Assembly (NCBI RefSeq): GCF_013522725.1
Contig: NZ_JAAMRF010000001.1
Span: 124,001-188,000 of the forward strand
Length of the DNA stretch: 64,000 nt
Direction of reading: 5' to 3'
Origin: Stutzerimonas azotifigens
Lineage (GTDB): Bacteria; Pseudomonadota; Gammaproteobacteria; Pseudomonadales; Pseudomonadaceae
Below are positions 1 through 64,000 of this stretch, piece after piece. Below the pieces are notes generated by a model. That model was given only the letters and a program-made list of their open reading frames with translations, was not told the DNA's origin and did not search any database. The first letter of the stretch is position 1, and every line of letters begins with the position of its first letter. A program made the position numbers and the translations under genes.

Positions 1-331
1 CGTTACCGTGCTGCCGTCCGGACTGCAGTACGAAGTGCTGAGCAGCGGCGAAGGCGCTCGACCCAGCCGCGAGGACAGCGTTCGCACCCACTACCACGGC
101 ACGCTCATCGACGGCAGCGTATTCGACAGCTCCTATCAGCGCGGCGAGCCGGCCGAGTTTCCGGTGGCAGGTGTGATCGCAGGCTGGACCGAGGCCCTGC
201 AATTGATGAATGCCGGCAGCAAGTGGCGGCTCTATGTGCCGAGCGAGCTGGCCTATGGCGCCCAGGGCGTTGGCAGTATCCCGCCGCACAGCACGCTGGT
301 ATTCGACGTCGAGCTGCTGGCCGTCCTCTGA
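1..331 (+). CDS. fklB: FKBP-type peptidyl-prolyl cis-trans isomerase, C-terminal part (5' end outside window)
   Basis: This is the catalytic FKBP domain of a prolyl isomerase that speeds folding of proteins, probably in the periplasm or at the envelope. The reading frame is open from the first bases of the window, so the N-terminal dimerisation part lies upstream and the gene is partial. Visible FKBP landmarks are the [10 protein letters not shown] strand, the [18 protein letters not shown] active-site strand and the [12 protein letters not shown] plus [13 protein letters not shown] end. As I recall the P. aeruginosa block, fklB (PA4572) lies two genes beyond the small gene that follows here, with a cytochrome c gene between them that is absent in this window. 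A GC hairpin at 350-370 follows the stop codon. Confidence 0.88.
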
Positions 332-349
332 GGACGCGTCACGCGCACC

Positions 350-370
350 GCCCCGACGCAAGGTCGGGGC
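350..370. terminator. GC-rich hairpin between convergent genes
   Basis: An 8-bp perfect inverted repeat (gccccgac / gtcggggc) with a 5-base loop lies between the convergent fklB and small-protein genes. It has no clear T-run on either side, so termination is plausible but not certain. Confidence 0.4.
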
Positions 371-386
371 ACGGGCGCAACGTGTG

Positions 387-629
387 TCAGCTGCGCTTCT
401 CCAGCGGACGCAGCGCCCGCGCATAGCTGAACAGGAACAGGTTGCGGACCTGCTCCTTCAGGATGCAGGGCTCCGTGGTGCCGAGCTCGTGTAGATCCAG
501 ATCCCCCTGTTCCCTGAGTTCTTCCAGCGCCTCGCCGTCGAGCGTCACACAGGTATTACCGGTGCTGCTGTCGAGGATGCGCAGGTAGGGTTGCGGGCGG
601 TCGAGCCAAGCGTCTATCAGATAAGTCAT
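387..629 (-). CDS. Small hypothetical protein, probably iron-regulated (PA4570-like)
   Basis: An 80-residue protein that begins MTYLIDAWLDRPQPYLRI. I chose the ATG at 629 because a strong ribosome site (ggaggt) sits about 7 bases upstream. The longer frame reaching 719 would run through the Fur box and lacks such a site. No signal peptide or membrane segment is visible, and the middle is acidic and leucine-rich (LEELREQGDLDLHELG). It has no known function. Its position beside ispB matches P. aeruginosa PA4570, a gene I recall as induced by iron starvation. The near-perfect Fur palindrome 28 bases upstream of the ATG supports the same control here. Confidence 0.75.
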   Translation of the reverse strand: MTYLIDAWLDRPQPYLRILDSSTGNTCVTLDGEALEELREQGDLDLHELGTTEPCILKEQVRNLFLFSYARALRPLEKRS

Positions 630-656
630 GCGGCACCTCCAGTAAATTCTGGTAAT

Positions 657-675
657 GAGAATAATTACTATTCTC
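657..675 (-). promoter_or_regulatory. Fur box upstream of the small hypothetical gene
   Basis: The 19-mer GAGAATAATTACTATTCTC is an almost perfect palindrome and matches the classic Fur consensus at 13 of 19 positions by my count. It lies 28-46 bases upstream of the ATG at 629 on the minus strand, where bound Fe-Fur would block transcription. Confidence 0.75.
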
Positions 676-786
676 AATTTAGCAAGAGGTGGCTGCAAAT
701 AACTTCTGTCGAGCGGCAACGATCCGCCGAGACCGGCCGATGTGCTTGATGACGTGAGACGAGCGGTACAGCCGCAGGCGCGGCTG

Positions 787-1755
787 TCAGTGGGTGCGGG
801 CGACGGCGAAGTGGGTCAGTTCGGCTAGCGCGTCGCGGTAGCGGTTTGCCGGGATGACCTCGAGACAGGCGATGGCCCGCTCGGCGTAGTCGCGGGCCAG
901 CTCGGCGGTGTAAGTCAGGGCCCCAGAGGCTTCGACGGCGCTGCGGATCGACTCCAGGTCTTCGATCCCGCCTTTCTGGATCGCCTGGCGCACCAGGGCC
1001 GCCTGTTCCGGGGTGCCATGGCTCATGGTGCGAATCAGTGGCAGCGTGGGCTTGCCTTCGGCGAGATCGTCGCCGACGTTCTTGCCCAGCGCTTCGCTGT
1101 CGCCCTGGTAGTCCAGGAGGTCGTCGACCAGCTGGAAGGCGACACCGAGGTGGTCGCCAAAGGTACGCAGCGCCTCGCTTTGCTCCGGTGCCGCCTGCGC
1201 CAGGGTGGCGGCGCTATGGGTCGAGGCCTCGAACAGCATGGCCGTCTTGCCACGGATGACTTCCATGTAGGTCGCCTCCGTGGTGTTGGCGTCGCGGACC
1301 TTGGACAGCTGCAGCACTTCGCCTTCGGCAATGACGCGGGTTGCCTGGGAAATGATGCGCATCACTTCCATCGAGCCGAGCTCGACCATCATCTCGAACG
1401 AGCGTGCATATAGAAAGTCACCGACCAGCACGCTCGGCGCGTTGCCCCAAAGCGCATTGGCAGTGGAGCGACCGCGGCGCATGCCGGACATGTCGACGAC
1501 ATCGTCGTGCAGCAGGGTCGAGGTATGAAGGAATTCGATGATGCCAGCCAGCAACCGCAACTGTTCATCTTCGTAACCCAGCGACTTGCCGCTGAGCAGA
1601 ACCAGCAGTGGACGCAGGCGCTTGCCGCCCGCGGAGGTGATATAGTCCCCGATCTTTTCCACCAGCGGCACGCGCGACGTGAGCTGTTTGCGGATGATGC
1701 CGTCGACCGCGGCAAAGTCGTCCGCCACGACCTGGTAGAAAGCCTGGGGTTGCAT
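787..1755 (-). CDS. ispB: Octaprenyl/nonaprenyl diphosphate synthase
   Basis: A trans-prenyltransferase that extends farnesyl diphosphate with isopentenyl diphosphate to make the ubiquinone side chain. It is cytosolic and 322 aa long, typical for IspB. Both Asp-rich metal/diphosphate motifs are visible: LLHDDVVDMSGMRRG near residues 83-97 and LVDDLLDYQGD near residues 210-220. The GGKRLRP substrate-binding motif is near residue 44. It is divergent from rplU-rpmA, an arrangement conserved in many gammaproteobacteria. The chain length of the product (C40 or C45) cannot be read reliably from sequence alone. Confidence 0.95.
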   Translation of the reverse strand: MQPQAFYQVVADDFAAVDGIIRKQLTSRVPLVEKIGDYITSAGGKRLRPLLVLLSGKSLGYEDEQLRLLAGIIEFLHTSTLLHDDVVDMSGMRRGRSTANALWGNAPSVLVGDFLYARSFEMMVELGSMEVMRIISQATRVIAEGEVLQLSKVRDANTTEATYMEVIRGKTAMLFEASTHSAATLAQAAPEQSEALRTFGDHLGVAFQLVDDLLDYQGDSEALGKNVGDDLAEGKPTLPLIRTMSHGTPEQAALVRQAIQKGGIEDLESIRSAVEASGALTYTAELARDYAERAIACLEVIPANRYRDALAELTHFAVARTH

Positions 1756-1835
1756 GTGGGGGCTATCGCTCCTCGAAGGATGCGCGGCATGCTATGGGGC
1801 GGGTCCTGGGCTGTCAAGGCAAGGGCCCGTGGCCC

Positions 1836-1864
1836 TTGCACAGCGCCAGCGGCTTGCGTACAAT
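1836..1864 (+). promoter_or_regulatory. Sigma-70 promoter for rplU-rpmA
   Basis: A -35 element TTGCAC (1836-1841) and a -10 element TACAAT (1859-1864) are separated by exactly 17 bases. Transcription would start near 1871, giving a leader of about 130 bases before rplU. I did not identify an autoregulatory structure in the leader. Confidence 0.65.
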
Positions 1865-2002
1865 CGCGGCCCCTGAACTTCCCCCTGGGCATTTCCCTGC
1901 CTTACGCAATTGCACGGGCGTCCCTTCCGGCCCCATGCAGCCATGCCAGCCACCAAACACCATTCCAAAGCGCTGGGTGAGCAGGATTAACGGAGATACA
2001 CG

Positions 2003-2314
2003 ATGTACGCAGTTATCGTAACCGGCGGCAAGCAATACAAAGTTGCCGAAGGTGAGTACCTGAAGATTGAAAAGCTCGAAGTTGCCACTGGCGAAGCGGT
2101 CACTTTTGATCGCGTTCTGCTGATCGGCAACGGCGACGATGTAACGATCGGCGCTCCGGTGGTCGATGGTGCCAGAGTCACCGCTGAAGTGGTTGCCCAG
2201 GGCCGCCACGACAAAGTGACCATCATCAAGTTCCGCCGTCGTAAGCACCACATGAAGCGTCAGGGCCACCGTCAGTGGTTCACTGAGGTCAAAATCACCG
2301 GTATTCAGGGCTAA
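2003..2314 (+). CDS. rplU: 50S ribosomal protein L21
   Basis: A 103-residue large-subunit protein that binds 23S rRNA near L20. The family start [14 protein letters not shown] and the basic RNA-binding signature [16 protein letters not shown] near residues 76-91 are present. The upstream cggagat serves as ribosome site. rpmA follows 35 bases later in the usual L21-L27 pair, and a terminator after rpmA closes the unit. Confidence 0.98.
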
Positions 2315-2349
2315 TCCCCGCCTGAATCCTTTATAGGAGTGTTGAACTC

Positions 2350-2607
2350 ATGGCACACAAAAAAGCTGGCGGTTCTACCCGCAACGGTCGCGATTCCGAA
2401 AGTAAACGCCTTGGCGTGAAGATGTATGGCGGCCAGGTCATCAAAGCCGGCAACATCATCGTTCGCCAGCGCGGCACCCAGTTCCATGCCGGTTACGGCG
2501 TTGGTATGGGCAAGGACCACACCCTGTTCGCGAAAGTGGAAGGCGTGGTCAAGTTCGAAGTGAAGGGCGCTTTCGGCCGTCGCTACGTGAGCGTCGTCGC
2601 GGCCTGA
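2350..2607 (+). CDS. rpmA: 50S ribosomal protein L27
   Basis: An 85-residue large-subunit protein whose N-terminal tail reaches the peptidyl-transferase centre. The start [20 protein letters not shown] and the [21 protein letters not shown] segment are diagnostic. It starts directly with MAHKKAGG, as in Gram-negative bacteria, with no cleavable extension as in Firmicutes. A ribosome site (taggagtg) precedes it. It is the second gene of the rplU-rpmA operon. Confidence 0.98.
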
Positions 2608-2622
2608 TCGCGGCGTTGCTGG

Positions 2623-2653
2623 AAAAGCCCTGTCATGCGACGGGGCTTTTTTG
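2623..2653 (+). terminator. Rho-independent terminator after rpmA
   Basis: The stem AAAAGCCC(tg)/(cg)GGGCTTTT with an 11-base loop is followed by a run of T residues. It lies about 15 bases after the rpmA stop. Confidence 0.85.
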
Positions 2654-2701
2654 TTTCTGTATCCTGTTGAGCTGTTAACCGGTAGCTGCGACGGGCGGTA
2701 G

Positions 2702-4039
<1,338 letters not shown>

Positions 4040-4110
4040 TCTTTTGCGCGACGCGGCCGGTGCAATCACTGGTCGCGCCTTGAAGGGCTGGATCGGATCA
4101 TAAGGCGGAC

Positions 4111-5229
4111 ATGATGCGGGACAAGGTGACCGGCGCACGGCGCTGGGTGGTGAAGATCGGCAGCGCGCTGCTGACGGCCGATGGGCGTGGTCTGGATCAG
4201 GCGGCGATGGCGGTCTGGGTGGAGCAGATGGTGGCCCTGCGCGAAGCGGGGGTCGAACTGGTGCTGGTTTCCTCCGGGGCGGTGGCGGCCGGTATGAGTC
4301 GGCTTGGCTGGACCGCTCGGCCGAAGGCGATGCATGAGCTGCAGGCGGCCGCCGCGATCGGGCAAATGGGGTTGGTGCAGGCCTGGGAGTCGAGCTTCGC
4401 CCGCCATCAGCGTCACACCGCGCAAATCCTCCTGACCCATGACGATCTTTCCGATCGCAAGCGTTACCTGAACGCTCGTAGCACCCTGCGAACCCTGATT
4501 CAGTTCGGTGCCATCCCGGTGATCAACGAGAACGACACGGTCGTCACCGATGAGATCCGCTTCGGCGATAACGACACCCTTGCGGCCCTGGTCGCCAATC
4601 TGGTCGAGGCGGACCTGCTGGTGATCCTCACCGATCGCGATGGCATGTTCGACGCCGACCCTCGGGTCAATCCCGATGCGTTGCTGATCAGCGAGGCGCG
4701 TGCCGATGATCCGGCGCTCGACGCCGTGGCTGGCGGGACCGGTGGTGCGCTCGGGCGAGGCGGCATGCAGACCAAGCTGCGGGCGGCTCGGCTGGCGGCA
4801 CGTTCCGGTGCCCATACGGTGATCGTGGGCGGGCGTATCGAGCAGGTGCTGGCGCGTCTTAAGGCTGGCGAGCGTCTGGGTACCCTGCTCGCGCCGGAGC
4901 GTAGCCGCCATGCGGCGCGCAAGCAGTGGCTTGCGGGGCATCTGCAGACGCGTGGCACGCTGACGCTCGATGCCGGTGCGGCCCAGGCGCTGGGTTCCGG
5001 GCGCAGCCTGCTGCCGGTCGGCGTGCGGGCGGTGCAGGGAGGCTTCCGCCGGGGCGAAATGGTGGTCTGCGTCGATCCGCAGGGGCGCGAGATCGCTCGC
5101 GGCCTGGTCAACTACAGTGCGCTCGAGGCTCAGCGAATCCTGGGGCATGCCTCCGACGACATCGAGAAGCTGCTCGGCTATGTCGATGAGCCCGAGCTCA
5201 TTCATCGCGACAATCTGATCCTGGTGTGA
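4111..5229 (+). CDS. proB: Glutamate 5-kinase
   Basis: It catalyses the first step of proline synthesis, ATP-dependent phosphorylation of glutamate to gamma-glutamyl phosphate. It has an amino-acid kinase domain (residues 1-260: [51 protein letters not shown]) and a C-terminal PUA domain (about 275-360). Two adjacent ATG codons (4111, 4114) could start it. The second would give MRDKVTGA and better spacing from the upstream aagg. It follows obgE in the conserved obgE-proB order, and the PUA-containing form is subject to proline feedback in the family. Confidence 0.96.
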
Positions 5230-5236
5230 GGTGTTG

Positions 5237-5707
5237 ATGGTTTCGACGAAAGCGATCATGGCTGCTGCGCTACTGCTGTTGCCAGCAATGGGGCAGGCGC
5301 GGGAAATCGGCGAAGTCGATACGGTGTTCAAGTGGCTCGGTCCCAATCACAAAATTGTGGTCGAGGCGTTCGATGACCCCAAGGTTTCGGGCGTAACCTG
5401 CTACCTGTCGCGGGCAAAGACCGGCGGCATCAAGGGCGGGCTGGGGTTGGCGGAGGATCGTGCCGAGGCTTCCATCGCCTGTCGACAGGTAGGGCCGATC
5501 CGCTTCGACGAGACGCTCAAGGATGGCGAGACGGTCTTTCGCGAGCGCACCTCGCTGGTGTTCAAGACCATGCAGGTAGTGCGCTTCTTCGATCGGGAGC
5601 GCAATACGCTGGTTTATCTGGTCTATAGCGATCGGGTAATAGAGGGGAGTCCGCAGAACGCGGTCACGGCTATTCCCATTCTTCCCTGGGCCGAGCCGGC
5701 GCGCTGA
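5237..5707 (+). CDS. creA: CreA family periplasmic protein
   Basis: A 156-residue protein with a clear Sec signal peptide ([21 protein letters not shown], cut before [10 protein letters not shown]). It carries the CreA signature: [16 protein letters not shown], a conserved Cys in [15 protein letters not shown] and a second Cys in [10 protein letters not shown]. CreA is widespread in proteobacteria and its biochemical function is unknown. I place the start at the ATG at 5237 with gaggtg just upstream. A GTG at 5231 would add two residues only. It nearly abuts proB and probably shares its transcript. Confidence 0.88.
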
Positions 5708-5750
5708 TCGGTGCGGCTCTCTTGATTTTGTAGCGCTCTTTTGCGGGCAC

Positions 5751-5779
5751 AAAAAAACCGGCGCATGGCCGGTTTTTTT
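5751..5779. terminator. Bidirectional terminator between creA and rpsT
   Basis: A perfect hairpin, AAAAAAACCGGC / GCCGGTTTTTTT with a short loop, has A and T runs on both sides. It can therefore end transcription of both convergent genes. Confidence 0.9.
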
Positions 5780-5791
5780 CGAGCGCTCGAT

Positions 5792-6070
5792 TTAGGCTGC
5801 AGCGGCTTCGCCGAGGGCCTTGATGTGAGCGTTCAGGCGGCCCTTGTGACGGGCGGCCTTGTTCTTGTGGATGATGCCCTTGTCGGCCATGCGGTCGATG
5901 ACCGGTACGGCTGCCGTGTAGGCGGTACGGGCTTTTTCCAGGTCCTTGGCATCGATGGCCTTGACCACGTTCTTGATGTAGGTGCGAACCATGGAGCGCA
6001 AGCTTGCATTGTGGCTGCGACGCTTCTCAGCCTGAATTGCGCGTTTTTTGGCGGAAGGGCTGTTGGCCAC
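5792..6070 (-). CDS. rpsT: 30S ribosomal protein S20
   Basis: A small-subunit protein of 92 aa that binds 16S rRNA early in assembly. It is rich in Lys, Arg and Ala with the signature [20 protein letters not shown]. The start is a GTG at 6070 (M-A-N-S), with gaggag about 7 bases upstream. E. coli rpsT also uses a rare (UUG) start as part of autoregulation, so the non-ATG start may be functional. A good promoter lies upstream (6123-6151) and a strong terminator follows. Confidence 0.97.
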
Positions 6071-6122
6071 CGTCGAACTCCTCGAAAACTTGGGGGGATT
6101 GCCGGAACAAATAAGGCCGCGA

Positions 6123-6151
6123 ATCATGCCGACGCGTAGAGCGAATGTCAA
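6123..6151 (-). promoter_or_regulatory. Sigma-70 promoter for rpsT
   Basis: Read on the minus strand, TTGACA (6151-6146) and CATGAT (6128-6123) are separated by 17 bases, close to the sigma-70 consensus. Transcription would start about 45 bases before the GTG start. Confidence 0.65.
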
Positions 6152-6282
6152 CCCTGGTCGTTAAGTCCGAATACTGGCCTGACGGGTGGGTGCTGGTTAA
6201 ACTCGCGCGCTCGTTTCCTGTCGTATTGGGCCATCGGGCAATTCGTCCGAGCCCTGTGCATTGCAATCAGTTAGGAACACAC

Positions 6283-7830
6283 ATGTCCGAGACGTCCGGC
6301 AAAGGCGGTTTACTGCGCTCAAGCGCAGTGGTCAGCGTGATGACGCTGTTTTCCCGGGTGCTGGGGATGATACGCGACATGGTGGTGGCGAGCTATTTCG
6401 GCTCGGGCGCAGCAGCTGATGCCTTCTTCATCGCCTTCAAGATACCCAACTTCCTGCGTCGGCTGTTTGCCGAGGGAGCGTTCGCGCAAGCCTTCGTGCC
6501 GGTGTTGTCCGAGTACCGCACCAAGCGCAGCCTTGCCGAGGTCAAGCTTCTGGTCGATCGCACGGCAGGCATGCTTGGTCTAACCCTCACGGCCTTGACG
6601 GCGCTTGGGGTGGTGGCATCGCCCTATCTGATCATGCTCTTTGCGCCCGGCTTCAGCGGCGAACCCGAAAAGATGCAATTGGCCGGTGAGCTGTTGCGCA
6701 TCACGTTTCCTTATCTATTGCTGATTTCGCTGACGGCGTTCACCGCCGGTGTGCTCAATAGCTATGGGCGCTTCGCCGTTCCTGCCTTCACCCCGGTACT
6801 GCTCAACGTCTGCATGATCGGGGCAGCAGTTCTGCTTTCGCCGTACTTCGATCAGCCGATCATGTCGCTGGCCTGGGGCGTGCTGATCGCCGGTGTCGTT
6901 CAGCTCGGCTTCCAGTTGCCGTTCGTGGCGCGCCTGGGGCTGTTGCCGAGGCCGCGGATAAAACGCGGCGACGAGGGCGTCAAGCGCATCATGCTGCTGA
7001 TGGTGCCGGCGCTGTTCGGCGTGTCGGTCAGTCAGATCAACCTGCTGCTCGACACGGTGCTGGCGTCCTTCCTGCAGACCGGCAGCGTGTCCTGGCTGTA
7101 CTACGCCGATCGGCTGTCCGAGTTGCCCCTCGGTGCTTTCGGCATCGCAATCGGCACCGTGATCCTGCCCAGCCTGTCCCGCCAGCATGCCGGTGCCGAC
7201 CCGAAAGGGTTCTCGGCCACGCTCGACTGGGCGTTGCGGATGGTGCTGCTGGTCGGTGTGCCGGCCGCGCTCGCGCTGGGCATCTTGGCCGAGCCGCTGA
7301 TCGCCAGCCTGTTCTTCTATGGCGTCATGAGCGAGGAGGCGGTGGTGCAGTCGGCGGCGGCGCTGCAGGCATACTCGCTCGGGGTGCTGGCCTTCATGCT
7401 GATCAAGGTGCTGGCGCCCGGTTTCTTCGCGCGTCAGGACCTCAAGTCGCCGGTGCGCATCGCGATCATCTGCATGGTCGCCAATATGGTGTTCAATCTG
7501 CTGCTGATCTGGCCGCTCAAGCACGTCGGGCTGGCGCTGGCCACCTCGTTGTCGTCGATGCTCAATGCCTTCCTGTTGTTCTGGGGGCTGTACAGGATCG
7601 GGGTCTTCCAGCCGGCGCCGGGCTGGGGGCTGTTCGCGCTTCGCCTGCTGGGCGCTTGCGCGGCGATGGTGGCGGTGGTGTGGTGGTTGAATGTACCGTC
7701 GGCCGAATGGTTCGCCTGGGGATGGCAGCGCCGGGCGCTGCAGCTGACGTTGCTGGTGGGCGGCGGGCTGGCGGCATTCGCCCTGGGGCTGCTGGTGCTG
7801 GGTTTGCGGCCGCGGCACCTGCGTCACTGA
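6283..7830 (+). CDS. murJ: Lipid II flippase MurJ
   Basis: A MOP-superfamily membrane protein that flips the peptidoglycan precursor lipid II across the inner membrane. It has 515 aa and about 14 hydrophobic segments, typical for MurJ. The N-terminal LLRSSAVVSVMTLFSRVLGMIRD and FFIAFKIPNFLRRLFAEGAF carry the charged residues conserved in the central cavity. I place the start at MSETSGKGG (6283), with tagga upstream. The frame is open further upstream, but that part overlaps the divergent rpsT promoter. ribF follows, as in other pseudomonads. Confidence 0.96.
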   Translation: MSETSGKGGLLRSSAVVSVMTLFSRVLGMIRDMVVASYFGSGAAADAFFIAFKIPNFLRRLFAEGAFAQAFVPVLSEYRTKRSLAEVKLLVDRTAGMLGLTLTALTALGVVASPYLIMLFAPGFSGEPEKMQLAGELLRITFPYLLLISLTAFTAGVLNSYGRFAVPAFTPVLLNVCMIGAAVLLSPYFDQPIMSLAWGVLIAGVVQLGFQLPFVARLGLLPRPRIKRGDEGVKRIMLLMVPALFGVSVSQINLLLDTVLASFLQTGSVSWLYYADRLSELPLGAFGIAIGTVILPSLSRQHAGADPKGFSATLDWALRMVLLVGVPAALALGILAEPLIASLFFYGVMSEEAVVQSAAALQAYSLGVLAFMLIKVLAPGFFARQDLKSPVRIAIICMVANMVFNLLLIWPLKHVGLALATSLSSMLNAFLLFWGLYRIGVFQPAPGWGLFALRLLGACAAMVAVVWWLNVPSAEWFAWGWQRRALQLTLLVGGGLAAFALGLLVLGLRPRHLRH

Positions 7831-7889
7831 TCGATCGCGCCGTCGATCCGCGACTGTAGTGACGCTGTCCGCGCTACCCGCCGCGTGCG

Positions 7890-7895
7890 TATAAT
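7890..7895 (+). promoter_or_regulatory. Perfect -10 element upstream of ribF
   Basis: TATAAT lies 28 bases before the ribF ATG, with no good -35 at the usual distance. It may drive the ribF-ileS-lspA-fkpB-ispH run of closely spaced genes. Confidence 0.4.
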
Positions 7896-7923
7896 TGGCC
7901 ACTTTACGATCAAGAAGTGCGGT

Positions 7924-8874
7924 ATGCAGCTGGTTCGAGGTCTACAGAGTCTGCAACCCCGACATCGGGGGTGCGTCGCCACCATCGGCAATTTCGACGG
8001 CGTGCACCGGGGGCATCAGGCCATCCTGGCGCGTCTGCGCGAGCGTGCGGCCGAGCTCGGGCTGCCGAGCTGCGTGGTGATTTTCGAACCCCAGCCGCGG
8101 GAGTATTTCGCTCCCGGCCAGGCGCCGGCACGCTTGACCCGTCTGCGCGAGAAACTCGAGCTGCTGGCCGAACAGGGCGTCGATCGCGTGCTATGCCTGG
8201 CCTTCAATCGACGCCTGCGCGAGCTCAGTGCCGCCGAGTTCGTCCATGCGGTGCTCGTCGAAGGACTGGGCGTCGAGCATCTGGAAGTGGGCGATGACTT
8301 TCGCTTCGGCTGCGACCGGGCCGGGGATTTCGATTTCCTGCTCAAGGCCGGAGCCGTCGAAGGCTTCACCGTCGAGTCGGCAACCACCATCGAAGTCGAT
8401 GGCGAGCGGGTCAGCAGCACGCGGTTGCGCGCAGCGCTGGCGGCGGCTGACTTTGCCCTGGCCGAGCGCCTGCTGGGCAGACCCTTCGCCATCACCGGGC
8501 GCGTCCTGCATGGACAGAAGCTCGGTCGGCAGCTCGACGCGCCGACTGCGAACATCCAGCTCAAGCGGCGCCGGCCTCCGGTCGACGGGGTGTTCACCGT
8601 CAGCGCCGAGCTGGACGGCAGGCAATGGCCTGGCGTGGCCAATATCGGCATGCGGCCTTCGGTGAAAAGCGACGGCCAACCGCATCTGGAAGTGCATCTG
8701 CTGGACTACGCCGGTGACCTGTACGGACGCCGGCTGCGGATCACTTTCCATCGCAAGCTGCGCGACGAGCAGCGTTTCGCCTCTCTGGAGGCGCTCAAGG
8801 CAGCGATCGACGCGGACATCGCTGCTGCCCGTGCCTATTGGCGGGCTTCACCCTCTACCATGAGCCAGGACTGA
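7924..8874 (+). CDS. ribF: Bifunctional riboflavin kinase / FMN adenylyltransferase
   Basis: It converts riboflavin to FMN and FMN to FAD in the cytosol. The 316-residue protein has the N-terminal nucleotidyltransferase domain with [11 protein letters not shown] (residues 20-30) and VSSTRLR, followed by the C-terminal riboflavin kinase domain (about 180-310) with the G-R-V-x-H-G and PTAN motifs. The start [10 protein letters not shown] matches Pseudomonas homologues. The next gene, ileS, begins one base after the stop, a conserved gammaproteobacterial arrangement. Confidence 0.97.
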
Positions 8875-8875
8875 A

Positions 8876-11707
8876 ATGACCGATTACAAAGCGACCCTCA
8901 ATCTGCCGGCCACGGCGTTTCCGATGAAGGCCGGTCTGCCCCAGCGCGAGCCGGAGATTCTGCAGCGCTGGAACAGCATCGATCTGTACCGGAAGCTGCG
9001 GCAGATTGGAGAGGGTCGTCCGAAGTTCATCCTGCATGACGGCCCGCCCTACGCGAACGGCAGCATTCACATCGGTCATGCGGTGAACAAGGTCATCAAG
9101 GACATGATCGTCCGTTCCAAGACCCTGGCCGGCTTCGACGCACCCTACGTGCCAGGCTGGGATTGCCACGGCCTGCCAATCGAGCACAAGGTCGAGATCA
9201 CCTATGGCAAGAACCAGCCTGCCGACCTGACCCGCGAGCGCTGCCGCGCCTACGCCGCCGAGCAGATCGAGGGGCAGAAGGCCGACTTCATCCGCCTCGG
9301 TGTGCTCGGGGAATGGGACAATCCTTATCGCACCATGGACTTTGCCAACGAGGCCGGCGAAATCCGCGCGCTGGCGAAGATGGTCGAAGGCGGCTTTGTC
9401 TTCAAGGGCCTAAAACCGGTGAACTGGTGCTTCGATTGCAGCTCCGCCCTGGCCGAGGCGGAGGTCGAATATCAGGACAAGAAGTCCGATGCGATTGACG
9501 TCGCTTTCCAAGTCGAAGACGCGGACAAGCTCGCCGCGGCCTTCGGCGTCTCGGCGTTGTCCAAGCCGACCAGTATCGTCATCTGGACCACCACGCCCTG
9601 GACCATTCCGGCCAACCAGGCACTCAACGTCCATCCCGACTTCATTTATGCGCTGGTCGATACCGGCGACAAACTGCTGGTGCTCGCCGAGGCGCTGGTC
9701 GAATCCTGCCTGCAGCGCTACGGTCTGCAGGGCGAAATCATCGCCCGCTGCGAGGGCAGGGCGCTGGAGCTCATCCGCTTCCGCCATCCGTTCTATGAGC
9801 GCTTTGCACCGGTGTACCTGGCTGAGTACGTGGAAACCGGCGCCGGCACAGGCATCGTCCATTCGGCGCCCGCTTACGGTGAAGACGACTTCCGCTCCTG
9901 CAAGCATTACGGCATGGAGAACGACGACATTCTCAGCCCGGTGCAGAGCCATGGCGTCTACGTGTCGGATCTGCCGTTCTTCGGTGGCCAGTTCATCTGG
10001 AAGGCCAACCCGCAGATCGTCGAGAAGCTGCGTGAAGTCGGCGCGCTGCTCCAGCACGAATCGATCCAGCACAGCTACATGCACTGCTGGCGGCACAAGA
10101 CGCCGCTGATCTATCGCGCCACGGCGCAGTGGTTCGTCGGCATGGACAAGGTCGCCCACGACGGCAGCTCCCTGCGTCGACGCGCGCTGGATGCCATCGA
10201 ACAGACCGAGTTCGTCCCGGCCTGGGGCCAGGCGCGTTTGCACGGCATGATTGCCGGGCGTCCGGACTGGTGCATCTCGCGTCAGCGCACCTGGGGCGTG
10301 CCGATCCCGTTCTTCCTGCACAAGGAAAGCGGCGACCTGCATCCGCGCACCGTCGAGTTGATGGAAGCCGTGGCGCAACGCGTCGAGCAGGGCGGCATCG
10401 AGGCTTGGTCGAAGCTGGATGCGGCCGAGCTGCTGGGCGATGAAGCGGCGCAGTACGAAAAAATCAGTGACACCCTAGATGTCTGGTTCGACTCCGGGAC
10501 CACGCATTGGCACGTAATGCGCGGTTCGCATCCGATGGGCCACGAGAGCGGTCCACGCGCCGATCTCTATCTCGAAGGCTCCGATCAGCACCGCGGCTGG
10601 TTTCACTCGTCGCTGCTAACTGGTTCGGCGATCGACGGCCATGCGCCGTACAAGGGGCTGCTGACCCATGGTTTCGTGGTCGACGAGAACGGGCGCAAGA
10701 TGTCCAAGTCGCTGGGCAACGTCGTTGCGCCGCAGGAGGTCACCGATACCCTGGGCGCCGACATTCTGCGCCTGTGGGTAGCGTCCACCGATTACTCCGG
10801 CGAGATGGCGGTTTCCAAGGTCATCCTGCAACGCAGCGCGGACTCCTATCGGCGCATTCGCAATACCGCACGCTTCCTGCTGAGTAATCTCGACGGTTTC
10901 GATCCTGCGCAGCATCTGGTTCCGGTTGATCAACTGATTGCGCTCGACCGCTGGGCGATCGATCGTGCTCTGCTGTTGCAGCGGGAAATCGAGGAAGCCT
11001 ACGGCACCTACAAGTTCTGGAACGTCTATCAGAAGGTCCACAATTTCTGTGTGCAGGAGCTTGGCGGCTTCTACCTCGACATCATCAAGGATCGCCAGTA
11101 CACCACCGGTTCCGACAGTCTGCCGCGGCGCTCCTGCCAGACCGCGCTGTACCACATCGCCGAGGCGCTGGTGCGCTGGATCGCGCCGATCCTGTCGTTT
11201 ACCGCCGATGAGATCTGGCAGTACCTGCCGGGTGAGCGCAACGAGTCTGTGATGCTCAATACCTGGTACGAAGGGCTGGCCGAGCTGCCGGCGAACGTCG
11301 AACTGGGTCGTGACTTCTGGGATAAGGTCATGGCGGTCAAGGCTGCCGTGAACAAGGAACTGGAAACTCAGCGCGCGGCCAAGACGATCGGGGGCAATCT
11401 CCAGGCCGAAGTGGTGCTCTATGCTGAAGATGCGCTGGTAAGCGATCTGGCCAAGCTGGGCAGCGAGTTGCGCTTCGTGCTGATCACCTCGGCGGTGACG
11501 GTAGCGCCTCTTGTCGAGGCGCCGGCCGAAGCCGTGCAGAGCGAGTTGTCCGGTCTCAAGCTTCAGATCAGCAAGACTGGCTACGCCAAGTGCGGCCGAT
11601 GCTGGCATCACCTGCCTGACGTCGGCACTCATGCCGCTCATCCAGAGATCTGCGGTCGTTGCCTGGATAACATCGAAGGCAATGGCGAGGTCCGTCACTA
11701 TGCGTGA
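8876..11707 (+). CDS. ileS: Isoleucyl-tRNA synthetase
   Basis: A class I synthetase that charges tRNA-Ile and edits misactivated valine. It has 943 aa. The ATP-binding motif is [16 protein letters not shown] (residues 56-71), the KMSKS loop is in [12 protein letters not shown] near residue 605, and the editing domain (about 200-400) has [12 protein letters not shown]. The C-terminal zinc finger has CGRCWHH and CGRC pairs at about 903-925. This is the IleS1 type normally inhibited by mupirocin. Confidence 0.98.
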
Positions 11708-11740
11708 CCGTCGCCTTACGCCGTGCTTGGAGAAAAGGTC

Positions 11741-12244
11741 ATGAGCGCCCGCTTCGGCAAACTGCCGTGGCTTTGGCTCAGTGTGGTGATCATCGTGCTG
11801 GACCAGGCGACCAAGTTCTATTTCGAGGGCGCGCTGACGCTGTACCAGCGCATCGAGGTGATTCCGGACTACTTCAGCTGGACGCTGGCCTACAACACCG
11901 GCGCCGCCTTCAGCTTCCTGGCGGATCATTCCGGCTGGCAGCGCTGGCTGTTCGCTGCGATCGCCATCGGCGTCAGTGCCGTGCTGGTCGTCTGGCTCAA
12001 ACGCCTCAAGCCTGACGAAACCTGGCTCGCCGTCGCGCTGTCGCTGGTGCTCGGCGGCGCGCTGGGCAACCTCTACGACCGTATGGTGCTCGGCCATGTG
12101 GTCGACTTCATCCTTGTCCACTGGCAGAGCCGCTGGTATTTCCCCGCGTTCAACATCGCCGACAGCGCCATTACCGTGGGCGCGATCATGTTGGCGCTGG
12201 ATATGTTCAAGGGCAACAAAACCGGAGAACCCGCACATGACTGA
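11741..12244 (+). CDS. lspA: Lipoprotein signal peptidase (signal peptidase II)
   Basis: An inner-membrane aspartic protease that cleaves the signal peptide of lipid-modified prolipoproteins. The 167-residue protein has four membrane segments. The catalytic Asp residues lie in GNLYDRMVLGHVVDF and FNIADSAI. The start MSARFGKLPW (11741) follows a good ribosome site (ggagaaaagg). The lspA stop overlaps the fkpB start, so translation is probably coupled. Several lipoproteins elsewhere in the window are natural substrates. Confidence 0.96.
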   Translation: MSARFGKLPWLWLSVVIIVLDQATKFYFEGALTLYQRIEVIPDYFSWTLAYNTGAAFSFLADHSGWQRWLFAAIAIGVSAVLVVWLKRLKPDETWLAVALSLVLGGALGNLYDRMVLGHVVDFILVHWQSRWYFPAFNIADSAITVGAIMLALDMFKGNKTGEPAHD

Positions 12245-12674
12245 ACAGCGCATTGGGGCCGACTGCCAAGTCACCCTGCACTTCGCGCTCAAGCTGGAAA
12301 ACGGCGATGTCGTCGACAGCACCTTCGACAAGAAGCCCGCCACCTTCAAGGTCGGCGACGGCAACCTGCTGCCGGGTTTCGAGCAGGCGCTGTTCGGTCT
12401 CAAGGCCGGAGACAAGCGCTCGCTGCAGATTTCTCCGGAGCAGGGCTTTGGCCAGGCCAACCCGCAGAACGAGCAGGTCATGCCGCGTAGCCAGTTCGAA
12501 GGCATGGAGCTGTCCGAGGGGCTGCTGGTGATCTTCAACGATGCCGCCAATACCGAGCTGCCGGGGGTGGTGAAGGCCTTCGACGATCAGCACGTGACCG
12601 TTAACTTCAACCATCCGCTGGCCGGCAAGGCGCTGACCTTCGATGTCGAGATCTTCGACGTCCAGCCGGCCTGA
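12237..12674 (+). CDS. fkpB: SlpA-type FKBP peptidyl-prolyl isomerase
   Basis: A 145-residue cytosolic FKBP of the SlpA group, with the flap (IF) insertion between the strands that gives chaperone activity in homologues. Visible motifs are VVDSTFDKKPATFKVGDG, LLPGFEQALFGLKAGDKRSL and the LPGVVKAFDDQHVTVNFNHPLAGK end that marks SlpA. The start codon overlaps the end of lspA by 8 bases, and ispH follows 105 bases later, the standard lspA-fkpB-ispH order. Confidence 0.94.
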   Translation: MTEQRIGADCQVTLHFALKLENGDVVDSTFDKKPATFKVGDGNLLPGFEQALFGLKAGDKRSLQISPEQGFGQANPQNEQVMPRSQFEGMELSEGLLVIFNDAANTELPGVVKAFDDQHVTVNFNHPLAGKALTFDVEIFDVQPA

Positions 12675-12779
12675 TCGGCAGGCCCGGGTGAGGTCGCCTG
12701 GGCCATGCAACGCCTGCGCGCTGTTCGTGCGCACCACCCGCGTTACACTGACGCCTTTGCCATGCGTGCCGAGATAACC

Positions 12780-13724
12780 ATGCAGATCAAACTCGCAAAC
12801 CCCCGCGGCTTCTGTGCCGGTGTCGACCGCGCCATCGAGATCGTCAACCGGGCGCTCGAGGTCTTCGGCCCACCGATCTACGTTCGCCACGAAGTGGTCC
12901 ACAACAAGTTCGTCGTCGAAGACCTGCGCGCTCGTGGTGCCGTGTTCGTCGAAGAACTCGATCAGGTGCCGGACGACGTTATCGTCATCTTCAGCGCACA
13001 CGGCGTTTCCCAGGCGGTTCGCCAGGAAGCCGAGAAGCGTGGGCTGAAGGTGTTCGATGCCACCTGCCCCCTGGTCACCAAGGTCCATCTGGAAGTGACC
13101 AAGTACAGCCGGGAAGGACGTGAATGCGTGCTCATCGGCCACGAGGGGCACCCCGAGGTCGAGGGCACCATGGGCCAGTACGATGACCGCAACGGCGGTG
13201 CGATCTATCTGGTCGAGGACGAGGAGGACGTGGCGCAGCTCCAGGTGCGCAATCCCGAGGCGCTCGCGTTCGTCACCCAGACCACCTTGTCGATGGACGA
13301 CACCAGCCGGGTGATCGATGCGCTGCGGGCGCGTTTCCCGAGCATCGGCGGCCCCCGCAAGGATGATATCTGCTACGCCACCCAGAACCGCCAGGACGCG
13401 GTGAAGCAGTTGGCCAATGAATGCGACGTGGTTCTGGTGGTCGGCAGCCCCAACAGTTCCAACTCCAACCGCCTGCGCGAACTTTCCGAGCGAATGGGCA
13501 CGCCGGCTTACCTCATCGACGGTGCCGAGGATCTCAGGCAGGAATGGTTCGAGCGCGTGCAGAACATCGGAATCACCGCCGGCGCCTCGGCTCCCGAGGT
13601 GCTTGTGCGTGGCGTGATCGAACAGCTGGGCAAGTGGGGCGCGCAAGGCACTGACGAACTGGCGGGCCGTCCGGAGAACGTGACGTTTTCGATGCCGAAG
13701 GAGTTGCGGCTGAAGGCGGTATAG
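12780..13724 (+). CDS. ispH: 4-hydroxy-3-methylbut-2-enyl diphosphate reductase
   Basis: The last enzyme of the MEP isoprenoid pathway, an iron-sulfur enzyme that makes IPP and DMAPP. It has 314 aa. The three cluster cysteines are visible in [10 protein letters not shown] (Cys12), [12 protein letters not shown] (about 96) and ICYATQNRQ (about 197). The Glu of the SQAVR/TTLSMDD region is also present. I start at [10 protein letters not shown] (12780), the family start; the longer frame lacks a ribosome site. It supplies the precursors used by ispB in this same window. Confidence 0.97.
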
Positions 13725-13881
13725 CGTGCCAGTCGGGCTGGGTATACAGTGACGAAGGGGGCAAGGGCAATCAAGATGTTCGAATGGCCTGAAGTTAGTG
13801 CTGGTTAACGGGACCCGGCAGATGCCGAAAGCAGCAAAAGTATTTCATCGGCATTCGTTCAGTGACAAAAACAGCGGAAAC

Positions 13882-13916
13882 AAAAAAGGCCAGGAGCTTG
13901 GGCTCCTGGCCTTTTT
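13882..13916. terminator. Strong bidirectional terminator between ispH and pilE
   Basis: A 15-bp perfect stem (aaaaaggccaggagc / gctcctggccttttt) with a 3-base loop and A/T runs on both flanks. It ends both ispH and the minor-pilin operon. Confidence 0.93.
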
Positions 13917-13929
13917 GCTGTCGCTCAGA

Positions 13930-14337
13930 TTATTTCCAGCAATCGCTCAGCGCTGCGGTTCCGGTCTTGGTTTTTACCCCCGCCTGGTTCAGGCCCAGGC
14001 TTCCGCATTTGGTGTCTTTGAGCTGAGCGCCCTTAGGCGCGGCCGTCAGGGTATAGGTGGTGCTGCTCGTGTTGCTGATGGTCAACGTATATAGGTTGTT
14101 GTTCGAACTCTCCTGAAGTCCCAGCTTGGCCAGGGTATCGGCATAGGTATTGTTCTGCGCGTAATAGCGCTCCTGGCGGGCAGCTGCGTCGCTGAGCAGT
14201 GCCATGCCTTCGGTCCGATTACCGCGCAGCACGTAATCCTGGTAGCTGGGAATGGCGATCGCAGCCAGGATTCCGATGATGGCGACCACGACCATCAACT
14301 CGATCAGGGTAAAGCCGCCTTGTTTACGCATGGCCAT
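13930..14337 (-). CDS. pilE: Type IV pilus minor pilin PilE
   Basis: A 135-residue pilin with prepilin peptidase site G-FTLIE ([18 protein letters not shown]), conserved Glu at mature position 5 and an N-terminal hydrophobic helix. The C-terminal domain has a Cys pair (DTKCGS, SDCWK) that can form the D-region disulphide. It is the last gene of the minor-pilin operon, and its ATG overlaps the pilY1 stop (TAATG), so it is translated by coupling. Minor pilins prime pilus assembly. The position next to ispH argues for PilE rather than the major pilin PilA. Confidence 0.92.
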
Positions 14338-17300
14338 TAATCGTTCCTCTTAGGTATGACTTGCCAGCTCTGGCGTCCGCTGGAGGTTGGGCCGTAATCG
14401 ACCACAATGCTTTCGTCGGTGCTGAATAGCGTATCGCCGTTCAGGTTGAATCCACTGGCCGAATCCAGTTTGCGGCTGGACACTACCTCATTGTTATAGG
14501 TATCACCCCCGTTGACGTCGCCACTGCCATCCATGTCGAACACGCTGAAGGTGGTGCGGCCACCCGAGGACGGGTTGATACCGTAAAGCCAGGCCTCCAC
14601 ACCGTCTTTGCAGGGGTCGTCGTTGGGGGTGAGGGTGCTGAAGATCAGCGCCTGGCCGCGGGCGGCCATCGGGTTGATCATCATCTCGCCGGCTTTAGCG
14701 CCCACCTGCAGGTCGAGACGCCAACCCCAGTGGTTGACATCGTTATCGGTCAGATTGGCAGTAGCGTTGTCTTTGTACCACTTCGGCACATTCTGGCTGA
14801 CCAGGCGGCTTTCGCTGGTGACACCGTTAATGTCCGTGCTGAGCTCCCGCAGGATCGTCTGGGCGAGCAAGTTGCCGTGCGTGATGGTCGGGGGAGTCGC
14901 CGTGGTCTCCGCCTTGGTCTTGCGGTCCCAGATGGCGTAGACGCTGTGCCCCAAAGTGGTGTTGACGTTGCCGTCGCTGTCCTCGAAGTACTTGCCGGTA
15001 CCGAACATCACCAGATAGCCCAATTGCGAGGGATGGCGAACCAGTGACGGCGCCGCCGTGATGGGTTGAACCGCACCGGTCGTGGCATCGGTGGCCTTGA
15101 ACAGGGGCTTGCCGCCATACGACGCCTCAATGTGCGCGGCTTGCGCCGTTCCGATCACGGACGAGGCAAAGGGATTGCCAGCCGGTGTGGTGCTATTGGT
15201 GGCGCGGAACAGATCGAAGCGCCAGAGGTTGCCTTGCAGGTCGCCTGCGTAGGCATAGTCGGCAATGCCGTCGCTGTCGTTGTCTGCCAGTCGCACGGAC
15301 GACAGGCCGTTGGCCTTGGTGGTGTCTCCATCGACGATGACTTCGCGTACCAGTTCGCCGGTTTCGACATCGATCACGAACAGCGCAGCCTTGTCAGCGG
15401 TGGCTCCACTTTGGTTGCCATAGCCGTTGCCGGTCACCACTGCCCACTTGCCGGTGTGCAGCCGGGCTACGACAGGTTGCGGGAAGGTATGACCCATATC
15501 TTCATGGGTGAATTCCCACAGAGGCCGGACGTTATTGGGATCGGTAATATCCAGTGCAAAGAGGGAGCGACCGCCGCCTCGCAGCGAGCCGATCAGCACT
15601 GTGTGCCAGGCATTGTTGAAGTAGACGTCTGACACCACGGGGGTGCCGTCTACATAGTAACGGTGCCCGCCGGACTGATAGTTTTGCCCCGTCAGCCGGT
15701 AGAGGTTGGGCAGCACGGCGTTGGGCACGAATGCCAGCTCCTCGGCACCGGTGGCAGCGTTGAAACCATGCAACATGCCGTCGTTTGCGCCGACATAGAT
15801 CATTTCCTTGCGGTTAGCGACTCGCTGCTGGAACTGGTAATAGTCGCCTGGCGAGCCATCGATACGGTCGGCGAGATATGCCAGATATTGCGCGTCCTTC
15901 ACGACCACCGGGGCCGAATTGACGATGTCGCCCAGTACGCTGCTACGCGTGCGAAAGGTTCCAGTCGTTATGCCTTCGTTGCTGCGATTACCGCGAATGT
16001 AATTGACCCGGGCTTCGCCTTTGTTATCGGGCCTGCCGGTGATGTTGTCGGGATCGGTATTGAAAAAGGCGCGTTGCTCAATAGTGAGGTTGGTCCAGTT
16101 GAATTCCTGGAGCTGTCTGCCGTTCGCGGCAGCCATATGGACGGTGCGCTCACCGCTCAGTCTGCTCTTAGCACTCCAGGCCTGAGTGCGAACGCCCACC
16201 GAGTCGATTGCATATTTTTTCAGGTCGCCGCTCCAGTCATCGCTGGAGAACTCGGTCTCATAAACTTCACGTGATGTGGCGCCATTGACTTGCGAGGCAG
16301 TGACGGCAGGGCGGCTCGCCGACGTGGTGTAGTTGCCGATGCGGTTGAGGATCTGGTTGAACGCATCCACTACCTTGTCGGGGCTGTCGCCGTTGAAGAA
16401 CTCGCCACGCGAGTTGATCGCTGCGTGCCAGAGGTCGTAGACGTTGTTATTGCTGCCGCTGGCGGCTGCTGGCCAGTTCGTGCCGGCCTTCAGTGCTTCG
16501 TACCCAGCACCTGCGAAAGTTTCTCCTGTCCAGGGTACGCTGGGATTGGTCAGTGCTGAACCCAGGCCAAGGCCGATGGTGTAGTTGACCATGTGCTGCC
16601 AGGTGGCGGGGTTGTTGCGGGGATCCCAGTAGCGCGTTGTCGCATCGGTGTTCGGCGCGGCGATCAATGGCTTCAGGTCGTTGGCTAGGTTCGGACGCGC
16701 GTCGGTTGCCCAGTATTTGAATGCCAGGTCCGCCAGAGTGTTTCGCGTCGAGTCCCTGAACGGCGTGCGAGGCGCATAGCTTGTGCCGTCTGGAAGACTT
16801 GCGATCGAAGAGTTGTCGTCAACGTCGACCGTCATCGCCGAGTTCCACATGCCGTCAGTCATCAGAACGTGGAAGCTGGGACGGCAGGCATAGGTCGGGG
16901 TCGTTTCAGAGTTGGCCCTGCCACCGCTGCTGGTAAGAGGGTTAGGGTCCTTGTACCACGGCTCTGCGGTTGCCAGAAACTTCCCTGCCCGATCCGTAGC
17001 CTGTAGCAGATAGGTTGAAGTGTTGAAGTTGATGGTCGGCAGCCAGTTGAAGAAGTTGCCCCGGTGATGGTCGGTGAACCTGCGGAAGTAGTTTGTGCCG
17101 CAGTTGGCGCCCGTGCCGGTGAAGCTGGTGCAGTTACCTAGCGTCTGCCAGGTCAAGCGGATCGAGCTGGGCAAGCCGGTAAACGACAGGTTGGCCGCGC
17201 TCAGCGTAGCGAGACCGCGGTTACGGTAGAAGGAGTACCAGATTGCGAAATTCTGCCGCTCGTCTCGACCCGAGGCGTCATCGTCGTCGCGTAGCTGACC

Positions 17301-18104
17301 CGAAGTAGCGCTGACGAAGACAAGGCGGTAGCAATCTTCGTCAGTGGTGGCTCTGGTACAGCCACTGAGAGAAGTGTCATATAGGTAGTAATAGGCAGGC
17401 ACTCCCACCTGCGCCAAGCTCGCGGTGTAGTTGTTGTTTGAGCCGGTGCAGGTAGCGGGAATGCTGGTTCCGTTGATGGTGGCGGTTGCCGTGCATCGGT
17501 TGCTGGCCGTACGCTCGATCGCGAAGCTGATATCGCCCTTGACCACCCTGGTGATGCCATTGGTGCTACGCGAAGCGGTGGCGCTGAAGTCGTCGGTCGG
17601 GTTTTGAGCCAGCCTGTTAGTGGTGTTGCTGTACCCGTACGAAGTGCCGATATTGCCGTTTGGGTCGTAACTCCAGCTGACTTTGTATCCTGTGGACAGG
17701 TTCAACGAACCCCTGGTGTTATTAGCGAAGAAGCCGTTGTTCCACGCGGCGGTAAAGCTTGTGCTGTAGGGGCTAGTAGCCGCAACACTGCCGTCGTTGT
17801 TGTATCTGGTCGGCAGCTGGTAGGTGACCGACGGATCGTAGTACATCGGATTGAACGCTGCGGACTTGGCGCGACGGGTCTGATGAACGCCGTTAATGTC
17901 GTCGGGCACGAACGCCCAGCGCATGCTGCCCGAGTCGTCCAACGTCAAGATCAGGTTGGGTGCTACGCTGTCTGAAAGCACCAACGGTTTCTGGCTGACG
18001 TCCAGCAGAGTCGCCTGGGCCGATTGGATGCCGCCAAACAACAGGCTGAAGGTCAGCAGGCTCGCAAAGGCCTTCGCATGATTAATGCGCGTCTTGATTT
18101 CCAT
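14337..18104 (-). CDS. pilY1: Type IV pilus tip adhesin / assembly factor PilY1
   Basis: A 1255-residue secreted protein with a Sec signal peptide (cut after IQSAQA). The N-terminal part is von Willebrand A-like, with a MIDAS-type D-D-S-G-S-M at residues 56-61 and an LMTDGMW strand further on. The C-terminal half is a beta-propeller domain (about 600-1180) with [20 protein letters not shown] blades. The calcium loop DNDSDGIAD is near residue 940; in P. aeruginosa this loop controls pilus extension and retraction. The N-terminal part is rich in Ser, Thr and Asn. It lies between pilX and pilE. PilY1 sits at the pilus tip with the minor pilins and takes part in surface sensing. Confidence 0.94.
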
Positions 18105-18113
18105 TTCAGAGTC

Positions 18114-18632
18114 TCAGTTGAATACTTTGGCGGTGGTGGTGCGCAGGCCAGTGGTGCGCTCCGAACTGGTGTTGGTCGCTTCGGAGTTCACCTCGTAGCG
18201 GAACACCCCTATGCCTTGCATCATGTTTCCGTATTCCGGGTTTTCCGCGGCGCCCTCGGCGCTGCCCGAGGGAGCGGGCAGGGCATACCATCTGACGTTG
18301 GTTCCTGAGTTGCTCTGCGTGCCGTCGGCCGGGCTGTAGGCCAGGCTGGTGTTGAAGGTCTGCTCGTACGCGGGGTCGATGTCACGCAGGCAGTAGCCCG
18401 TGGAACAGCCAACCTCCAGCGGTTTGATCGGCGCGGTCAGACGGCTTTCCCCTTCACGCAGGCCCGCTTCAGAGGCGTTGAGCAGACGTTGCTGCTCGAC
18501 GAAGTTGCCGGTCATGCGCGATTCGAGGGTGACTTCGCGAACGCTCGATACCGCCAGCAGCGTCACTACCAGCAGGATGATCAGTGCGATGAACAGGGTG
18601 GCTCCGTCCTGGCGCCTTGGCATCGATTTCAT
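18114..18632 (-). CDS. pilX: Type IV pilus minor pilin PilX
   Basis: A 172-residue prepilin-like protein with a short basic leader and the G-ATLFIALIILLVVTLLAV helix. Like other PilX proteins it lacks the usual FTLIE sequence and the Glu at position 5. The LLNASEAGLREGESRL segment after the helix is typical of PilX N-terminal domains (PF14341). Its start overlaps the end of pilW by 4 bases (ATGA). With PilV, PilW, FimU and PilE it forms the pilus-priming complex that carries PilY1. Confidence 0.9.
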   Translation of the reverse strand: MKSMPRRQDGATLFIALIILLVVTLLAVSSVREVTLESRMTGNFVEQQRLLNASEAGLREGESRLTAPIKPLEVGCSTGYCLRDIDPAYEQTFNTSLAYSPADGTQSNSGTNVRWYALPAPSGSAEGAAENPEYGNMMQGIGVFRYEVNSEATNTSSERTTGLRTTTAKVFN

Positions 18633-19465
18633 GGCAATAGGTTCCTGAGCATGATGGTGCTTTGCATGACCTGATAGAGCTCGCCTTTGTCGGCGGCCTT
18701 TATCGCGTTGGTTTCGTCATCGGAGGCATTGGTGAACTGCTTCCAGTTGGCCAGAGCAGTGTCGACGTCCACGGCGTCGCGCATGTTGGGGTTACTGCTC
18801 TGCATCAGCGCGGTATAGCGCAAGGTCAGGACCTGCTGAGTGGTCGGGTCGGTCGTGTATTGCTCGACGGCGCGGGTATCGCTCGCACTGCCGATGCCGG
18901 ACTCCAGCCGCAGGCCGGCCACACCGGTAACCAGTTCAGCAGTCTGCGCAGCGCGCAGGGTGGAACCTGTCTTGTCGGTATTGGCGACGGTGCACTTCAG
19001 GCTTTTGTCGGCCGGGTCAAGGTAGATGTGCTCGACGACGATCTCTACGGCACTGGTGTACGGATCACTGATCTCCGTGGTCCTTTCCGGCAGGTTGCCG
19101 AGGCAATCCCTGTCGGTGGGGTCCATGGGCTGGTAGCGAATGCAGAGGGAGGCTGCTGGCGAGTTGGTCGCCTTGGCGACTTCCCCCGCGATGAAGCTAC
19201 AGCCGGCTGCGTTGAAGGCTGGGAATGCGGCCTCGATGGTTTCGTCGGGGCGGCGGCGATAGCCCGCCTTGCCGACTTCCTGTTGCAGCACAAGCAGGGT
19301 ATAGCGACTGGCCTCGATGTTCTCGGCCTGGTTCTGCTGGAAAAGGTAGCTGCGCTTGTTGTCGATGTAGATCTGGGTCACGCCGATGATCAGGAAGCTG
19401 CTGATCAGCAGCGCGATCATCAGCTCGATCAGGGACAATCCGGATTGGTGTTTGCTGAAAGTCAT
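18629..19465 (-). CDS. pilW: Type IV pilus minor pilin PilW
   Basis: A 278-residue prepilin, the largest pilin of the cluster. The peptidase site is in KHQSGLSLIELMIALLISS (Glu at mature position 5), followed by a hydrophobic helix and SYLFQQNQAENIEASRYTL, which matches PilW family proteins. Two to four cysteines in the globular part may form disulphides. The start ATG follows pilV after a 9-base gap and overlaps pilX at its end, as expected for one transcript. Confidence 0.9.
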   Translation of the reverse strand: MTFSKHQSGLSLIELMIALLISSFLIIGVTQIYIDNKRSYLFQQNQAENIEASRYTLLVLQQEVGKAGYRRRPDETIEAAFPAFNAAGCSFIAGEVAKATNSPAASLCIRYQPMDPTDRDCLGNLPERTTEISDPYTSAVEIVVEHIYLDPADKSLKCTVANTDKTGSTLRAAQTAELVTGVAGLRLESGIGSASDTRAVEQYTTDPTTQQVLTLRYTALMQSSNPNMRDAVDVDTALANWKQFTNASDDETNAIKAADKGELYQVMQSTIMLRNLLP

Positions 19466-19474
19466 ATCGGTTCC

Positions 19475-19999
19475 CTAGAGCTGGCTGCGCAGCCGGTAGC
19501 GGCAGATCGTGGTGTCGCCATCGGTAGCACTGGCATCCATGCATTCGCCTGCCTTAACCCGCCAGGCCAGCTGTATTTCCACTGCCGATCCATTGCCGGT
19601 GCAGTTGCCCGAGCTCAACGAGCGGCATACATAGAATTCGCTTTGGAGCAGCTCCGAGGCGCCTGGCAGTGCCGCTTTCGCTCGCTCTGCCCAGCAGGCC
19701 AGCTGGGCACTTTGCTCATCCGGAAGAGGTGTGCAGGCTGCTGGAGTGGTGGGGAAGGCAGCCGTCCTGGCCTTGTAGAAGCCCGAGCTGGCCGGAAGGC
19801 CGTCGGGCTTGGCCCGCATCAGTTCGATCAGGTCGTTGGCGAGCGTCGCGGCCACGTTGCGTTGAACCGAATCCTGCGTGTAGGCAATGGTCTTGCCCTG
19901 CAAGGCCACCATGCCCAGCACGCCGATACAGACCAGCAGAAGGGTGATCAGGACCTCGATCATGCTGAAGCCCAGGTGCGATTTCATGGATATTTTCAT
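19475..19999 (-). CDS. pilV: Type IV pilus minor pilin PilV
   Basis: A 174-residue prepilin with peptidase site HLGFSMIEVLITLLLVCIGVLGM and Glu at mature position 5. The TQDSVQRNVAATLANDLIELMRA segment is typical of PilV. Six or so cysteines in the globular domain, including the C-terminal CRYRLRSQL, suggest disulphides. The start overlaps the fimU end by 4 bases. MKSHLGF, four codons downstream of the first ATG, is an alternative start. Confidence 0.9.
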   Translation of the reverse strand: MKISMKSHLGFSMIEVLITLLLVCIGVLGMVALQGKTIAYTQDSVQRNVAATLANDLIELMRAKPDGLPASSGFYKARTAAFPTTPAACTPLPDEQSAQLACWAERAKAALPGASELLQSEFYVCRSLSSGNCTGNGSAVEIQLAWRVKAGECMDASATDGDTTICRYRLRSQL

Positions 20000-20487
20000 G
20001 GCGTGCAGGTACTCATGGCATTTCCTTCGGCGTTGGCCTTCCCTCGGGCGAACTGGCGAATGTGGCCGCTGCTCTTGATGCTGATGGTGTAACCGTTGGT
20101 CGCGTCATCGTCCTGGCAAACGGTGATGTTGGTTGCTGGGGCGGTACCGTTCACGTTGAAGGCGATAGTGGTTCTGTCGGCACTGAGCACGACATTTGGG
20201 GGTGGTTCGACCACTCGCAAGGCGTTTGCAATGTTGTCGCCGCAGTCTTTCTTCAGGCTCCACACCTGATCGTCGATGCACACACTCAGTGTTTCCCGGT
20301 TGGAAACAGCGGTCGCACGGGCGAGCTGCAGCAACGATTGGGTTTCGTTGCTGGCGGACTGGGTCTGATTGTTTTTGACGAATTGGGTAAAGCTGGGAAC
20401 TGCGATCGCGGCGAATATGCCGAGCACGGCTACGACGACCATCAGCTCGATCAGAGTGAAACCCTGGGGTTTCCTCGTGCTGTCCAT
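19996..20487 (-). CDS. fimU: Type IV pilus minor pilin FimU
   Basis: A 163-residue pseudopilin of the GspH/FimT family (PF12019). The leader is MDSTRKPQG, with peptidase site [19 protein letters not shown], and the globular domain has two Cys pairs (LSVCIDDQVWSLKKDCG and ITVCQDD...STC). It is the first gene of the fimU-pilV-pilW-pilX-pilY1-pilE operon. In P. aeruginosa this operon is activated by AlgR; I could not find a convincing AlgR box in the 120 bases upstream. FimU links the priming complex to the major pilin. Confidence 0.9.
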   Translation of the reverse strand: MDSTRKPQGFTLIELMVVVAVLGIFAAIAVPSFTQFVKNNQTQSASNETQSLLQLARATAVSNRETLSVCIDDQVWSLKKDCGDNIANALRVVEPPPNVVLSADRTTIAFNVNGTAPATNITVCQDDDATNGYTISIKSSGHIRQFARGKANAEGNAMSTCTP

Positions 20488-20607
20488 GCGGAACTCCTGA
20501 GATTAGCTGGAGGCGATGATGCGCAAGTGCCACGCCTTTGTCTCTAGAGTGCCAGATGACTGGAGTCTGGGTGGCGATGACCGGTAACCGGGCTGTCGGT
20601 TGTGTGC

Positions 20608-21114
20608 TCAACCGCAAGGTTTGCTGGCCTGCTGGTTCCTTTCCAGGCCCCGGATACGCTTGATCCGGCCCTGTTTGTTGAGGACGAGCTGCCAGGCGAG
20701 CTCGCCCTGCCGATCGCAGAGGTAGAATCGGCCATTGCCCATCTTTGTCGTACCATTGGGATAAAAGCTGATCTTCTTCGACGCGCCTGCCCAGCGCAGC
20801 TGCTGCGGATCATCGATCGCATGGTGACTGATGACCAGCCCGGTCGCGGGCGAGCGGAGTATCCAGCCCCTTTCCCAGGAACTGGTGCAGGTAGTGCCAT
20901 CGACGGTGCCGCAGAGCTCCACGTCGCGATGAGTCGCCACGCTCAAGGCCCGGGCATGGGCGAGCTGCCCTTGCAGCTGGTCGGCGAGGGCTTCGAGCGT
21001 GTTGCGTTGAAGAAAGTGGGAAAAGGCGGGCAGTGCAATGCTGCTCGCGATGCAGAGCAGGCAGACAACGATAAGCAGCTCCGCCAACGACATGCCTGTG
21101 TTGGTTCGTTTCAT
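20608..21114 (-). CDS. fimT: Type IV pilus pseudopilin FimT
   Basis: A 168-residue pseudopilin of the GspH/FimT family. The processing site is G-MSLAELLIVVCLLC, so the first mature residue is Met instead of Phe. The start at 21114 follows aagga. Four cysteines are visible, two of them in ELCGTVDGTTCTS. FimT is separated from fimU by 120 bases and is probably transcribed separately. In other species FimT binds DNA and aids natural transformation, a trait well known in P. stutzeri; the role here is inference. Confidence 0.87.
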   Translation of the reverse strand: MKRTNTGMSLAELLIVVCLLCIASSIALPAFSHFLQRNTLEALADQLQGQLAHARALSVATHRDVELCGTVDGTTCTSSWERGWILRSPATGLVISHHAIDDPQQLRWAGASKKISFYPNGTTKMGNGRFYLCDRQGELAWQLVLNKQGRIKRIRGLERNQQASKPCG

Positions 21115-21209
21115 GACCACGTCCTTGTGGTTTGAATGAGGTTGCCTTTCTCTTTTCGGCCTTTGCTGAAGCCAGGTCAACGCTCGACGGTATATTGAAG
21201 GAGAAGTTT

Positions 21210-22304
21210 GTGACGCAGTTCCTGGTTGTGGGCGGCGGTGTAATCGGGCTGCTCAGCGCGGCGATGTTGGCGCGGGACGGAGCGCAGGTCGTGCTGGTCG
21301 AACGGCAGGGTGTCGGGCAAGAGGCATCGTGGGCGGGCGGAGGAATCGTTTCGCCGCTCTATCCGTGGCGCTACAGCCCGGCGGTGACGGCCCTGGCGCA
21401 TTGGTCGCAGGCGTTCTACCCGGAGCTGGGGCAGCAGTTGCTCGGCCAGACGGGTGTCGATCCTGAGGTGCATGTGACCGGCCTTTACTGGCTGGATCTG
21501 GAAGACGAAGCGCAGGCGCTGGAGTGGTCGCGGCGGGAAGGGCGACCGTTGCAGTCGGTGGAAATCGAGCAGGTCTACCAGGCGGTTCCGCCGTTGGGGC
21601 CGGGTTTCTCCAGCGCCATCCATATGCCGGGGGTGGCCAACGTACGTAATCCCAGACTGACCCGAGCATTGCGCGAGGCGCTGCAGCGGATGCCCAATGT
21701 GCGCCTGGTCGAGAACTGTCCGGTGCATGGTTTCGCCCGCCAGGGGGAGCGGGTTATCGGTGTGGAGACGGCGCAGGGGCAGATGCTGGCTGACCAGGTG
21801 GTGGTCGCGGCCGGTGCCTGGTCCGGCGAGCTGCTGGCCACGCTCGGGCTCGAACTGCCGGTCGAACCGGTCAAGGGGCAGATGATTCTCTTCAAGTGCG
21901 CCGCCGACTTTCTGCCGAGCATGGTGCTGGCCAGGACGCGCTATGCGATCCCGCGACGCGATGGCCATATCCTCGTGGGAAGCACCCTCGAGCATGCCGG
22001 TTTCGACAAGACTCCCACCAATGTCGCGCTGGACAGTCTCAAGGCCAGCTCCATCGAGTTACTGCCTGCGTTGGCCGATGCCGACGTGGTGCGCCACTGG
22101 GCCGGGCTGCGTCCGGGTTCGCCCGAAGGCATTCCTTATATAGGAAGCGTGGACGGTTTCGAGGGGCTGTGGCTCAACTGCGGGCATTACCGCAATGGCC
22201 TGGTGCTGGCGCCGGCGTCCTGCCAGTTGCTGGCCGATCTGATGAGTGGCCGCGCGCCGATCATCGATCCCGCGCCATATGCGCCGAGCGATCGGCTGGG
22301 TTGA
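21210..22304 (+). CDS. thiO: FAD-dependent glycine oxidase / D-amino acid oxidase family
   Basis: A 364-residue flavoenzyme that most likely oxidises glycine to iminoglycine for thiazole synthesis in the thiamine pathway. The FAD-binding motif is FLVVGGGVIGLLSAAMLARDG at the N-terminus, and the DAO C-terminal signature is RHWAGLRPGSPEGIPYIG then CGHYRNGLVLAP. The start is GTG (21210) behind the strong site aaggaga. It is divergent from fimT, the position of PA4548 in P. aeruginosa. Thiazole synthase is not nearby, so another D-amino acid substrate cannot be excluded. Confidence 0.85.
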   Translation: MTQFLVVGGGVIGLLSAAMLARDGAQVVLVERQGVGQEASWAGGGIVSPLYPWRYSPAVTALAHWSQAFYPELGQQLLGQTGVDPEVHVTGLYWLDLEDEAQALEWSRREGRPLQSVEIEQVYQAVPPLGPGFSSAIHMPGVANVRNPRLTRALREALQRMPNVRLVENCPVHGFARQGERVIGVETAQGQMLADQVVVAAGAWSGELLATLGLELPVEPVKGQMILFKCAADFLPSMVLARTRYAIPRRDGHILVGSTLEHAGFDKTPTNVALDSLKASSIELLPALADADVVRHWAGLRPGSPEGIPYIGSVDGFEGLWLNCGHYRNGLVLAPASCQLLADLMSGRAPIIDPAPYAPSDRLG

Positions 22305-22419
22305 GGGGAGCGATGACCAGGGGCGCGGGGATTAGCATCGACACACTTTGCTGATACATTGCCGCCCCTTCGGGCCCGCGATGCCGGGCCGACTCACCAT
22401 TCTGTTCGATGAGGTCTTC

Positions 22420-22791
22420 GTGGCGAAGAAAACCACCTCGTTCGCAGCCCTGGGCGGCCTGGTGTACTCCACCGATGGCGGCAAGCATTGCCCCGACTGT
22501 AGCAAGCCGCAGGCCGAATGCATCTGTGGCCAGAACGTCATTCCCGCAGGCGATGGGATTGCGCGCGTGCGGCGCGAAACCAAGGGGCGCGGTGGAAAAA
22601 CCGTCACCACCGTTACAGGCGTACCGCTGGCCGAGGCCGAACTCAAGGAATTGGCGACCGCACTCAAGCGTCGTTGTGGCACCGGTGGTTCGCTCAAGGA
22701 CGGGGTGATCGAGATCCAGGGCGACCACGTCCAGTTGCTGCTCGATGAACTGCTCAAGCGTGGCTTCAAGGCGAAGAAGTCCGGCGGTTGA
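22420..22791 (+). CDS. yciH: SUI1/eIF1-like translation factor
   Basis: A 123-residue homologue of eukaryotic eIF1 (SUI1 family, E. coli YciH). The N-terminal part has a zinc-ribbon-like set of cysteines ([14 protein letters not shown]), and the SUI1 core has [17 protein letters not shown] and [19 protein letters not shown]. The start is GTG (22420), V-A-K-K, with gatgagg upstream. It probably acts in initiation fidelity or stress translation. speA follows 124 bases later, the PA4840-PA4839 order in P. aeruginosa. Confidence 0.92.
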
Positions 22792-22915
22792 TGGCGGGGC
22801 CGCGCGACCCGCGTTTCCCGAAACGATTTTCCCGGGCCCCGGCCTGTCCAAACCCGATATGCCGGCCGCGCGATCAGCGTCGCGGCTGGACGAATGCATT
22901 TTTCAGGAGGCTTCG

Positions 22916-24829
22916 ATGCCCGTACGACGCACACGCAAAGACGATGGCAGCCAGTGGACCGCAGCCGACAGCCGCAGTGTTTACGGTATCCGCCACTGGG
23001 GCGCCGGCTACTTCTCGATCAATGACGAGGGCCAGGTCGAGGTCCGTCCGCAGGGGCCGGACGGCGCGCCGGTGGAGTTCACCGGGCTGATCGAGCAACT
23101 GCGCGAAGCCGGCCTCACGCTGCCACTGCTGGTGCGTTTCCCTGACATCCTGCAGGACCGCGTGCGGCGGCTGACCGGTGCCTTCGACGCCAACATCGAG
23201 CGTCTCGAATACCAGAGTCGCTACACCGCGCTGTATCCGATCAAGGTTAATCAGCAGGAAGCGGTGATCGAGAACATCATCGCCACCCAGAACGTCTCCA
23301 TCGGACTGGAAGCCGGCTCCAAGCCGGAGCTGATGGCGGTGCTGGCGCTGGCGCCCAAGGGCGGCACCATCGTCTGCAACGGCTACAAAGATCGCGAGTT
23401 CATCCGCCTGGCGCTGATGGGCCAGAAGCTTGGCCACAACGTCTTCATCGTCATCGAGAAGATGTCCGAGGTGGGCCTGGTGATCGAGGAGGCCGCCGAA
23501 CTCAAGCTGGTGCCGCAGGTGGGACTGCGCGTGCGGCTGTCGTCGCTGGCCTCGAGCAAGTGGGCCGACACCGGTGGTGAAAAGTCCAAGTTCGGCCTTT
23601 CCGCCGCGCAGCTGCTGACCGTCATCGAGCGCTTCCGCGAGGCCGGCATCGACCAGGGCGTACGCCTGCTGCACTTCCACATGGGTTCGCAGATCGCGAA
23701 CCTCGCCGACTACCGCGATGGGTTCCGCGAAGCCATCCGCTACTACGCCGAGCTGCGAGCGCTGGGGTTGCCGGTCGACCACATCGACGTTGGCGGCGGC
23801 CTGGGCGTCGACTACGACGGCACCCATTCGCGCAATGCCAGCTCGATCAACTACGACATCGACGAGTACGCCGGTACCGTGGTTGGCATGCTCAAGGAAT
23901 TCTGCGACCGCCAGGAGCTGCCGCACCCGCACATTTTCTCCGAAAGTGGCCGGGCGATGACCGCCCACCATGCGGTGCTGGTGATGCAGGTGACCGACTT
24001 CGAGCGCCACAACGACGAGGCGCCAACCATTGACAACTACGACGAGTTGCCGGAGATCGTGCAGTCGCTGGCCGATCTGCTCGGGCCGACGGATCCGGAG
24101 ATGGTCACCGAAACCTACTGGCGCGCGACCCACTACATGAGCGAGGCCGCCGCACAGTACGCCGCCGGCAAGCTGACTCTGGCGCAGAAGGCGCTGGCCG
24201 AGCAGAGCTACTTTGCCATCTGCCGTCGCCTGTACAACCAGCTCAAGGCCCGTCAGCGCTCGCACCGCGCCGTGCTCGACGAACTCAACGACAAGCTGGC
24301 CGACAAGTACATCTGCAATTTCTCGGTCTTCCAGAGCCTGCCCGACACCTGGGCGATCGACCAGATTCTGCCGATCGTGCCGCTGCAGCGTCTGAACGAG
24401 GAGCCGGTGCGCCGCGCCGTGTTGCAGGACCTGACCTGCGACTCGGATGGCAAGATCAAGCACTACGTGGACGAGCAGAGCATCGAGAGCAGCATGCCGG
24501 TGCATGAAATTCAGGCCGGTGAGGAGTATTTCCTCGGCGTCTTCCTGGTCGGCGCCTACCAGGAAATTCTCGGCGACATGCACAATCTGTTCGGCGATAC
24601 CGACTCGGTGAACGTCTACCAGCGCGAGGACGGCAGCTTCTACCACGCCGGCATCGAGACCCACGACACCATCGAGGACATGCTGCGCTATGTGCACCTC
24701 TCGCCCGAGGAGCTGATGACCTACTACCGCGACAAGGTGGCCGGGGCCAAGCTCAGCGCCAAGGAGCGGACCCAGTACATCGATGCGCTGCGTCTGGGGC
24801 TGACCCGCTCGTCCTACCTCACGCCCTGA
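22916..24829 (+). CDS. speA: Biosynthetic arginine decarboxylase
   Basis: A PLP enzyme of the alanine-racemase fold that converts arginine to agmatine, the first step of the agmatine route to putrescine. It has 637 aa, the usual SpeA length. The PLP lysine is in [12 protein letters not shown] (about residue 108); other motifs are [27 protein letters not shown] and the C-terminal [11 protein letters not shown] plus GDTDSVNVY. The start [11 protein letters not shown] is behind aggagg. A second putrescine route, ornithine decarboxylase SpeC, is encoded at 50 kb. Confidence 0.97.
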
Positions 24830-24836
24830 GTGTCGC

Positions 24837-25292
24837 TCAGGTGATCACACCGAAGCCGCGCGCCATCAGCGCCGCGGCCAGCGGTATCAGTAGCAACAGC
24901 AGCAGCTCCAGGCGGATCACCCAGGTCACCCAGTAGCCCGTCTGCGGGCTGACCTGCGGGACCTGGCCGGCCTTGAGCGCATTGCGCCAGTTGAGAAAGG
25001 TCAGGGTCGGGTAGATCGACAGCAGCGAGACCAGCAGAAACAGTCCGATCTTGGCGTGGAAGGCGCTGTTACTCAGGTAGTAGCCCAGGCCTTTGCCAAA
25101 CCACATGACCCGGCTGATGCCGGTCACCAGCACCACCCCGGCGGTCACGCCGAAAGCGATGTCGATGCGGAACAGACTGCGCGCCCGTTCCAGGGTCAGC
25201 GGCAGGCGAAACAGTTGGTGCTCGAGTGTGAGCAGGGCGAAAAGCACGAAGATGGCGATGAAGTGCAGGTAGGCGGCGATCGCGTACGCCAT
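24837..25292 (-). CDS. DUF2214 family inner-membrane protein
   Basis: A 151-residue protein with four predicted membrane segments (about 5-25, 45-65, 80-100 and 128-148). The pattern AYLHFIAIFVLFALLTLEHQLF followed by RIDIAFGVTAGVVLVTGISR and FHAKIGLFL matches the DUF2214 family. Histidine residues in the helices recall cytochrome-like membrane proteins, but no heme motif is proven. The start lies 1 base after the stop of the MATE gene, so the two are probably cotranscribed. Function unknown. Confidence 0.8.
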   Translation of the reverse strand: MAYAIAAYLHFIAIFVLFALLTLEHQLFRLPLTLERARSLFRIDIAFGVTAGVVLVTGISRVMWFGKGLGYYLSNSAFHAKIGLFLLVSLLSIYPTLTFLNWRNALKAGQVPQVSPQTGYWVTWVIRLELLLLLLIPLAAALMARGFGVIT

Positions 25293-25293
25293 G

Positions 25294-26664
25294 TCAGGAT
25301 CCTTTCGGTTCGGCGTGTGGTTGTTGGTGCGCAAGGGTAAACCAGCCGTCATCGCGCTGCAGCTTCCAGGCGAGTCTTCCCAGGCATAGCGCGCGCAGCA
25401 GCATGAAGGCGAGAAACGCCAACCACAGTCCGTGATTGCCGAGCCCCTGGAGCATCCAGCCGAGCGGCAGGGCGATCGCGACCGCCAGCAGCATGCTGTC
25501 GCGCATCTCGCGCGCCCGTGTCGCACCAATGAACAACCCGTCGAGCAGATAGCTCCATACCGCCACCAGTGGCAGTGCAGCCAGATAAGGCAGGTAGGCG
25601 ATGGCCTGCTCGCGTACCTGGGGAATGTCGGTCTGCAACTGGACGAAGAGAGTACCGCCGAGCAGGAAGAACAGGCCGAAGCCGAGGCTCGCCAGCAGCG
25701 ACCAGCCGCCGGCGACGGTCATCACGCGCACCAGTTCGCGGCGGTCACGCGCGCCGATGGCCCTGCCGGCGAGGGCCTCGACGGCATGAGCCAGGCCGTC
25801 GAGCGCATGGGCGGTGAGCATCAGCCCGTTGAGCAGAAGCGCGTTGGCGGCGACCGTGGCATCGCCCAGGCGGGTCCCCTGGGTGGTAACCAGAAAGAAC
25901 ACCAATTGCAGCGCCAGGGAGCGGATGAAGATGTCGCGGTTGACCGCCAGCAGCGGCCGCCAGTTGCGCCACAGGCCCAGCGCGCGGGCATTCAGCCTGC
26001 CGGGATGGCGCGCCAATGCCTTGGGTGCCAGCGCCAGGCCGACCAGCACACCGGCCCATTCGGCCAATACCGAGGCCCGCGCGGCACCGGCGACGTCCCA
26101 CTCCAGGCCCAGCACGAACCAGAGGTCCAGCGCCACATTGGTGAGATTGGCGATGAGCAGGATCGCCAGCGGGGCGCGGGCATTCTGCGCGCCGAGGAAC
26201 CAACCGATCAGCGCATAGCTGGCGAGCGCCGCCGGCAGGCCGAACAACCGGGTGTGGAAGTACTCGCGGGTCAGTGCGTCGAGCTCGGCCGAAGGTTGCA
26301 TCAGTTGCAACGCCAGCCCGCTGAGCGGCACGGCGGCCAGGCCTAACAACAGCGCAAAGCCGAGCGCCAGCAGCAGCCCCTGCAGAAGGACCTGCCGGAG
26401 TGCGCCGCCATCGCCGCGACCGACCGCCTGTGCGGCGAAGCCGGTGGTGCCCATGCGCAGGAAACCCAGCACCCAGACCAGAAGCGTATAGAGGCTACCG
26501 CCTACCGCTACCGCCGCCAGTTGGTGGGCGTGGGGTAGATGTCCGATCACGGCGGTGTCGACAAGCGTCACCAGCGGCACTGACAGGTTGGACAGGATCA
26601 TCGGCGCGGCCAGCGCCCAGACCCGGCGATGGGTAGGACGATGGCGCCAGGCGGTCATCGGCAT
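25294..26664 (-). CDS. dinF: MATE family efflux transporter (DinF-like)
   Basis: A 456-residue multidrug/organic cation antiporter with about 12 membrane segments, of the DinF branch of the MATE family. The N-terminal RRVWALAAPMILSNLSVPLVTLVDTAVIGHL and the FLRMGTTGFAAQAVGRGDG loop are characteristic. A second half-repeat starts near AVNRDIFIRSLALQLVFF. In E. coli dinF follows lexA and is SOS-controlled; no lexA gene or clear SOS box was seen here, so the symbol denotes the family only. An internal ATG two codons on could also start it. Confidence 0.85.
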   Translation of the reverse strand: MPMTAWRHRPTHRRVWALAAPMILSNLSVPLVTLVDTAVIGHLPHAHQLAAVAVGGSLYTLLVWVLGFLRMGTTGFAAQAVGRGDGGALRQVLLQGLLLALGFALLLGLAAVPLSGLALQLMQPSAELDALTREYFHTRLFGLPAALASYALIGWFLGAQNARAPLAILLIANLTNVALDLWFVLGLEWDVAGAARASVLAEWAGVLVGLALAPKALARHPGRLNARALGLWRNWRPLLAVNRDIFIRSLALQLVFFLVTTQGTRLGDATVAANALLLNGLMLTAHALDGLAHAVEALAGRAIGARDRRELVRVMTVAGGWSLLASLGFGLFFLLGGTLFVQLQTDIPQVREQAIAYLPYLAALPLVAVWSYLLDGLFIGATRAREMRDSMLLAVAIALPLGWMLQGLGNHGLWLAFLAFMLLRALCLGRLAWKLQRDDGWFTLAHQQPHAEPKGS

Positions 26665-26727
26665 GGGGAGGGCTGGCGTGATTGGGAGGCTGCATGATAC
26701 GGCGGGACGACCGACAGGTCTGCCGTG

Positions 26728-27018
26728 TCAGTGAATGATCCAGCTCAGCAGCCATAGCCCGAGGATCAGCCAGATGACGCCGGCGACGATCGAGCGGCGG
26801 AGGAAGGCCCGGATGGCAGCCACGAGCAGCAGCAGGCCGATCACCAGCGCGCCGAGGCTGATCACCGACTGGTCCATGCCCAGCGCTTCGGACAGGCCGC
26901 GAAGAAAGTTGTGGCCGGCGATGGCGAACAGGCTGAAGAACCATTCGAGCCCGTCGACGATATAGCGAATTACCGTACCCAGCGCCTGGCCGAGCCAGCC
27001 GAAGAAATCTACCTGCAT
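26728..27018 (-). CDS. Small inner-membrane protein of unknown function
   Basis: A 96-residue protein with an amphipathic N-terminus (FFGWLGQALGTVIRYIVDGLEWFFSLF) and two strong membrane helices (LGALVIGLLLLVAAIRAFL and SIVAGVIWLILGLWLLSWI). The start at 27018 has a good ribosome site (gggagcg). It stands alone between the MATE gene and the divergent subtilase gene. I do not recognise a named family. The position would correspond to small conserved Pseudomonas membrane proteins. Confidence 0.65.
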   Translation of the reverse strand: MQVDFFGWLGQALGTVIRYIVDGLEWFFSLFAIAGHNFLRGLSEALGMDQSVISLGALVIGLLLLVAAIRAFLRRSIVAGVIWLILGLWLLSWIIH

Positions 27019-27251
27019 GTTTCGCTCCCTTGAGTCGAGGTGCCGCGCCGTCTTCCAAGCACGGCGCCTCACTTGGGCTGCGGCGATGGTCGGGGAGTTC
27101 CGTAAGCCCGGGCCGGACTGGCTATCCAGAGGCTTTGCCTTTCGTCGGTGCGCTCGGGTGCGGGTGATCGGAGTCGCTAAGATCCTGAAACCTTTTGTAG
27201 TAAATGCCGCCGCAGCGGCGGTCCTCAATCGTTGTTCCCGAGGTAGAGATA

Positions 27252-28640
27252 ATGATCGAACGGCGTATGGGGTTGGCCCTGGTGGGGCTGTTGGGGTTGG
27301 GGTGTGGGGATCTGATGGCGCGTCCCTCTGTGGAATCCATCGAGACATCGTTACGTTCGGGGCGCCCTCACGTTGCCGGCGAGCTGATCGTGCAGTTTCG
27401 CGCCGAGGCCACCGAACAGGACAAGAGCGCTGCCTATTCGCGGCATGCCGCCTCGCCTGCAAGACGCTTGGCGAACAAGCGCGAGCGCCGCGACGGCAGG
27501 GGCGATCTGGTAAAGGTGCGCCTGGCCGGCAAGCGACTCGACAGGGCGACTATCGCCGGTTTCCTGAGCGACCCCGCGGTCGAATACGTCGAACCCAACT
27601 GGGTCTACCGCACCCAGCGGAGTAATCCCAACGATCCGGGCCTGCAGTGGATGTGGGGACTGGAGGGGCCGACTACCTCGCCCGCGCACCCCTACGGTTC
27701 CGGTGCCTTGGCGGCCTGGAATGCGTCGGCACTCTGCTCGAACCAAGTGCATGTAGGGGTGATCGACGAAGGGGTGATGGTCAACCACCCCGACCTGCGT
27801 GCCAATGTCTGGGTCAACCCGGGCGAAGGCAGCAGGCCCGACGGTCAGGACAATGATCGCAACGGCTTCGTAGACGACGTTCACGGCTGGGATTTCGATG
27901 CCAACGACGCCTCGGTATTCGATGGCGTGCAGGACGATCACGGCACCCATGTGGCCGGGACCATCGCCGCGGTTACCAACAATGGCATCGGGGTGGCCGG
28001 CGTATGCCCGACCGCCAGGCTGATCACCGCCAAGTTCCTCGGCGCTGACGGAGGCACCACGGCCGGCGCCATCGCGGCGGTGAACTACCTCACCACCCTC
28101 AAGCGCGAGAAGCGCATCGCACTGGTCGCGACCAACAACTCCTGGGGCGGCGGCGGTTATTCCCAGGCGCTGGCCGATGCCATCCAGGCTGCGGGCGATG
28201 CCGGCATTCTGTTCATCGCTGCGGCCGGCAACGACGGCCTCGATATCGACCGGTTCCCCAGCTACCCGGCCAGCTACGCCCTGCCCAACGTCATCACCGT
28301 GGCGGCGCATGGACCGAGCGGCGCCCGGGCCGACTTTTCCAACTATGGCGCCAACAGCGTGCATATCTCGGCGCCTGGTGTGGACATCATCTCGACCGCG
28401 CCGCTGACGGCTACCGAAGGCGGGTATGCGTACTACAGCGGCAGTTCGATGGCGGCCCCGCACGTGGCGGGGGCCGCAGCGCTGTATGCTTCGCTCAATC
28501 CCTGTGCCAGCGCGACGCAGATTCGCGACGCCCTGCTGCGTCATGCGGTACGCGACCCGCAGTTGATCGGTTCGGTGCAGCAAGGACGGCGCCTGGATGT
28601 CTCTGGGTTCCGCCGCGAGCTGGCGTGCGGCGCACCCTGA
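27252..28640 (+). CDS. Secreted subtilisin-like serine protease (S8)
   Basis: A 462-residue exported protease. It has an N-terminal signal peptide (residues 1-23), an I9-type propeptide (about 40-120: GELIVQF... VKVRL... PAVEYVEPNWVYR), then the S8 catalytic domain. Catalytic residues read as Asp172 (VIDEG, where most subtilases have D-T-G or D-S-G), His230 (DDHGTHVAG), oxyanion Asn327 (AAAGND) and Ser399 (GSSMAAPH; most have GTSMAAPH). The DGQDNDRNGFVDDVHGWDF stretch is a likely calcium site. The TTG/ATG region upstream is open, but MIERRMG has the better ribosome site (gaggtagaga). There is no C-terminal secretion domain, so it may stay periplasmic or leave by the type II system. Confidence 0.88.
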   Translation: MIERRMGLALVGLLGLGCGDLMARPSVESIETSLRSGRPHVAGELIVQFRAEATEQDKSAAYSRHAASPARRLANKRERRDGRGDLVKVRLAGKRLDRATIAGFLSDPAVEYVEPNWVYRTQRSNPNDPGLQWMWGLEGPTTSPAHPYGSGALAAWNASALCSNQVHVGVIDEGVMVNHPDLRANVWVNPGEGSRPDGQDNDRNGFVDDVHGWDFDANDASVFDGVQDDHGTHVAGTIAAVTNNGIGVAGVCPTARLITAKFLGADGGTTAGAIAAVNYLTTLKREKRIALVATNNSWGGGGYSQALADAIQAAGDAGILFIAAAGNDGLDIDRFPSYPASYALPNVITVAAHGPSGARADFSNYGANSVHISAPGVDIISTAPLTATEGGYAYYSGSSMAAPHVAGAAALYASLNPCASATQIRDALLRHAVRDPQLIGSVQQGRRLDVSGFRRELACGAP

Positions 28641-28729
28641 TGGTATTGCGATAAATGTCGTGCTGGTCGCCAGGCTGACACATTGGCGGGGTAGACTCCG
28701 GCCCACTCCTTCATCAAGCCGAGTCTGCG

Positions 28730-29656
28730 ATGATCGCCACTATGAAAGCGTGGTTCGCCACGCGCCCCGTCGCGCGCCCCTGGCGCTGGTTGTTCGGTGC
28801 CTGCGGGCTACTGGCCCTGTATCAGGTGCATCTGGATGATCATCTCTATCATGCGCTGAAGTCAGCGTGGCGCCAGGAGGCGCTGGCCCCCGCCGGCATG
28901 GCGCTGGATACCTATCAGGTACGGGTGGAGGCACGGCCGGTCGCGCAGGTGCAGGACAATCTCTCCGGGCTGGCCTTCGATGAAGATCGCGACCAGCTCT
29001 GGGCGGTCGTCAACAACCCCGAGACGTTGCTCGCCCTGAGCCGGGATGGCCATGTGCTCGGCCAGTATCCCCTGAGCGGCTTCATCGACGTGGAGGGGGT
29101 CGCCTACCTGGGCGACGACTTGCTGGTGGTGCTCGAGGAACGCGGCCAAGCCATGCACATACTGCCGGTGCCCACCAGTCCCGGGCCGATCCATCGGCAC
29201 CAGTCACGCAGCCTGACCTTGGCACTCGGCGAAGGCGATAACGCGGGCTTCGAAGGCGTCGACTATGATCGCGCCGGCGACCGGCTTTTTGTGGTCAAGG
29301 AAAAGGCGCCGATGAAGCTCTATGAGATCCGCGGGCTCAAGGCGAGCCTGAGCGGCGCTCTGGACATCGAAGTGATCGATCGGGCGTCCTGGCTGGACGA
29401 CCAGTTGCCAGTCAGCGATCTGTCGTCAGTGCATTACGATGCGAGCAGTGGCCACCTGGCGCTGCTCAGCGACGAGTCGCAAATCATCGTCGAGCTGGAC
29501 GGCGAGGGCCGGATGGTAAGTTCGCGGCCTCTCTGGAGCGGTTTCGCCGGTCTGGAACGCGGCGTGCCGCAAGCCGAAGGGATGACCTTCGACGAACGTG
29601 GCGACCTCTATTTGGTCAGTGAGCCGAACCTGTTCTACGTCTTTTCGCGGCAGTGA
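28730..29656 (+). CDS. SdiA-regulated (YjiK-like) beta-propeller protein
   Basis: A 308-residue protein of the SdiA-regulated family (PF06977, E. coli YjiK). An N-terminal membrane anchor (about residues 18-32) is followed by a periplasmic propeller with NLSGLAFDEDRDQLWAVVNNP, GFIDVEGVAYLGDD, GFEGVDYDRAGDRLFVVKEK and a C-terminal QAEGMTFDERGDLYLVSEPN. The repeated Glu-Gly and Asp motifs in these blades are typical of calcium- or sugar-binding propellers. Function unknown. A second ATG (28742) is a possible start. Confidence 0.82.
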   Translation: MIATMKAWFATRPVARPWRWLFGACGLLALYQVHLDDHLYHALKSAWRQEALAPAGMALDTYQVRVEARPVAQVQDNLSGLAFDEDRDQLWAVVNNPETLLALSRDGHVLGQYPLSGFIDVEGVAYLGDDLLVVLEERGQAMHILPVPTSPGPIHRHQSRSLTLALGEGDNAGFEGVDYDRAGDRLFVVKEKAPMKLYEIRGLKASLSGALDIEVIDRASWLDDQLPVSDLSSVHYDASSGHLALLSDESQIIVELDGEGRMVSSRPLWSGFAGLERGVPQAEGMTFDERGDLYLVSEPNLFYVFSRQ

Positions 29657-29668
29657 CGGCAGGCCGGC

Positions 29669-30118
29669 TCAGCCACGATTGATCAGCCAGACGCCGCCGA
29701 AGATCAGCAGCAGGCCACCGATCTTGCTCAGGCTGACCGCCGACTGACGGAAACCGGCCCAGCCGAAGTGGTCCAGCAGCGTCGCCATGGCCAGTTGGCC
29801 GGCCAGGGCCAGCGCCATGAATAGCAGGGCACCGATGCGCGGTCCGGCGAAGGCTGCGGTGGTGATGAAGAACGCCCCGAGCAGCCCGCCGCTCCAGTGC
29901 CACCACGACAATTCCCGCAGCGCCTGCATCGTCGGCAGTTCGCGCTGGACAACGACCAGCGCCAGCAACGCTAGCGTGCCGATCGCGAAGGAGATCAGCG
30001 CGGCACCGGTAACGCTGGCGATCTGCCGACCCAGTTGTCCGTTGATTCCGGCTTGCAAAGGCAGAAAGGAACCGGCGATGAAGGGCAGCGCGAGCAGCCA
30101 CCAGGCAGTAGCGGGCAT
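29669..30118 (-). CDS. YdcZ-type DMT family membrane protein
   Basis: A 149-residue protein with about five membrane segments, of the YdcZ/DUF606 branch of the drug/metabolite transporter superfamily (PF04657). The motifs FLPLQAGINGQLGR, GAFFITTAAFAGPRIGALLF and DHFGWAGF...SLSKIGGLLLIFGGVWLI are characteristic. Such half-size proteins form dimers. The substrate is unknown. The start follows ggaga. Convergent with the YjiK-like gene. Confidence 0.85.
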   Translation of the reverse strand: MPATAWWLLALPFIAGSFLPLQAGINGQLGRQIASVTGAALISFAIGTLALLALVVVQRELPTMQALRELSWWHWSGGLLGAFFITTAAFAGPRIGALLFMALALAGQLAMATLLDHFGWAGFRQSAVSLSKIGGLLLIFGGVWLINRG

Positions 30119-30179
30119 CTGGAATCTCCAGTGAGAGCGGGGCGCGACAGTATGGGTAAGGCAGGCCGTGATCGCTACT

Positions 30180-30770
30180 TCAGCGCTGCAGGGTGCGCTC
30201 CGCGTTGGCCTGGCCGAGGGTCATCGCGAAGAAGGCGTCCTTGCCGCGGGTATAGGCGGCGCGGTCGTAGGGATGCTGGCGGGCGAGGGAACGCTTGAGA
30301 TCGGCGTAGGCTTCGGCCACTTCAGGGTGGCGCCGCAGATAGTCGCGAAAGCGCAGATGCTTGTCGGCCTCGGCCAGGGTCATCACGTGCACGTGATGCG
30401 TGCGCTGACGGCCCTCAGGAAGCAGCGACTTGACGAAGAACATGCGCTCCGGGGCGACGTTGTCGCGCCAGTGGACATAGCCCAGCGACAATAGCGGCAC
30501 CACCAGTTGGCGCCAGTCGCACCTCGGCGGCGGCAGCATCATGATGTCGATGATGGGCTTGGCGGCAAGGCCGCGCACGGAGGTGCTGCCGAAGTGCTCG
30601 AAGCGCATTCCCTCGATGCCGTAGGCTTTCATGGTCCGGTTGATGGCGCTCGCTTCTTCCAGATAACGCCGAGGCCAGACAGGGTCTGGTGAGCGGATTT
30701 CGATCAGCTCCGCATCGTCTTGTCGTCGCCGCTCTTCGGAAGACAGCGGGCGTAGATGTCCAGTGTGCAT
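30180..30770 (-). CDS. GrpB/UPF0157 family nucleotidyltransferase-like protein
   Basis: A 196-residue protein of the GrpB family (PF04229). The HFGSTSVRGLAAKPIIDIMM motif has the G-S plus D-x-D pattern of the nucleotidyltransferase fold, and FFVKSLLPEGRQRTHHVHVM is the conserved second block. I chose the start at 30770 (MHTGHLRP) behind agggggc. Its cellular role is unknown; homologues are sometimes fused to dephospho-CoA kinase. Confidence 0.83.
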   Translation of the reverse strand: MHTGHLRPLSSEERRRQDDAELIEIRSPDPVWPRRYLEEASAINRTMKAYGIEGMRFEHFGSTSVRGLAAKPIIDIMMLPPPRCDWRQLVVPLLSLGYVHWRDNVAPERMFFVKSLLPEGRQRTHHVHVMTLAEADKHLRFRDYLRRHPEVAEAYADLKRSLARQHPYDRAAYTRGKDAFFAMTLGQANAERTLQR

Positions 30771-30884
30771 GGCGGCCCCCTGCCTGTTCCGGTAACGCTG
30801 CGACAAGGTCCGAACGGATACGGAACCATAATTTCGACGGCGCTGCTGTCAGGATAGTTCAGCTTCCGGAGCCGCGCAGGCGCT

Positions 30885-31445
30885 CTAGCGCGGAGGGTAT
30901 TGCGACAGAACCTGTGCAACCGTCTCACGTATCGCGGCGGCGCGTTCGCCGGGGCCGGGCTGACCCGCCTGCAGCATCTGGCTGCCGGTTCCACGCCAGA
31001 CCAGTTTGCCGTCGCGGCGGTCGTACAGGTCGATTTGCAAGGTGCCCATCTGGTAGCGAATGGTGCGCATCTGGGTTATCCCCGGTCCACCCCAGAAGCC
31101 GTGCCAGGGGCCGCCCCAGCCGCCATAGCTGCTGGTCATCACCTGTTCTTCTCGTTCATCGACCAGGTACCAGGCCTGGACCAGCAGGTCGGCGCTGGCG
31201 CCTGCCACCGCAGGGCGCAGGCCTCGCTGGTCGAGCTGGTCGCCGATGGCATCGCGGATCCGCTGTCCGGTCAGGTCGCTCTGAATGCGCGGATCGTCCG
31301 GGCGATACTGCACCGCCGGGTCTTTCCACTCCCAGCTACGGTAGCCGGCGAAGTCCCGGTTGGGGTCGAAGTCCCGATCGAGCTGGACGCTCTGGCAGGC
31401 CGCGAGCAGCAGCAGGGCGGGTATCAGAAGCAGTCGCTGGATCAT
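30885..31445 (-). CDS. DUF4136 outer-membrane lipoprotein A
   Basis: A 186-residue lipoprotein. The lipobox LLAAC is at residues 13-17 and should be processed by the lspA product. After it come a DUF4136 pattern (FDPNRDFAGYRSWEWKDP, IRDAIGDQLDQRGLRP), a Gly/Trp-rich loop (SYGGWGGPWHGFWGG) and a C-terminal strand (DLYDRRDGKLVWRGTG). The start at 31445 follows ggaga. A paralogue with the same ending (YPPR) and the same QRGLRPA block lies directly upstream, so the pair arose by an old duplication. Confidence 0.85.
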   Translation of the reverse strand: MIQRLLLIPALLLLAACQSVQLDRDFDPNRDFAGYRSWEWKDPAVQYRPDDPRIQSDLTGQRIRDAIGDQLDQRGLRPAVAGASADLLVQAWYLVDEREEQVMTSSYGGWGGPWHGFWGGPGITQMRTIRYQMGTLQIDLYDRRDGKLVWRGTGSQMLQAGQPGPGERAAAIRETVAQVLSQYPPR

Positions 31446-31489
31446 GGTCGATCTCCTGCAATGCCGTAGTGGAGCCAAAACTAGCGGCG

Positions 31490-32083
31490 CTAGCGTGGCG
31501 GATAATCGTCCAGGGCGCGGCGCACCGCTTCACGCATCGCGTCGGCGCGCTCGGCCTGGCTGCCCGAACTGCGGGCTTCGGCCTGGTTGCTCCAGACCTG
31601 TCGTCCTGTGGCTGAGTCGAACAGAGCGATGCGCACCAGCATCACCTGCTCCTCGTAATTGCGTGCCAGCGGCACCTGGCCTCCGAGCCCATACCCGCGG
31701 CCATAGAGCCCTTGACCGTAGTAGGTGCCGTAACTGTCATAGACCTGCCGCGTGCGGGTCTCCAGGCGTGCATCGGCCGTGACTTGCACGTCGCCCTGGC
31801 TTCCGCTGGGCGCCGGCCTCAGGCCGCGTTGGTCGAGCGCGCCACTGACCATCTCCTGCAGGCTCTCGGGGGTGACGGATGCCGTGCCGGCCGGCGCCGA
31901 CTTCCAGCTCCAACGCTGATAGCGGGAAAAATCCAGCGGCGCCGCCGGATAGGCGCTCATGTCGGGTGCGTGCTGGACATTAGTCGGCGCGGGCGGAATC
32001 GGCGTGGACTCGGCGACGTAGGGCTGCGGGCCTTGGCAGCCGGCTAGGCCAAGGCAGAGCGCCAGGGCGAGCGGGCGGATCAT
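31490..32083 (-). CDS. DUF4136 outer-membrane lipoprotein B
   Basis: A 197-residue lipoprotein with lipobox LAGC at residues 13-16. A Pro-rich linker follows, then the DUF4136 fold (LDFSRYQRWSWKS, SGALDQRGLRPAPSG, ALFDSATGRQVWSNQAEA) and a Tyr/Gly-rich loop (DSYGTYYGQGLYGRGYG) in place of the Trp/Gly loop of its neighbour. The ribosome site aggagg is strong. Its start overlaps the cmoM stop by 4 bases, so cmoM and the two lipoproteins may share a transcript. Function unknown. Confidence 0.85.
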   Translation of the reverse strand: MIRPLALALCLGLAGCQGPQPYVAESTPIPPAPTNVQHAPDMSAYPAAPLDFSRYQRWSWKSAPAGTASVTPESLQEMVSGALDQRGLRPAPSGSQGDVQVTADARLETRTRQVYDSYGTYYGQGLYGRGYGLGGQVPLARNYEEQVMLVRIALFDSATGRQVWSNQAEARSSGSQAERADAMREAVRRALDDYPPR

Positions 32084-32847
32084 TCAGAACCTCCTGTGCC
32101 GCGTGGACGGCACAACCAGTGCAGGTAGCGACCGAGGCCGGCGAAGGCCGGATGCCTGCGATAGGCCAGCTCCATTTCGACCAGCTCGGCGGGCTCTGTG
32201 CGTGCCTGGAAATCGGGCGGCATGTAGTCGTGGAAGACCCGCACGCCGCTACGGTGTTCGACCCTCCACTGCGCGTCGAGTTGCGCGGCCAGCTCGCGCG
32301 GGTCCAGGGGCCGCTGCGGGGTCAGGCTCTGCCGCTCACCGGCGAACTGCCCGCTGCGCAGCTTCTTGAAGTGGCCCTTGAGCAGGTTGCGGTAGATCAG
32401 CGCGTCGCGGTTGTAGAACGCCAGCGACAGCCAGCCATCATCGGCCGTGAACTGGCGCAGCACCGGCAAGATCGCCTGGGGTTCGGCCAGCCATTCGAGC
32501 ACCGCATGGCAGATCACCAGATCGAACTGGCCCTCGAGCCGCTCCGGCAGTGCTTGCCAGGGCGCCTGAATGAACGTTGCATCCTGGCCCGCCTCGGCGA
32601 AGCGCTGGCGCGCGCTCTCGATCATCGGCTCAGCAGGCTCGGTGAGGGTGACCCGGTGCCCCTGCGCGGCGAGCCAGAGGCTCATGTGGCCGAGCCCCGC
32701 ACCGATGTCCAGCACCCGCAGCGGGCGCTCTGGCAGCACCTCGGTCAGGTCGGTCTGCAGCACGGCGAGGCGAATCGCGCCCTTGGCGCCACCATAGATC
32801 TTCTCGGCGAAGCGGGTCGCCAGTTCGTCGAAGTGGCGGTCGGTCAT
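32080..32847 (-). CDS. cmoM: tRNA 5-carboxymethoxyuridine methyltransferase
   Basis: A 255-residue class I SAM methyltransferase of the SmtA/CmoM group, which methylates cmo5U34 of tRNAs. The SAM motif is VLDIGAGLGHMSLWLA (about 45-60), with CHAVLEWLAEP and SLAFYNRDALIYRNLLKGHF that distinguish CmoM from general methyltransferases. The start at 32847 overlaps the stop of the MazG-like gene by 4 bases. The longer upstream frame runs through that gene and is not used. Confidence 0.87.
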   Translation of the reverse strand: MTDRHFDELATRFAEKIYGGAKGAIRLAVLQTDLTEVLPERPLRVLDIGAGLGHMSLWLAAQGHRVTLTEPAEPMIESARQRFAEAGQDATFIQAPWQALPERLEGQFDLVICHAVLEWLAEPQAILPVLRQFTADDGWLSLAFYNRDALIYRNLLKGHFKKLRSGQFAGERQSLTPQRPLDPRELAAQLDAQWRVEHRSGVRVFHDYMPPDFQARTEPAELVEMELAYRRHPAFAGLGRYLHWLCRPRGTGGSE

Positions 32848-33149
32848 CGGGCGAACCGCCGCTCGTTGTCGGCGAGCTTGGCCAGCAGTGCCTGTTCCAT
32901 GTCGATGCCCAGCTCGCTGCAGAGCAGCATCAGGTACATCAGGATGTCGCCCACCTCTTGTCCCGCGTGTTCGCGCTGCGCCTCGTCGAGCTGCCGTGCC
33001 TGGTCCTCGTCGAGCCACTGGAAGATCTCCACCAGCTCGGCCATCTCGACGCTCGCGGCCATGGCCAGGTTCTTCGGCGAGTGATAGCGGCGCCAGTCGT
33101 TGGCGTCGCGGATGCGGTGCAGGCGCTGCACGATCGTGTCGATGTTCAT
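32844..33149 (-). CDS. MazG-like nucleotide pyrophosphohydrolase
   Basis: A 101-residue single-domain all-alpha NTP pyrophosphatase (MazG/RS21-C6-like). The metal-binding motif is visible as SVEMAELVEIFQWL (E-x-x-E) and EVGDILMYLMLLCSELGID (E-x-x-D). Homologues hydrolyse dCTP or modified nucleotides to cleanse the pool. It is followed with overlap by cmoM. The start at 33149 gives MNIDTIVQRL; no ribosome site is strong. Confidence 0.85.
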   Translation of the reverse strand: MNIDTIVQRLHRIRDANDWRRYHSPKNLAMAASVEMAELVEIFQWLDEDQARQLDEAQREHAGQEVGDILMYLMLLCSELGIDMEQALLAKLADNERRFAR

Positions 33150-33216
33150 GGGACGGCTCGCGTGAAAAGCCGCTAGCTTCCGCCAGGCGCCACGCGGGCG
33201 CAACCGGCGGCCGCGG

Positions 33217-34200
33217 CTAGGCGCGAACTTTGAGGATGCGCTCGATGGCCTCGACGCCGGGGCGGTAGTCGTCCTGTTCGATGGCGGCGAAGGCGTGCTC
33301 CAGGACCCGTTCGGCAAGGCGCTCATGCTGCTGGGAGATGGCGTTGACCGGCAGCGGCATGAAATCGAGCAACTGCGAGTCGCCGAAGGTGGCCAGGCGC
33401 AGGTGTTCCGGCCAGAGCATCTGGCGCTCGCGCAGGGCATCGAACACCCCCTTGAGCAACAGGTAGGCGGTGGTCACCAGGGCGTCGGGCATGTCGTCGG
33501 CAAGCAGTTCGAGCATCTTCTCGCGCCCGCAGGCCCGGCTGAACTGCTCGGCCCGCAGAATGCTGACGCGCCCGGCGAAACCTTCGAGCGCATCGTTGAA
33601 ACCACGCTCGCGCTCCTGGCTGATTTGCAGGCCCGGACGGGCATTGATCAGCGCGATGTGCCGGGGGGGCGGGCTCAGCAGCGAGGCCGCGAGCTCGGCG
33701 CCGGCCTGGTGGTCGTCGCTGACCACCGAGCAGAAGTGTTCCGGGTCCATCGCCCGGTCGAGGGCGATGATCGGCAGGCCGGCATCGAGCAGGCGGCGAT
33801 AGCTGCGGTCCTCGGCCGGCAGACAGCTGGCGACGATCAGCGCGTCGCAGCGCCGTGATCGCATCACCTGGACCACCGTGCGCTCGGCGTCCGGGTCGTC
33901 ATCGGAGCTGGCAATGAGCAGCTGGTAGCCGCGCCGGCGCGCGCCTTGCTCCAGCAGTTTGGCCAGGCGGGCGTAGCTGGGGTTCTCCAGGTCCGGCACC
34001 ACCAGCGCCAGGGTACGGGTCTGGCCGCGACGCAGGCCGGCGGCCTGCTGATCGGGTTGATAGCCCTGCTGCTCGACGATCGCCATGACCCGCTCGACCG
34101 TCGCCTGGCTGATGCGCCGTTGCTGGGCCTGGCCATTGATCACATAGCTGGCGGTGGTCACGGAGACCTGGGCGAGGCGGGCGATGTCGGTCAGTTTCAA
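33217..34200 (-). CDS. fruR: Fructose operon repressor FruR (Cra family)
   Basis: A 327-residue LacI-family regulator. The helix-turn-helix is MKLTDIARLAQVSVTTASYVINGQ, and the hinge is followed by a periplasmic-binding-like effector domain. The family-specific QQRRISQATVERVM matches Cra/FruR. In pseudomonads FruR mainly controls fruBKA and is released by fructose-1-phosphate. It is divergent from fruB, and a perfect 12-bp operator lies between them. Confidence 0.94.
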   Translation of the reverse strand: MKLTDIARLAQVSVTTASYVINGQAQQRRISQATVERVMAIVEQQGYQPDQQAAGLRRGQTRTLALVVPDLENPSYARLAKLLEQGARRRGYQLLIASSDDDPDAERTVVQVMRSRRCDALIVASCLPAEDRSYRRLLDAGLPIIALDRAMDPEHFCSVVSDDHQAGAELAASLLSPPPRHIALINARPGLQISQERERGFNDALEGFAGRVSILRAEQFSRACGREKMLELLADDMPDALVTTAYLLLKGVFDALRERQMLWPEHLRLATFGDSQLLDFMPLPVNAISQQHERLAERVLEHAFAAIEQDDYRPGVEAIERILKVRA

Positions 34201-34282
34201 GCGAATGTCCTAAGGTTGAAGGGGCGTATCGGCGGCGGTACTTCTAGGATGACCCGAGAGTAGGGTATGTTTCCAGTCTTGG

Positions 34283-34294
34283 TGAAACGTTTCA
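34283..34294. promoter_or_regulatory. FruR operator
   Basis: TGAAACGTTTCA is a perfect 12-bp palindrome in the fruR-fruB intergenic region, 97 bases before fruB and 83 bases before fruR. It matches the operator I recall for P. putida FruR. Confidence 0.85.
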
Positions 34295-34390
34295 GCAGTC
34301 GTCCGGTCATACCGCCACTCATGATTTCGCTCGACCGCCTCACCGCGAGCGAGCCCATTCCCGGCGGGCGTAGCCGGTACAGGAGACCCT

Positions 34391-37270
34391 ATGCTCGAAT
34401 TGCACGCCCAGCATATCCGCATGCACCAGTCCGCGGACGACAAGTCCGCTGCGCTGGTGCTGCTGGCCGACGCCCTGGTGGCCGATGGCCTGGTGGCCCC
34501 AGGCTATCTGGAGGGCCTACGCGCCCGCGAGGCCCAAGGCTCGACCTACCTTGGCCAGGGGATCGCGATTCCCCACGGCACCCCACAGACCCGCGACCAG
34601 GTGCATGCCACCGGCGTGCGCCTGCTGCAGTTTCCCGACGGCGTCGACTGGGGTGACGGCCATCGCGTCTACCTGGCGATCGGCATCGCTGCCCGCTCCG
34701 ACGAACACCTGCGACTGTTGCAATTGCTCACCCGCGCCCTTGGTGAGGCGGACATGAGCGAAGCCTTGAAGAACGCCGAGCGCGCCGAAACCATCATCGA
34801 TCTGCTGCAGGGCGCTCCCCAGGAGCTGGCCCTCGACAGCCAGCTGGTGGCGTTGGCGACTGCCGCCGAGGATTTCGACGAACTGGCCTGGCAGAGCGTA
34901 AAACTGCTGAAAAAGGCCGAATGCGTCGAGTCCGGCTTCGGCAACAGCCTGTCCCTGGACGATGCACTGCCGCTGGGCCAGGGCCTCTGGTGGCTGAGCA
35001 GCGAGCAGTCCGTGCTGCGCCCGGCGCTGGCCTTCGTCACACCGGCCAGGACCTTGAGTCATCGCGGCGAGCCGGTCACCGGGCTGTTCTGCCTGTCCAG
35101 CCTAGGCGAAGCCCATCGCAGCATGCTCGAGCGCCTCTGCGACCTGCTCATCGAAGGGCGGGGCGAGGAGCTGGCCCGCGCCCGCAGCAGCCGCGTGGTG
35201 CTCGAGGCCCTCGGTGGCGAGGTGGCCGCAGACTGGCCGCAGGCACGGGTGATCCTGGCTAACGCTCACGGCTTGCATGCGCGCCCGGCGAAGATACTGA
35301 TCGAAGTCGCCCAGCAGTTCGCCGGCGATATCCGCGTACGGTTGGCCGGCACCGATGGCCCCGGCGTGTCGGCCAAGAGCCTGAGCAAGCTGCTCGCGAT
35401 GGGTGTTCAGCGTGGCCAGGCGCTGGAGTTTCTCGCCGAACCGGGCATCGCCGCCGACGCGCTGCCGGTGTTGGTGGCTGCGGTCGAGGAGGGGTTGGGT
35501 GAAGCGGTCGAGCCGCTGCCCGCCGAGCTGGACGAAGTGCTCGAGGCGCCGGCTGCCTACCCGCAAACCGATACCGCCGCCGTGGCGAGGCTGCAGCCGG
35601 GCGAGCGTATTCAGGCCGTGGCCGCTTCGCCGGGCATCGCTATCGGCCCGGCACTGGTACGCACGCCCCTGACGATGGATTTCAAGCGTGAAGGCGAATC
35701 GGCGCAGGTCGAGCAGCAGCGCCTGGACGCCGCGCTGGACGAGGTCTTCGCCCAGATCGACCGGCTGATCGGCGAAAGCGAAGTGGCCAGCGTGCGCGAC
35801 ATATTCGTCACCCACCAGGCGATGCTGCGCGACCCGGCCCTGCGCGAGGACGTGCTGGCGAAGATCCAGCAGGGCCTGAGCGCCGAAGCGGCCTGGGCCG
35901 ACGAGGTCGAGGTGGCGGCGCGCCAGCAGGAAGCCCTGCACGACGCTCTGCTGGCCGAGCGTGCCGCGGATCTGCGCGACGTCGGCCGACGGGTACTGGC
36001 CTGCCTGATCGGTGCCGAGGCCGAGCAGGCACCGGACGAGCCCTACGTGCTGGTGATGGACGAGGTGGCGCCCTCGGATGTCGCCACCCTCAACCGCCAG
36101 CGGGTAGCCGGCATTCTCACCGCGCGCGGCGGCGCCACCGCCCATAGCGCGATCATCGCGCGTGCGCTGGGCATTCCCGCCATCGTCGGGGCCGGCGCGG
36201 CGGTGCTGGGGCTCGCCAGGGGCACGGTCCTGCTGCTCGATGGCGATCGCGGCGAGCTGCAGGTCGCGCCGAACGAGGGCGAGCTGCAGAAAGCGATCGA
36301 GGCCCGCGCCCAGCGCCTGGAGCGGCAGCGCCTGGCCGACGCCCGGCGCCTGGAGCCAGCAGTGACACGCGATGGTCGTCGAGTCGAGGTGGCCGCCAAC
36401 CTGGGCAGCAGCGCCGAAACCGCCGATGCGGTGGAGCAGGGCGCCGAAGCCATCGGCCTGCTGCGCACCGAGCTGGTCTTCATGAACCACGCCCAGGCGC
36501 CGGACCAGGCCACCCAGGAAGTCGAATACCGACGCGTGCTCGACGCCCTCGATGGGCGGCCGCTGGTGGTGCGCACCCTGGATGTGGGCGGCGACAAGCC
36601 GCTGTCCTACTGGCCGATGCCCGCCGAGGAGAACCCCTTCCTTGGCGTGCGCGGTATCCGCCTGAGCCTGCAGCGTCCGGAAGTCCTCGAGGTGCAGTTG
36701 CGCGCCCTGCTGGCCTCGGCCGAGGGGCGGCCGTTGCGCATCATGTTCCCCATGGTCGGCTTCATGGAGGAGTGGCGCGCCGCCAGGCAGTTGGTGGACC
36801 GCCTGCGCGCGGAGATCCCGGTGGCCGACCTGCAGGTCGGCATCATGATCGAGGTGCCGTCGGCCGCGTTGATCGCACCCGCCCTGGCCGCCGAGGTGGA
36901 TTTCTTCAGCATCGGCACCAACGACCTGACCCAGTACACCCTGGCCATCGACCGTGGCCATCCCTCGCTCTCGGGCCAGGCGGACGGCCTGCACCCCGCG
37001 GTGCTGCGGCTGATCGGCATGACTGTCGAGGCGGCCCATGCTCACGGCAAGTGGGTGGGTGTCTGCGGCGAGCTGGCCGCCGATACGCTGGCCGTGCCCT
37101 TGCTGATCGGCCTTGGCGTCGACGAACTGAGCGTGTCGGCGCGCAGCATCGCGCTGGTCAAGGCGCGGGTGCGTGAACTCGATCAGGCCCGCTGCCGGCA
37201 ACTGGCCCAGCAGGCGCTCAACCTGCCCGGCGCCGCCGAAGTGCGCGCCTTCGTGACGGAGCAAGACTGA
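34391..37270 (+). CDS. fruB: Fructose PTS multiphosphoryl transfer protein (EIIA-HPr-EI)
   Basis: A 959-residue fusion that passes phosphate from PEP to the fructose permease FruA. Domains in order are EIIA-Fru (1-145; active His in GIAIPHGTPQ), a linker/degenerate region, HPr (about 285-370; active His in NAHGLHARPAK with the SAKSLSKLL Ser site) and enzyme I (about 410-959; active His in GGATAHSAIIARALG, PEP site LRTELVFM and Cys in CGELAAD). Its presence makes fructose uptake independent of a general PTS. It is the first gene of fruBKA. Confidence 0.96.
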   Translation: MLELHAQHIRMHQSADDKSAALVLLADALVADGLVAPGYLEGLRAREAQGSTYLGQGIAIPHGTPQTRDQVHATGVRLLQFPDGVDWGDGHRVYLAIGIAARSDEHLRLLQLLTRALGEADMSEALKNAERAETIIDLLQGAPQELALDSQLVALATAAEDFDELAWQSVKLLKKAECVESGFGNSLSLDDALPLGQGLWWLSSEQSVLRPALAFVTPARTLSHRGEPVTGLFCLSSLGEAHRSMLERLCDLLIEGRGEELARARSSRVVLEALGGEVAADWPQARVILANAHGLHARPAKILIEVAQQFAGDIRVRLAGTDGPGVSAKSLSKLLAMGVQRGQALEFLAEPGIAADALPVLVAAVEEGLGEAVEPLPAELDEVLEAPAAYPQTDTAAVARLQPGERIQAVAASPGIAIGPALVRTPLTMDFKREGESAQVEQQRLDAALDEVFAQIDRLIGESEVASVRDIFVTHQAMLRDPALREDVLAKIQQGLSAEAAWADEVEVAARQQEALHDALLAERAADLRDVGRRVLACLIGAEAEQAPDEPYVLVMDEVAPSDVATLNRQRVAGILTARGGATAHSAIIARALGIPAIVGAGAAVLGLARGTVLLLDGDRGELQVAPNEGELQKAIEARAQRLERQRLADARRLEPAVTRDGRRVEVAANLGSSAETADAVEQGAEAIGLLRTELVFMNHAQAPDQATQEVEYRRVLDALDGRPLVVRTLDVGGDKPLSYWPMPAEENPFLGVRGIRLSLQRPEVLEVQLRALLASAEGRPLRIMFPMVGFMEEWRAARQLVDRLRAEIPVADLQVGIMIEVPSAALIAPALAAEVDFFSIGTNDLTQYTLAIDRGHPSLSGQADGLHPAVLRLIGMTVEAAHAHGKWVGVCGELAADTLAVPLLIGLGVDELSVSARSIALVKARVRELDQARCRQLAQQALNLPGAAEVRAFVTEQD

Positions 37271-38217
37271 TGGCAAGGATCCTGAGTATTACACCCAATC
37301 CGGCGCTGGACCTGACCGTACGCCTGGGTGACCTGCGCCTCGGCGAGGTCAATCGCGGCGAGTCCCTGAGCGTCCATGCGGCCGGCAAGGGGCTCAACGT
37401 GGCCCAGGTGTTGGCCGACCTGGGGCATCGCTGCACGGTCAGCGGCTTTCTGGGGCAAAGCAACCCCAACGATTTCGATGCGCTGTTCGCCCGCCGCGGC
37501 TTCGCCGACGAGTTCGTCCGCGTGCCGGGCGAGACACGCAGCAACGTCAAGCTCGCCGAAACGGGCGGGCGGGTGACCGACATCAACGGTCCGGGGCTGA
37601 TGGCCAGCGAGCAGGCCCAGGCGATGCTGCTGGCGCGCCTGGCCCGCGTCGCGCCTGGCCACGACGCGGTGGTGGTCGCCGGCAGCCTGCCGCGAGGCGT
37701 CGGTGTCGAGTGGTTCTCCGAGCTGCTCGGGATGCTCCGGCAGCTCGATATCCCGCTGGCGATCGACACCAGCGGCACGGCGCTGCGGGCCGGGCTTGAG
37801 GTGTCGCCCTGGCTGATCAAACCCAATGAGGATGAACTGGCCGATGCCAGCGGCACGACGCTCGACTCGCCCGGGGCGCTGGCGGCCGAAGCCGGACGGT
37901 TGCGCGCCACCGGAATCGAGCATGTGGTGGTGTCCCAGGGCGCCGAGGGGGTCAGCTGGTTCGGCCCGGAGGGGCTGCTGCAGGCGACACCGCCCAGGGT
38001 CGAGGTGGTCAGTACGGTCGGTGCGGGCGACTCGCTGCTGGCGGGCATGCTCCATGGGCTGCTCGAGGGTTGGAGCGGAGAGCGCACGCTGCGCCTGGCC
38101 ACGGCGGTCGCCGCGCAGGCGGTCGGCCAGATCGGTTTCGGCATCGGCGATCGCCAGCAATTGGCCCGGCTGGAAGCCGAGGTGAGCCTGCAAACCCTGA
38201 CACGAGGTGTGGAATGA
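37270..38217 (+). CDS. fruK: 1-phosphofructokinase
   Basis: A 315-residue PfkB-family kinase that turns fructose-1-phosphate, the FruR inducer, into fructose-1,6-bisphosphate. Motifs are ITPNPALDLTV (N-terminus), HAAGKGLNVAQVLADLG, and the catalytic TVGAGDSLLAGMLHGL near residue 250. The start overlaps the fruB stop by one base, and its end overlaps fruA (ATGA), so the operon is tightly coupled. Confidence 0.96.
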   Translation: MARILSITPNPALDLTVRLGDLRLGEVNRGESLSVHAAGKGLNVAQVLADLGHRCTVSGFLGQSNPNDFDALFARRGFADEFVRVPGETRSNVKLAETGGRVTDINGPGLMASEQAQAMLLARLARVAPGHDAVVVAGSLPRGVGVEWFSELLGMLRQLDIPLAIDTSGTALRAGLEVSPWLIKPNEDELADASGTTLDSPGALAAEAGRLRATGIEHVVVSQGAEGVSWFGPEGLLQATPPRVEVVSTVGAGDSLLAGMLHGLLEGWSGERTLRLATAVAAQAVGQIGFGIGDRQQLARLEAEVSLQTLTRGVE

Positions 38218-39947
38218 ATCTTCTGATCGTCACGGCGTGCCCGAACGGCATGGTCACCAGCGTGCTGACGTCACGGCTGCTGGAAGCCGCGGCGCAGCGC
38301 CTCGGCTGGTCGACGCGCGTCGAGGTGCATGACCCGCGGGCGATCGGCTCGCCGCTGACCGCTGCCGAAATCGCCGCCGCCGACCTGGTGGTGGTGGTCA
38401 AGACCGGGCCGTTGTCCCTGCAGCGTTTCGTCGGCAAGCGGCTGGTGCAATCGACACCTGCCGAGGCGCTGCGCGATCCCGAGGCGTTCATTCGGCAGGC
38501 GGCCGCAGAGGCCGAGGTGTTCGAAACCGAGGGCGAACCCGCCGCTGCGAGCGATGAGCGCGCGCCGCGGCTGGTCGCGATCACCGCCTGCCCGACCGGG
38601 GTGGCACATACCTTCATGGCCGCCGAGGCCCTGCAGCAGGCGGCCACGAAGCTCGGCTACCAGCTGCAGGTCGAAACCCGCGGTTCGGTCGGGGCGCGCA
38701 ACGTGCTGGAGCGCCAGGCCATCGACGACGCCGATGCGGTGCTGCTGGCCGCCGACATCGAGGTGGATGTCGAGCGTTTCGCCGGCAAGCGCATCTACCG
38801 CTGCGGTACCGGCGTCGCTCTGAAGCAGCCCGAGGCCACGCTGCAGAAGGCATTCGAGGAAGCCCGCATCGAGACGGGCGCCGCGCCCGCCGACCAGGCG
38901 CCGAAGAAGACCGAGAAGACAGGCGTCTACAAGCACCTGCTGACGGGCGTGTCTTACATGCTGCCGATGGTGGTGGCCGGCGGGTTGCTGATCGCGCTGT
39001 CGTTCGTCTTCGGCATCGAGGCGTTCAAGGAAGAGGGGACGCTTGCCGCGGCCCTGATGAAGATCGGCGGCGAGACCGCCTTCCAGCTGATGGTGCCGCT
39101 GCTGGCCGGCTACATCGCCTATTCGATCGCCGACCGCCCGGGCCTCGCGCCGGGGATGATCGGCGGGCTGCTGGCCGGCAGCCTGGGCGCGGGCTTTATC
39201 GGGGGGATCATTGCGGGCTTCGTGGCCGGCTACAGCGCGCTGGCGGTGATCCGCTGGGTGCGGCTGCCGGTGAGCGTCGAGTCCCTCAAGCCGATCCTGA
39301 TCATTCCGCTGCTGGCCAGCCTGTTCACCGGGCTGGTGATGATCTACGTGGTCGGCACGCCGGTCGCGCAGATGCTCAACGGGCTGACCGCCTTCCTCGA
39401 CACCATGGGCACCTCCAACGCGATCCTGCTCGGCCTGCTGCTCGGCGCGATGATGTGCGTGGACCTGGGCGGGCCGATCAACAAGGCGGCCTATGCCTTT
39501 TCCGTCGGTCTGCTGGCCTCCCAGAGCTATGCGCCGATGGCCGCGACCATGGCCGCCGGAATGGTGCCGCCGATCGGCATGGCGATCGCCAGCGTGCTGG
39601 CGCGGCGCAAGTTCGCCCAGGCCGAACGCGAAGCCGGCAAGGCCGCCGGGGTGCTGGGGCTGTGCTTCATCTCCGAGGGGGCGATTCCCTTCGCCGCCAA
39701 GGACCCGTTGCGGGTCATCCCCGCCAGCATCGCCGGCGGCGCGCTCACCGGTGCGCTGTCGATGGCCTTCGGCTGCAAGCTCCTGGCTCCCCACGGCGGG
39801 CTGTTCGTGCTGCTGATCCCCAATGCGATGAACCATGCGCTGCTCTATCTGTTGGCCATCGCCGCCGGTAGCCTGCTGACCGGCGTGGTTTATGCGGTCA
39901 TCAAGAGGCCCGAGGCACAACCGTTGAGCGTCGATGCCGTCGCCTGA
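38214..39947 (+). CDS. fruA: Fructose PTS permease EIIBC
   Basis: A 577-residue inner-membrane permease that imports and phosphorylates fructose at C1. It has a degenerate IIB' domain (1-105; ACPNGMVTS lacks the H of the usual motif), a functional IIB domain (115-215; active Cys in AITACPTGVAHTFMAAEAL) and a IIC domain (about 235-570) with ten or so membrane segments and the GLAPGMIGGLLAGSLGAGF and SEGAIPFAAKDP motifs. The start MNLLIVTACP overlaps the fruK stop. Confidence 0.95.
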   Translation: MNLLIVTACPNGMVTSVLTSRLLEAAAQRLGWSTRVEVHDPRAIGSPLTAAEIAAADLVVVVKTGPLSLQRFVGKRLVQSTPAEALRDPEAFIRQAAAEAEVFETEGEPAAASDERAPRLVAITACPTGVAHTFMAAEALQQAATKLGYQLQVETRGSVGARNVLERQAIDDADAVLLAADIEVDVERFAGKRIYRCGTGVALKQPEATLQKAFEEARIETGAAPADQAPKKTEKTGVYKHLLTGVSYMLPMVVAGGLLIALSFVFGIEAFKEEGTLAAALMKIGGETAFQLMVPLLAGYIAYSIADRPGLAPGMIGGLLAGSLGAGFIGGIIAGFVAGYSALAVIRWVRLPVSVESLKPILIIPLLASLFTGLVMIYVVGTPVAQMLNGLTAFLDTMGTSNAILLGLLLGAMMCVDLGGPINKAAYAFSVGLLASQSYAPMAATMAAGMVPPIGMAIASVLARRKFAQAEREAGKAAGVLGLCFISEGAIPFAAKDPLRVIPASIAGGALTGALSMAFGCKLLAPHGGLFVLLIPNAMNHALLYLLAIAAGSLLTGVVYAVIKRPEAQPLSVDAVA

Positions 39948-39998
39948 TCTGAACTAAGGCCGGATCGCTGCATCCATCCATAGCGGGGTGAGGTGTAT

Positions 39999-40010
39999 CA
40001 AAACGTTTCG
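39999..40010. promoter_or_regulatory. Possible second FruR/Cra site upstream of gcd
   Basis: CAAAACGTTTCG shares the central AAACGTTT palindrome and 9 of 12 bases with the perfect operator upstream of fruB. It lies 42 bases before the gcd ATG. The outer bases differ, so binding would be weaker. Confidence 0.4.
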
Positions 40011-40051
40011 CTTCGCCCATTCGCCTCAACCGAACGAGCAGGAGCGTGCTG

Positions 40052-42448
40052 ATGACCACCGAACACGAGGCCCGACCGCTGCGGATCACCCTGACCGCCC
40101 TGATAGTGCTGGTGCTGGGCATCATCATGGCGGCGGGTGGTGCCTATCTCGCGGCATTGGGTGGCTCTTGGTACTACCTGATCGCCGGTATCGGGTTGCT
40201 GGTAGTGGCTGGCCTATTGTTCACCCGGCGTCGGGCGGCGCTCTGGGTGTACGCGGTGCTGCTGCTGGGGACGCTGGCTTGGACGATCTACGAGGTGCGG
40301 TTCGACTGGTGGCAGCTGGCGCCGCGCATCGATCTCTGGTGCCTCCTGGGGCTTTGGCTGATCCTGCCCTTCGTCAACCGCCACGTGGGCGACCGCCGCA
40401 CCTGGCGCGACGGTGCCAGCGGCCTGCTCGGCGTGGGGCTGCTGGCCGGCGCGCTGATGGCCGTCTATTCGCTGACCCAGGACTACCATTCGATCGAGGG
40501 CCAGTTCAGCGACGCGCAGATGCAGGGCATCAGCCCGGACGGGCAGGCCGATCGTTCCGCCAGCGCCTGGACGGCCTATGGCGGCTCGGACCGGGGGGTC
40601 CGCTATTCGACTGCGGATCTGATCACTCCAGAAAACGTCGACAAGCTGGAAAAGGCCTGGGAATACCACACCGGCGATCTGCCGGGCGAAGGCGACCCGG
40701 GCGAGCTGACCAACCAGGTCACGCCGCTCAAGATCGGCGACGCGCTGTATATCTGCACCCCGCACAGCATCGCCATCGCGCTGGATGCCGACACCGGCGA
40801 GGAGCGCTGGCGCTTCGATCCGAGCATCAACCGTAAAGCCGAGTACTACCAGCACATGACCTGCCGTGGCCTGGCCTTCCACGACGCGACCCGCTATGGC
40901 GGTGCGACGGCGACCAGCCCGCAGCCTGCCGCGCGCTGCGAGCGCCGATTGTTCCTGCCGACCAACGACGGCACCCTGATCGCCCTCGACGTGGAGGACG
41001 GCAAGCCCTGCGAAGACTTCGGCAACGCCGGCGTGGTGGACCTGAAGGTCGGGCTGGGTGACGACGCGCTGGGCGTCTACCTGCCCACCTCTCCGCCGGT
41101 TGTGACCGAAAGACTGGTGATCGTCGGCGGCTCGATCACCGACAACGGCGCGGTGGATTCGCCCGGCGGCGTGATTCGCGCCTACGACGTGCGCAGCGGT
41201 CAGCTGGTGTGGAATTTCGACCCGGGCAATCCGGACGCCACCGAGCCGCTGCCACCGGGCGAGACCTACGTACGCAGCACACCCAACTCCTGGACCATCG
41301 CCACGGCCGACGAGTCGCTCGGCCTGGTCTACATTCCGACCGGCAACCAGACGCCGGACCAATGGGGCGTCCCGCGCTCTCCCGAGGCCGAGCGCTTCAC
41401 GGCGACCCTGGTCGCGCTGGATCTGGATACCGGCCAGGTGCGCTGGGAATTCCAGACCATCCATCACGACCTCTGGGACCGGGACCTGCCGTCGCAGCCG
41501 ATCCTGGTGGATATCGACGCGCCGCAGGGCCGAGTGCCGGCGATCATCCAGCCGACCAAGCGTGGCGATCTGTACGTGCTGGACCGACGCACCGGCGAGC
41601 CGATCGTGCCGGTGGAAGAGCGTCCGGTGCCGCAAGGTACCGTCCAGGGCGATTACACCGCGCCGACGCAACCGATGTCTGCGCTCAGCTATGCGCCGGA
41701 CGAGCCGCTGTACGAGCGCGACATGTGGGGCGGCACCCCGCTGGACCAGATGATGTGCCGCATCCAGTTCCGCAAGCTGCGCTACGAGGGCGACTTCACG
41801 CCGCCGTCCGAGCAGGGCTCGCTGATCTATCCCGGTAACGTCGGGACCTTCAACTGGCCCTCGGTGGCGGTCGATCCGAGCCGCCAGCTGTTGTTCGGCG
41901 CGCCCAATTACCTGGCGTTCATCTCGCAGATGGTCAAGCGCAGCGAAGTCGATCCCGACGAGCGCACCGGCGGCGGCGAAACCGGCCTGCAGCCGAACCT
42001 CGGCGCGCCTTATATGGTGCGGCTGCAACCCTTGCTCTCAATGCTCGGGCTGCCATGCCAAGCGCCGCCGTGGGGTTACGTCACGGCAGTCGATCTGCGC
42101 ACCATGCAGAAGGTCTGGATGCACAAGAACGGCACCAGCCGCGACAGTGCGCCGCTGGGCATTCCCCTGCGGGTCGGCACGCCTGCGCTGGGCGGCCCGA
42201 TCGTCACGGCCGGAGGCGTGGCCTTCATGAGCGGCACCCTGGACTACTACCTGCGCGCCTACGACCTGCAGACCGGCAAGGAACTGTGGAAAGGACGGCT
42301 CCCGGCTGGTGGCCAGGCTACGCCGATGACTTATGTGTCGGAGAAGACCGGCAAGCAGTACGTGGTGCAGATGGCCGGCGGACATGGCTCGTTCGGCACG
42401 AAGATCGGCGATTCGGTCGTGGCGTGGACGCTGGAGGAGGGGCAGTAG
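40052..42448 (+). CDS. gcd: Membrane-bound PQQ-dependent glucose dehydrogenase
   Basis: A 798-residue quinoprotein that oxidises glucose to gluconolactone in the periplasm and passes electrons to ubiquinone. An N-terminal domain has five membrane segments (about 10-145). An eight-bladed PQQ propeller follows, with AYGGSDRGVRYSTADLIT at its entry, TPNSWTIATADESLGLVYIPTGNQTPD, HHDLWDRDLPSQP and the tryptophan-docking ends (DYYLRAYDLQTGKELWKG). The start at 40052 follows caggagcg. It could act on a related sugar or on quinate, but the sequence blocks favour glucose. Its place right after fruA suggests joint sugar control. Confidence 0.88.
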   Translation: MTTEHEARPLRITLTALIVLVLGIIMAAGGAYLAALGGSWYYLIAGIGLLVVAGLLFTRRRAALWVYAVLLLGTLAWTIYEVRFDWWQLAPRIDLWCLLGLWLILPFVNRHVGDRRTWRDGASGLLGVGLLAGALMAVYSLTQDYHSIEGQFSDAQMQGISPDGQADRSASAWTAYGGSDRGVRYSTADLITPENVDKLEKAWEYHTGDLPGEGDPGELTNQVTPLKIGDALYICTPHSIAIALDADTGEERWRFDPSINRKAEYYQHMTCRGLAFHDATRYGGATATSPQPAARCERRLFLPTNDGTLIALDVEDGKPCEDFGNAGVVDLKVGLGDDALGVYLPTSPPVVTERLVIVGGSITDNGAVDSPGGVIRAYDVRSGQLVWNFDPGNPDATEPLPPGETYVRSTPNSWTIATADESLGLVYIPTGNQTPDQWGVPRSPEAERFTATLVALDLDTGQVRWEFQTIHHDLWDRDLPSQPILVDIDAPQGRVPAIIQPTKRGDLYVLDRRTGEPIVPVEERPVPQGTVQGDYTAPTQPMSALSYAPDEPLYERDMWGGTPLDQMMCRIQFRKLRYEGDFTPPSEQGSLIYPGNVGTFNWPSVAVDPSRQLLFGAPNYLAFISQMVKRSEVDPDERTGGGETGLQPNLGAPYMVRLQPLLSMLGLPCQAPPWGYVTAVDLRTMQKVWMHKNGTSRDSAPLGIPLRVGTPALGGPIVTAGGVAFMSGTLDYYLRAYDLQTGKELWKGRLPAGGQATPMTYVSEKTGKQYVVQMAGGHGSFGTKIGDSVVAWTLEEGQ

Positions 42449-42569
42449 CTTAAGAGCGGTTCATCCACCCTGGCCTGTGCGAAGGCGTTGCTGTGAGCGG
42501 CGTCTTCAGGGCCTGAGGCTGGCTCGACGCCACGCCTGAGTGCGGTTTCCCCGGTCGCCGTTCGTCGGT

Positions 42570-42587
42570 GCGTCACGGTTCTGTCAA
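42570..42587 (+). promoter_or_regulatory. Candidate Pho box upstream of phoD
   Basis: Two 7-base direct repeats spaced by 4 bases (GCGTCAC-GGTT-CTGTCAA) match the PhoB half-site CTGTCAT at 4 and 6 of 7 positions. The site ends 48 bases before the phoD start. The first half-site is weak. Confidence 0.4.
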
Positions 42588-42635
42588 GCGTGTCGCTTAA
42601 ACCCTTCTCAACGGGCAAACGTTGGAGGGACCACC

Positions 42636-44231
42636 ATGACCGAACCGACCGTAACCGAGCCAGTGCTTGCTGAACCGGACCCCATACGCCGCCGTCTCGT
42701 TCAAGGCATCGGTGCGGGACTCGCACTGCCGGCGCTGGGAGTATCGCCTGCCATCGTCGCGGCGCCTACGGCGCGTCCCTGGATGACCGACGGCGTGCAG
42801 TCCGGCGATGTACTGGCCGATCGTGCAATGATCTGGAGCCGCTGTGATCGGCCGGCTCGGCTGGTGGTGGAGTGGGACACCACCAGTGGGTTCGGCAATG
42901 CGCGGCGGATGGTTTCGCGACCGACCGATGAGCGCCTCGACTACACGGTGCGCCTGGACCTGCGCGGCCTGCCATCGGACCAGTCGATCTTCTACCGAGC
43001 CTACTTCGAGGACGCCAGGGATCATGTGCGCAGCGAACCCTGGTTGGGGCATCTGCGCACGGCGCCCAAGCGGGCGCGGGATATCCGATTCGTCTGGGGT
43101 GGGGACACCTGCGGCCAGGGCTGGGGAATCAACCCCGATTTCGGTGGCATGCGCATATACGAAGCCATGCGTCAGCGTCGGCCTGACTTCTTCATCCAGA
43201 GCGGCGACGCCATCTACGCCGACGGCCCGATACAGGCTGAGGTGACCGCCGAGGACGGGCGTCTGTGGCGCAACATCGTCACTGAAGCCAAGACGAAGGT
43301 CGCTGAGACACTGGACGAGTTTCGCGGCAACTACCGCTACAACCTGCTTGACCACAACCTGCGCCAGTTCAATGCCGAGGTGCCGCAGATCTGGCAATGG
43401 GACGACCATGAGGTCACCAACAACTGGTCCCCCGGCAAGGAGCTGGACGGGCGCTACCAGGTCAGGGATATCGACCTGCTGGCCCGTCGCGGTCGCCAGG
43501 CGTTTCTGGAGTACGCCCCCATGCGACTGGAAGGTCGCGATGCATCCGGACGCGTCTATCGCAAGATCGCCTATGGGCCACAGCTGGATGTGTTCGTGCT
43601 GGACATGCGCAGTTATCGCGGCCCCAACACACACAACCTTCAGCAAGCGCAGGGGCCAGATACCGCGTTCCTCGGGGCCGAGCAGCTGACCTGGCTCAAG
43701 AGCGAATTGCGTCATTCAAGGGCGACATGGAAGGTCATCGCCGCCGATATGCCCATTGGGCTGCATGTGCCCGACGGCACCGATGAAGCCGGGCGCCCGC
43801 GTTGGGAAGCGATCGCCAACGGGCAGGACGGCCCGCCGCGTGGCCGCGAACTGGAGATCGCCGATCTGCTTGGCTTCATCCGCCGCTATCGGGTCCGTAA
43901 TACCCTGTGGCTGACCGCCGATGTGCACTACTGTGCGGCGCACCACTATCACCCCAATCGCGCGGCCTTTCAGGAGTTCGACCCGTTCTGGGAGTTTGTC
44001 GCCGGGCCGCTCAATGCTGGCAGCTTCGGGCCCAATCCGCTGGACGCGACCTTTGGCCCGCAGGTGGTGTTCCAGAAAGCCCCTCCGACCGCCAACGCAT
44101 CGCCCTATGCCGGCTTCCAGTTTTTTGGAGAGGTGGAGATCGATTCGCGCAGCGGTGCCCTGAGCGTCACCCTTCGGGACATCGACGGTACCGCGGTGTT
44201 TTCCAAGACCCTGGAGCCTCAGCGCGCCTGA
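42636..44231 (+). CDS. phoD: Alkaline phosphatase D / phosphodiesterase
   Basis: A 531-residue metallophosphatase of the PhoD family (PF09423). The N-terminus has a Tat-like signal, IRRRLVQGIGAGLALPALG, and an N-terminal Fn3-like domain with GVQSGDVLADRAMIWSR. The catalytic domain has VWGGDTCGQGWG, FIQSGDAIYADG, QIWQWDDHEVTNNW and LTADVHYCAAHHY, the metal ligands of the calcium/iron PhoD active site. It would cleave phosphomonoesters and diesters outside the inner membrane. I start at MTEPTVTEP (42636) behind ggaggg. A Pho box candidate upstream suggests phosphate control. Confidence 0.9.
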   Translation: MTEPTVTEPVLAEPDPIRRRLVQGIGAGLALPALGVSPAIVAAPTARPWMTDGVQSGDVLADRAMIWSRCDRPARLVVEWDTTSGFGNARRMVSRPTDERLDYTVRLDLRGLPSDQSIFYRAYFEDARDHVRSEPWLGHLRTAPKRARDIRFVWGGDTCGQGWGINPDFGGMRIYEAMRQRRPDFFIQSGDAIYADGPIQAEVTAEDGRLWRNIVTEAKTKVAETLDEFRGNYRYNLLDHNLRQFNAEVPQIWQWDDHEVTNNWSPGKELDGRYQVRDIDLLARRGRQAFLEYAPMRLEGRDASGRVYRKIAYGPQLDVFVLDMRSYRGPNTHNLQQAQGPDTAFLGAEQLTWLKSELRHSRATWKVIAADMPIGLHVPDGTDEAGRPRWEAIANGQDGPPRGRELEIADLLGFIRRYRVRNTLWLTADVHYCAAHHYHPNRAAFQEFDPFWEFVAGPLNAGSFGPNPLDATFGPQVVFQKAPPTANASPYAGFQFFGEVEIDSRSGALSVTLRDIDGTAVFSKTLEPQRA

Positions 44232-44322
44232 GGCTCAAGCCGCACGCATCGGCAGCGGGCAGGTCTCTATTGGCATCCAGGCGAAGCGAAGCCGCTGCGG
44301 CAGTGATGTGTGATGGATACGG

Positions 44323-44370
44323 ATCTTCTGGGCGAGGGGCGCCGTGCTTGCACACGCCTGCCCAGAAGAT
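44323..44370. repeat. Inverted repeat between phoD and prfC
   Basis: An 11-bp perfect inverted repeat (atcttctgggc / gcccagaagat) with a 26-base loop lies between the convergent phoD and prfC genes. There is no T-run, so it may be an mRNA end structure and not a classic terminator. Confidence 0.5.
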
Positions 44371-44391
44371 TCGCGTCAGCGCGGGCGACTG

Positions 44392-45975
<1,584 letters not shown>

Positions 45976-46106
45976 GGCGGTCCCGGTATCTAAGGCGTGT
46001 CGGAAAAAGCCGGCAAGTATACGGCAAAAGCCCATGCCCCGCGGTGGTCGCTGTGCCCGTCCGACGTGACGTCGAGGCCCACGGCATGAGATGCCGGTGG
46101 AACCTC

Positions 46107-46124
46107 TTGACGGCAAATGCCGTC
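46107..46124 (+). promoter_or_regulatory. TTGACG with an overlapping inverted repeat, upstream of the osmoprotectant operon
   Basis: A possible -35 element TTGACG (46107-46112) overlaps a perfect 7-bp inverted repeat gacggca-aa-tgccgtc (46109-46124), about 90 bases before the first transporter gene. No good -10 follows at the standard distance, so this is a weak call for a promoter/operator. Confidence 0.3.
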
Positions 46125-46211
46125 GGAGAATCAAGCGGTTGCGCCTTCCAGGCGGGCCGCGCCCATCAGAACATGCCTGCGGATCGGCGCGCGGGTTCGA
46201 AGGGAGTCGTC

Positions 46212-46925
46212 ATGAGCAAGACCACCGGCAAGCTGCTCGCCGGGCTGGCAGGCCTCGTCGTGGTACTGGCGCTGCTGGTTCACTGGATAGGTTTGGAGAC
46301 CCTGCGCGACTCGCGCGGCGACCTGCTGTTCTACCTGCAATCGCACCTGCTGCTGGTCGGCGCCTCGATGCTCATGGCGCTGCTGCTCGGCATTCCGGTC
46401 GGGGTGCTGCTCAGCCGGCCGTTCATGGCCCGCAGCGCCGAACGCTTCATGCAGATCTTCAACATCGGCAACACGATTCCGCCGCTGGCGGTGCTGGCGA
46501 TTGCCCTCGGCGTGCTGGGCATCGGCAACGGACCGGCGATCTTCGCGTTGTTTCTCGCCTCGCTGCTGCCCATCGTGCGCAACACCTACGAGGGGTTGAA
46601 GAACGTCCCGGGCTCGCTGAAGGAGGCGGCCCGCGGCATCGGCATGACCCCGAGCCAGGTGCTATTGCGGGTCGAGCTGCCCAATGCGGTGCCGATCATC
46701 GTCGGAGGCGTGCGCGTGGCGCTGGCACTGAATGTCGGCACCGCGCCGCTGGCGTTTCTCATTGGCGCCAACAGCCTGGGCAGCCTGATCTTTCCGGCCA
46801 TCGCGCTGAACAACCAGGCGTTGCTGCTGCTCGGCGCGGCTACCACGGCGCTGCTGGCGCTGCTGCTCGACGGGCTGGTCAGCCTGAGCAGCCGCCTGTG
46901 GCTCGAACGCGGCCTGGCCCGCTAA
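46212..46925 (+). CDS. opuCD: Osmoprotectant ABC transporter, permease 1
   Basis: A 237-residue inner-membrane permease of the glycine betaine/carnitine/choline type. It has about six membrane segments and the EAA-type loop GSLKEAARGIGMTPSQVLLRVELPNAVPIIVGGVRVA, which contacts the ATPase. The start MSKTTGKLLAG follows gaaggga. First gene of four (permease, binding protein, permease, ATPase), an order I recall for PA3888-PA3891. The symbol follows P. aeruginosa usage. Confidence 0.88.
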   Translation: MSKTTGKLLAGLAGLVVVLALLVHWIGLETLRDSRGDLLFYLQSHLLLVGASMLMALLLGIPVGVLLSRPFMARSAERFMQIFNIGNTIPPLAVLAIALGVLGIGNGPAIFALFLASLLPIVRNTYEGLKNVPGSLKEAARGIGMTPSQVLLRVELPNAVPIIVGGVRVALALNVGTAPLAFLIGANSLGSLIFPAIALNNQALLLLGAATTALLALLLDGLVSLSSRLWLERGLAR

Positions 46926-46938
46926 GGATGGCGCAATA

Positions 46939-47832
46939 ATGAAACGATATTTGCTGCTCTGCGCGACGTTGTTCCTGGCCTTGGCCGGTGGGGTCGTCGC
47001 GGCTCAGGAAAAGCCGCTGATCCGCATCGGCGCCAAGGTGTTTTCCGAGCAACGCATCCTCGCCCAGATGACCGCCCAATACCTGCAGAGCAAGGGGTAT
47101 CGCACCCGCGTGGTGGCCGGGCTGGGCAGCACCGTGGCGCGCAGTGCACAGGAAAACAACGAGCTGGACCTGAACTGGGAATACACCGGCACCTCGTTGT
47201 TCGCCTACAACCAGCAGACCGAGGTGCTGGGTCCGGAAGCGTCGCTCGAGCGCGTCCGCGAGCTGGATGCGGCCAAAGGCCTGATCTGGCTCGAGCCGTC
47301 GCGCTTCAGCAATACCTACGCGCTGGCGGTGCCGCGCGAAATCGCCGAGCGCGACGGCGTGCGCACCATCAGCGACCTGGCGCGAGTGGTCAATGCGACC
47401 GACGAGCCCCACCTGATCGCCTTCGACATCGAGTTCGCCAACCGTCCCGATGGGTTGGCGCCGCTGGCCAAGCGCTACGAGCTGGTGCTGACCCGCAACG
47501 AGGTCCGGCAAATGGACCCCGGGCTGGTCTATACCGCGCTGCGCAACGCGCAGGTCTATGCCGGCCTGGTGTACACCACCGATGGCCGGCTCGATGCCTT
47601 CGACCTGCACCTGCTCGAGGACGACAAGCAGTACTTCCCAGACTACACCGCGGCGCCCGTGGTGCGTCGCGACGTGCTCGAGGCCAACCCGGAACTGGCC
47701 GAGTTGCTGGCATCACTGGCCCGGCTGCTCGATGACGACACCATGCGCGCATTGAACGCACGGGTGGACATCGGCCACGAGACGCCCGCCGCGGTGGCGG
47801 CTGATTTTCTGCGCGAGCACAAGCTGATCTAA
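46939..47832 (+). CDS. opuCC: Osmoprotectant ABC transporter, periplasmic binding protein
   Basis: A 297-residue binding protein of the OsmF/YehZ/OpuCC family (PF04069), with signal peptide cut near GVVAA-QEK. Motifs are RIGAKVFSEQRILAQM, DLNWEYTGTSLFAYNQ and NAQVYAGLVYTTDGRLDAFDLHLLEDD, typical of the betaine/choline cluster. It would capture osmoprotectants such as glycine betaine or a related quaternary amine; the exact ligand cannot be read from sequence. It lies 13 bases after the first permease. Confidence 0.9.
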   Translation: MKRYLLLCATLFLALAGGVVAAQEKPLIRIGAKVFSEQRILAQMTAQYLQSKGYRTRVVAGLGSTVARSAQENNELDLNWEYTGTSLFAYNQQTEVLGPEASLERVRELDAAKGLIWLEPSRFSNTYALAVPREIAERDGVRTISDLARVVNATDEPHLIAFDIEFANRPDGLAPLAKRYELVLTRNEVRQMDPGLVYTALRNAQVYAGLVYTTDGRLDAFDLHLLEDDKQYFPDYTAAPVVRRDVLEANPELAELLASLARLLDDDTMRALNARVDIGHETPAAVAADFLREHKLI

Positions 47833-47840
47833 GGAGCCCC

Positions 47841-48494
47841 ATGGACTGGTTATCGACGTTCACCTACATGGACTGGGGCCAGGTCGGCACCCTGACCCTG
47901 CAGCACATCGCGCTGGTCGGCGTGGCGGTCGGCCTGGCGATCCTCGCCGGCGTGCCGCTCGGGGTGGCGATGACGCGCTTTCCCTGGTTGTCCGGGCCGC
48001 TGCAGGGCGCCGCGACGGTGGTACTGACGATCCCGTCCATCGCGCTGTTCGGCCTGATGCTGCCGCTGTACTCGAAGATCGGGCAGGGCCTGGGCCCGTT
48101 GCCGGCGGTCACCGCCGCCTTTCTCTATTCGCTGCTGCCGATCCTGCGCAACACCTACCTGGCGCTGACCAATGTCGAACCGGGCATCCGGGAGGCGGGG
48201 AAGGGCATCGGCATGACCTTCTGGCAGCGCCTGCGGATGGTCGACATCCCGCTGGCCGTGCCGGTGATTCTCGCCGGCGTGCGCACGGCGGTGGTGATGA
48301 ACATCGGGGTGATGACCATCGCCGCGGTGATCGGCGCCGGTGGCCTCGGCGAGCTGATCCTCACCGCCATCAGCCGCAGCGACATGGGCCAGCTCATCGT
48401 CGGGGCCATCATCGTGAGCATCCTCGCGATCATCGCCGACCTGCTGCTGCAGTGGCTGCAACGTACATTGACCCCCAAGGGGCTGCGCACCTGA
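47841..48494 (+). CDS. opuCB: Osmoprotectant ABC transporter, permease 2
   Basis: A 217-residue permease with about six membrane segments and the EAA loop NVEPGIREAGKGIGMTFWQRLRMVDIPLAVPVILAGVRTA. It is a paralogue of the first permease; the two would form a heterodimer. The IGAGGLGELILTAISRSD block is typical of OpuCB/YehY. It starts 8 bases after the binding-protein stop, with aaggag. Confidence 0.9.
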   Translation: MDWLSTFTYMDWGQVGTLTLQHIALVGVAVGLAILAGVPLGVAMTRFPWLSGPLQGAATVVLTIPSIALFGLMLPLYSKIGQGLGPLPAVTAAFLYSLLPILRNTYLALTNVEPGIREAGKGIGMTFWQRLRMVDIPLAVPVILAGVRTAVVMNIGVMTIAAVIGAGGLGELILTAISRSDMGQLIVGAIIVSILAIIADLLLQWLQRTLTPKGLRT

Positions 48495-48510
48495 GCGCCG
48501 GAGACAGCAC

Positions 48511-49668
48511 ATGATTGAACTCGACAAGCTGACCAAGACCTTCAAGCAGAAGGACGGCAAGGACGTGACTGCGGTCGATGCCGTCAGTCTGACCGTCAAC
48601 GAAGGCGAAATCTGTGTGTTTCTCGGCCCTTCAGGTTGCGGCAAGAGCACCACGCTGAAGATGATCAACCGCCTGATCCAGCCGACCTCCGGGCGCGTGC
48701 TGATCAACGGCGAAGACACCACCGGCCTTGATGAGGTGGCCCTGCGGCGCAACATCGGCTACGTGATCCAGCAGATCGGCCTGTTCCCCAACATGACTGT
48801 CGAGGAAAACATCACCGTGGTGCCCAAGCTGCTCGGCTGGGACAAGAAGAAGTGCCACGAGCGGGCGATGGAGCTGATGAGCATGGTCCAGCTCGACCCC
48901 AAGCAGTACTTCAAGCGCTATCCGCGCGAGCTTTCCGGGGGCCAGCAGCAGCGTATCGGGGTGATCCGCGCGCTGGCCGCCGACGCGCCGCTGCTCCTGA
49001 TGGACGAGCCTTTCGGCGCGGTCGACCCGATCAACCGCGACGCCATCCAGAACGAGTTCTTCCAGATGCAGCGGGCCTTGAACAAGACGGTGATCATGGT
49101 CAGCCACGACATCGACGAGGCGATCAAGCTGGGCGACCGTATCGCCGTGTTCCGCGCCGGCAAGCTGGTGCAGTTCGACCATCCGGACACGCTGCTGGCG
49201 CATCCTAAGGATGAGTTCATCGCCAGCTTTGTCGGCCAGGATGCGACCTTGAAACGCCTGCTGCTGATCCGCGCCGAAGACGCCGCCGACAATGCGCCAT
49301 CGGTGCGCCCCGAACTGCCGGTGCCCGACGCGCTGGAGCTGATGGAGGAGTCCGATCGCCGCTACCTGGTAGTGACCGACGGGGCTAACAAGGCCCTGGG
49401 CTTCATCCGCCGCCGCGAGCTGCGCGGGCAGAGCGGCGCGATCGAGGCGTTCATCAGGCCGTTCACCGCCACCGCCGCGTTCGACGAGCATCTACGCATC
49501 CTCCTCTCGCGCATGTACCAGTTCAACAGCTCCTGGCTGCCGGTGCTCAGCGCCGATAACGACTTTCTGGGCGAAGTCACCCAGGAGTCGATCGCCGACT
49601 ACCTCAGCTCCGGGCGTTCGCGCGGCAAGACCACCATCGTCTCGCCGGCTGAGCAGGTCGCCAGCTGA
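48511..49668 (+). CDS. opuCA: Osmoprotectant ABC transporter, ATP-binding protein
   Basis: A 385-residue ABC ATPase. Walker A GPSGCGKST (near residue 43), signature LSGGQQQRIG, Walker B LLLMDEPFGAVDP and the H-loop VSHDIDEA are intact. The C-terminal part (about 265-370) is a CBS-type region (RYLVVTDGANKALGFIRRREL, WLPVLSADNDFLGEVTQ). In OpuA-type proteins the CBS domain senses ionic strength, which would gate the transporter by osmotic stress. Last gene of the operon. Confidence 0.93.
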   Translation: MIELDKLTKTFKQKDGKDVTAVDAVSLTVNEGEICVFLGPSGCGKSTTLKMINRLIQPTSGRVLINGEDTTGLDEVALRRNIGYVIQQIGLFPNMTVEENITVVPKLLGWDKKKCHERAMELMSMVQLDPKQYFKRYPRELSGGQQQRIGVIRALAADAPLLLMDEPFGAVDPINRDAIQNEFFQMQRALNKTVIMVSHDIDEAIKLGDRIAVFRAGKLVQFDHPDTLLAHPKDEFIASFVGQDATLKRLLLIRAEDAADNAPSVRPELPVPDALELMEESDRRYLVVTDGANKALGFIRRRELRGQSGAIEAFIRPFTATAAFDEHLRILLSRMYQFNSSWLPVLSADNDFLGEVTQESIADYLSSGRSRGKTTIVSPAEQVAS

Positions 49669-50058
49669 GGTCCGTTATCGCCTGCCCGGTTGCCCATCCG
49701 GTCGGCGAGCGGCACCTCGAATCCGGAACATCGTGACGTCATGCCTGTCGGTTAAAACAGAGAGGGGTTCGCCGTCCTGGAAAAAAAGGAATGAAGCAGG
49801 ATTTTTAATTGATCTCGGCCAGCTGTGGTTCTAAAGTTCGCGCCCGAACGTCCATGCTGGAAACGATCCATCCGGCTCAAGTACTGACGACGAGAGGTTG
49901 CGGTTCTTCATCGCGCAGGAACTGTGATTCTCGGCGACATGCCTTGGGAAGTAGGCGAACCAAAGTGGGGAAACTGATTAGACGTTCAGCTTTGCGATTG
50001 CTTGTGTAAGGCACCCCCTCAAAATCCTTTGCGTGATTTGCCCACCCTGGAGACCCGC
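49669..50058. other. 390-base intergenic region before speC with a possible promoter
   Basis: No convincing gene. A possible sigma-70 promoter is TTGATC (49809-49814) and TAAAGT (49832-49837) with a 17-base spacer, which would give a speC leader of about 215 bases. A TTG-initiated frame in this stretch has no ribosome site and looks like chance. I see no terminator hairpin after the ATPase gene. Low-confidence promoter. Confidence 0.4.
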
Positions 50059-51222
50059 ATGTCGATCAAGGTCGAAGATTACTATCCGCGCCAAACCTTC
50101 CAGCGTATGAAAGCCTTTGCCGATGAACAAGAAACCCCGTTCGTCGTCATCGACACCAGCATCATCAGCCGTTCCTACGACGAGCTGGTCAACAGTTTCC
50201 CGTTCGCCAAGATCTATTACGCGGTGAAAGCCAACCCGGCCACCGAGATCACCGAACTGCTGCGCGACAAAGGCTCGAACTTCGACATCGCCTCGATCTA
50301 CGAACTGGACAAGGTGATGGCCACCGGTGTCGGCCCCGAGCGCATCAGCTACGGCAACACCATCAAGAAATCCAAGGACATCCGCTACTTCTACGAGAAG
50401 GGCGTGCGCATGTTCGCCACCGACTCGGAAGCCGACCTGCGCAACATCGCCAAGGCCGCGCCGGGTTCGAAGGTCTACGTGCGGATCCTCACCGAAGGCT
50501 CCAACACCGCCGACTGGCCGCTGTCGCGCAAGTTCGGCTGCCAGACCGACATGGCGCTGGACCTGTTGATCCTCGCCAAGCAGCTGGGCCTGGTGCCCTA
50601 CGGCGTCTCCTTCCACGTCGGCTCGCAGCAGCGCGACATCGACGTCTGGGATGCCGCCATCGCCAAGGTCAAGGTGATCTTCGAGCGCCTCAAGGAAGAA
50701 GACGGCATCGTCCTGCAGATGATCAACATGGGCGGTGGCTTCCCGGCCAACTACATCGCCAAGACCAACGACCTGACCACCTACGCCGAAGAGATCATCC
50801 GCTTCCTCAAGGACGACTTCGGCGACGAGCTGCCCGAGATCATCCTCGAGCCCGGCCGCTCGCTGATCGCCAACGCCGGCGTGCTGGTCTCCGAAGTGGT
50901 GCTGGTCTCGCGCAAGTCGCGTACCGCCGTGGAGCGCTGGGTGTTCACCGACGTGGGTAAGTTCAGCGGCCTGATCGAGACGATGGACGAGTCCATCAAA
51001 TTCCCGATCTGGACCGAGAAGAAGGGCGAGATGGAAGAAGTGGTGATCGCCGGTCCGACCTGCGACAGCGCCGACATCATGTACGAGCACTACAAGTACG
51101 GCCTGCCGCTGAATCTCGCCAGTGGCGATCGCCTGTACTGGTTCTCCACCGGTGCCTACACCACCAGCTACAGCGCGGTGGAATTCAACGGCTTCCCACC
51201 GCTGAAGGCCTACTACATCTGA
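50059..51222 (+). CDS. speC: Ornithine decarboxylase
   Basis: A PLP-dependent decarboxylase of the eukaryotic-type (fold III) family, which makes putrescine from ornithine. It has 387 aa. The PLP lysine is in IYYAVKANPATE (Lys54), the phosphate-binding GGGFPANY and EPGRSLIANAGVLV are present, and the active-site Cys is in VIAGPTCDSADIMYEH. The start MSIKVEDYYPRQTF matches homologues. With speA it gives the cell two independent putrescine routes. Lysine may be an alternative substrate, as in related enzymes. Confidence 0.94.
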   Translation: MSIKVEDYYPRQTFQRMKAFADEQETPFVVIDTSIISRSYDELVNSFPFAKIYYAVKANPATEITELLRDKGSNFDIASIYELDKVMATGVGPERISYGNTIKKSKDIRYFYEKGVRMFATDSEADLRNIAKAAPGSKVYVRILTEGSNTADWPLSRKFGCQTDMALDLLILAKQLGLVPYGVSFHVGSQQRDIDVWDAAIAKVKVIFERLKEEDGIVLQMINMGGGFPANYIAKTNDLTTYAEEIIRFLKDDFGDELPEIILEPGRSLIANAGVLVSEVVLVSRKSRTAVERWVFTDVGKFSGLIETMDESIKFPIWTEKKGEMEEVVIAGPTCDSADIMYEHYKYGLPLNLASGDRLYWFSTGAYTTSYSAVEFNGFPPLKAYYI

Positions 51223-51238
51223 GCCCCCGCCGCTGACC

Positions 51239-51266
51239 GAAACGCCGCGCCTGTCGCGGCGTTTTC
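51239..51266 (+). terminator. Rho-independent terminator after speC
   Basis: A GC-rich stem (aaacgccgcg / cgcggcgtttt) with a 4-base loop (cctgt region) and a trailing T-run lies 17 bases after the speC stop. Confidence 0.88.
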
Positions 51267-51370
51267 GTGTCTGGTGCTCTACAAAGCTCGCGCCCCTGGG
51301 GAGCGGTAAGGGTCGCCTGGTCTTGACCGCGAATGGGGTATGCACGAACGCTCGAGTCGCGCGACGACGC

Positions 51371-52135
51371 TCAGACCGGTGAGGTGGCTTGGCCGATCAG
51401 CTCGTTGCAGCGGCGCGAATAGGCGAGGGCGATGTCCTCGATCTCCGGCAGGGCCGCTGCCAGCAGTTCGTCGCGGGCCTTGCGCAGGAACTTCAGGTGT
51501 CCGCCCTGCAGGGCCTGCAAGAGCCAGTGGCGTGCCTGCTCCCAGTCGCCTTGGGCGATGAGCACTGCGGCGTAACTGAACTGGCCGCGAAAATCGCCTG
51601 CTTCGGCCGAGCGCCGATACCACTGATGGCCGGCCTGGGGGTCGGCGGGAACCACGCGGCCGTCTTCCAGGTAACGACCCACCAGGTTCATCGATTTCGC
51701 GTGGCCCAGCTCGGCGGCGCGGCGGTACAGGCGAAAGGCGTGTGCCTGGTCCATGGGCACGCCGCGACCGGTGGCCAGCAGGTTGGCGAGGTTGTACAGC
51801 CCCCAGTCCAGCTCGCGACGAGCGGCCTCGCGGTAGTGCAGGGCGGCGGCGGCCGGATCGGGCTCGCAGCCCCAGCCGAGTTCCAGGCAGCGCCCGGCCA
51901 TGTTACTGGCCATGGGGTGGCCGCGGCGTGCGGCGATCAGGAACCACTTGTGCGCCAGGACGGCGTCCTGCTCGATGCCGCGCCCGTCGAGCAGGATCTG
52001 GCCGAGCAGGGCCTGGGCCTCAAGGTCGTCCTTGGCGGCGGCATCGAGAATCAGCCGCGCGGCACGGCGTGGGTCGCGCTCGAGTTCGCTGAGCATCTGC
52101 TCGTCGCTGACGACTTCTTCGCGGAGCAGGTGCAT
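51371..52135 (-). CDS. Sel1/TPR-repeat protein, piuC operon
   Basis: A 254-residue protein with four or five Sel1-like repeats (for example LEAQALLGQILLDGRGIEQD, PMASNMAGRCLELGWGCEPD, DWGLYNLANLLATGRGVPMD, AKSMNLVGRYLEDGRVV). There is no signal peptide, so it should be cytosolic. It starts 1 base after the piuC stop and corresponds in position to PA4516, next to PA4515 (piuC). It probably acts as a protein-protein adaptor in iron-starved cells; no partner is known. Confidence 0.85.
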   Translation of the reverse strand: MHLLREEVVSDEQMLSELERDPRRAARLILDAAAKDDLEAQALLGQILLDGRGIEQDAVLAHKWFLIAARRGHPMASNMAGRCLELGWGCEPDPAAAALHYREAARRELDWGLYNLANLLATGRGVPMDQAHAFRLYRRAAELGHAKSMNLVGRYLEDGRVVPADPQAGHQWYRRSAEAGDFRGQFSYAAVLIAQGDWEQARHWLLQALQGGHLKFLRKARDELLAAALPEIEDIALAYSRRCNELIGQATSPV

Positions 52136-52136
52136 C

Positions 52137-52817
52137 TCAGACCTCGACCCAGCGGCGCAGCAGGTTGTGATAAGTGCCGGTCAGCTGGATCAGCGAGGGG
52201 TGCTCGGGCACGTCCCGGTTGAGTTGCTGGATCGACTGATCCAGCTCGTAGAGCAGGGTGCGCTGGGCGTCTTCGCGGACCAGGCTCTGGATCCAGAAGA
52301 ATGAAGCCAGGCGCTCCCCGCGTGTCACCGGCTCGACCTTGTGCAGGCTGGTGCCCGGATAGAGCACCAAGTCGCCGGCATCTAACTTGACCCGCTGGGT
52401 ACCGTAGGTGTCCTGGATCACCAGTTCGCCCCCTTCGTAGCTGTCCGGCTCGCTTAAAAACAGCGTGGCTGAAAGGTCCGTGCGCACCCGCTCGGCGCTC
52501 GCGCTGACCTGCCGCACCGCATTGTCGATGTGATAGCCGAAGGCGCCGCCGCCGGTGTAGCGGTTGAACAGGGGCGGGAAGACCTTGCTCGGCAGCGCCG
52601 CGGACATGAACTGCGGATGTTGCCACAGGCGCTGCAGCATCGCCTCGCTGATCTCGCGTGCCAGTGGATCGTCTTCGGCGAGCTGGAGGTTGTGCTTGGC
52701 CTTGGCAGACTGGTATCCGGCGGTTGCCTTGCCATCGCGCCAGTCGGCGTTGCTCAGCGCGTTACGGATGGTCTGGAGTTCGTCGAGGGAAAACAGGTTG
52801 CAAATGCGCAGCAGCAT
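52137..52817 (-). CDS. piuC: PKHD-type iron/2-oxoglutarate hydroxylase PiuC
   Basis: A 226-residue Fe(II)/2-oxoglutarate dioxygenase of the PKHD/YbiX family. The jelly-roll motifs are [14 protein letters not shown] ([14 protein letters not shown], the H-x-D metal site), [18 protein letters not shown] and the distal His in [21 protein letters not shown]. It is divergent from piuA across a short Fur-controlled region. In other species PiuC/YbiX genes flank catechol siderophore receptors; the substrate is unknown. Confidence 0.93.
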
Positions 52818-52906
52818 GGCTCACCGGAGGCGGGACGGGGGCGGAAAAGATGGCCCATGGCGAGGCTCATCGTGCAAGAAAGAAGTGTATATAAAATGTA
52901 AGAAAA

Positions 52907-52925
52907 TGTATTGATATCGATTCTC
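52907..52925. promoter_or_regulatory. Fur box in the piuC-piuA divergent region
   Basis: The 19-mer TGTATTGATATCGATTCTC matches the Fur consensus at 12 of 19 positions by my count, around the palindrome attgatatcgat. It lies 49 bases before the piuA ATG and 90 bases before the piuC ATG. Confidence 0.55.
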
Positions 52926-52973
52926 GTTTCGCATATTTTCGCCGCTCCCCTTACCCTCGAGGAACTGCTCACC

Positions 52974-55223
52974 ATGCGCGAAGCGCCGGAATTCAAGCTG
53001 CAATACCCGGGCCTGATGGCTTCGGCCATAGGGGTCGCGATGACCGCGTTGTCTTCGCCGGTGCTTGCTCAGGCTGTCGCAAAGCCTCGCCCGGAAAGCG
53101 AGTCCGCAGTCGATCTGGAGTCCGTCACGGTGGTCGGCCAGGCCGAGGCCTACAAGACCGAATCGGCATCGAGGAAATACACCGCGCCGCTGCGCGAGAC
53201 GCCCAAGTCGGTCACGGTGATCTCCCAGCAGGTGATGAAGGACAGCGGTTCGCTGTCGCTGGCCGATGCCTTGCGTACCACCTCGGGCATCACCTTCGGT
53301 GCGGGAGAGGGCGGTAATCCGGCGGGCGACCGGCCGATCATTCGCGGCTTCAACGCCGAGAGCGACACTTTTGTCGACGGCCTGCGCGACGTCGGCTCGC
53401 AGACCCGCGAGGTGTTCAACATCGAGCAGATCGAGGTGAGCAAGGGGCCGGGTTCGGCCTATACCGGCGCCGGTTCCACCGGCGGCAGCCTCAACCTCAT
53501 CAGCAAGACCGCCAAGCGCAACGATTTCGCCGATGCCAGCTTCACCTATGGCTCGGACCAGACCCGCCGCTATACGCTGGACGTCAACCGCGTGATCAGC
53601 GAGAACGTCGCCGGCCGCCTGAACCTGATGAAGCACGACGCCAACGTCGCCGGCCGCGACGGTGCCGACGTCAGCCGCTGGGGCGTGGCGCCGACGGTGA
53701 CCTTCGGCTTCGACACGCCGACCCGGGCGACGCTGTCGTACTACCACTTGGAAACTGACGACATGCCAGACTACGGCCTGCCGCTGACGGTCGCCACCGC
53801 GGCAAACCCCAAGCGCACGCCGGTCAGCGTGGACCGCGACAACTTCTATGGGCTCGCCTCGCGCGATTTCCGCGAGAGCACCACCGATGCCGGGACGTTG
53901 CGGCTCGAGCACGACCTGAGCGACAGCCTGACCCTGTCCAACACCACCCGTATCGCACGCACCACGCTCGACACCATCGTCACCAATCCGGACGACTCGC
54001 GCGGCAACGTCGCCAACGGCCTGGTGTCGCGTTCGTCCAAGAACCGCAATTCCAACAGCCGGAGCTGGGTGAACCAGACTGACCTGGCGGCGCGTTTCGA
54101 GACCGGCAGCATCGAGCACACGCTGGTCACCGGGGTCGAGGCGAGTGCGGTCGACGTGCACAACCGCCCCTACGTCGTGACCCAGGGCGCGGCCGGGACC
54201 ACCTGTTCTGCGGCCACGCTGGCATCGGGTGACTGCACCAGCCTCTACAACCCTAATCCCAAGGACGCCTGGACAGGTACCGTTGCGCGCAGCAATGCCA
54301 GCACCGATACCGACACCCGGACGCTGGCGGCCTATGTCTTCGACACGCTGAGGTTCAACGAGCAATGGTCGCTGAACGCGGGGCTGCGCTACGACGACTA
54401 CGAGACTCGGCAGAAGGCGGTCGCAACCACCGGCGTCACCCGGCCGGAGAACAACAGCCACTTCTGGAACTACCAGCTGGGCCTGGTCTTCAATCCGCTG
54501 CCCAACGGTAGCGTCTATGTCGCCTGGTCGACCTCCAGCAACCCGTCCGGTGAAACCGCCGGGGAGGGCGCCGATGGCCTCAGCACCAGCAACGAGATCC
54601 TCGAGCCGGAGCACAACCGCAACTACGAGGTGGGCACCAAGTGGGATCTGCTCGACGACCGTCTCGGCCTGACTGCCGCGCTGTTCCGTACCGAGAAGAC
54701 CAACGCGCGGGTGACCAATGCCGACGGCTTCCAGGAAAGCATCGGCGAGACTCGGGTTGACGGCCTGGAGTTGAGCGCCACCGGCCAGCTCACCCGCAAC
54801 TGGCAGGTCTTCGCCAGTTACACCTACCTGGACGCCGAGCTGGTCGAGTCGGGCGCCGCCAACGTCGGCACCCGTAACGCGCCGATATGGGTGCAAGGCC
54901 TGTACGACGGCAACGAGGTGCCGAGTACGCCGGAAAACAGTTTCAGCCTGTGGACCACCTACCACCTGACCGAGGATCTGACCATCGGGGGCGGGGCTAA
55001 CTATGTGGATTCGCGCTATGGCGATACGGCCAACCTGATCCAGGTGCCCGACTACTGGCGCTACGATGCGATGGCGGCCTATCGCGTCAGCAAGAACCTG
55101 GACCTGCAGCTGAACGTGCAGAACCTCACGGACAAGCGTTACTTCGACCAGGTCTATGGCGCGCACATGGCCCACGTGGCGGCCGGGCGGACGGTACTGT
55201 TGAGCACCAACGTGCATTTCTAA
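52974..55223 (+). CDS. piuA: TonB-dependent catecholate siderophore receptor PiuA/Fiu-like
   Basis: A 749-residue outer-membrane receptor. A long signal region (cut near SPVLA-Q) precedes the plug domain (about 50-170: ESVTVVGQAEAYKTES, APLRETPKSVTVISQQVMKD, DRPIIRGFNAESDTFVDGLRD) and a 22-strand barrel ending in the consensus F (VLLSTNVHF). The start ATG at 52974 has gagga upstream. The frame also opens at a TTG inside the Fur box, which I reject. The neighbour piuC and the Fur box support ferric-catechol import. Homologues are a route for siderophore-linked antibiotics. Confidence 0.92.
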   Translation: MREAPEFKLQYPGLMASAIGVAMTALSSPVLAQAVAKPRPESESAVDLESVTVVGQAEAYKTESASRKYTAPLRETPKSVTVISQQVMKDSGSLSLADALRTTSGITFGAGEGGNPAGDRPIIRGFNAESDTFVDGLRDVGSQTREVFNIEQIEVSKGPGSAYTGAGSTGGSLNLISKTAKRNDFADASFTYGSDQTRRYTLDVNRVISENVAGRLNLMKHDANVAGRDGADVSRWGVAPTVTFGFDTPTRATLSYYHLETDDMPDYGLPLTVATAANPKRTPVSVDRDNFYGLASRDFRESTTDAGTLRLEHDLSDSLTLSNTTRIARTTLDTIVTNPDDSRGNVANGLVSRSSKNRNSNSRSWVNQTDLAARFETGSIEHTLVTGVEASAVDVHNRPYVVTQGAAGTTCSAATLASGDCTSLYNPNPKDAWTGTVARSNASTDTDTRTLAAYVFDTLRFNEQWSLNAGLRYDDYETRQKAVATTGVTRPENNSHFWNYQLGLVFNPLPNGSVYVAWSTSSNPSGETAGEGADGLSTSNEILEPEHNRNYEVGTKWDLLDDRLGLTAALFRTEKTNARVTNADGFQESIGETRVDGLELSATGQLTRNWQVFASYTYLDAELVESGAANVGTRNAPIWVQGLYDGNEVPSTPENSFSLWTTYHLTEDLTIGGGANYVDSRYGDTANLIQVPDYWRYDAMAAYRVSKNLDLQLNVQNLTDKRYFDQVYGAHMAHVAAGRTVLLSTNVHF

Positions 55224-55240
55224 CGGTTGTTGGTGCAACA

Positions 55241-55268
55241 AAAAGCCCCGCGAATGCGGGGCTTTTTC
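55241..55268. terminator. Terminator between piuA and the 75-residue gene
   Basis: A perfect hairpin (aaaaagccccgc / gcggggcttttt, 4-base loop) with A/T runs on both flanks ends both convergent genes. Confidence 0.93.
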
Positions 55269-55269
55269 G

Positions 55270-55497
55270 TCAGGCTTTGAGTGATCGCTGAGCGCGTTCG
55301 ATAACCGCCTGCAGCTTGTCGTTGTGCAGGTAGTGGTCCGGATACAGTCGCTCCGAGTGACGGGCGACGCCGTGCTCGTTGACCAGGGTAAAGCTGAAGC
55401 TCCCTTTGCGGGTGGTTGCCAGGATATGGCACTGCAGCGGGAAGAAGGCATTACTGAGGGCGCTCATGGCGGCCTGTGCTTGTTGTTGAATCGACAT
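55270..55497 (-). CDS. Small unknown protein, ancestral copy of a duplicated fragment
   Basis: A 75-residue protein starting MSIQQQAQAAMSALSNAFFPL and ending in a Lys-rich helix (NDKLQAVIERAQRSLKA). The centre (CHILATTRKGSFSFTLVNEHGV) looks like a small beta sheet. No signal peptide or known domain is seen. The start ATG is supported because a degenerate copy at 57172-57270 keeps the QQQAQ coding frame but has lost the ATG (AAG). A Fur-like site lies 70-88 bases upstream. It sits back to back with a curlin-repeat gene. Confidence 0.65.
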   Translation of the reverse strand: MSIQQQAQAAMSALSNAFFPLQCHILATTRKGSFSFTLVNEHGVARHSERLYPDHYLHNDKLQAVIERAQRSLKA

Positions 55498-56027
55498 CTT
55501 TATAGGTACTCACATTCGGCCAAGACGGCCGCGAAGAAGAACTCCGAATTCGCTGCCATACGCGGCAGTCAGAATGATCCTTATCGGAGCAGAGACAGCT
55601 GAAGAAGTTCATCGCTTGAGGATGCTTGCAGCTGGCGAAAGTACTTGGAAGGCAAGGAGTCCCGGCAAGGTTCAGGCCGGTGACCATCAAGGAGGGGCCG
55701 CGTGGGCGGTCTTGTTGATATGCAGCGGGTACTAACGGGCAGCAGCATAACGTGTACGGCTCGGAAATAGTCTGACTTCGCGCACATTCCGACGACAGGT
55801 AGTACGTTTCGAACGAGGCGGCCGCTCAACGGCGCGGGATTAATCCTTTTGCCCGTCATGAACTGTCATTTTACATCGTTCGGCCGATGTTCCCGGCCAG
55901 GCCTCAAGCGAACAATCCGGCCAGCCGCGTCGCCCGTAAGGATCAAGCAAGGAAGGCTGCCATCACCCCCGAAGCGCTTGAACAATAAGGCGGCACGCGG
56001 AATGGAAACCACAAGGAGAAAATCGAA
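55498..56027. other. 530-base intergenic region upstream of curlin-repeat gene 1
   Basis: No gene is seen on either strand. The last 230 bases resemble the region upstream of the second curlin-repeat gene. Shared blocks are ccgacgacaggta, cggcgcggga, atcgttcggccgat (55875-55888) and gcgaacaatccgg. The first 260 bases are unique to this copy and contain the Fur-like site. The shared blocks are the best place to look for promoter and operator elements. Confidence 0.6.
55567..55585 (-). promoter_or_regulatory. Fur-like site upstream of the 75-residue gene
   Basis: Read on the minus strand, GATAAGGATCATTCTGACT matches the Fur consensus at 12 of 19 positions, mostly in the first 12. It is not palindromic in its second half, so the call is tentative. 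Confidence 0.35.
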
Positions 56028-57092
56028 ATGAGCACACTCAAGCCACTGGCTGCCTGCATGTTTCTCATCTTCAGCGGCCAGGCCCTGGCCGCCAATACGG
56101 CGCTGCAAATTCAGGACGGCGCCGACAACGAGGCGGTGATCGAACAACTCAATGGCGATGGCAACTTCGCCGATCAAACCCAGCTTGGTGATCTCAATCA
56201 CTCGGCCATCACCCAGGATGGCAACTCCAATACGGCGATCACCCAGCAGAACGGTCCGTTGAATCAGACCGAACTGGCCCAGGTTGGCAATCTCAACAGC
56301 GCCAGTGTTTATCAGGTCGGCTACAACAACGTCGGCGAGATTACCCAACTGGGTGACGGCAACCAGATCGCGCTCAGCCAGGATCAGGGGTATGGCGAGC
56401 CCTATCTGCTCAACGGTTCGACCGCAGCGCTGTATCAGCAGGGCAACAACAACAGCCTGATGGTCGACCAGACCTGGTACGGCAACAATCTGACCGTGGT
56501 CACTCTAGGCGACGATAACAGCATGCAAGTCGTGCAAGGCGGTTTCGGCAGAGCCCAGCTGCAGCAGGTGGGCAGTGGCAACGCTGTCATCTTCGAGCAG
56601 CAGAACGCGGGCTTTGGTGGTTCGATGGACGTCAGCCAGAGTGGCAACAACAACTCGGCCAGCATGGGACAGAGCGGGGGCGGCCGTTACCACGCCGGCA
56701 CCGCCACGCTGCAGCAGAACGGCGACAACAACCAGGCGAGCGTTGGTCAGTATGGCGGCTTCAACGAACTGAGCTTCAGCCAGGAGGGTAACGGCAACGA
56801 ACTGGATGCCTATCAGGGCGGGCGTAGCACCGTGCTGGTGGGCAGCTCGACCGGCGACTTCAACCGCGCCGAGGTCAGTCAAAGCATGGACGGCAACAAC
56901 GCGGAGCTGACCCAGGTCGGCTCCGAGAACGTCGTTCAGATCGAGCAGGGTGCCTATAACAGCAATGCGCAGGTCAGCCAGATCGGCATGGCCAACCAGG
57001 CCACCCTCGTCCAGTCGTCCTGGGATGTCAGCGCCAGTGCCAGCGTGATGCAGAACGGCAGCGGCAACCTGGCAACCATCCACCAGCGTTGA
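56028..57092 (+). CDS. Large curlin-repeat (CsgA-like) secreted protein 1
   Basis: A 354-residue protein with a type I signal peptide (cut near QALA-AN), then nothing but Asn/Gln/Gly repeats. Asn recurs at 23, 34, 46, 57, 68, 79, 90, 101 and 112; Gln follows six residues later (29, 40, 52, 63, 85, 96, 107, 118), often with Gly two further on. This is the curlin pattern (PF07012), about 20 strand-size repeats, against roughly ten strands in E. coli CsgA. Longer inserts occur at about 118-138, 195-210, 262-275 and 325-338. The ribosome site aaggag is strong. It should be exported and may form amyloid fibres. No csg secretion gene is nearby. The repeat architecture is seen; fibre formation is inference. 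Confidence 0.8.
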   Translation: MSTLKPLAACMFLIFSGQALAANTALQIQDGADNEAVIEQLNGDGNFADQTQLGDLNHSAITQDGNSNTAITQQNGPLNQTELAQVGNLNSASVYQVGYNNVGEITQLGDGNQIALSQDQGYGEPYLLNGSTAALYQQGNNNSLMVDQTWYGNNLTVVTLGDDNSMQVVQGGFGRAQLQQVGSGNAVIFEQQNAGFGGSMDVSQSGNNNSASMGQSGGGRYHAGTATLQQNGDNNQASVGQYGGFNELSFSQEGNGNELDAYQGGRSTVLVGSSTGDFNRAEVSQSMDGNNAELTQVGSENVVQIEQGAYNSNAQVSQIGMANQATLVQSSWDVSASASVMQNGSGNLATIHQR

Positions 57093-57097
57093 GTCAG

Positions 57098-57170
57098 CCC
57101 AGGCCGGCGCCCGCCGGCCGCGGGTCGGTAAAGGTCGCGGCGGTAGTGTCCCGCTCCGCCAGCGATTCTG
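57098..57170 (-). pseudogene. Duplicated 3'-end fragment of the flavoreductase gene
   Basis: About 70 bases resemble 58606-58678, which hold the hairpin and the last ten or so codons of the flavoreductase gene plus its stop. On the minus strand the copy still reads E-S-L-A-E, then a one-base deletion shifts the frame, and the stop codon TGA has become CGA. It is a non-functional scar of the tandem duplication. The GGCCGGC hairpin at 57102-57119 is retained and may end transcription of curlin gene 1. Confidence 0.75.
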
Positions 57171-57171
57171 C

Positions 57172-57270
57172 CGCTCCGAGTGACGACGCTGTGCTCGTGA
57201 CCCAGCGCGAAGCCGAAGCTCCCCTGCTGAGGTCGCTCATGTCGGACTGTGCTTGTTGTTGAATCGACTT
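57172..57270 (-). pseudogene. Degenerate 5' fragment of the 75-residue gene
   Basis: The minus strand reads K-SIQQQAQSDMSDLS, matching MSIQQQAQAAMSALS of the intact gene at 55270-55497. The start ATG is now AAG, an internal stretch of about 45 bases is gone, and the match ends at cgctccgagtga (57172-57183, equal to 55349-55360). Directly at that point it is fused to the flavoreductase fragment. It is not expected to be translated. Confidence 0.75.
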
Positions 57271-57539
57271 GCTCACGTTCGGCCATGAACTTAGTCCTTC
57301 TTCGCGCAGACTCCCGACGACAGGTAGCACGATTCAGCGAGGCAGCCGATGAGCGGCGCGGGACTAATTCTCCGTTTGTCTCATGCGCGTCCAATTTGGA
57401 TCGTTCGGCCGATTTTCGCGGTCGGGCCTCGGGCGAACAATCCGGCAGGCCCGTCGCCCGCAAGAAACCAGGGAAGGCACCACCCCGAGCGCTCGAGGAC
57501 AAGGCGGCACGCGAACGACATCATGAGGAGGACGTACAC
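57271..57539 (+). repeat. Duplicated upstream region of curlin-repeat gene 2
   Basis: About 230 bases align with 55780-56027 upstream of gene 1. Both contain ccgacgacaggta, cggcgcggga-taat, atcgttcggccgat (57400-57413 here), gcgaacaatccgg and aaggcggcacgcg. Compared with copy 1, some 260 bases including the Fur-like site are missing between the small-gene remnant and this block. No gene lies here. Confidence 0.7.
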
Positions 57540-58601
57540 ATGAGTACACTGAAGCCACTGGCTGTCTGCATGTTTCTCATCTTCAGCGGCCATGCCCTAG
57601 CCGCCAACACCGCGCTGCAGAATCAGGACGGTACCGATAACGAGGTGGTGATCGAGCAATTCAACGGCGACGGCAACCTGGCCGAGCAAACCCAGTCCGG
57701 CACACGCAACCACTCGGTCATTAGCCAGGATGGCAGCGACAATACGGCGTACATCGAGCAGGCCGGCGAGCAGAACCAGGCGAAAGTGGACCAGGTCGGC
57801 AACCTCAACAGCGCCAGCATCCAGCAGGTCGACTACGACAACCTCGGCGAGATCACCCAGCTGGGCGACGGCAACCAGGCCGTCCTTTGGCAGGGCCAGC
57901 AAGGTGAACCCTATCTCACCGACGGCTCGAGCGCCGTGCTGTACCAGGAAGGCAACAACAACAGCGTGAAGGTCGACCAGATCTGGTACCGCAACAACCT
58001 GACCGTGAGCTCCATCGGCGACAACAACGACGTTCAGGTGACGCAGGGCGGTTTCAGCGACATCGACGTGGCCCAGGTGGGCAACGACAACATCGCCAAC
58101 ATCGTGCACCAGGCGGCCGGTGCGGGCAGTGTGATGTCCCTTGAGCAGACCGGAAACGGCAACGTCGCCAACATGAGCCAGTCGGGCGGCGCCCGTGCAA
58201 ACCCCGGCAGCGCCACGTTGCAGCAGAAAGGCGACAACAACCGGGCGGATATTTCGCAAACCGGTCATTTCAATGAGGTGGACTTTAGCCAGGTGGGCAC
58301 TGGTAACGAGCTGGATGTCGTTCAAGGTGGGGAGCGCATCGTGTTCACGGGCAGCTCGACGGGCGACTTCAACCGTGCGGAAATCGACCAGGGCGCTAGC
58401 GACGCCTATCTGGAGCTGACGCAGGTGGGCTCGGAGAACGTCGCGAAGGTAGACCAGGCGTCCTATCAGGGCGATGCGCAGATCAGCCAGATCGGCATGG
58501 CCAACCAGGTCACCCTGGTCCAGGCCTCCTCGGCGATCTCCCCCAGCGCCAGCGTGATGCAGAACGGCAGCGGCAACCAGGCGACCATCCACCAGCGTTG
58601 A
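57540..58601 (+). CDS. Large curlin-repeat (CsgA-like) secreted protein 2
   Basis: A 353-residue paralogue of the preceding curlin-repeat protein, alike along its whole length (roughly two thirds identical by eye). Signal peptide, 11-residue Asn/Gln/Gly ladder, all four inserts and the C-terminal SASVMQNGSGNQATIHQR are conserved. Differences cluster in the exposed positions between the Asn and Gln ladders, while the ladder residues are kept, which suggests selection on the repeat fold. The start has a strong site (gaggagg). It overlaps nothing and is convergent with the flavoreductase gene; a GGCCGGC hairpin (58611-58628) follows. As with copy 1, export and amyloid formation are inferred. Confidence 0.8.
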   Translation: MSTLKPLAVCMFLIFSGHALAANTALQNQDGTDNEVVIEQFNGDGNLAEQTQSGTRNHSVISQDGSDNTAYIEQAGEQNQAKVDQVGNLNSASIQQVDYDNLGEITQLGDGNQAVLWQGQQGEPYLTDGSSAVLYQEGNNNSVKVDQIWYRNNLTVSSIGDNNDVQVTQGGFSDIDVAQVGNDNIANIVHQAAGAGSVMSLEQTGNGNVANMSQSGGARANPGSATLQQKGDNNRADISQTGHFNEVDFSQVGTGNELDVVQGGERIVFTGSSTGDFNRAEIDQGASDAYLELTQVGSENVAKVDQASYQGDAQISQIGMANQVTLVQASSAISPSASVMQNGSGNQATIHQR

Positions 58602-58610
58602 GCCAACCGC

Positions 58611-58628
58611 GGCCGGCGCGTGCCGGCC
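58611..58628. terminator. Hairpin between curlin-repeat gene 2 and the flavoreductase gene
   Basis: A 7-bp perfect stem (ggccggc / gccggcc) with a 4-base loop. The same stem with a different loop occurs after curlin gene 1 (57102-57119). No T-run follows, so it is a weak terminator at best. Confidence 0.4.
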
Positions 58629-58633
58629 GGCAG

Positions 58634-60238
58634 TCAGTAAAGGTCGCGGCGGTAGCGTCCCTGCTCTGCCAGCGACTCCAGGCGATCCTCGCCCAGCAGG
58701 CTGGCCAGCAGCTGATGCACGTCCCGGCCCATGCCTTCGAGACTGCCGCACAGGTAGAGCGCGGCGCCGTCCTCCAGCCAATCGCGCAACGGCTGCGTCG
58801 CGTCGCGCAGCAGATGCTGCACGTAGACCTTCTGCGCCCCTTCGCGCGAATAGGCCCGGTCGAGCCGTGCCAGATGGCCCGAGCGCAGCCAGCCTTGCAG
58901 CTCATCGTCCAGCAGGGCGTCATGGTTAGCGCTGCGTTCACCGAACAGCAGCCAGTTGCGCGACCCCGCGGTGCGCTCGCGCAGATGCGCGCGCAGGCCG
59001 GCAAGTCCCGTACCGCTGCCGATCAGGATCATCGGTGTGGGGTCACCGGGCCCGTGGAATGCCGGGTTGGAGCGAATCCGCAGGTCGATCGACTCGCCGA
59101 GCTCGGCGTACCTGCATAGCCAGCCGGAGCCCAGGCCGAGGCCGAGGCCGCCATCCTGGCCGGACTGCTGGCGGACCAGCAATTCCACGCAGCCGTCGGC
59201 GGGCACCGAGGCGATGGAGTACTCGCGATGCGGCAGCTTCGCCAGCTGTTCGACCAGCCGCTGCGCCGACAAGCCACGCAGGCCATCCACCGCATCGGGC
59301 AACTGACGCTCGGCCAAGCGCTGAGCGAGGGGCTGGCCGTCGTCGAGACGCTGCTGCCCATCCAGCCCGAGGCGTTCCAGCCAGGCCTCGACCGTAGCGC
59401 CCGGCTGGCGCGGGCCGATTTCGGCGATGTCGCCGGCGCGCCACGTCGGCAGCGCATTGGTCGGGACGAGCGTCAAATGATGGATTGGCGCACCGAGGCT
59501 GCCGGGGTTCAGGCACTGGCGCTGTTCCAGTCTCCAGCGTCCATAGGGGGCTGGGTGCCAGTCGACGAAATCGCTGTGTCCGCTGAGATGGCCCAGCAGA
59601 TGTTGCCAGTGACGCACTGCGCTGGGGTCGCCGCGGTCGACGTCCACTCGATCGAACAGGGGCGAGGCATGGCGTTGGCGCAACCAGCGGTCGAGTGCCA
59701 CGGCAAAACCGCAGAACTGCGCGTACTGGCGATCGCCGAGCGCCAGTACGGCGTACTCCAGGCCCGACAGGTCGACGTCGCTGCCAAGTATCTGACGGGC
59801 GAAGCGGGCACCGTTGTCGGGCGCCTCGCCTTCGCCGTAGGTGGCGCAGACGAACAGCACGCGGCGCTGCCGTTGCAGGTGTTCGGCATCGCAGGCGTTG
59901 AGCGGCAGCAGCTGCGCTCGCAGCCCGGCTGCCGCCAGCTGCCCGGCGCTGAGCTCAGCCAGGGAACGAGCCTGACCGCCCTGGCTGGCGTAGAGGATCA
60001 GGAGATCGTGCGCCGCTGGGTCCGACGTAGGTGCGCCGCCATGCCGGCGGGGCCAGTACCAGAGGCAGAGCGCGAGGTAGGCGAGGCCGACGAGCATGGC
60101 CGACAGCCCGCGCGGCGGCCGCAGCCAGAGCAGCAGAACGGCAAGCAGCAGCGCGCCGATCCATGGCCAGTGGCGGAGGGCGAGCGGAGCGCGGGAGCGG
60201 ACGTCGGGCAAGGGTGGAAACCTGCGGAGCGCAGACAT
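58634..60238 (-). CDS. Membrane-anchored flavodoxin/FAD reductase (ferric or siderophore reductase)
   Basis: A 534-residue protein with two N-terminal membrane segments (about 20-65), then a flavodoxin domain (ILYASQGGQARSLAE, ATYGEGEAPDNGARF, LALGDRQYAQFCGFA), then a CysJ-like FAD/NADPH domain (REYSIASVP, ILIGSGTGLAGLRAHLRER, ALYLCGSLEGMGRDVH). Electrons would pass from NADPH via FAD and FMN to the membrane or periplasm. PA4513 (piuB), as I recall, fuses this module to a PepSY part; here PepSY is a separate gene of the same cluster. I start at MSALRRFPPL (60238); the longer frame lacks a ribosome site. Confidence 0.85.
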   Translation of the reverse strand: MSALRRFPPLPDVRSRAPLALRHWPWIGALLLAVLLLWLRPPRGLSAMLVGLAYLALCLWYWPRRHGGAPTSDPAAHDLLILYASQGGQARSLAELSAGQLAAAGLRAQLLPLNACDAEHLQRQRRVLFVCATYGEGEAPDNGARFARQILGSDVDLSGLEYAVLALGDRQYAQFCGFAVALDRWLRQRHASPLFDRVDVDRGDPSAVRHWQHLLGHLSGHSDFVDWHPAPYGRWRLEQRQCLNPGSLGAPIHHLTLVPTNALPTWRAGDIAEIGPRQPGATVEAWLERLGLDGQQRLDDGQPLAQRLAERQLPDAVDGLRGLSAQRLVEQLAKLPHREYSIASVPADGCVELLVRQQSGQDGGLGLGLGSGWLCRYAELGESIDLRIRSNPAFHGPGDPTPMILIGSGTGLAGLRAHLRERTAGSRNWLLFGERSANHDALLDDELQGWLRSGHLARLDRAYSREGAQKVYVQHLLRDATQPLRDWLEDGAALYLCGSLEGMGRDVHQLLASLLGEDRLESLAEQGRYRRDLY

Positions 60239-60275
60239 CGAGCCGCTGCTGGGGGCAGGGCTCGATGCCGGCCGG

Positions 60276-61208
60276 TTACTGCGGCAGCACTTCGAAGGTA
60301 GCGCTGTAGCTGGCACGGCGAGTGGTCGCTGGGGCGATCACGTTCTGCTGCGTGTCCAGCTCGGATTCCAGCCAGTACATACCCGCCTGTGGCCAGGTGA
60401 TCGCAACCTTGCCGTCGGTGTCGGTGGTGAATTTCATCTCGGCCAGGTCGTCACGGTAGCGGTTGCCGCCCGGAATGACGCTGACTTCAATATCGGCGGC
60501 GGGCTTGCCATCGAGCAGAAAGACGAACTCGGCCGCTTCGCCCGCGAAGAGGTCGTTGGGGTGGGTGACCGGCGATAGCTCCAGCCCCTGGCCGGTGGGC
60601 ACGAGGACGCCTTCGCTGGGGTTGCCGGAGGTCACGAAGACTTCCATGCGGTTGCTGCGCTGCGAGACCTTGAGCTCTTCGGCATCCTTAGGCACCTGGG
60701 CTGCGAAGTCTCCGGGGGTGCCCATCCAGCGGCGCTGCTCGCCGTTTTCCTTGTAGCTGGCGAACAGGCCGTCGTTGGCGATGGCCAGCTTGTAGGTACC
60801 TTTCTGGGTCAGGTGGACATCGAAGGTGCTGCGATAGCGGCCGACGGCGCCGTTCTCGGCCTTCTGCTGGCTTCCGTCTGGGGCGATGATCTGCAGTTTG
60901 GCGCCAGGGCGACGCATGGGCGCCGCGCTCGCCTGGGGCGGGGTGGCGGGCTTGTCCTTGTCGGCGCTGGCAGGCGGTGGCGTCTGTGGACCGGGGCGTC
61001 CCTGGCCGGGTTGACCGATGCCTTCGATCTGCAGCGGGAAATGCTCGAAGTAAAAGAGGTCGTTGGAGACCGCGGCGTCGACGGTGATCCACGGGTCCTC
61101 ACCCGACAGCACGGTGGCGGAGGGCAGCATCCAGGCCCGGTGAGCCTGGGCGGAGAGCGGCAGGCAGACGGCCAGCGCGAGAGCGGTCCACTTGATCATC
61201 GGTTTCAT
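60276..61208 (-). CDS. DUF4198 periplasmic metal-linked protein
   Basis: A 310-residue exported protein (signal cut after LSAQA-HRA) of the DUF4198 family (PF10670), which includes proteins of nickel/cobalt and iron uptake clusters. It begins with the typical H-R-A-W-M-L-P and has an N-terminal strand domain, a Pro-rich insert (about 75-100: PQTPPPASADKDKPATPPQ), and a C-terminal Ig-like domain with VTHPNDLFAGEAAEFVFLLDGKPA and GMYWLESELD. The start is at 61208. It is the fourth gene of the run behind the TonB receptor. A role in binding or delivering the metal is inferred. Confidence 0.83.
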   Translation of the reverse strand: MKPMIKWTALALAVCLPLSAQAHRAWMLPSATVLSGEDPWITVDAAVSNDLFYFEHFPLQIEGIGQPGQGRPGPQTPPPASADKDKPATPPQASAAPMRRPGAKLQIIAPDGSQQKAENGAVGRYRSTFDVHLTQKGTYKLAIANDGLFASYKENGEQRRWMGTPGDFAAQVPKDAEELKVSQRSNRMEVFVTSGNPSEGVLVPTGQGLELSPVTHPNDLFAGEAAEFVFLLDGKPAADIEVSVIPGGNRYRDDLAEMKFTTDTDGKVAITWPQAGMYWLESELDTQQNVIAPATTRRASYSATFEVLPQ

Positions 61209-61222
61209 GGGGCGTCCTTCGG

Positions 61223-61732
61223 TCAGGGTTTGAGCGTGAGAGTGAGTTTGCCCAGTTCGCTTTCGCCCTGGGCCAGTTCGGTAGCGGCCTGCCTGGGCGG
61301 CCAGCTGAAGGGCAGGCGCAGCAGTTCGCGGCCACCCACTTCGCGGGCGGCTTCGACCACCACGCGGTAATCGCCGGCCGGCAGATCCTTGAACGGCGCC
61401 TGCCCGTCCGAATAGGTCAGCTTGTGCACGCCGACGGCACGGGTCGCGCCGCTGATGCCGTCCACCGGCATTTCCAGGCTGCGGCCGCTGCGCCGCCACC
61501 ATTGGCGCAGGTCCTTGAGCCACTTTTCGCCTTCCTTGTCCTTGAGCTTGGTGTCGTACCAGACGGCGAGGTTGGCGACGTGGGTCTGGTCGGGCGCCTC
61601 CAGCCAGATCGCCACGTACGGGCGATGGTATTCGGCCACCTGAAGACGCGGGATTTCCACGCCGAGTTCCAGGTCCGCCGCCATCAGCGACGTGCTGCAC
61701 AGCGCGAGGGGCAACAGCAGGTGTTTACGCAT
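61223..61732 (-). CDS. DUF2271 periplasmic protein
   Basis: A 169-residue exported protein with signal peptide (cut after SLMA-ADL) of the DUF2271 family (PF10029). The body has a beta-rich pattern: LELGVEIPRLQVAEYHRPYVAIWLE, VANLAVWYDTKLKDKEGEKWLKDLRQWWRRSG and DGISGATRAVGVH. An ATG at 61732 is preceded by a GTG; the ATG is better placed behind aagga. It lies 15 bases upstream of the DUF4198 gene and 10 bases after the PepSY gene, so the four genes form one operon. The biochemical function is unknown. Confidence 0.83.
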   Translation of the reverse strand: MRKHLLLPLALCSTSLMAADLELGVEIPRLQVAEYHRPYVAIWLEAPDQTHVANLAVWYDTKLKDKEGEKWLKDLRQWWRRSGRSLEMPVDGISGATRAVGVHKLTYSDGQAPFKDLPAGDYRVVVEAAREVGGRELLRLPFSWPPRQAATELAQGESELGKLTLTLKP

Positions 61733-61742
61733 CACGAGTCCT

Positions 61743-62339
61743 TCAGTGGATGAATAGCAGGGCCAGCAGAACGGGGATCACCAGGCCTGCACCCACCAGC
61801 GGCCAGGTGCCGGGGCGGGCGCCGGCGTGGCGTTGCAGAAGCAGCAGGCCGGTGAGGCTGAATAGCACGCAAGCGACGGCGAAGACATCGATGAACAGGC
61901 TCCAGGCGAGCCCGGTGTGGCGGCCCTTGTGCAGATCGTTGAACCAGGAGATCCAGCCCCGGTCGGTGCGCTCGTATTCCAGCTCGCCGCTGTCCAGGTC
62001 CAGACTCAGCCAGGCGTCGCCGCCTGGGCGGGGCAGGGCGATGTAGAGCTCGCCATCGGACCACTCGGCCTCGCGCCCGGCGAGGGAGATGTCCAGTTCA
62101 CTTTCCAGCCAGCCGCGTAGCGCCGCGGGCAGGCCCTGGGCCGGCGGCGCGTCCAGCAGGGCTCGCTGCAAGGGCTCGGGCAGACGCGCCTCCTGATGAT
62201 GCACCTGGGCGCGGGATTCGATGCTGGCGGCGTGGTTGAGGGTGATGCCGGTGATCGCGAAAAGCAGCATGCCCACCAGACACAGCGCGGAGCTGATCCA
62301 GTGCCACTGGCGGAGGGTGCCAAACCAGAGTCGCGGCAT
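61743..62339 (-). CDS. PepSY-type membrane protein (siderophore-iron reductase partner)
   Basis: A 198-residue inner-membrane protein of the PepSY_TM/PiuB type. The first helix (LRQWHWISSALCLVGMLLFAITGITLNH) carries His residues spaced for heme or metal binding. A periplasmic PepSY-like domain follows (GELYIALPRPGGDAWLSLDLDSGELEYERTDRGWISWFNDLHKGRHTGLAW), then two helices. The start is at 62339 behind aagga. With the flavoreductase, three genes downstream, it would form a two-part membrane ferric reductase. Confidence 0.82.
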   Translation of the reverse strand: MPRLWFGTLRQWHWISSALCLVGMLLFAITGITLNHAASIESRAQVHHQEARLPEPLQRALLDAPPAQGLPAALRGWLESELDISLAGREAEWSDGELYIALPRPGGDAWLSLDLDSGELEYERTDRGWISWFNDLHKGRHTGLAWSLFIDVFAVACVLFSLTGLLLLQRHAGARPGTWPLVGAGLVIPVLLALLFIH

Positions 62340-62413
62340 GGGTTTCCTTGTTATGGGCGTCGCGAAGAGGTGAGGATTCTAGGCCTGGCGCGACGCGAAT
62401 ACTAAGAATTTAC

Positions 62414-62470
62414 CAACGGCATACATTCTCGTTTGACCGTATGCCGTATGCCGTATGCCGTATGCCGTTG
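62414..62470. repeat. Long inverted repeat overlapping the heptanucleotide repeat
   Basis: An 11-bp perfect inverted repeat, caacggcatac (62414-62424) and gtatgccgttg (62460-62470), flanks a 35-base loop that holds part of the CCGTATG repeat. It lies in the presumed promoter region of the PepSY operon. Confidence 0.55.
62437..62464. repeat. Four tandem copies of the heptamer CCGTATG
   Basis: Four exact head-to-tail copies (ccgtatg at 62437, 62444, 62451 and 62458) are followed by a fifth partial copy (ccgttgg). Such a microsatellite can gain or lose units by slippage. It is non-coding and sits between the TonB receptor terminator and the PepSY gene. Confidence 0.85.
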
Positions 62471-62494
62471 GCCGCTGTCCCGCCCCGAAACGAA

Positions 62495-62519
62495 GAACGC
62501 CACCTGAGCGGTGGCGTTC
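62495..62519 (-). terminator. Terminator after the second TonB receptor gene
   Basis: Perfect stem gaacgccacc / ggtggcgttc with a 5-base loop, 17 bases after the receptor stop. On the minus strand the stem is followed by ttcgtttc, a moderate U-tract. Confidence 0.7.
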
Positions 62520-62535
62520 GGAGCGGCGTTCTGAA

Positions 62536-64000
62536 TCAGAACGTGAAGTTGGCGGACAGCCAGAGGCGGCGGCCTTCTTCCAGCACGCCCGTGGTGGACT
62601 GGGTGCTCTGGATATAGTCGGTGCCGTAGGCGGTACCGTTGGGCGCACCGTTGTTGGCATAGGTCGTATAGGCGCGACCCCTGACGAAGTCCTTGTCCAG
62701 TAGGTTGTAGATCGTGGCGTTGAGCGTCACGTTCTCCGAAGCCCTGAACGAGCCACCCAGGTGAAACAGCGTATAGGCCTTGGTGTTCTTGCCCAGGGTG
62801 TCGTAGATCGACTGGTTGGTGGAGTAGCTGCCGTTGGCATTGGCCAAGTTGTCGTACCCGGAGGTGAAGCGCGCCCGTTCGCCACGGTATTCGCTCTTCA
62901 GCCACAGATTGAGGCGGTCGGTGGTCTGCCAGCGCAGCTGGGCATTGGCCAGGTGTTCCGGAGTATTGGTGAGGGGCTCGCCTTTGTTGTCCCCGCTCTT
63001 CTGCTCGCTATCCGTGTAGGTGTAGTTGGCGCTCAATGTCCAGGCCGGCGCGAACTGCCAGCTTCCCGCCAGTTCCAGGCCTTGGGTCACCGCTTCGTCG
63101 ACATTGATCTGCTGAGAGCAGGTGCCACCGGTGTTGCCTGCGCACAGTGGGTCCGAGATCGGGTCTCCAGCGGCGATCTTGTCCTTGAACTTGTTGTGGA
63201 AGAGGGTGGCATTGGCATTGAAGCCGGCCAGGTTGTCGAAGTAGACACCGAATTCGGTGCTGGTGGTGGTTTCCGGTTCCAGGTTCGGGTTGCCGATGGT
63301 GATGATCGCGCCTTGGCCGGTAGCACCGTTGATGCCGCCATGCAGGTCGTTCAGGTCTGGAGTACGGTAACCGCGGCTGACGCCGCCCTTGAGAGTCCAG
63401 CTGTCAGCAGCATTCCAGACCAGGTAAGCGCGAGGGCTGACATGACCACCGAACGCCTCGTGGTCGTCGTAGCGGGCGCCCAGGGTCAGTGCCAGATCGT
63501 CGCGCAGGCGCCATTCGTCTTCGGCGAACAGTGCCCAGGTCTTCTGTTCGAAGTCGGTCTGGGCGATGCCATCGGTCATCTCGGCCTTCCACCACTGGGC
63601 GCCGACCGTGCCGATATGGGATTCGCCGATCGGCGCGACCAGTTTGGTATCGAACACGAGGTTGGTGGTTTCCAGCTCGCGGGCGGCGCCGCCGGTCGCA
63701 CCGGGCACAGACGTCGGGGTTCCGATGGTGCCTGGAATGGTACGGCCGATGGTTTCGGTGGTGTTGTGCATCAGGCTGGAGTCCAGAGTCCCGAAGCCCA
63801 GGCGTGCGGTGTGGGTCAACGCGACCTGCTCGCGCTCGAAGCGCAGCTCGTCGGCATAGCCGCTAGCATTGGTGGAAGGAGCCGTGCAGCTGTTGTTCAG
63901 GCCGTCGAGCGTGCCAAGCTGACATTCGTCGTTGTTGTAGACCTGACGGCCACGCTCCACATCGAGCGCGAAATCGTGGTTCTCGTGGGGCGTCAGATCC
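62536..64000 (-). CDS. TonB-dependent siderophore/metal receptor, C-terminal part (5' end outside window)
   Basis: The last 488 or so codons of a FepA/CirA-like outer-membrane receptor; the frame stays open to the window edge. The visible part is the beta barrel, with LTPHENHDF, DDLALTLGARYDDHEAFGGHVSPRAYLVW, GVSRGYRTPDLNDLHGG, IGNPNLEPETTTSTEFGVYFD and a terminal F (RRLWLSANFTF). A Cys pair in the barrel (DECQLG...NNSCTA) and another (LCAGNTGGTCS) recall FepA loops. It leads into the PepSY-DUF2271-DUF4198-flavoreductase operon. The substrate is not readable, but a catechol siderophore is likely. Confidence 0.88.
   Translation of the reverse strand, partial: DLTPHENHDFALDVERGRQVYNNDECQLGTLDGLNNSCTAPSTNASGYADELRFEREQVALTHTARLGFGTLDSSLMHNTTETIGRTIPGTIGTPTSVPGATGGAARELETTNLVFDTKLVAPIGESHIGTVGAQWWKAEMTDGIAQTDFEQKTWALFAEDEWRLRDDLALTLGARYDDHEAFGGHVSPRAYLVWNAADSWTLKGGVSRGYRTPDLNDLHGGINGATGQGAIITIGNPNLEPETTTSTEFGVYFDNLAGFNANATLFHNKFKDKIAAGDPISDPLCAGNTGGTCSQQINVDEAVTQGLELAGSWQFAPAWTLSANYTYTDSEQKSGDNKGEPLTNTPEHLANAQLRWQTTDRLNLWLKSEYRGERARFTSGYDNLANANGSYSTNQSIYDTLGKNTKAYTLFHLGGSFRASENVTLNATIYNLLDKDFVRGRAYTTYANNGAPNGTAYGTDYIQSTQSTTGVLEEGRRLWLSANFTF

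Follow-up and report, generated by a model that had tools for sequence, protein, structure and literature searches.

Curli systems are as a rule recognized by their compact operon. The E. coli subunit CsgA has five repeats, and the accessible text of the same source describes curlins of 4–62 repeats, multi-copy genomes, rare N22-like starts and a lack of CsgG in 2% of the genomes with CsgA (PMC10192328). Homologues of csgA/B number up to six in some genera and up to 30 in one genome in the parts available of two surveys (PMC3521004, PMC10192328), and the extra copies are often found in additional curli operons (PMC3521004). The available passages also place csgD near the csg operon of P. stutzeri (PMC3521004) and mention curli genes in S. 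stutzeri MJL19 (PMC12125118). Given that large curlins and multi-copy genomes have already been published, the two proteins described here are new members of a known family. What we did not meet in the literature searched is an arrangement of dispersed genes that have a promoter-like element in common; that literature was thin on subscription journals, and in its accessible parts a promoter common to dispersed curlins is not described.

Results

We analyzed a stretch of 64,000 nucleotides from Stutzerimonas azotifigens, hereafter the window, which contains two neighboring genes for large repeat proteins:

56028..57092, plus strand: curlin 1, 354 aa, curlin repeats, signal-peptide-like start
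57540..58601, plus strand: curlin 2, 353 aa, curlin repeats, 64% identity to curlin 1

The start of curlin 2 was set at the ATG at 57540, chosen for a signal-peptide-like N-terminus resembling that of curlin 1, in place of the GTG at 57249 given in the open reading frame listing. A preliminary description had read both proteins as curlins from an 11-residue pattern with Asn at position 1, Gln at position 7 and mostly Gly at position 9. The PF07012 profile bears this out, with 94.5 bits in 9 stretches for curlin 1 and 115 bits in 10 stretches for curlin 2, both far above chance at a curated cut-off of 20.7, as do the counts of N-x5-Q (21 and 19, respectively) and of Q-x-G-x-x-N (16 and 15). Estimated by length, each protein has approximately 14.5 repeats, so the proposed doubling relative to E. 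coli CsgA becomes roughly a threefold difference. The stacked solenoid expected of such a protein is what AlphaFold2 predicts for curlin 1: the model has approximately 29 predicted strands in a strand-arc-strand arrangement, the curlin fold. Foldseek alone found nothing at an E-value of 0.001 or better for this model and placed the curlin structure 8c50 fourth, and VIA-align, applied to re-examine the hits that Foldseek had listed, ranked 8c50 first. At the sequence level a window curlin matches 8c50 with an E-value of 2.6e-23. To the eye, residues 1–21 of curlin 1 resemble a signal peptide, and the model leaves them disordered; a reading of both proteins by eye recognized no N22-like CsgG targeting repeat. 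The proteins are acidic (pI 4.05; D+E 9 and 12%), and their mature forms have no cysteine and 3–4 histidines.

The pair had also been called orphan, which holds within the window, where csgE, csgF and csgG are indeed absent, but not for the genome. PF07012 detects five further large curlins, two on contig C22 (C22a and C22b) and one each on C31, C30 and C7, giving at least seven large curlin genes at six genomic places with the window pair included. The other six align along most or the whole of curlin 1 at 28–64% identity. A genome search for csgE, csgF and csgG returned one match each, all on contig C28 and thus on another contig than the window pair, which lies outside the csg operon. The order on C28 is csgD-E-F-G-curlin, with a LuxR-type csgD homologue and a curlin of 163 aa that is the sole curlin beside csgG; the 16-kb csg stretch holds no second one. 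After this curlin comes a 116-aa open reading frame (L012:7636-7986, minus strand) that has no Pfam match and is conserved beside related clusters; at a guess from its position, it might have a CsgC/CsgH-like role.

The upstream regions of several dispersed curlins and of a csgB-like gene contain a bipartite element, GGNYTAAKCC, 24–29 nt and YTAYACCG, which takes the following forms in the window:

55836..55878, plus strand: curlin 1 element, box GGGATTAATCC (55836-55846), 24 nt, then TTACATCG (55871-55878)
57360..57403, plus strand: weaker curlin 2 element, box GGGACTAATTC (57360-57370), with a poor second part, TTGGATCG, that has three mismatches

Boxes like GGGATTAATCC recur in the upstream regions of large curlins. 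The pattern GGGAYTAATNC occurs six times in the S. azotifigens genome, five times at curlins, compared with two matches for the reversed control; the count is partly circular, given that four of these five sites served to derive the pattern and the fifth (csgB-like) was already known from inspection by eye. The sixth match, on C29, is located at the 3' end of a transporter gene, and we attribute it to chance. Among 55 curlin open reading frames from 47 sources, the best box match within 260 nt upstream has 0–2 mismatches in 25, compared with none of 55 for the reversed box and 1.2 predicted by shuffles. Both parts are found in 29 of the 55, and the spacing is 24–29 nt in 28 of these 29, with spacings of 18–33 permitted in the search. 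In its strict combined form the pattern matches 11 times across 56 genomes, and not once when reversed. Ten of the matches immediately precede a curlin in the correct orientation, three of them in genomes outside the pattern design (G003, G009 and G054), and the eleventh is at G033:C1:3885381.

A held-out model built from 18 sites, none from S. azotifigens or S. nosocomialis, was scanned over 4.83 Mb and ranked three curlin upstream regions first: that of C31 (E 2e-4), a rank that is less independent because close relatives sit in the training set, followed by those of curlin 1 (0.20) and C22a (0.34). Ranks 4–6 fall outside known curlins at E-values of 0.47–1.25, close to the values of curlin 1 and C22a. 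Within the window the model gives a single match, the curlin 1 element (E 0.0027), and does not detect the curlin 2 element.

The element is unevenly distributed among curlin groups. We counted a match when at most 2 of the 15 specified positions were mismatched, for which no more than 0.05 matches per group are expected from shuffles, and left out the curlin that comes second in the csgDE clusters L089, L096, L099 and L122. On this basis the element precedes 20 of 38 dispersed curlins and is absent from the other 18 at this threshold, curlin 2 included. For csgB of the csgDE clusters the score is 4 of 7, with L089 among the misses through a frame error; its true upstream region has 0 mismatches. 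In the other csg operon type none of 17 csgA and none of 14 csgB upstream regions has the element (0/31), nor do the six upstream regions of other CsgA-like genes. Because some of these regions served to define the pattern, the positive counts are partly circular, which does not affect the zeros or the genome-wide specificity.

Self-comparison shows that the two curlin genes lie in a tandem duplication, which the following features delimit:

55270..55497, minus strand: small open reading frame, 75 aa, 93% conserved in S. nosocomialis
55341..57168, no strand assigned: duplication arm 1, from inside the small open reading frame up to a copied flavoreductase 3' end
57164..58678, no strand assigned: duplication arm 2
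58634..60241, minus strand: flavodoxin / NAD-binding reductase-like protein (the flavoreductase; profile match, start approximate)

The arms align at 55768-57168 and 57292-58678 (74.3%), at 55341-55404 and 57164-57223 (76.6%) and at 55454-55495 and 57227-57268 (92.9%). Since arm 1 ends with a copy of the flavoreductase 3' end, the unit from the small open reading frame to the flavoreductase end was duplicated head to tail. The gene order in S. nosocomialis is identical: receptor, small open reading frame, two curlins and flavoreductase. In S. nosocomialis A31/70 the gene that corresponds to curlin 2 (L063:7399-8406) is, as deposited, frame-broken where the signal peptide ends, possibly through a sequencing error. 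Relative to S. nosocomialis, dN/dS is 0.23 for curlin 1 and 0.31 for the open part of curlin 2, 0.25 for C22a, 0.28 for C22b, 0.06 for C30, 0.26 for the operon curlin and 0.09 for csgG; between curlin 1 and curlin 2 it is 0.44. The tandem arrangement itself, the broken frame in A31/70, the weaker element before the second copy and the between-copy ratio are what would be expected of a recent local duplication that is decaying and contributes little function itself. However, both copies are intact in S. azotifigens and their ratios resemble those of the operon curlin, C22a and C22b, and we consider decay unlikely.

The preliminary description had further set the pair between a Fur-controlled receptor and an iron operon, and had suggested that the fibers bind metal or siderophore. 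The iron-type neighbors are confirmed (a TonB-dependent receptor, the flavodoxin/NAD-binding protein, DUF4198, DUF2271 and PepSY_TM), and two features lie on the upstream side of the curlins:

52971..55223, plus strand: TonB-dependent receptor (profile match, start approximate)
55240..55267, no strand assigned: strong hairpin, terminator-like on both strands (z -4.3 and -5.3), separating receptor gene from curlins

Fur boxes were scored by simple mismatch count against a consensus of 19 positions. A Fur-like stretch before the receptor scores 12/19, and because 11 other places in the window score equal or higher, the label Fur-controlled is unsupported. Before the curlins the best scores are 9/19 and 10/19, which is background level. 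The hairpin, missed by a simple terminator scan, stands between the curlins and the receptor gene, and the flavoreductase cluster lies on the opposite strand, convergent with the curlins. By eye, no iron-uptake genes were seen beside the other five large curlins, whose neighbors are copper-chaperone-like and xanthine-dehydrogenase-like, glycosidase-like and acetyltransferase-like, hydrolase and phosphoesterase-like, glyoxalase-like and HIT, and, for C31, AraC and PurC. The C31-like curlins do not occupy one fixed place, an idea we rejected given that 11 relatives lack the AraC and PurC neighbors of C31. In four of these 11 (G025, G050, G048 and G023; loci L067, L069, L070 and L071) the stretch contains a distant TonB receptor close to the curlin, with PepSY_TM as the next profiled gene in three of the four, an echo of the window neighborhood; the other seven, L075 included, are without it.

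An iron- or siderophore-binding surface amyloid that partners the flanking receptor and the PepSY/flavoreductase genes would fit the neighborhood, its order shared with S. nosocomialis, the acidity of both proteins and the TonB and PepSY_TM genes near some C31-like curlins. It would fit less well with the absence of a Fur-like site above background, the hairpin, the convergent cluster, a curlin-type element upstream instead, and mature proteins lacking cysteine and poor in histidine. TonB receptors are common in such genomes, so some adjacency to curlins is expected by chance. We therefore regard this reading as quite improbable. Iron control of the curlins was likewise set aside, for want of a Fur-like site above background and given the hairpin and the non-iron neighbors of the paralogues, and keeps a low weight because of the receptors in four of 11 relatives. 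The iron-uptake genes beside the window curlins are probably incidental, given that at least seven curlins lie at six places, several share the motif and all likely use one pore.

A survey of 56 genomes of the genus, counting csgG as strong at an E-value of 1.4e-76 or better, links curlins to this pore. PF07012 is present in 49 genomes and absent in 7; strong csgG accompanies it in 47 of these 49 genomes and occurs in none of the 7 (Fisher p 1.6e-7, with genomes treated as independent and relatedness uncorrected). The two remaining genomes, G004 and G050, hold curlins without any CsgG match. Twenty-five csgG-bearing operons on 24 loci were compared, and three have no curlin in the fetched stretch (L108 in G014, L102 in G055 and L116 in G011); all three genomes have curlins elsewhere. 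Thirteen of the 56 genomes, among them three of the seven without curlins, encode a CsgG-like paralogue that matches more weakly (E 6e-24 to 1e-26) and is not found in S. azotifigens. Export of the large curlins by a route other than CsgG, such as this paralogue, would accommodate G004 and G050, but it is very improbable given that all seven curlin-free genomes lack strong csgG while three keep the paralogue, and that csgG operons without an adjacent curlin are retained where curlins lie elsewhere.

Other operon layouts were also seen. Clusters of csgD-csgE-curlin-curlin with a homologue of the 116-aa open reading frame, and without csgF and csgG, occur at L096 (G050), L099 (G055) and L122 (G004), the csgE of G004 being a 46-residue match only. 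At L091 (G052) there are two tandem csgD-E-F-G-curlin operons with equally scoring csgG copies. The csgD homologue is kept in five of the seven curlin-free genomes (G012, G034, G037, G044 and G051; 60–69% identity), which are also csgG-free. This suggests another role for it, and on these grounds we claim no CsgD box.

A tree of 66 curlins, in which the repeat alignments are unsure and some branches are long (that of C7 very long), separates operon CsgA, C30 and C7 from the other dispersed and the csgDE-cluster curlins (99/95). The window curlins are thus not grouped with operon CsgA, and with their S. nosocomialis partners they form a group of their own (100/100).

Discussion

Our starting observations are the repeats, the set of paralogues, a single set of csgE/F/G, the duplication in tandem and the upstream element that curlins share. 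Judged from these and from the predicted fold of curlin 1, the window curlins are on balance likely to be CsgA-like paralogues that would be secreted through the single CsgG encoded elsewhere and stack their β-solenoids into curli-type amyloid fibers. The earlier suggestion of a biofilm fiber using a csgG pore outside the window gains support from the csgE/F/G set, the predicted solenoid of curlin 1 and the co-occurrence across the genus.

The element would then act as a promoter that co-activates the dispersed curlins and, with them, the operon curlin of 163 aa, which would be the likely nucleator, and CsgE, CsgF and CsgG would serve the dispersed curlins in trans. As a guess, the regulator could be the csg-linked LuxR/CsgD homologue. 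More tentatively, Stutzerimonas may have a dispersed curli regulon, with one CsgG, large curlins at scattered and changing sites, and a dedicated bipartite promoter that activates them jointly and is not used by the classical csg operon of the genus, yielding combinatorial fibers whose subunits can be swapped gene by gene. A genus with solitary large curlins that differ in number and share such an element with a csgB-like gene would allow a direct test of two ideas: that a single amyloid pore exports many subunits, and that the turnover of genes alters fiber composition. Given that large curlins stand alone on the chromosome, a search restricted to csg operons undercounts the amyloid subunits of a genome.

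The closest described system is CsgA R15.5 of Pontibacter korlensis (8c50; PMC10192328), with which curlin 1 shares the predicted curlin fold. The window curlins differ from it in longer loops between some strands and in irregular repeats; fibers are shown for 8c50 in the accessible text of that study, which also notes that R15.5 binds thioflavin T poorly, whereas the window curlins are known from sequence and, for curlin 1, from a model. Compared with E. coli CsgA/CsgB (csgBAC-csgDEFG; 8enq), the curlin repeats are alike (E 1.8e-4) and both genomes have csgD, E, F and G, but the window curlins have about three times as many repeats, lack a recognized N22-like start, lie outside the csg operon and have a different upstream element. 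The operon CsgA of most other Stutzerimonas belongs to the same repeat family, with frames of 411–477 aa and one of 745 beside csgG; the window curlins fall in a separate tree group, and their element is absent from the operon genes. Relative to the multi-copy genomes in the available part of PMC3521004, S. azotifigens has scattered single genes with a common upstream element.
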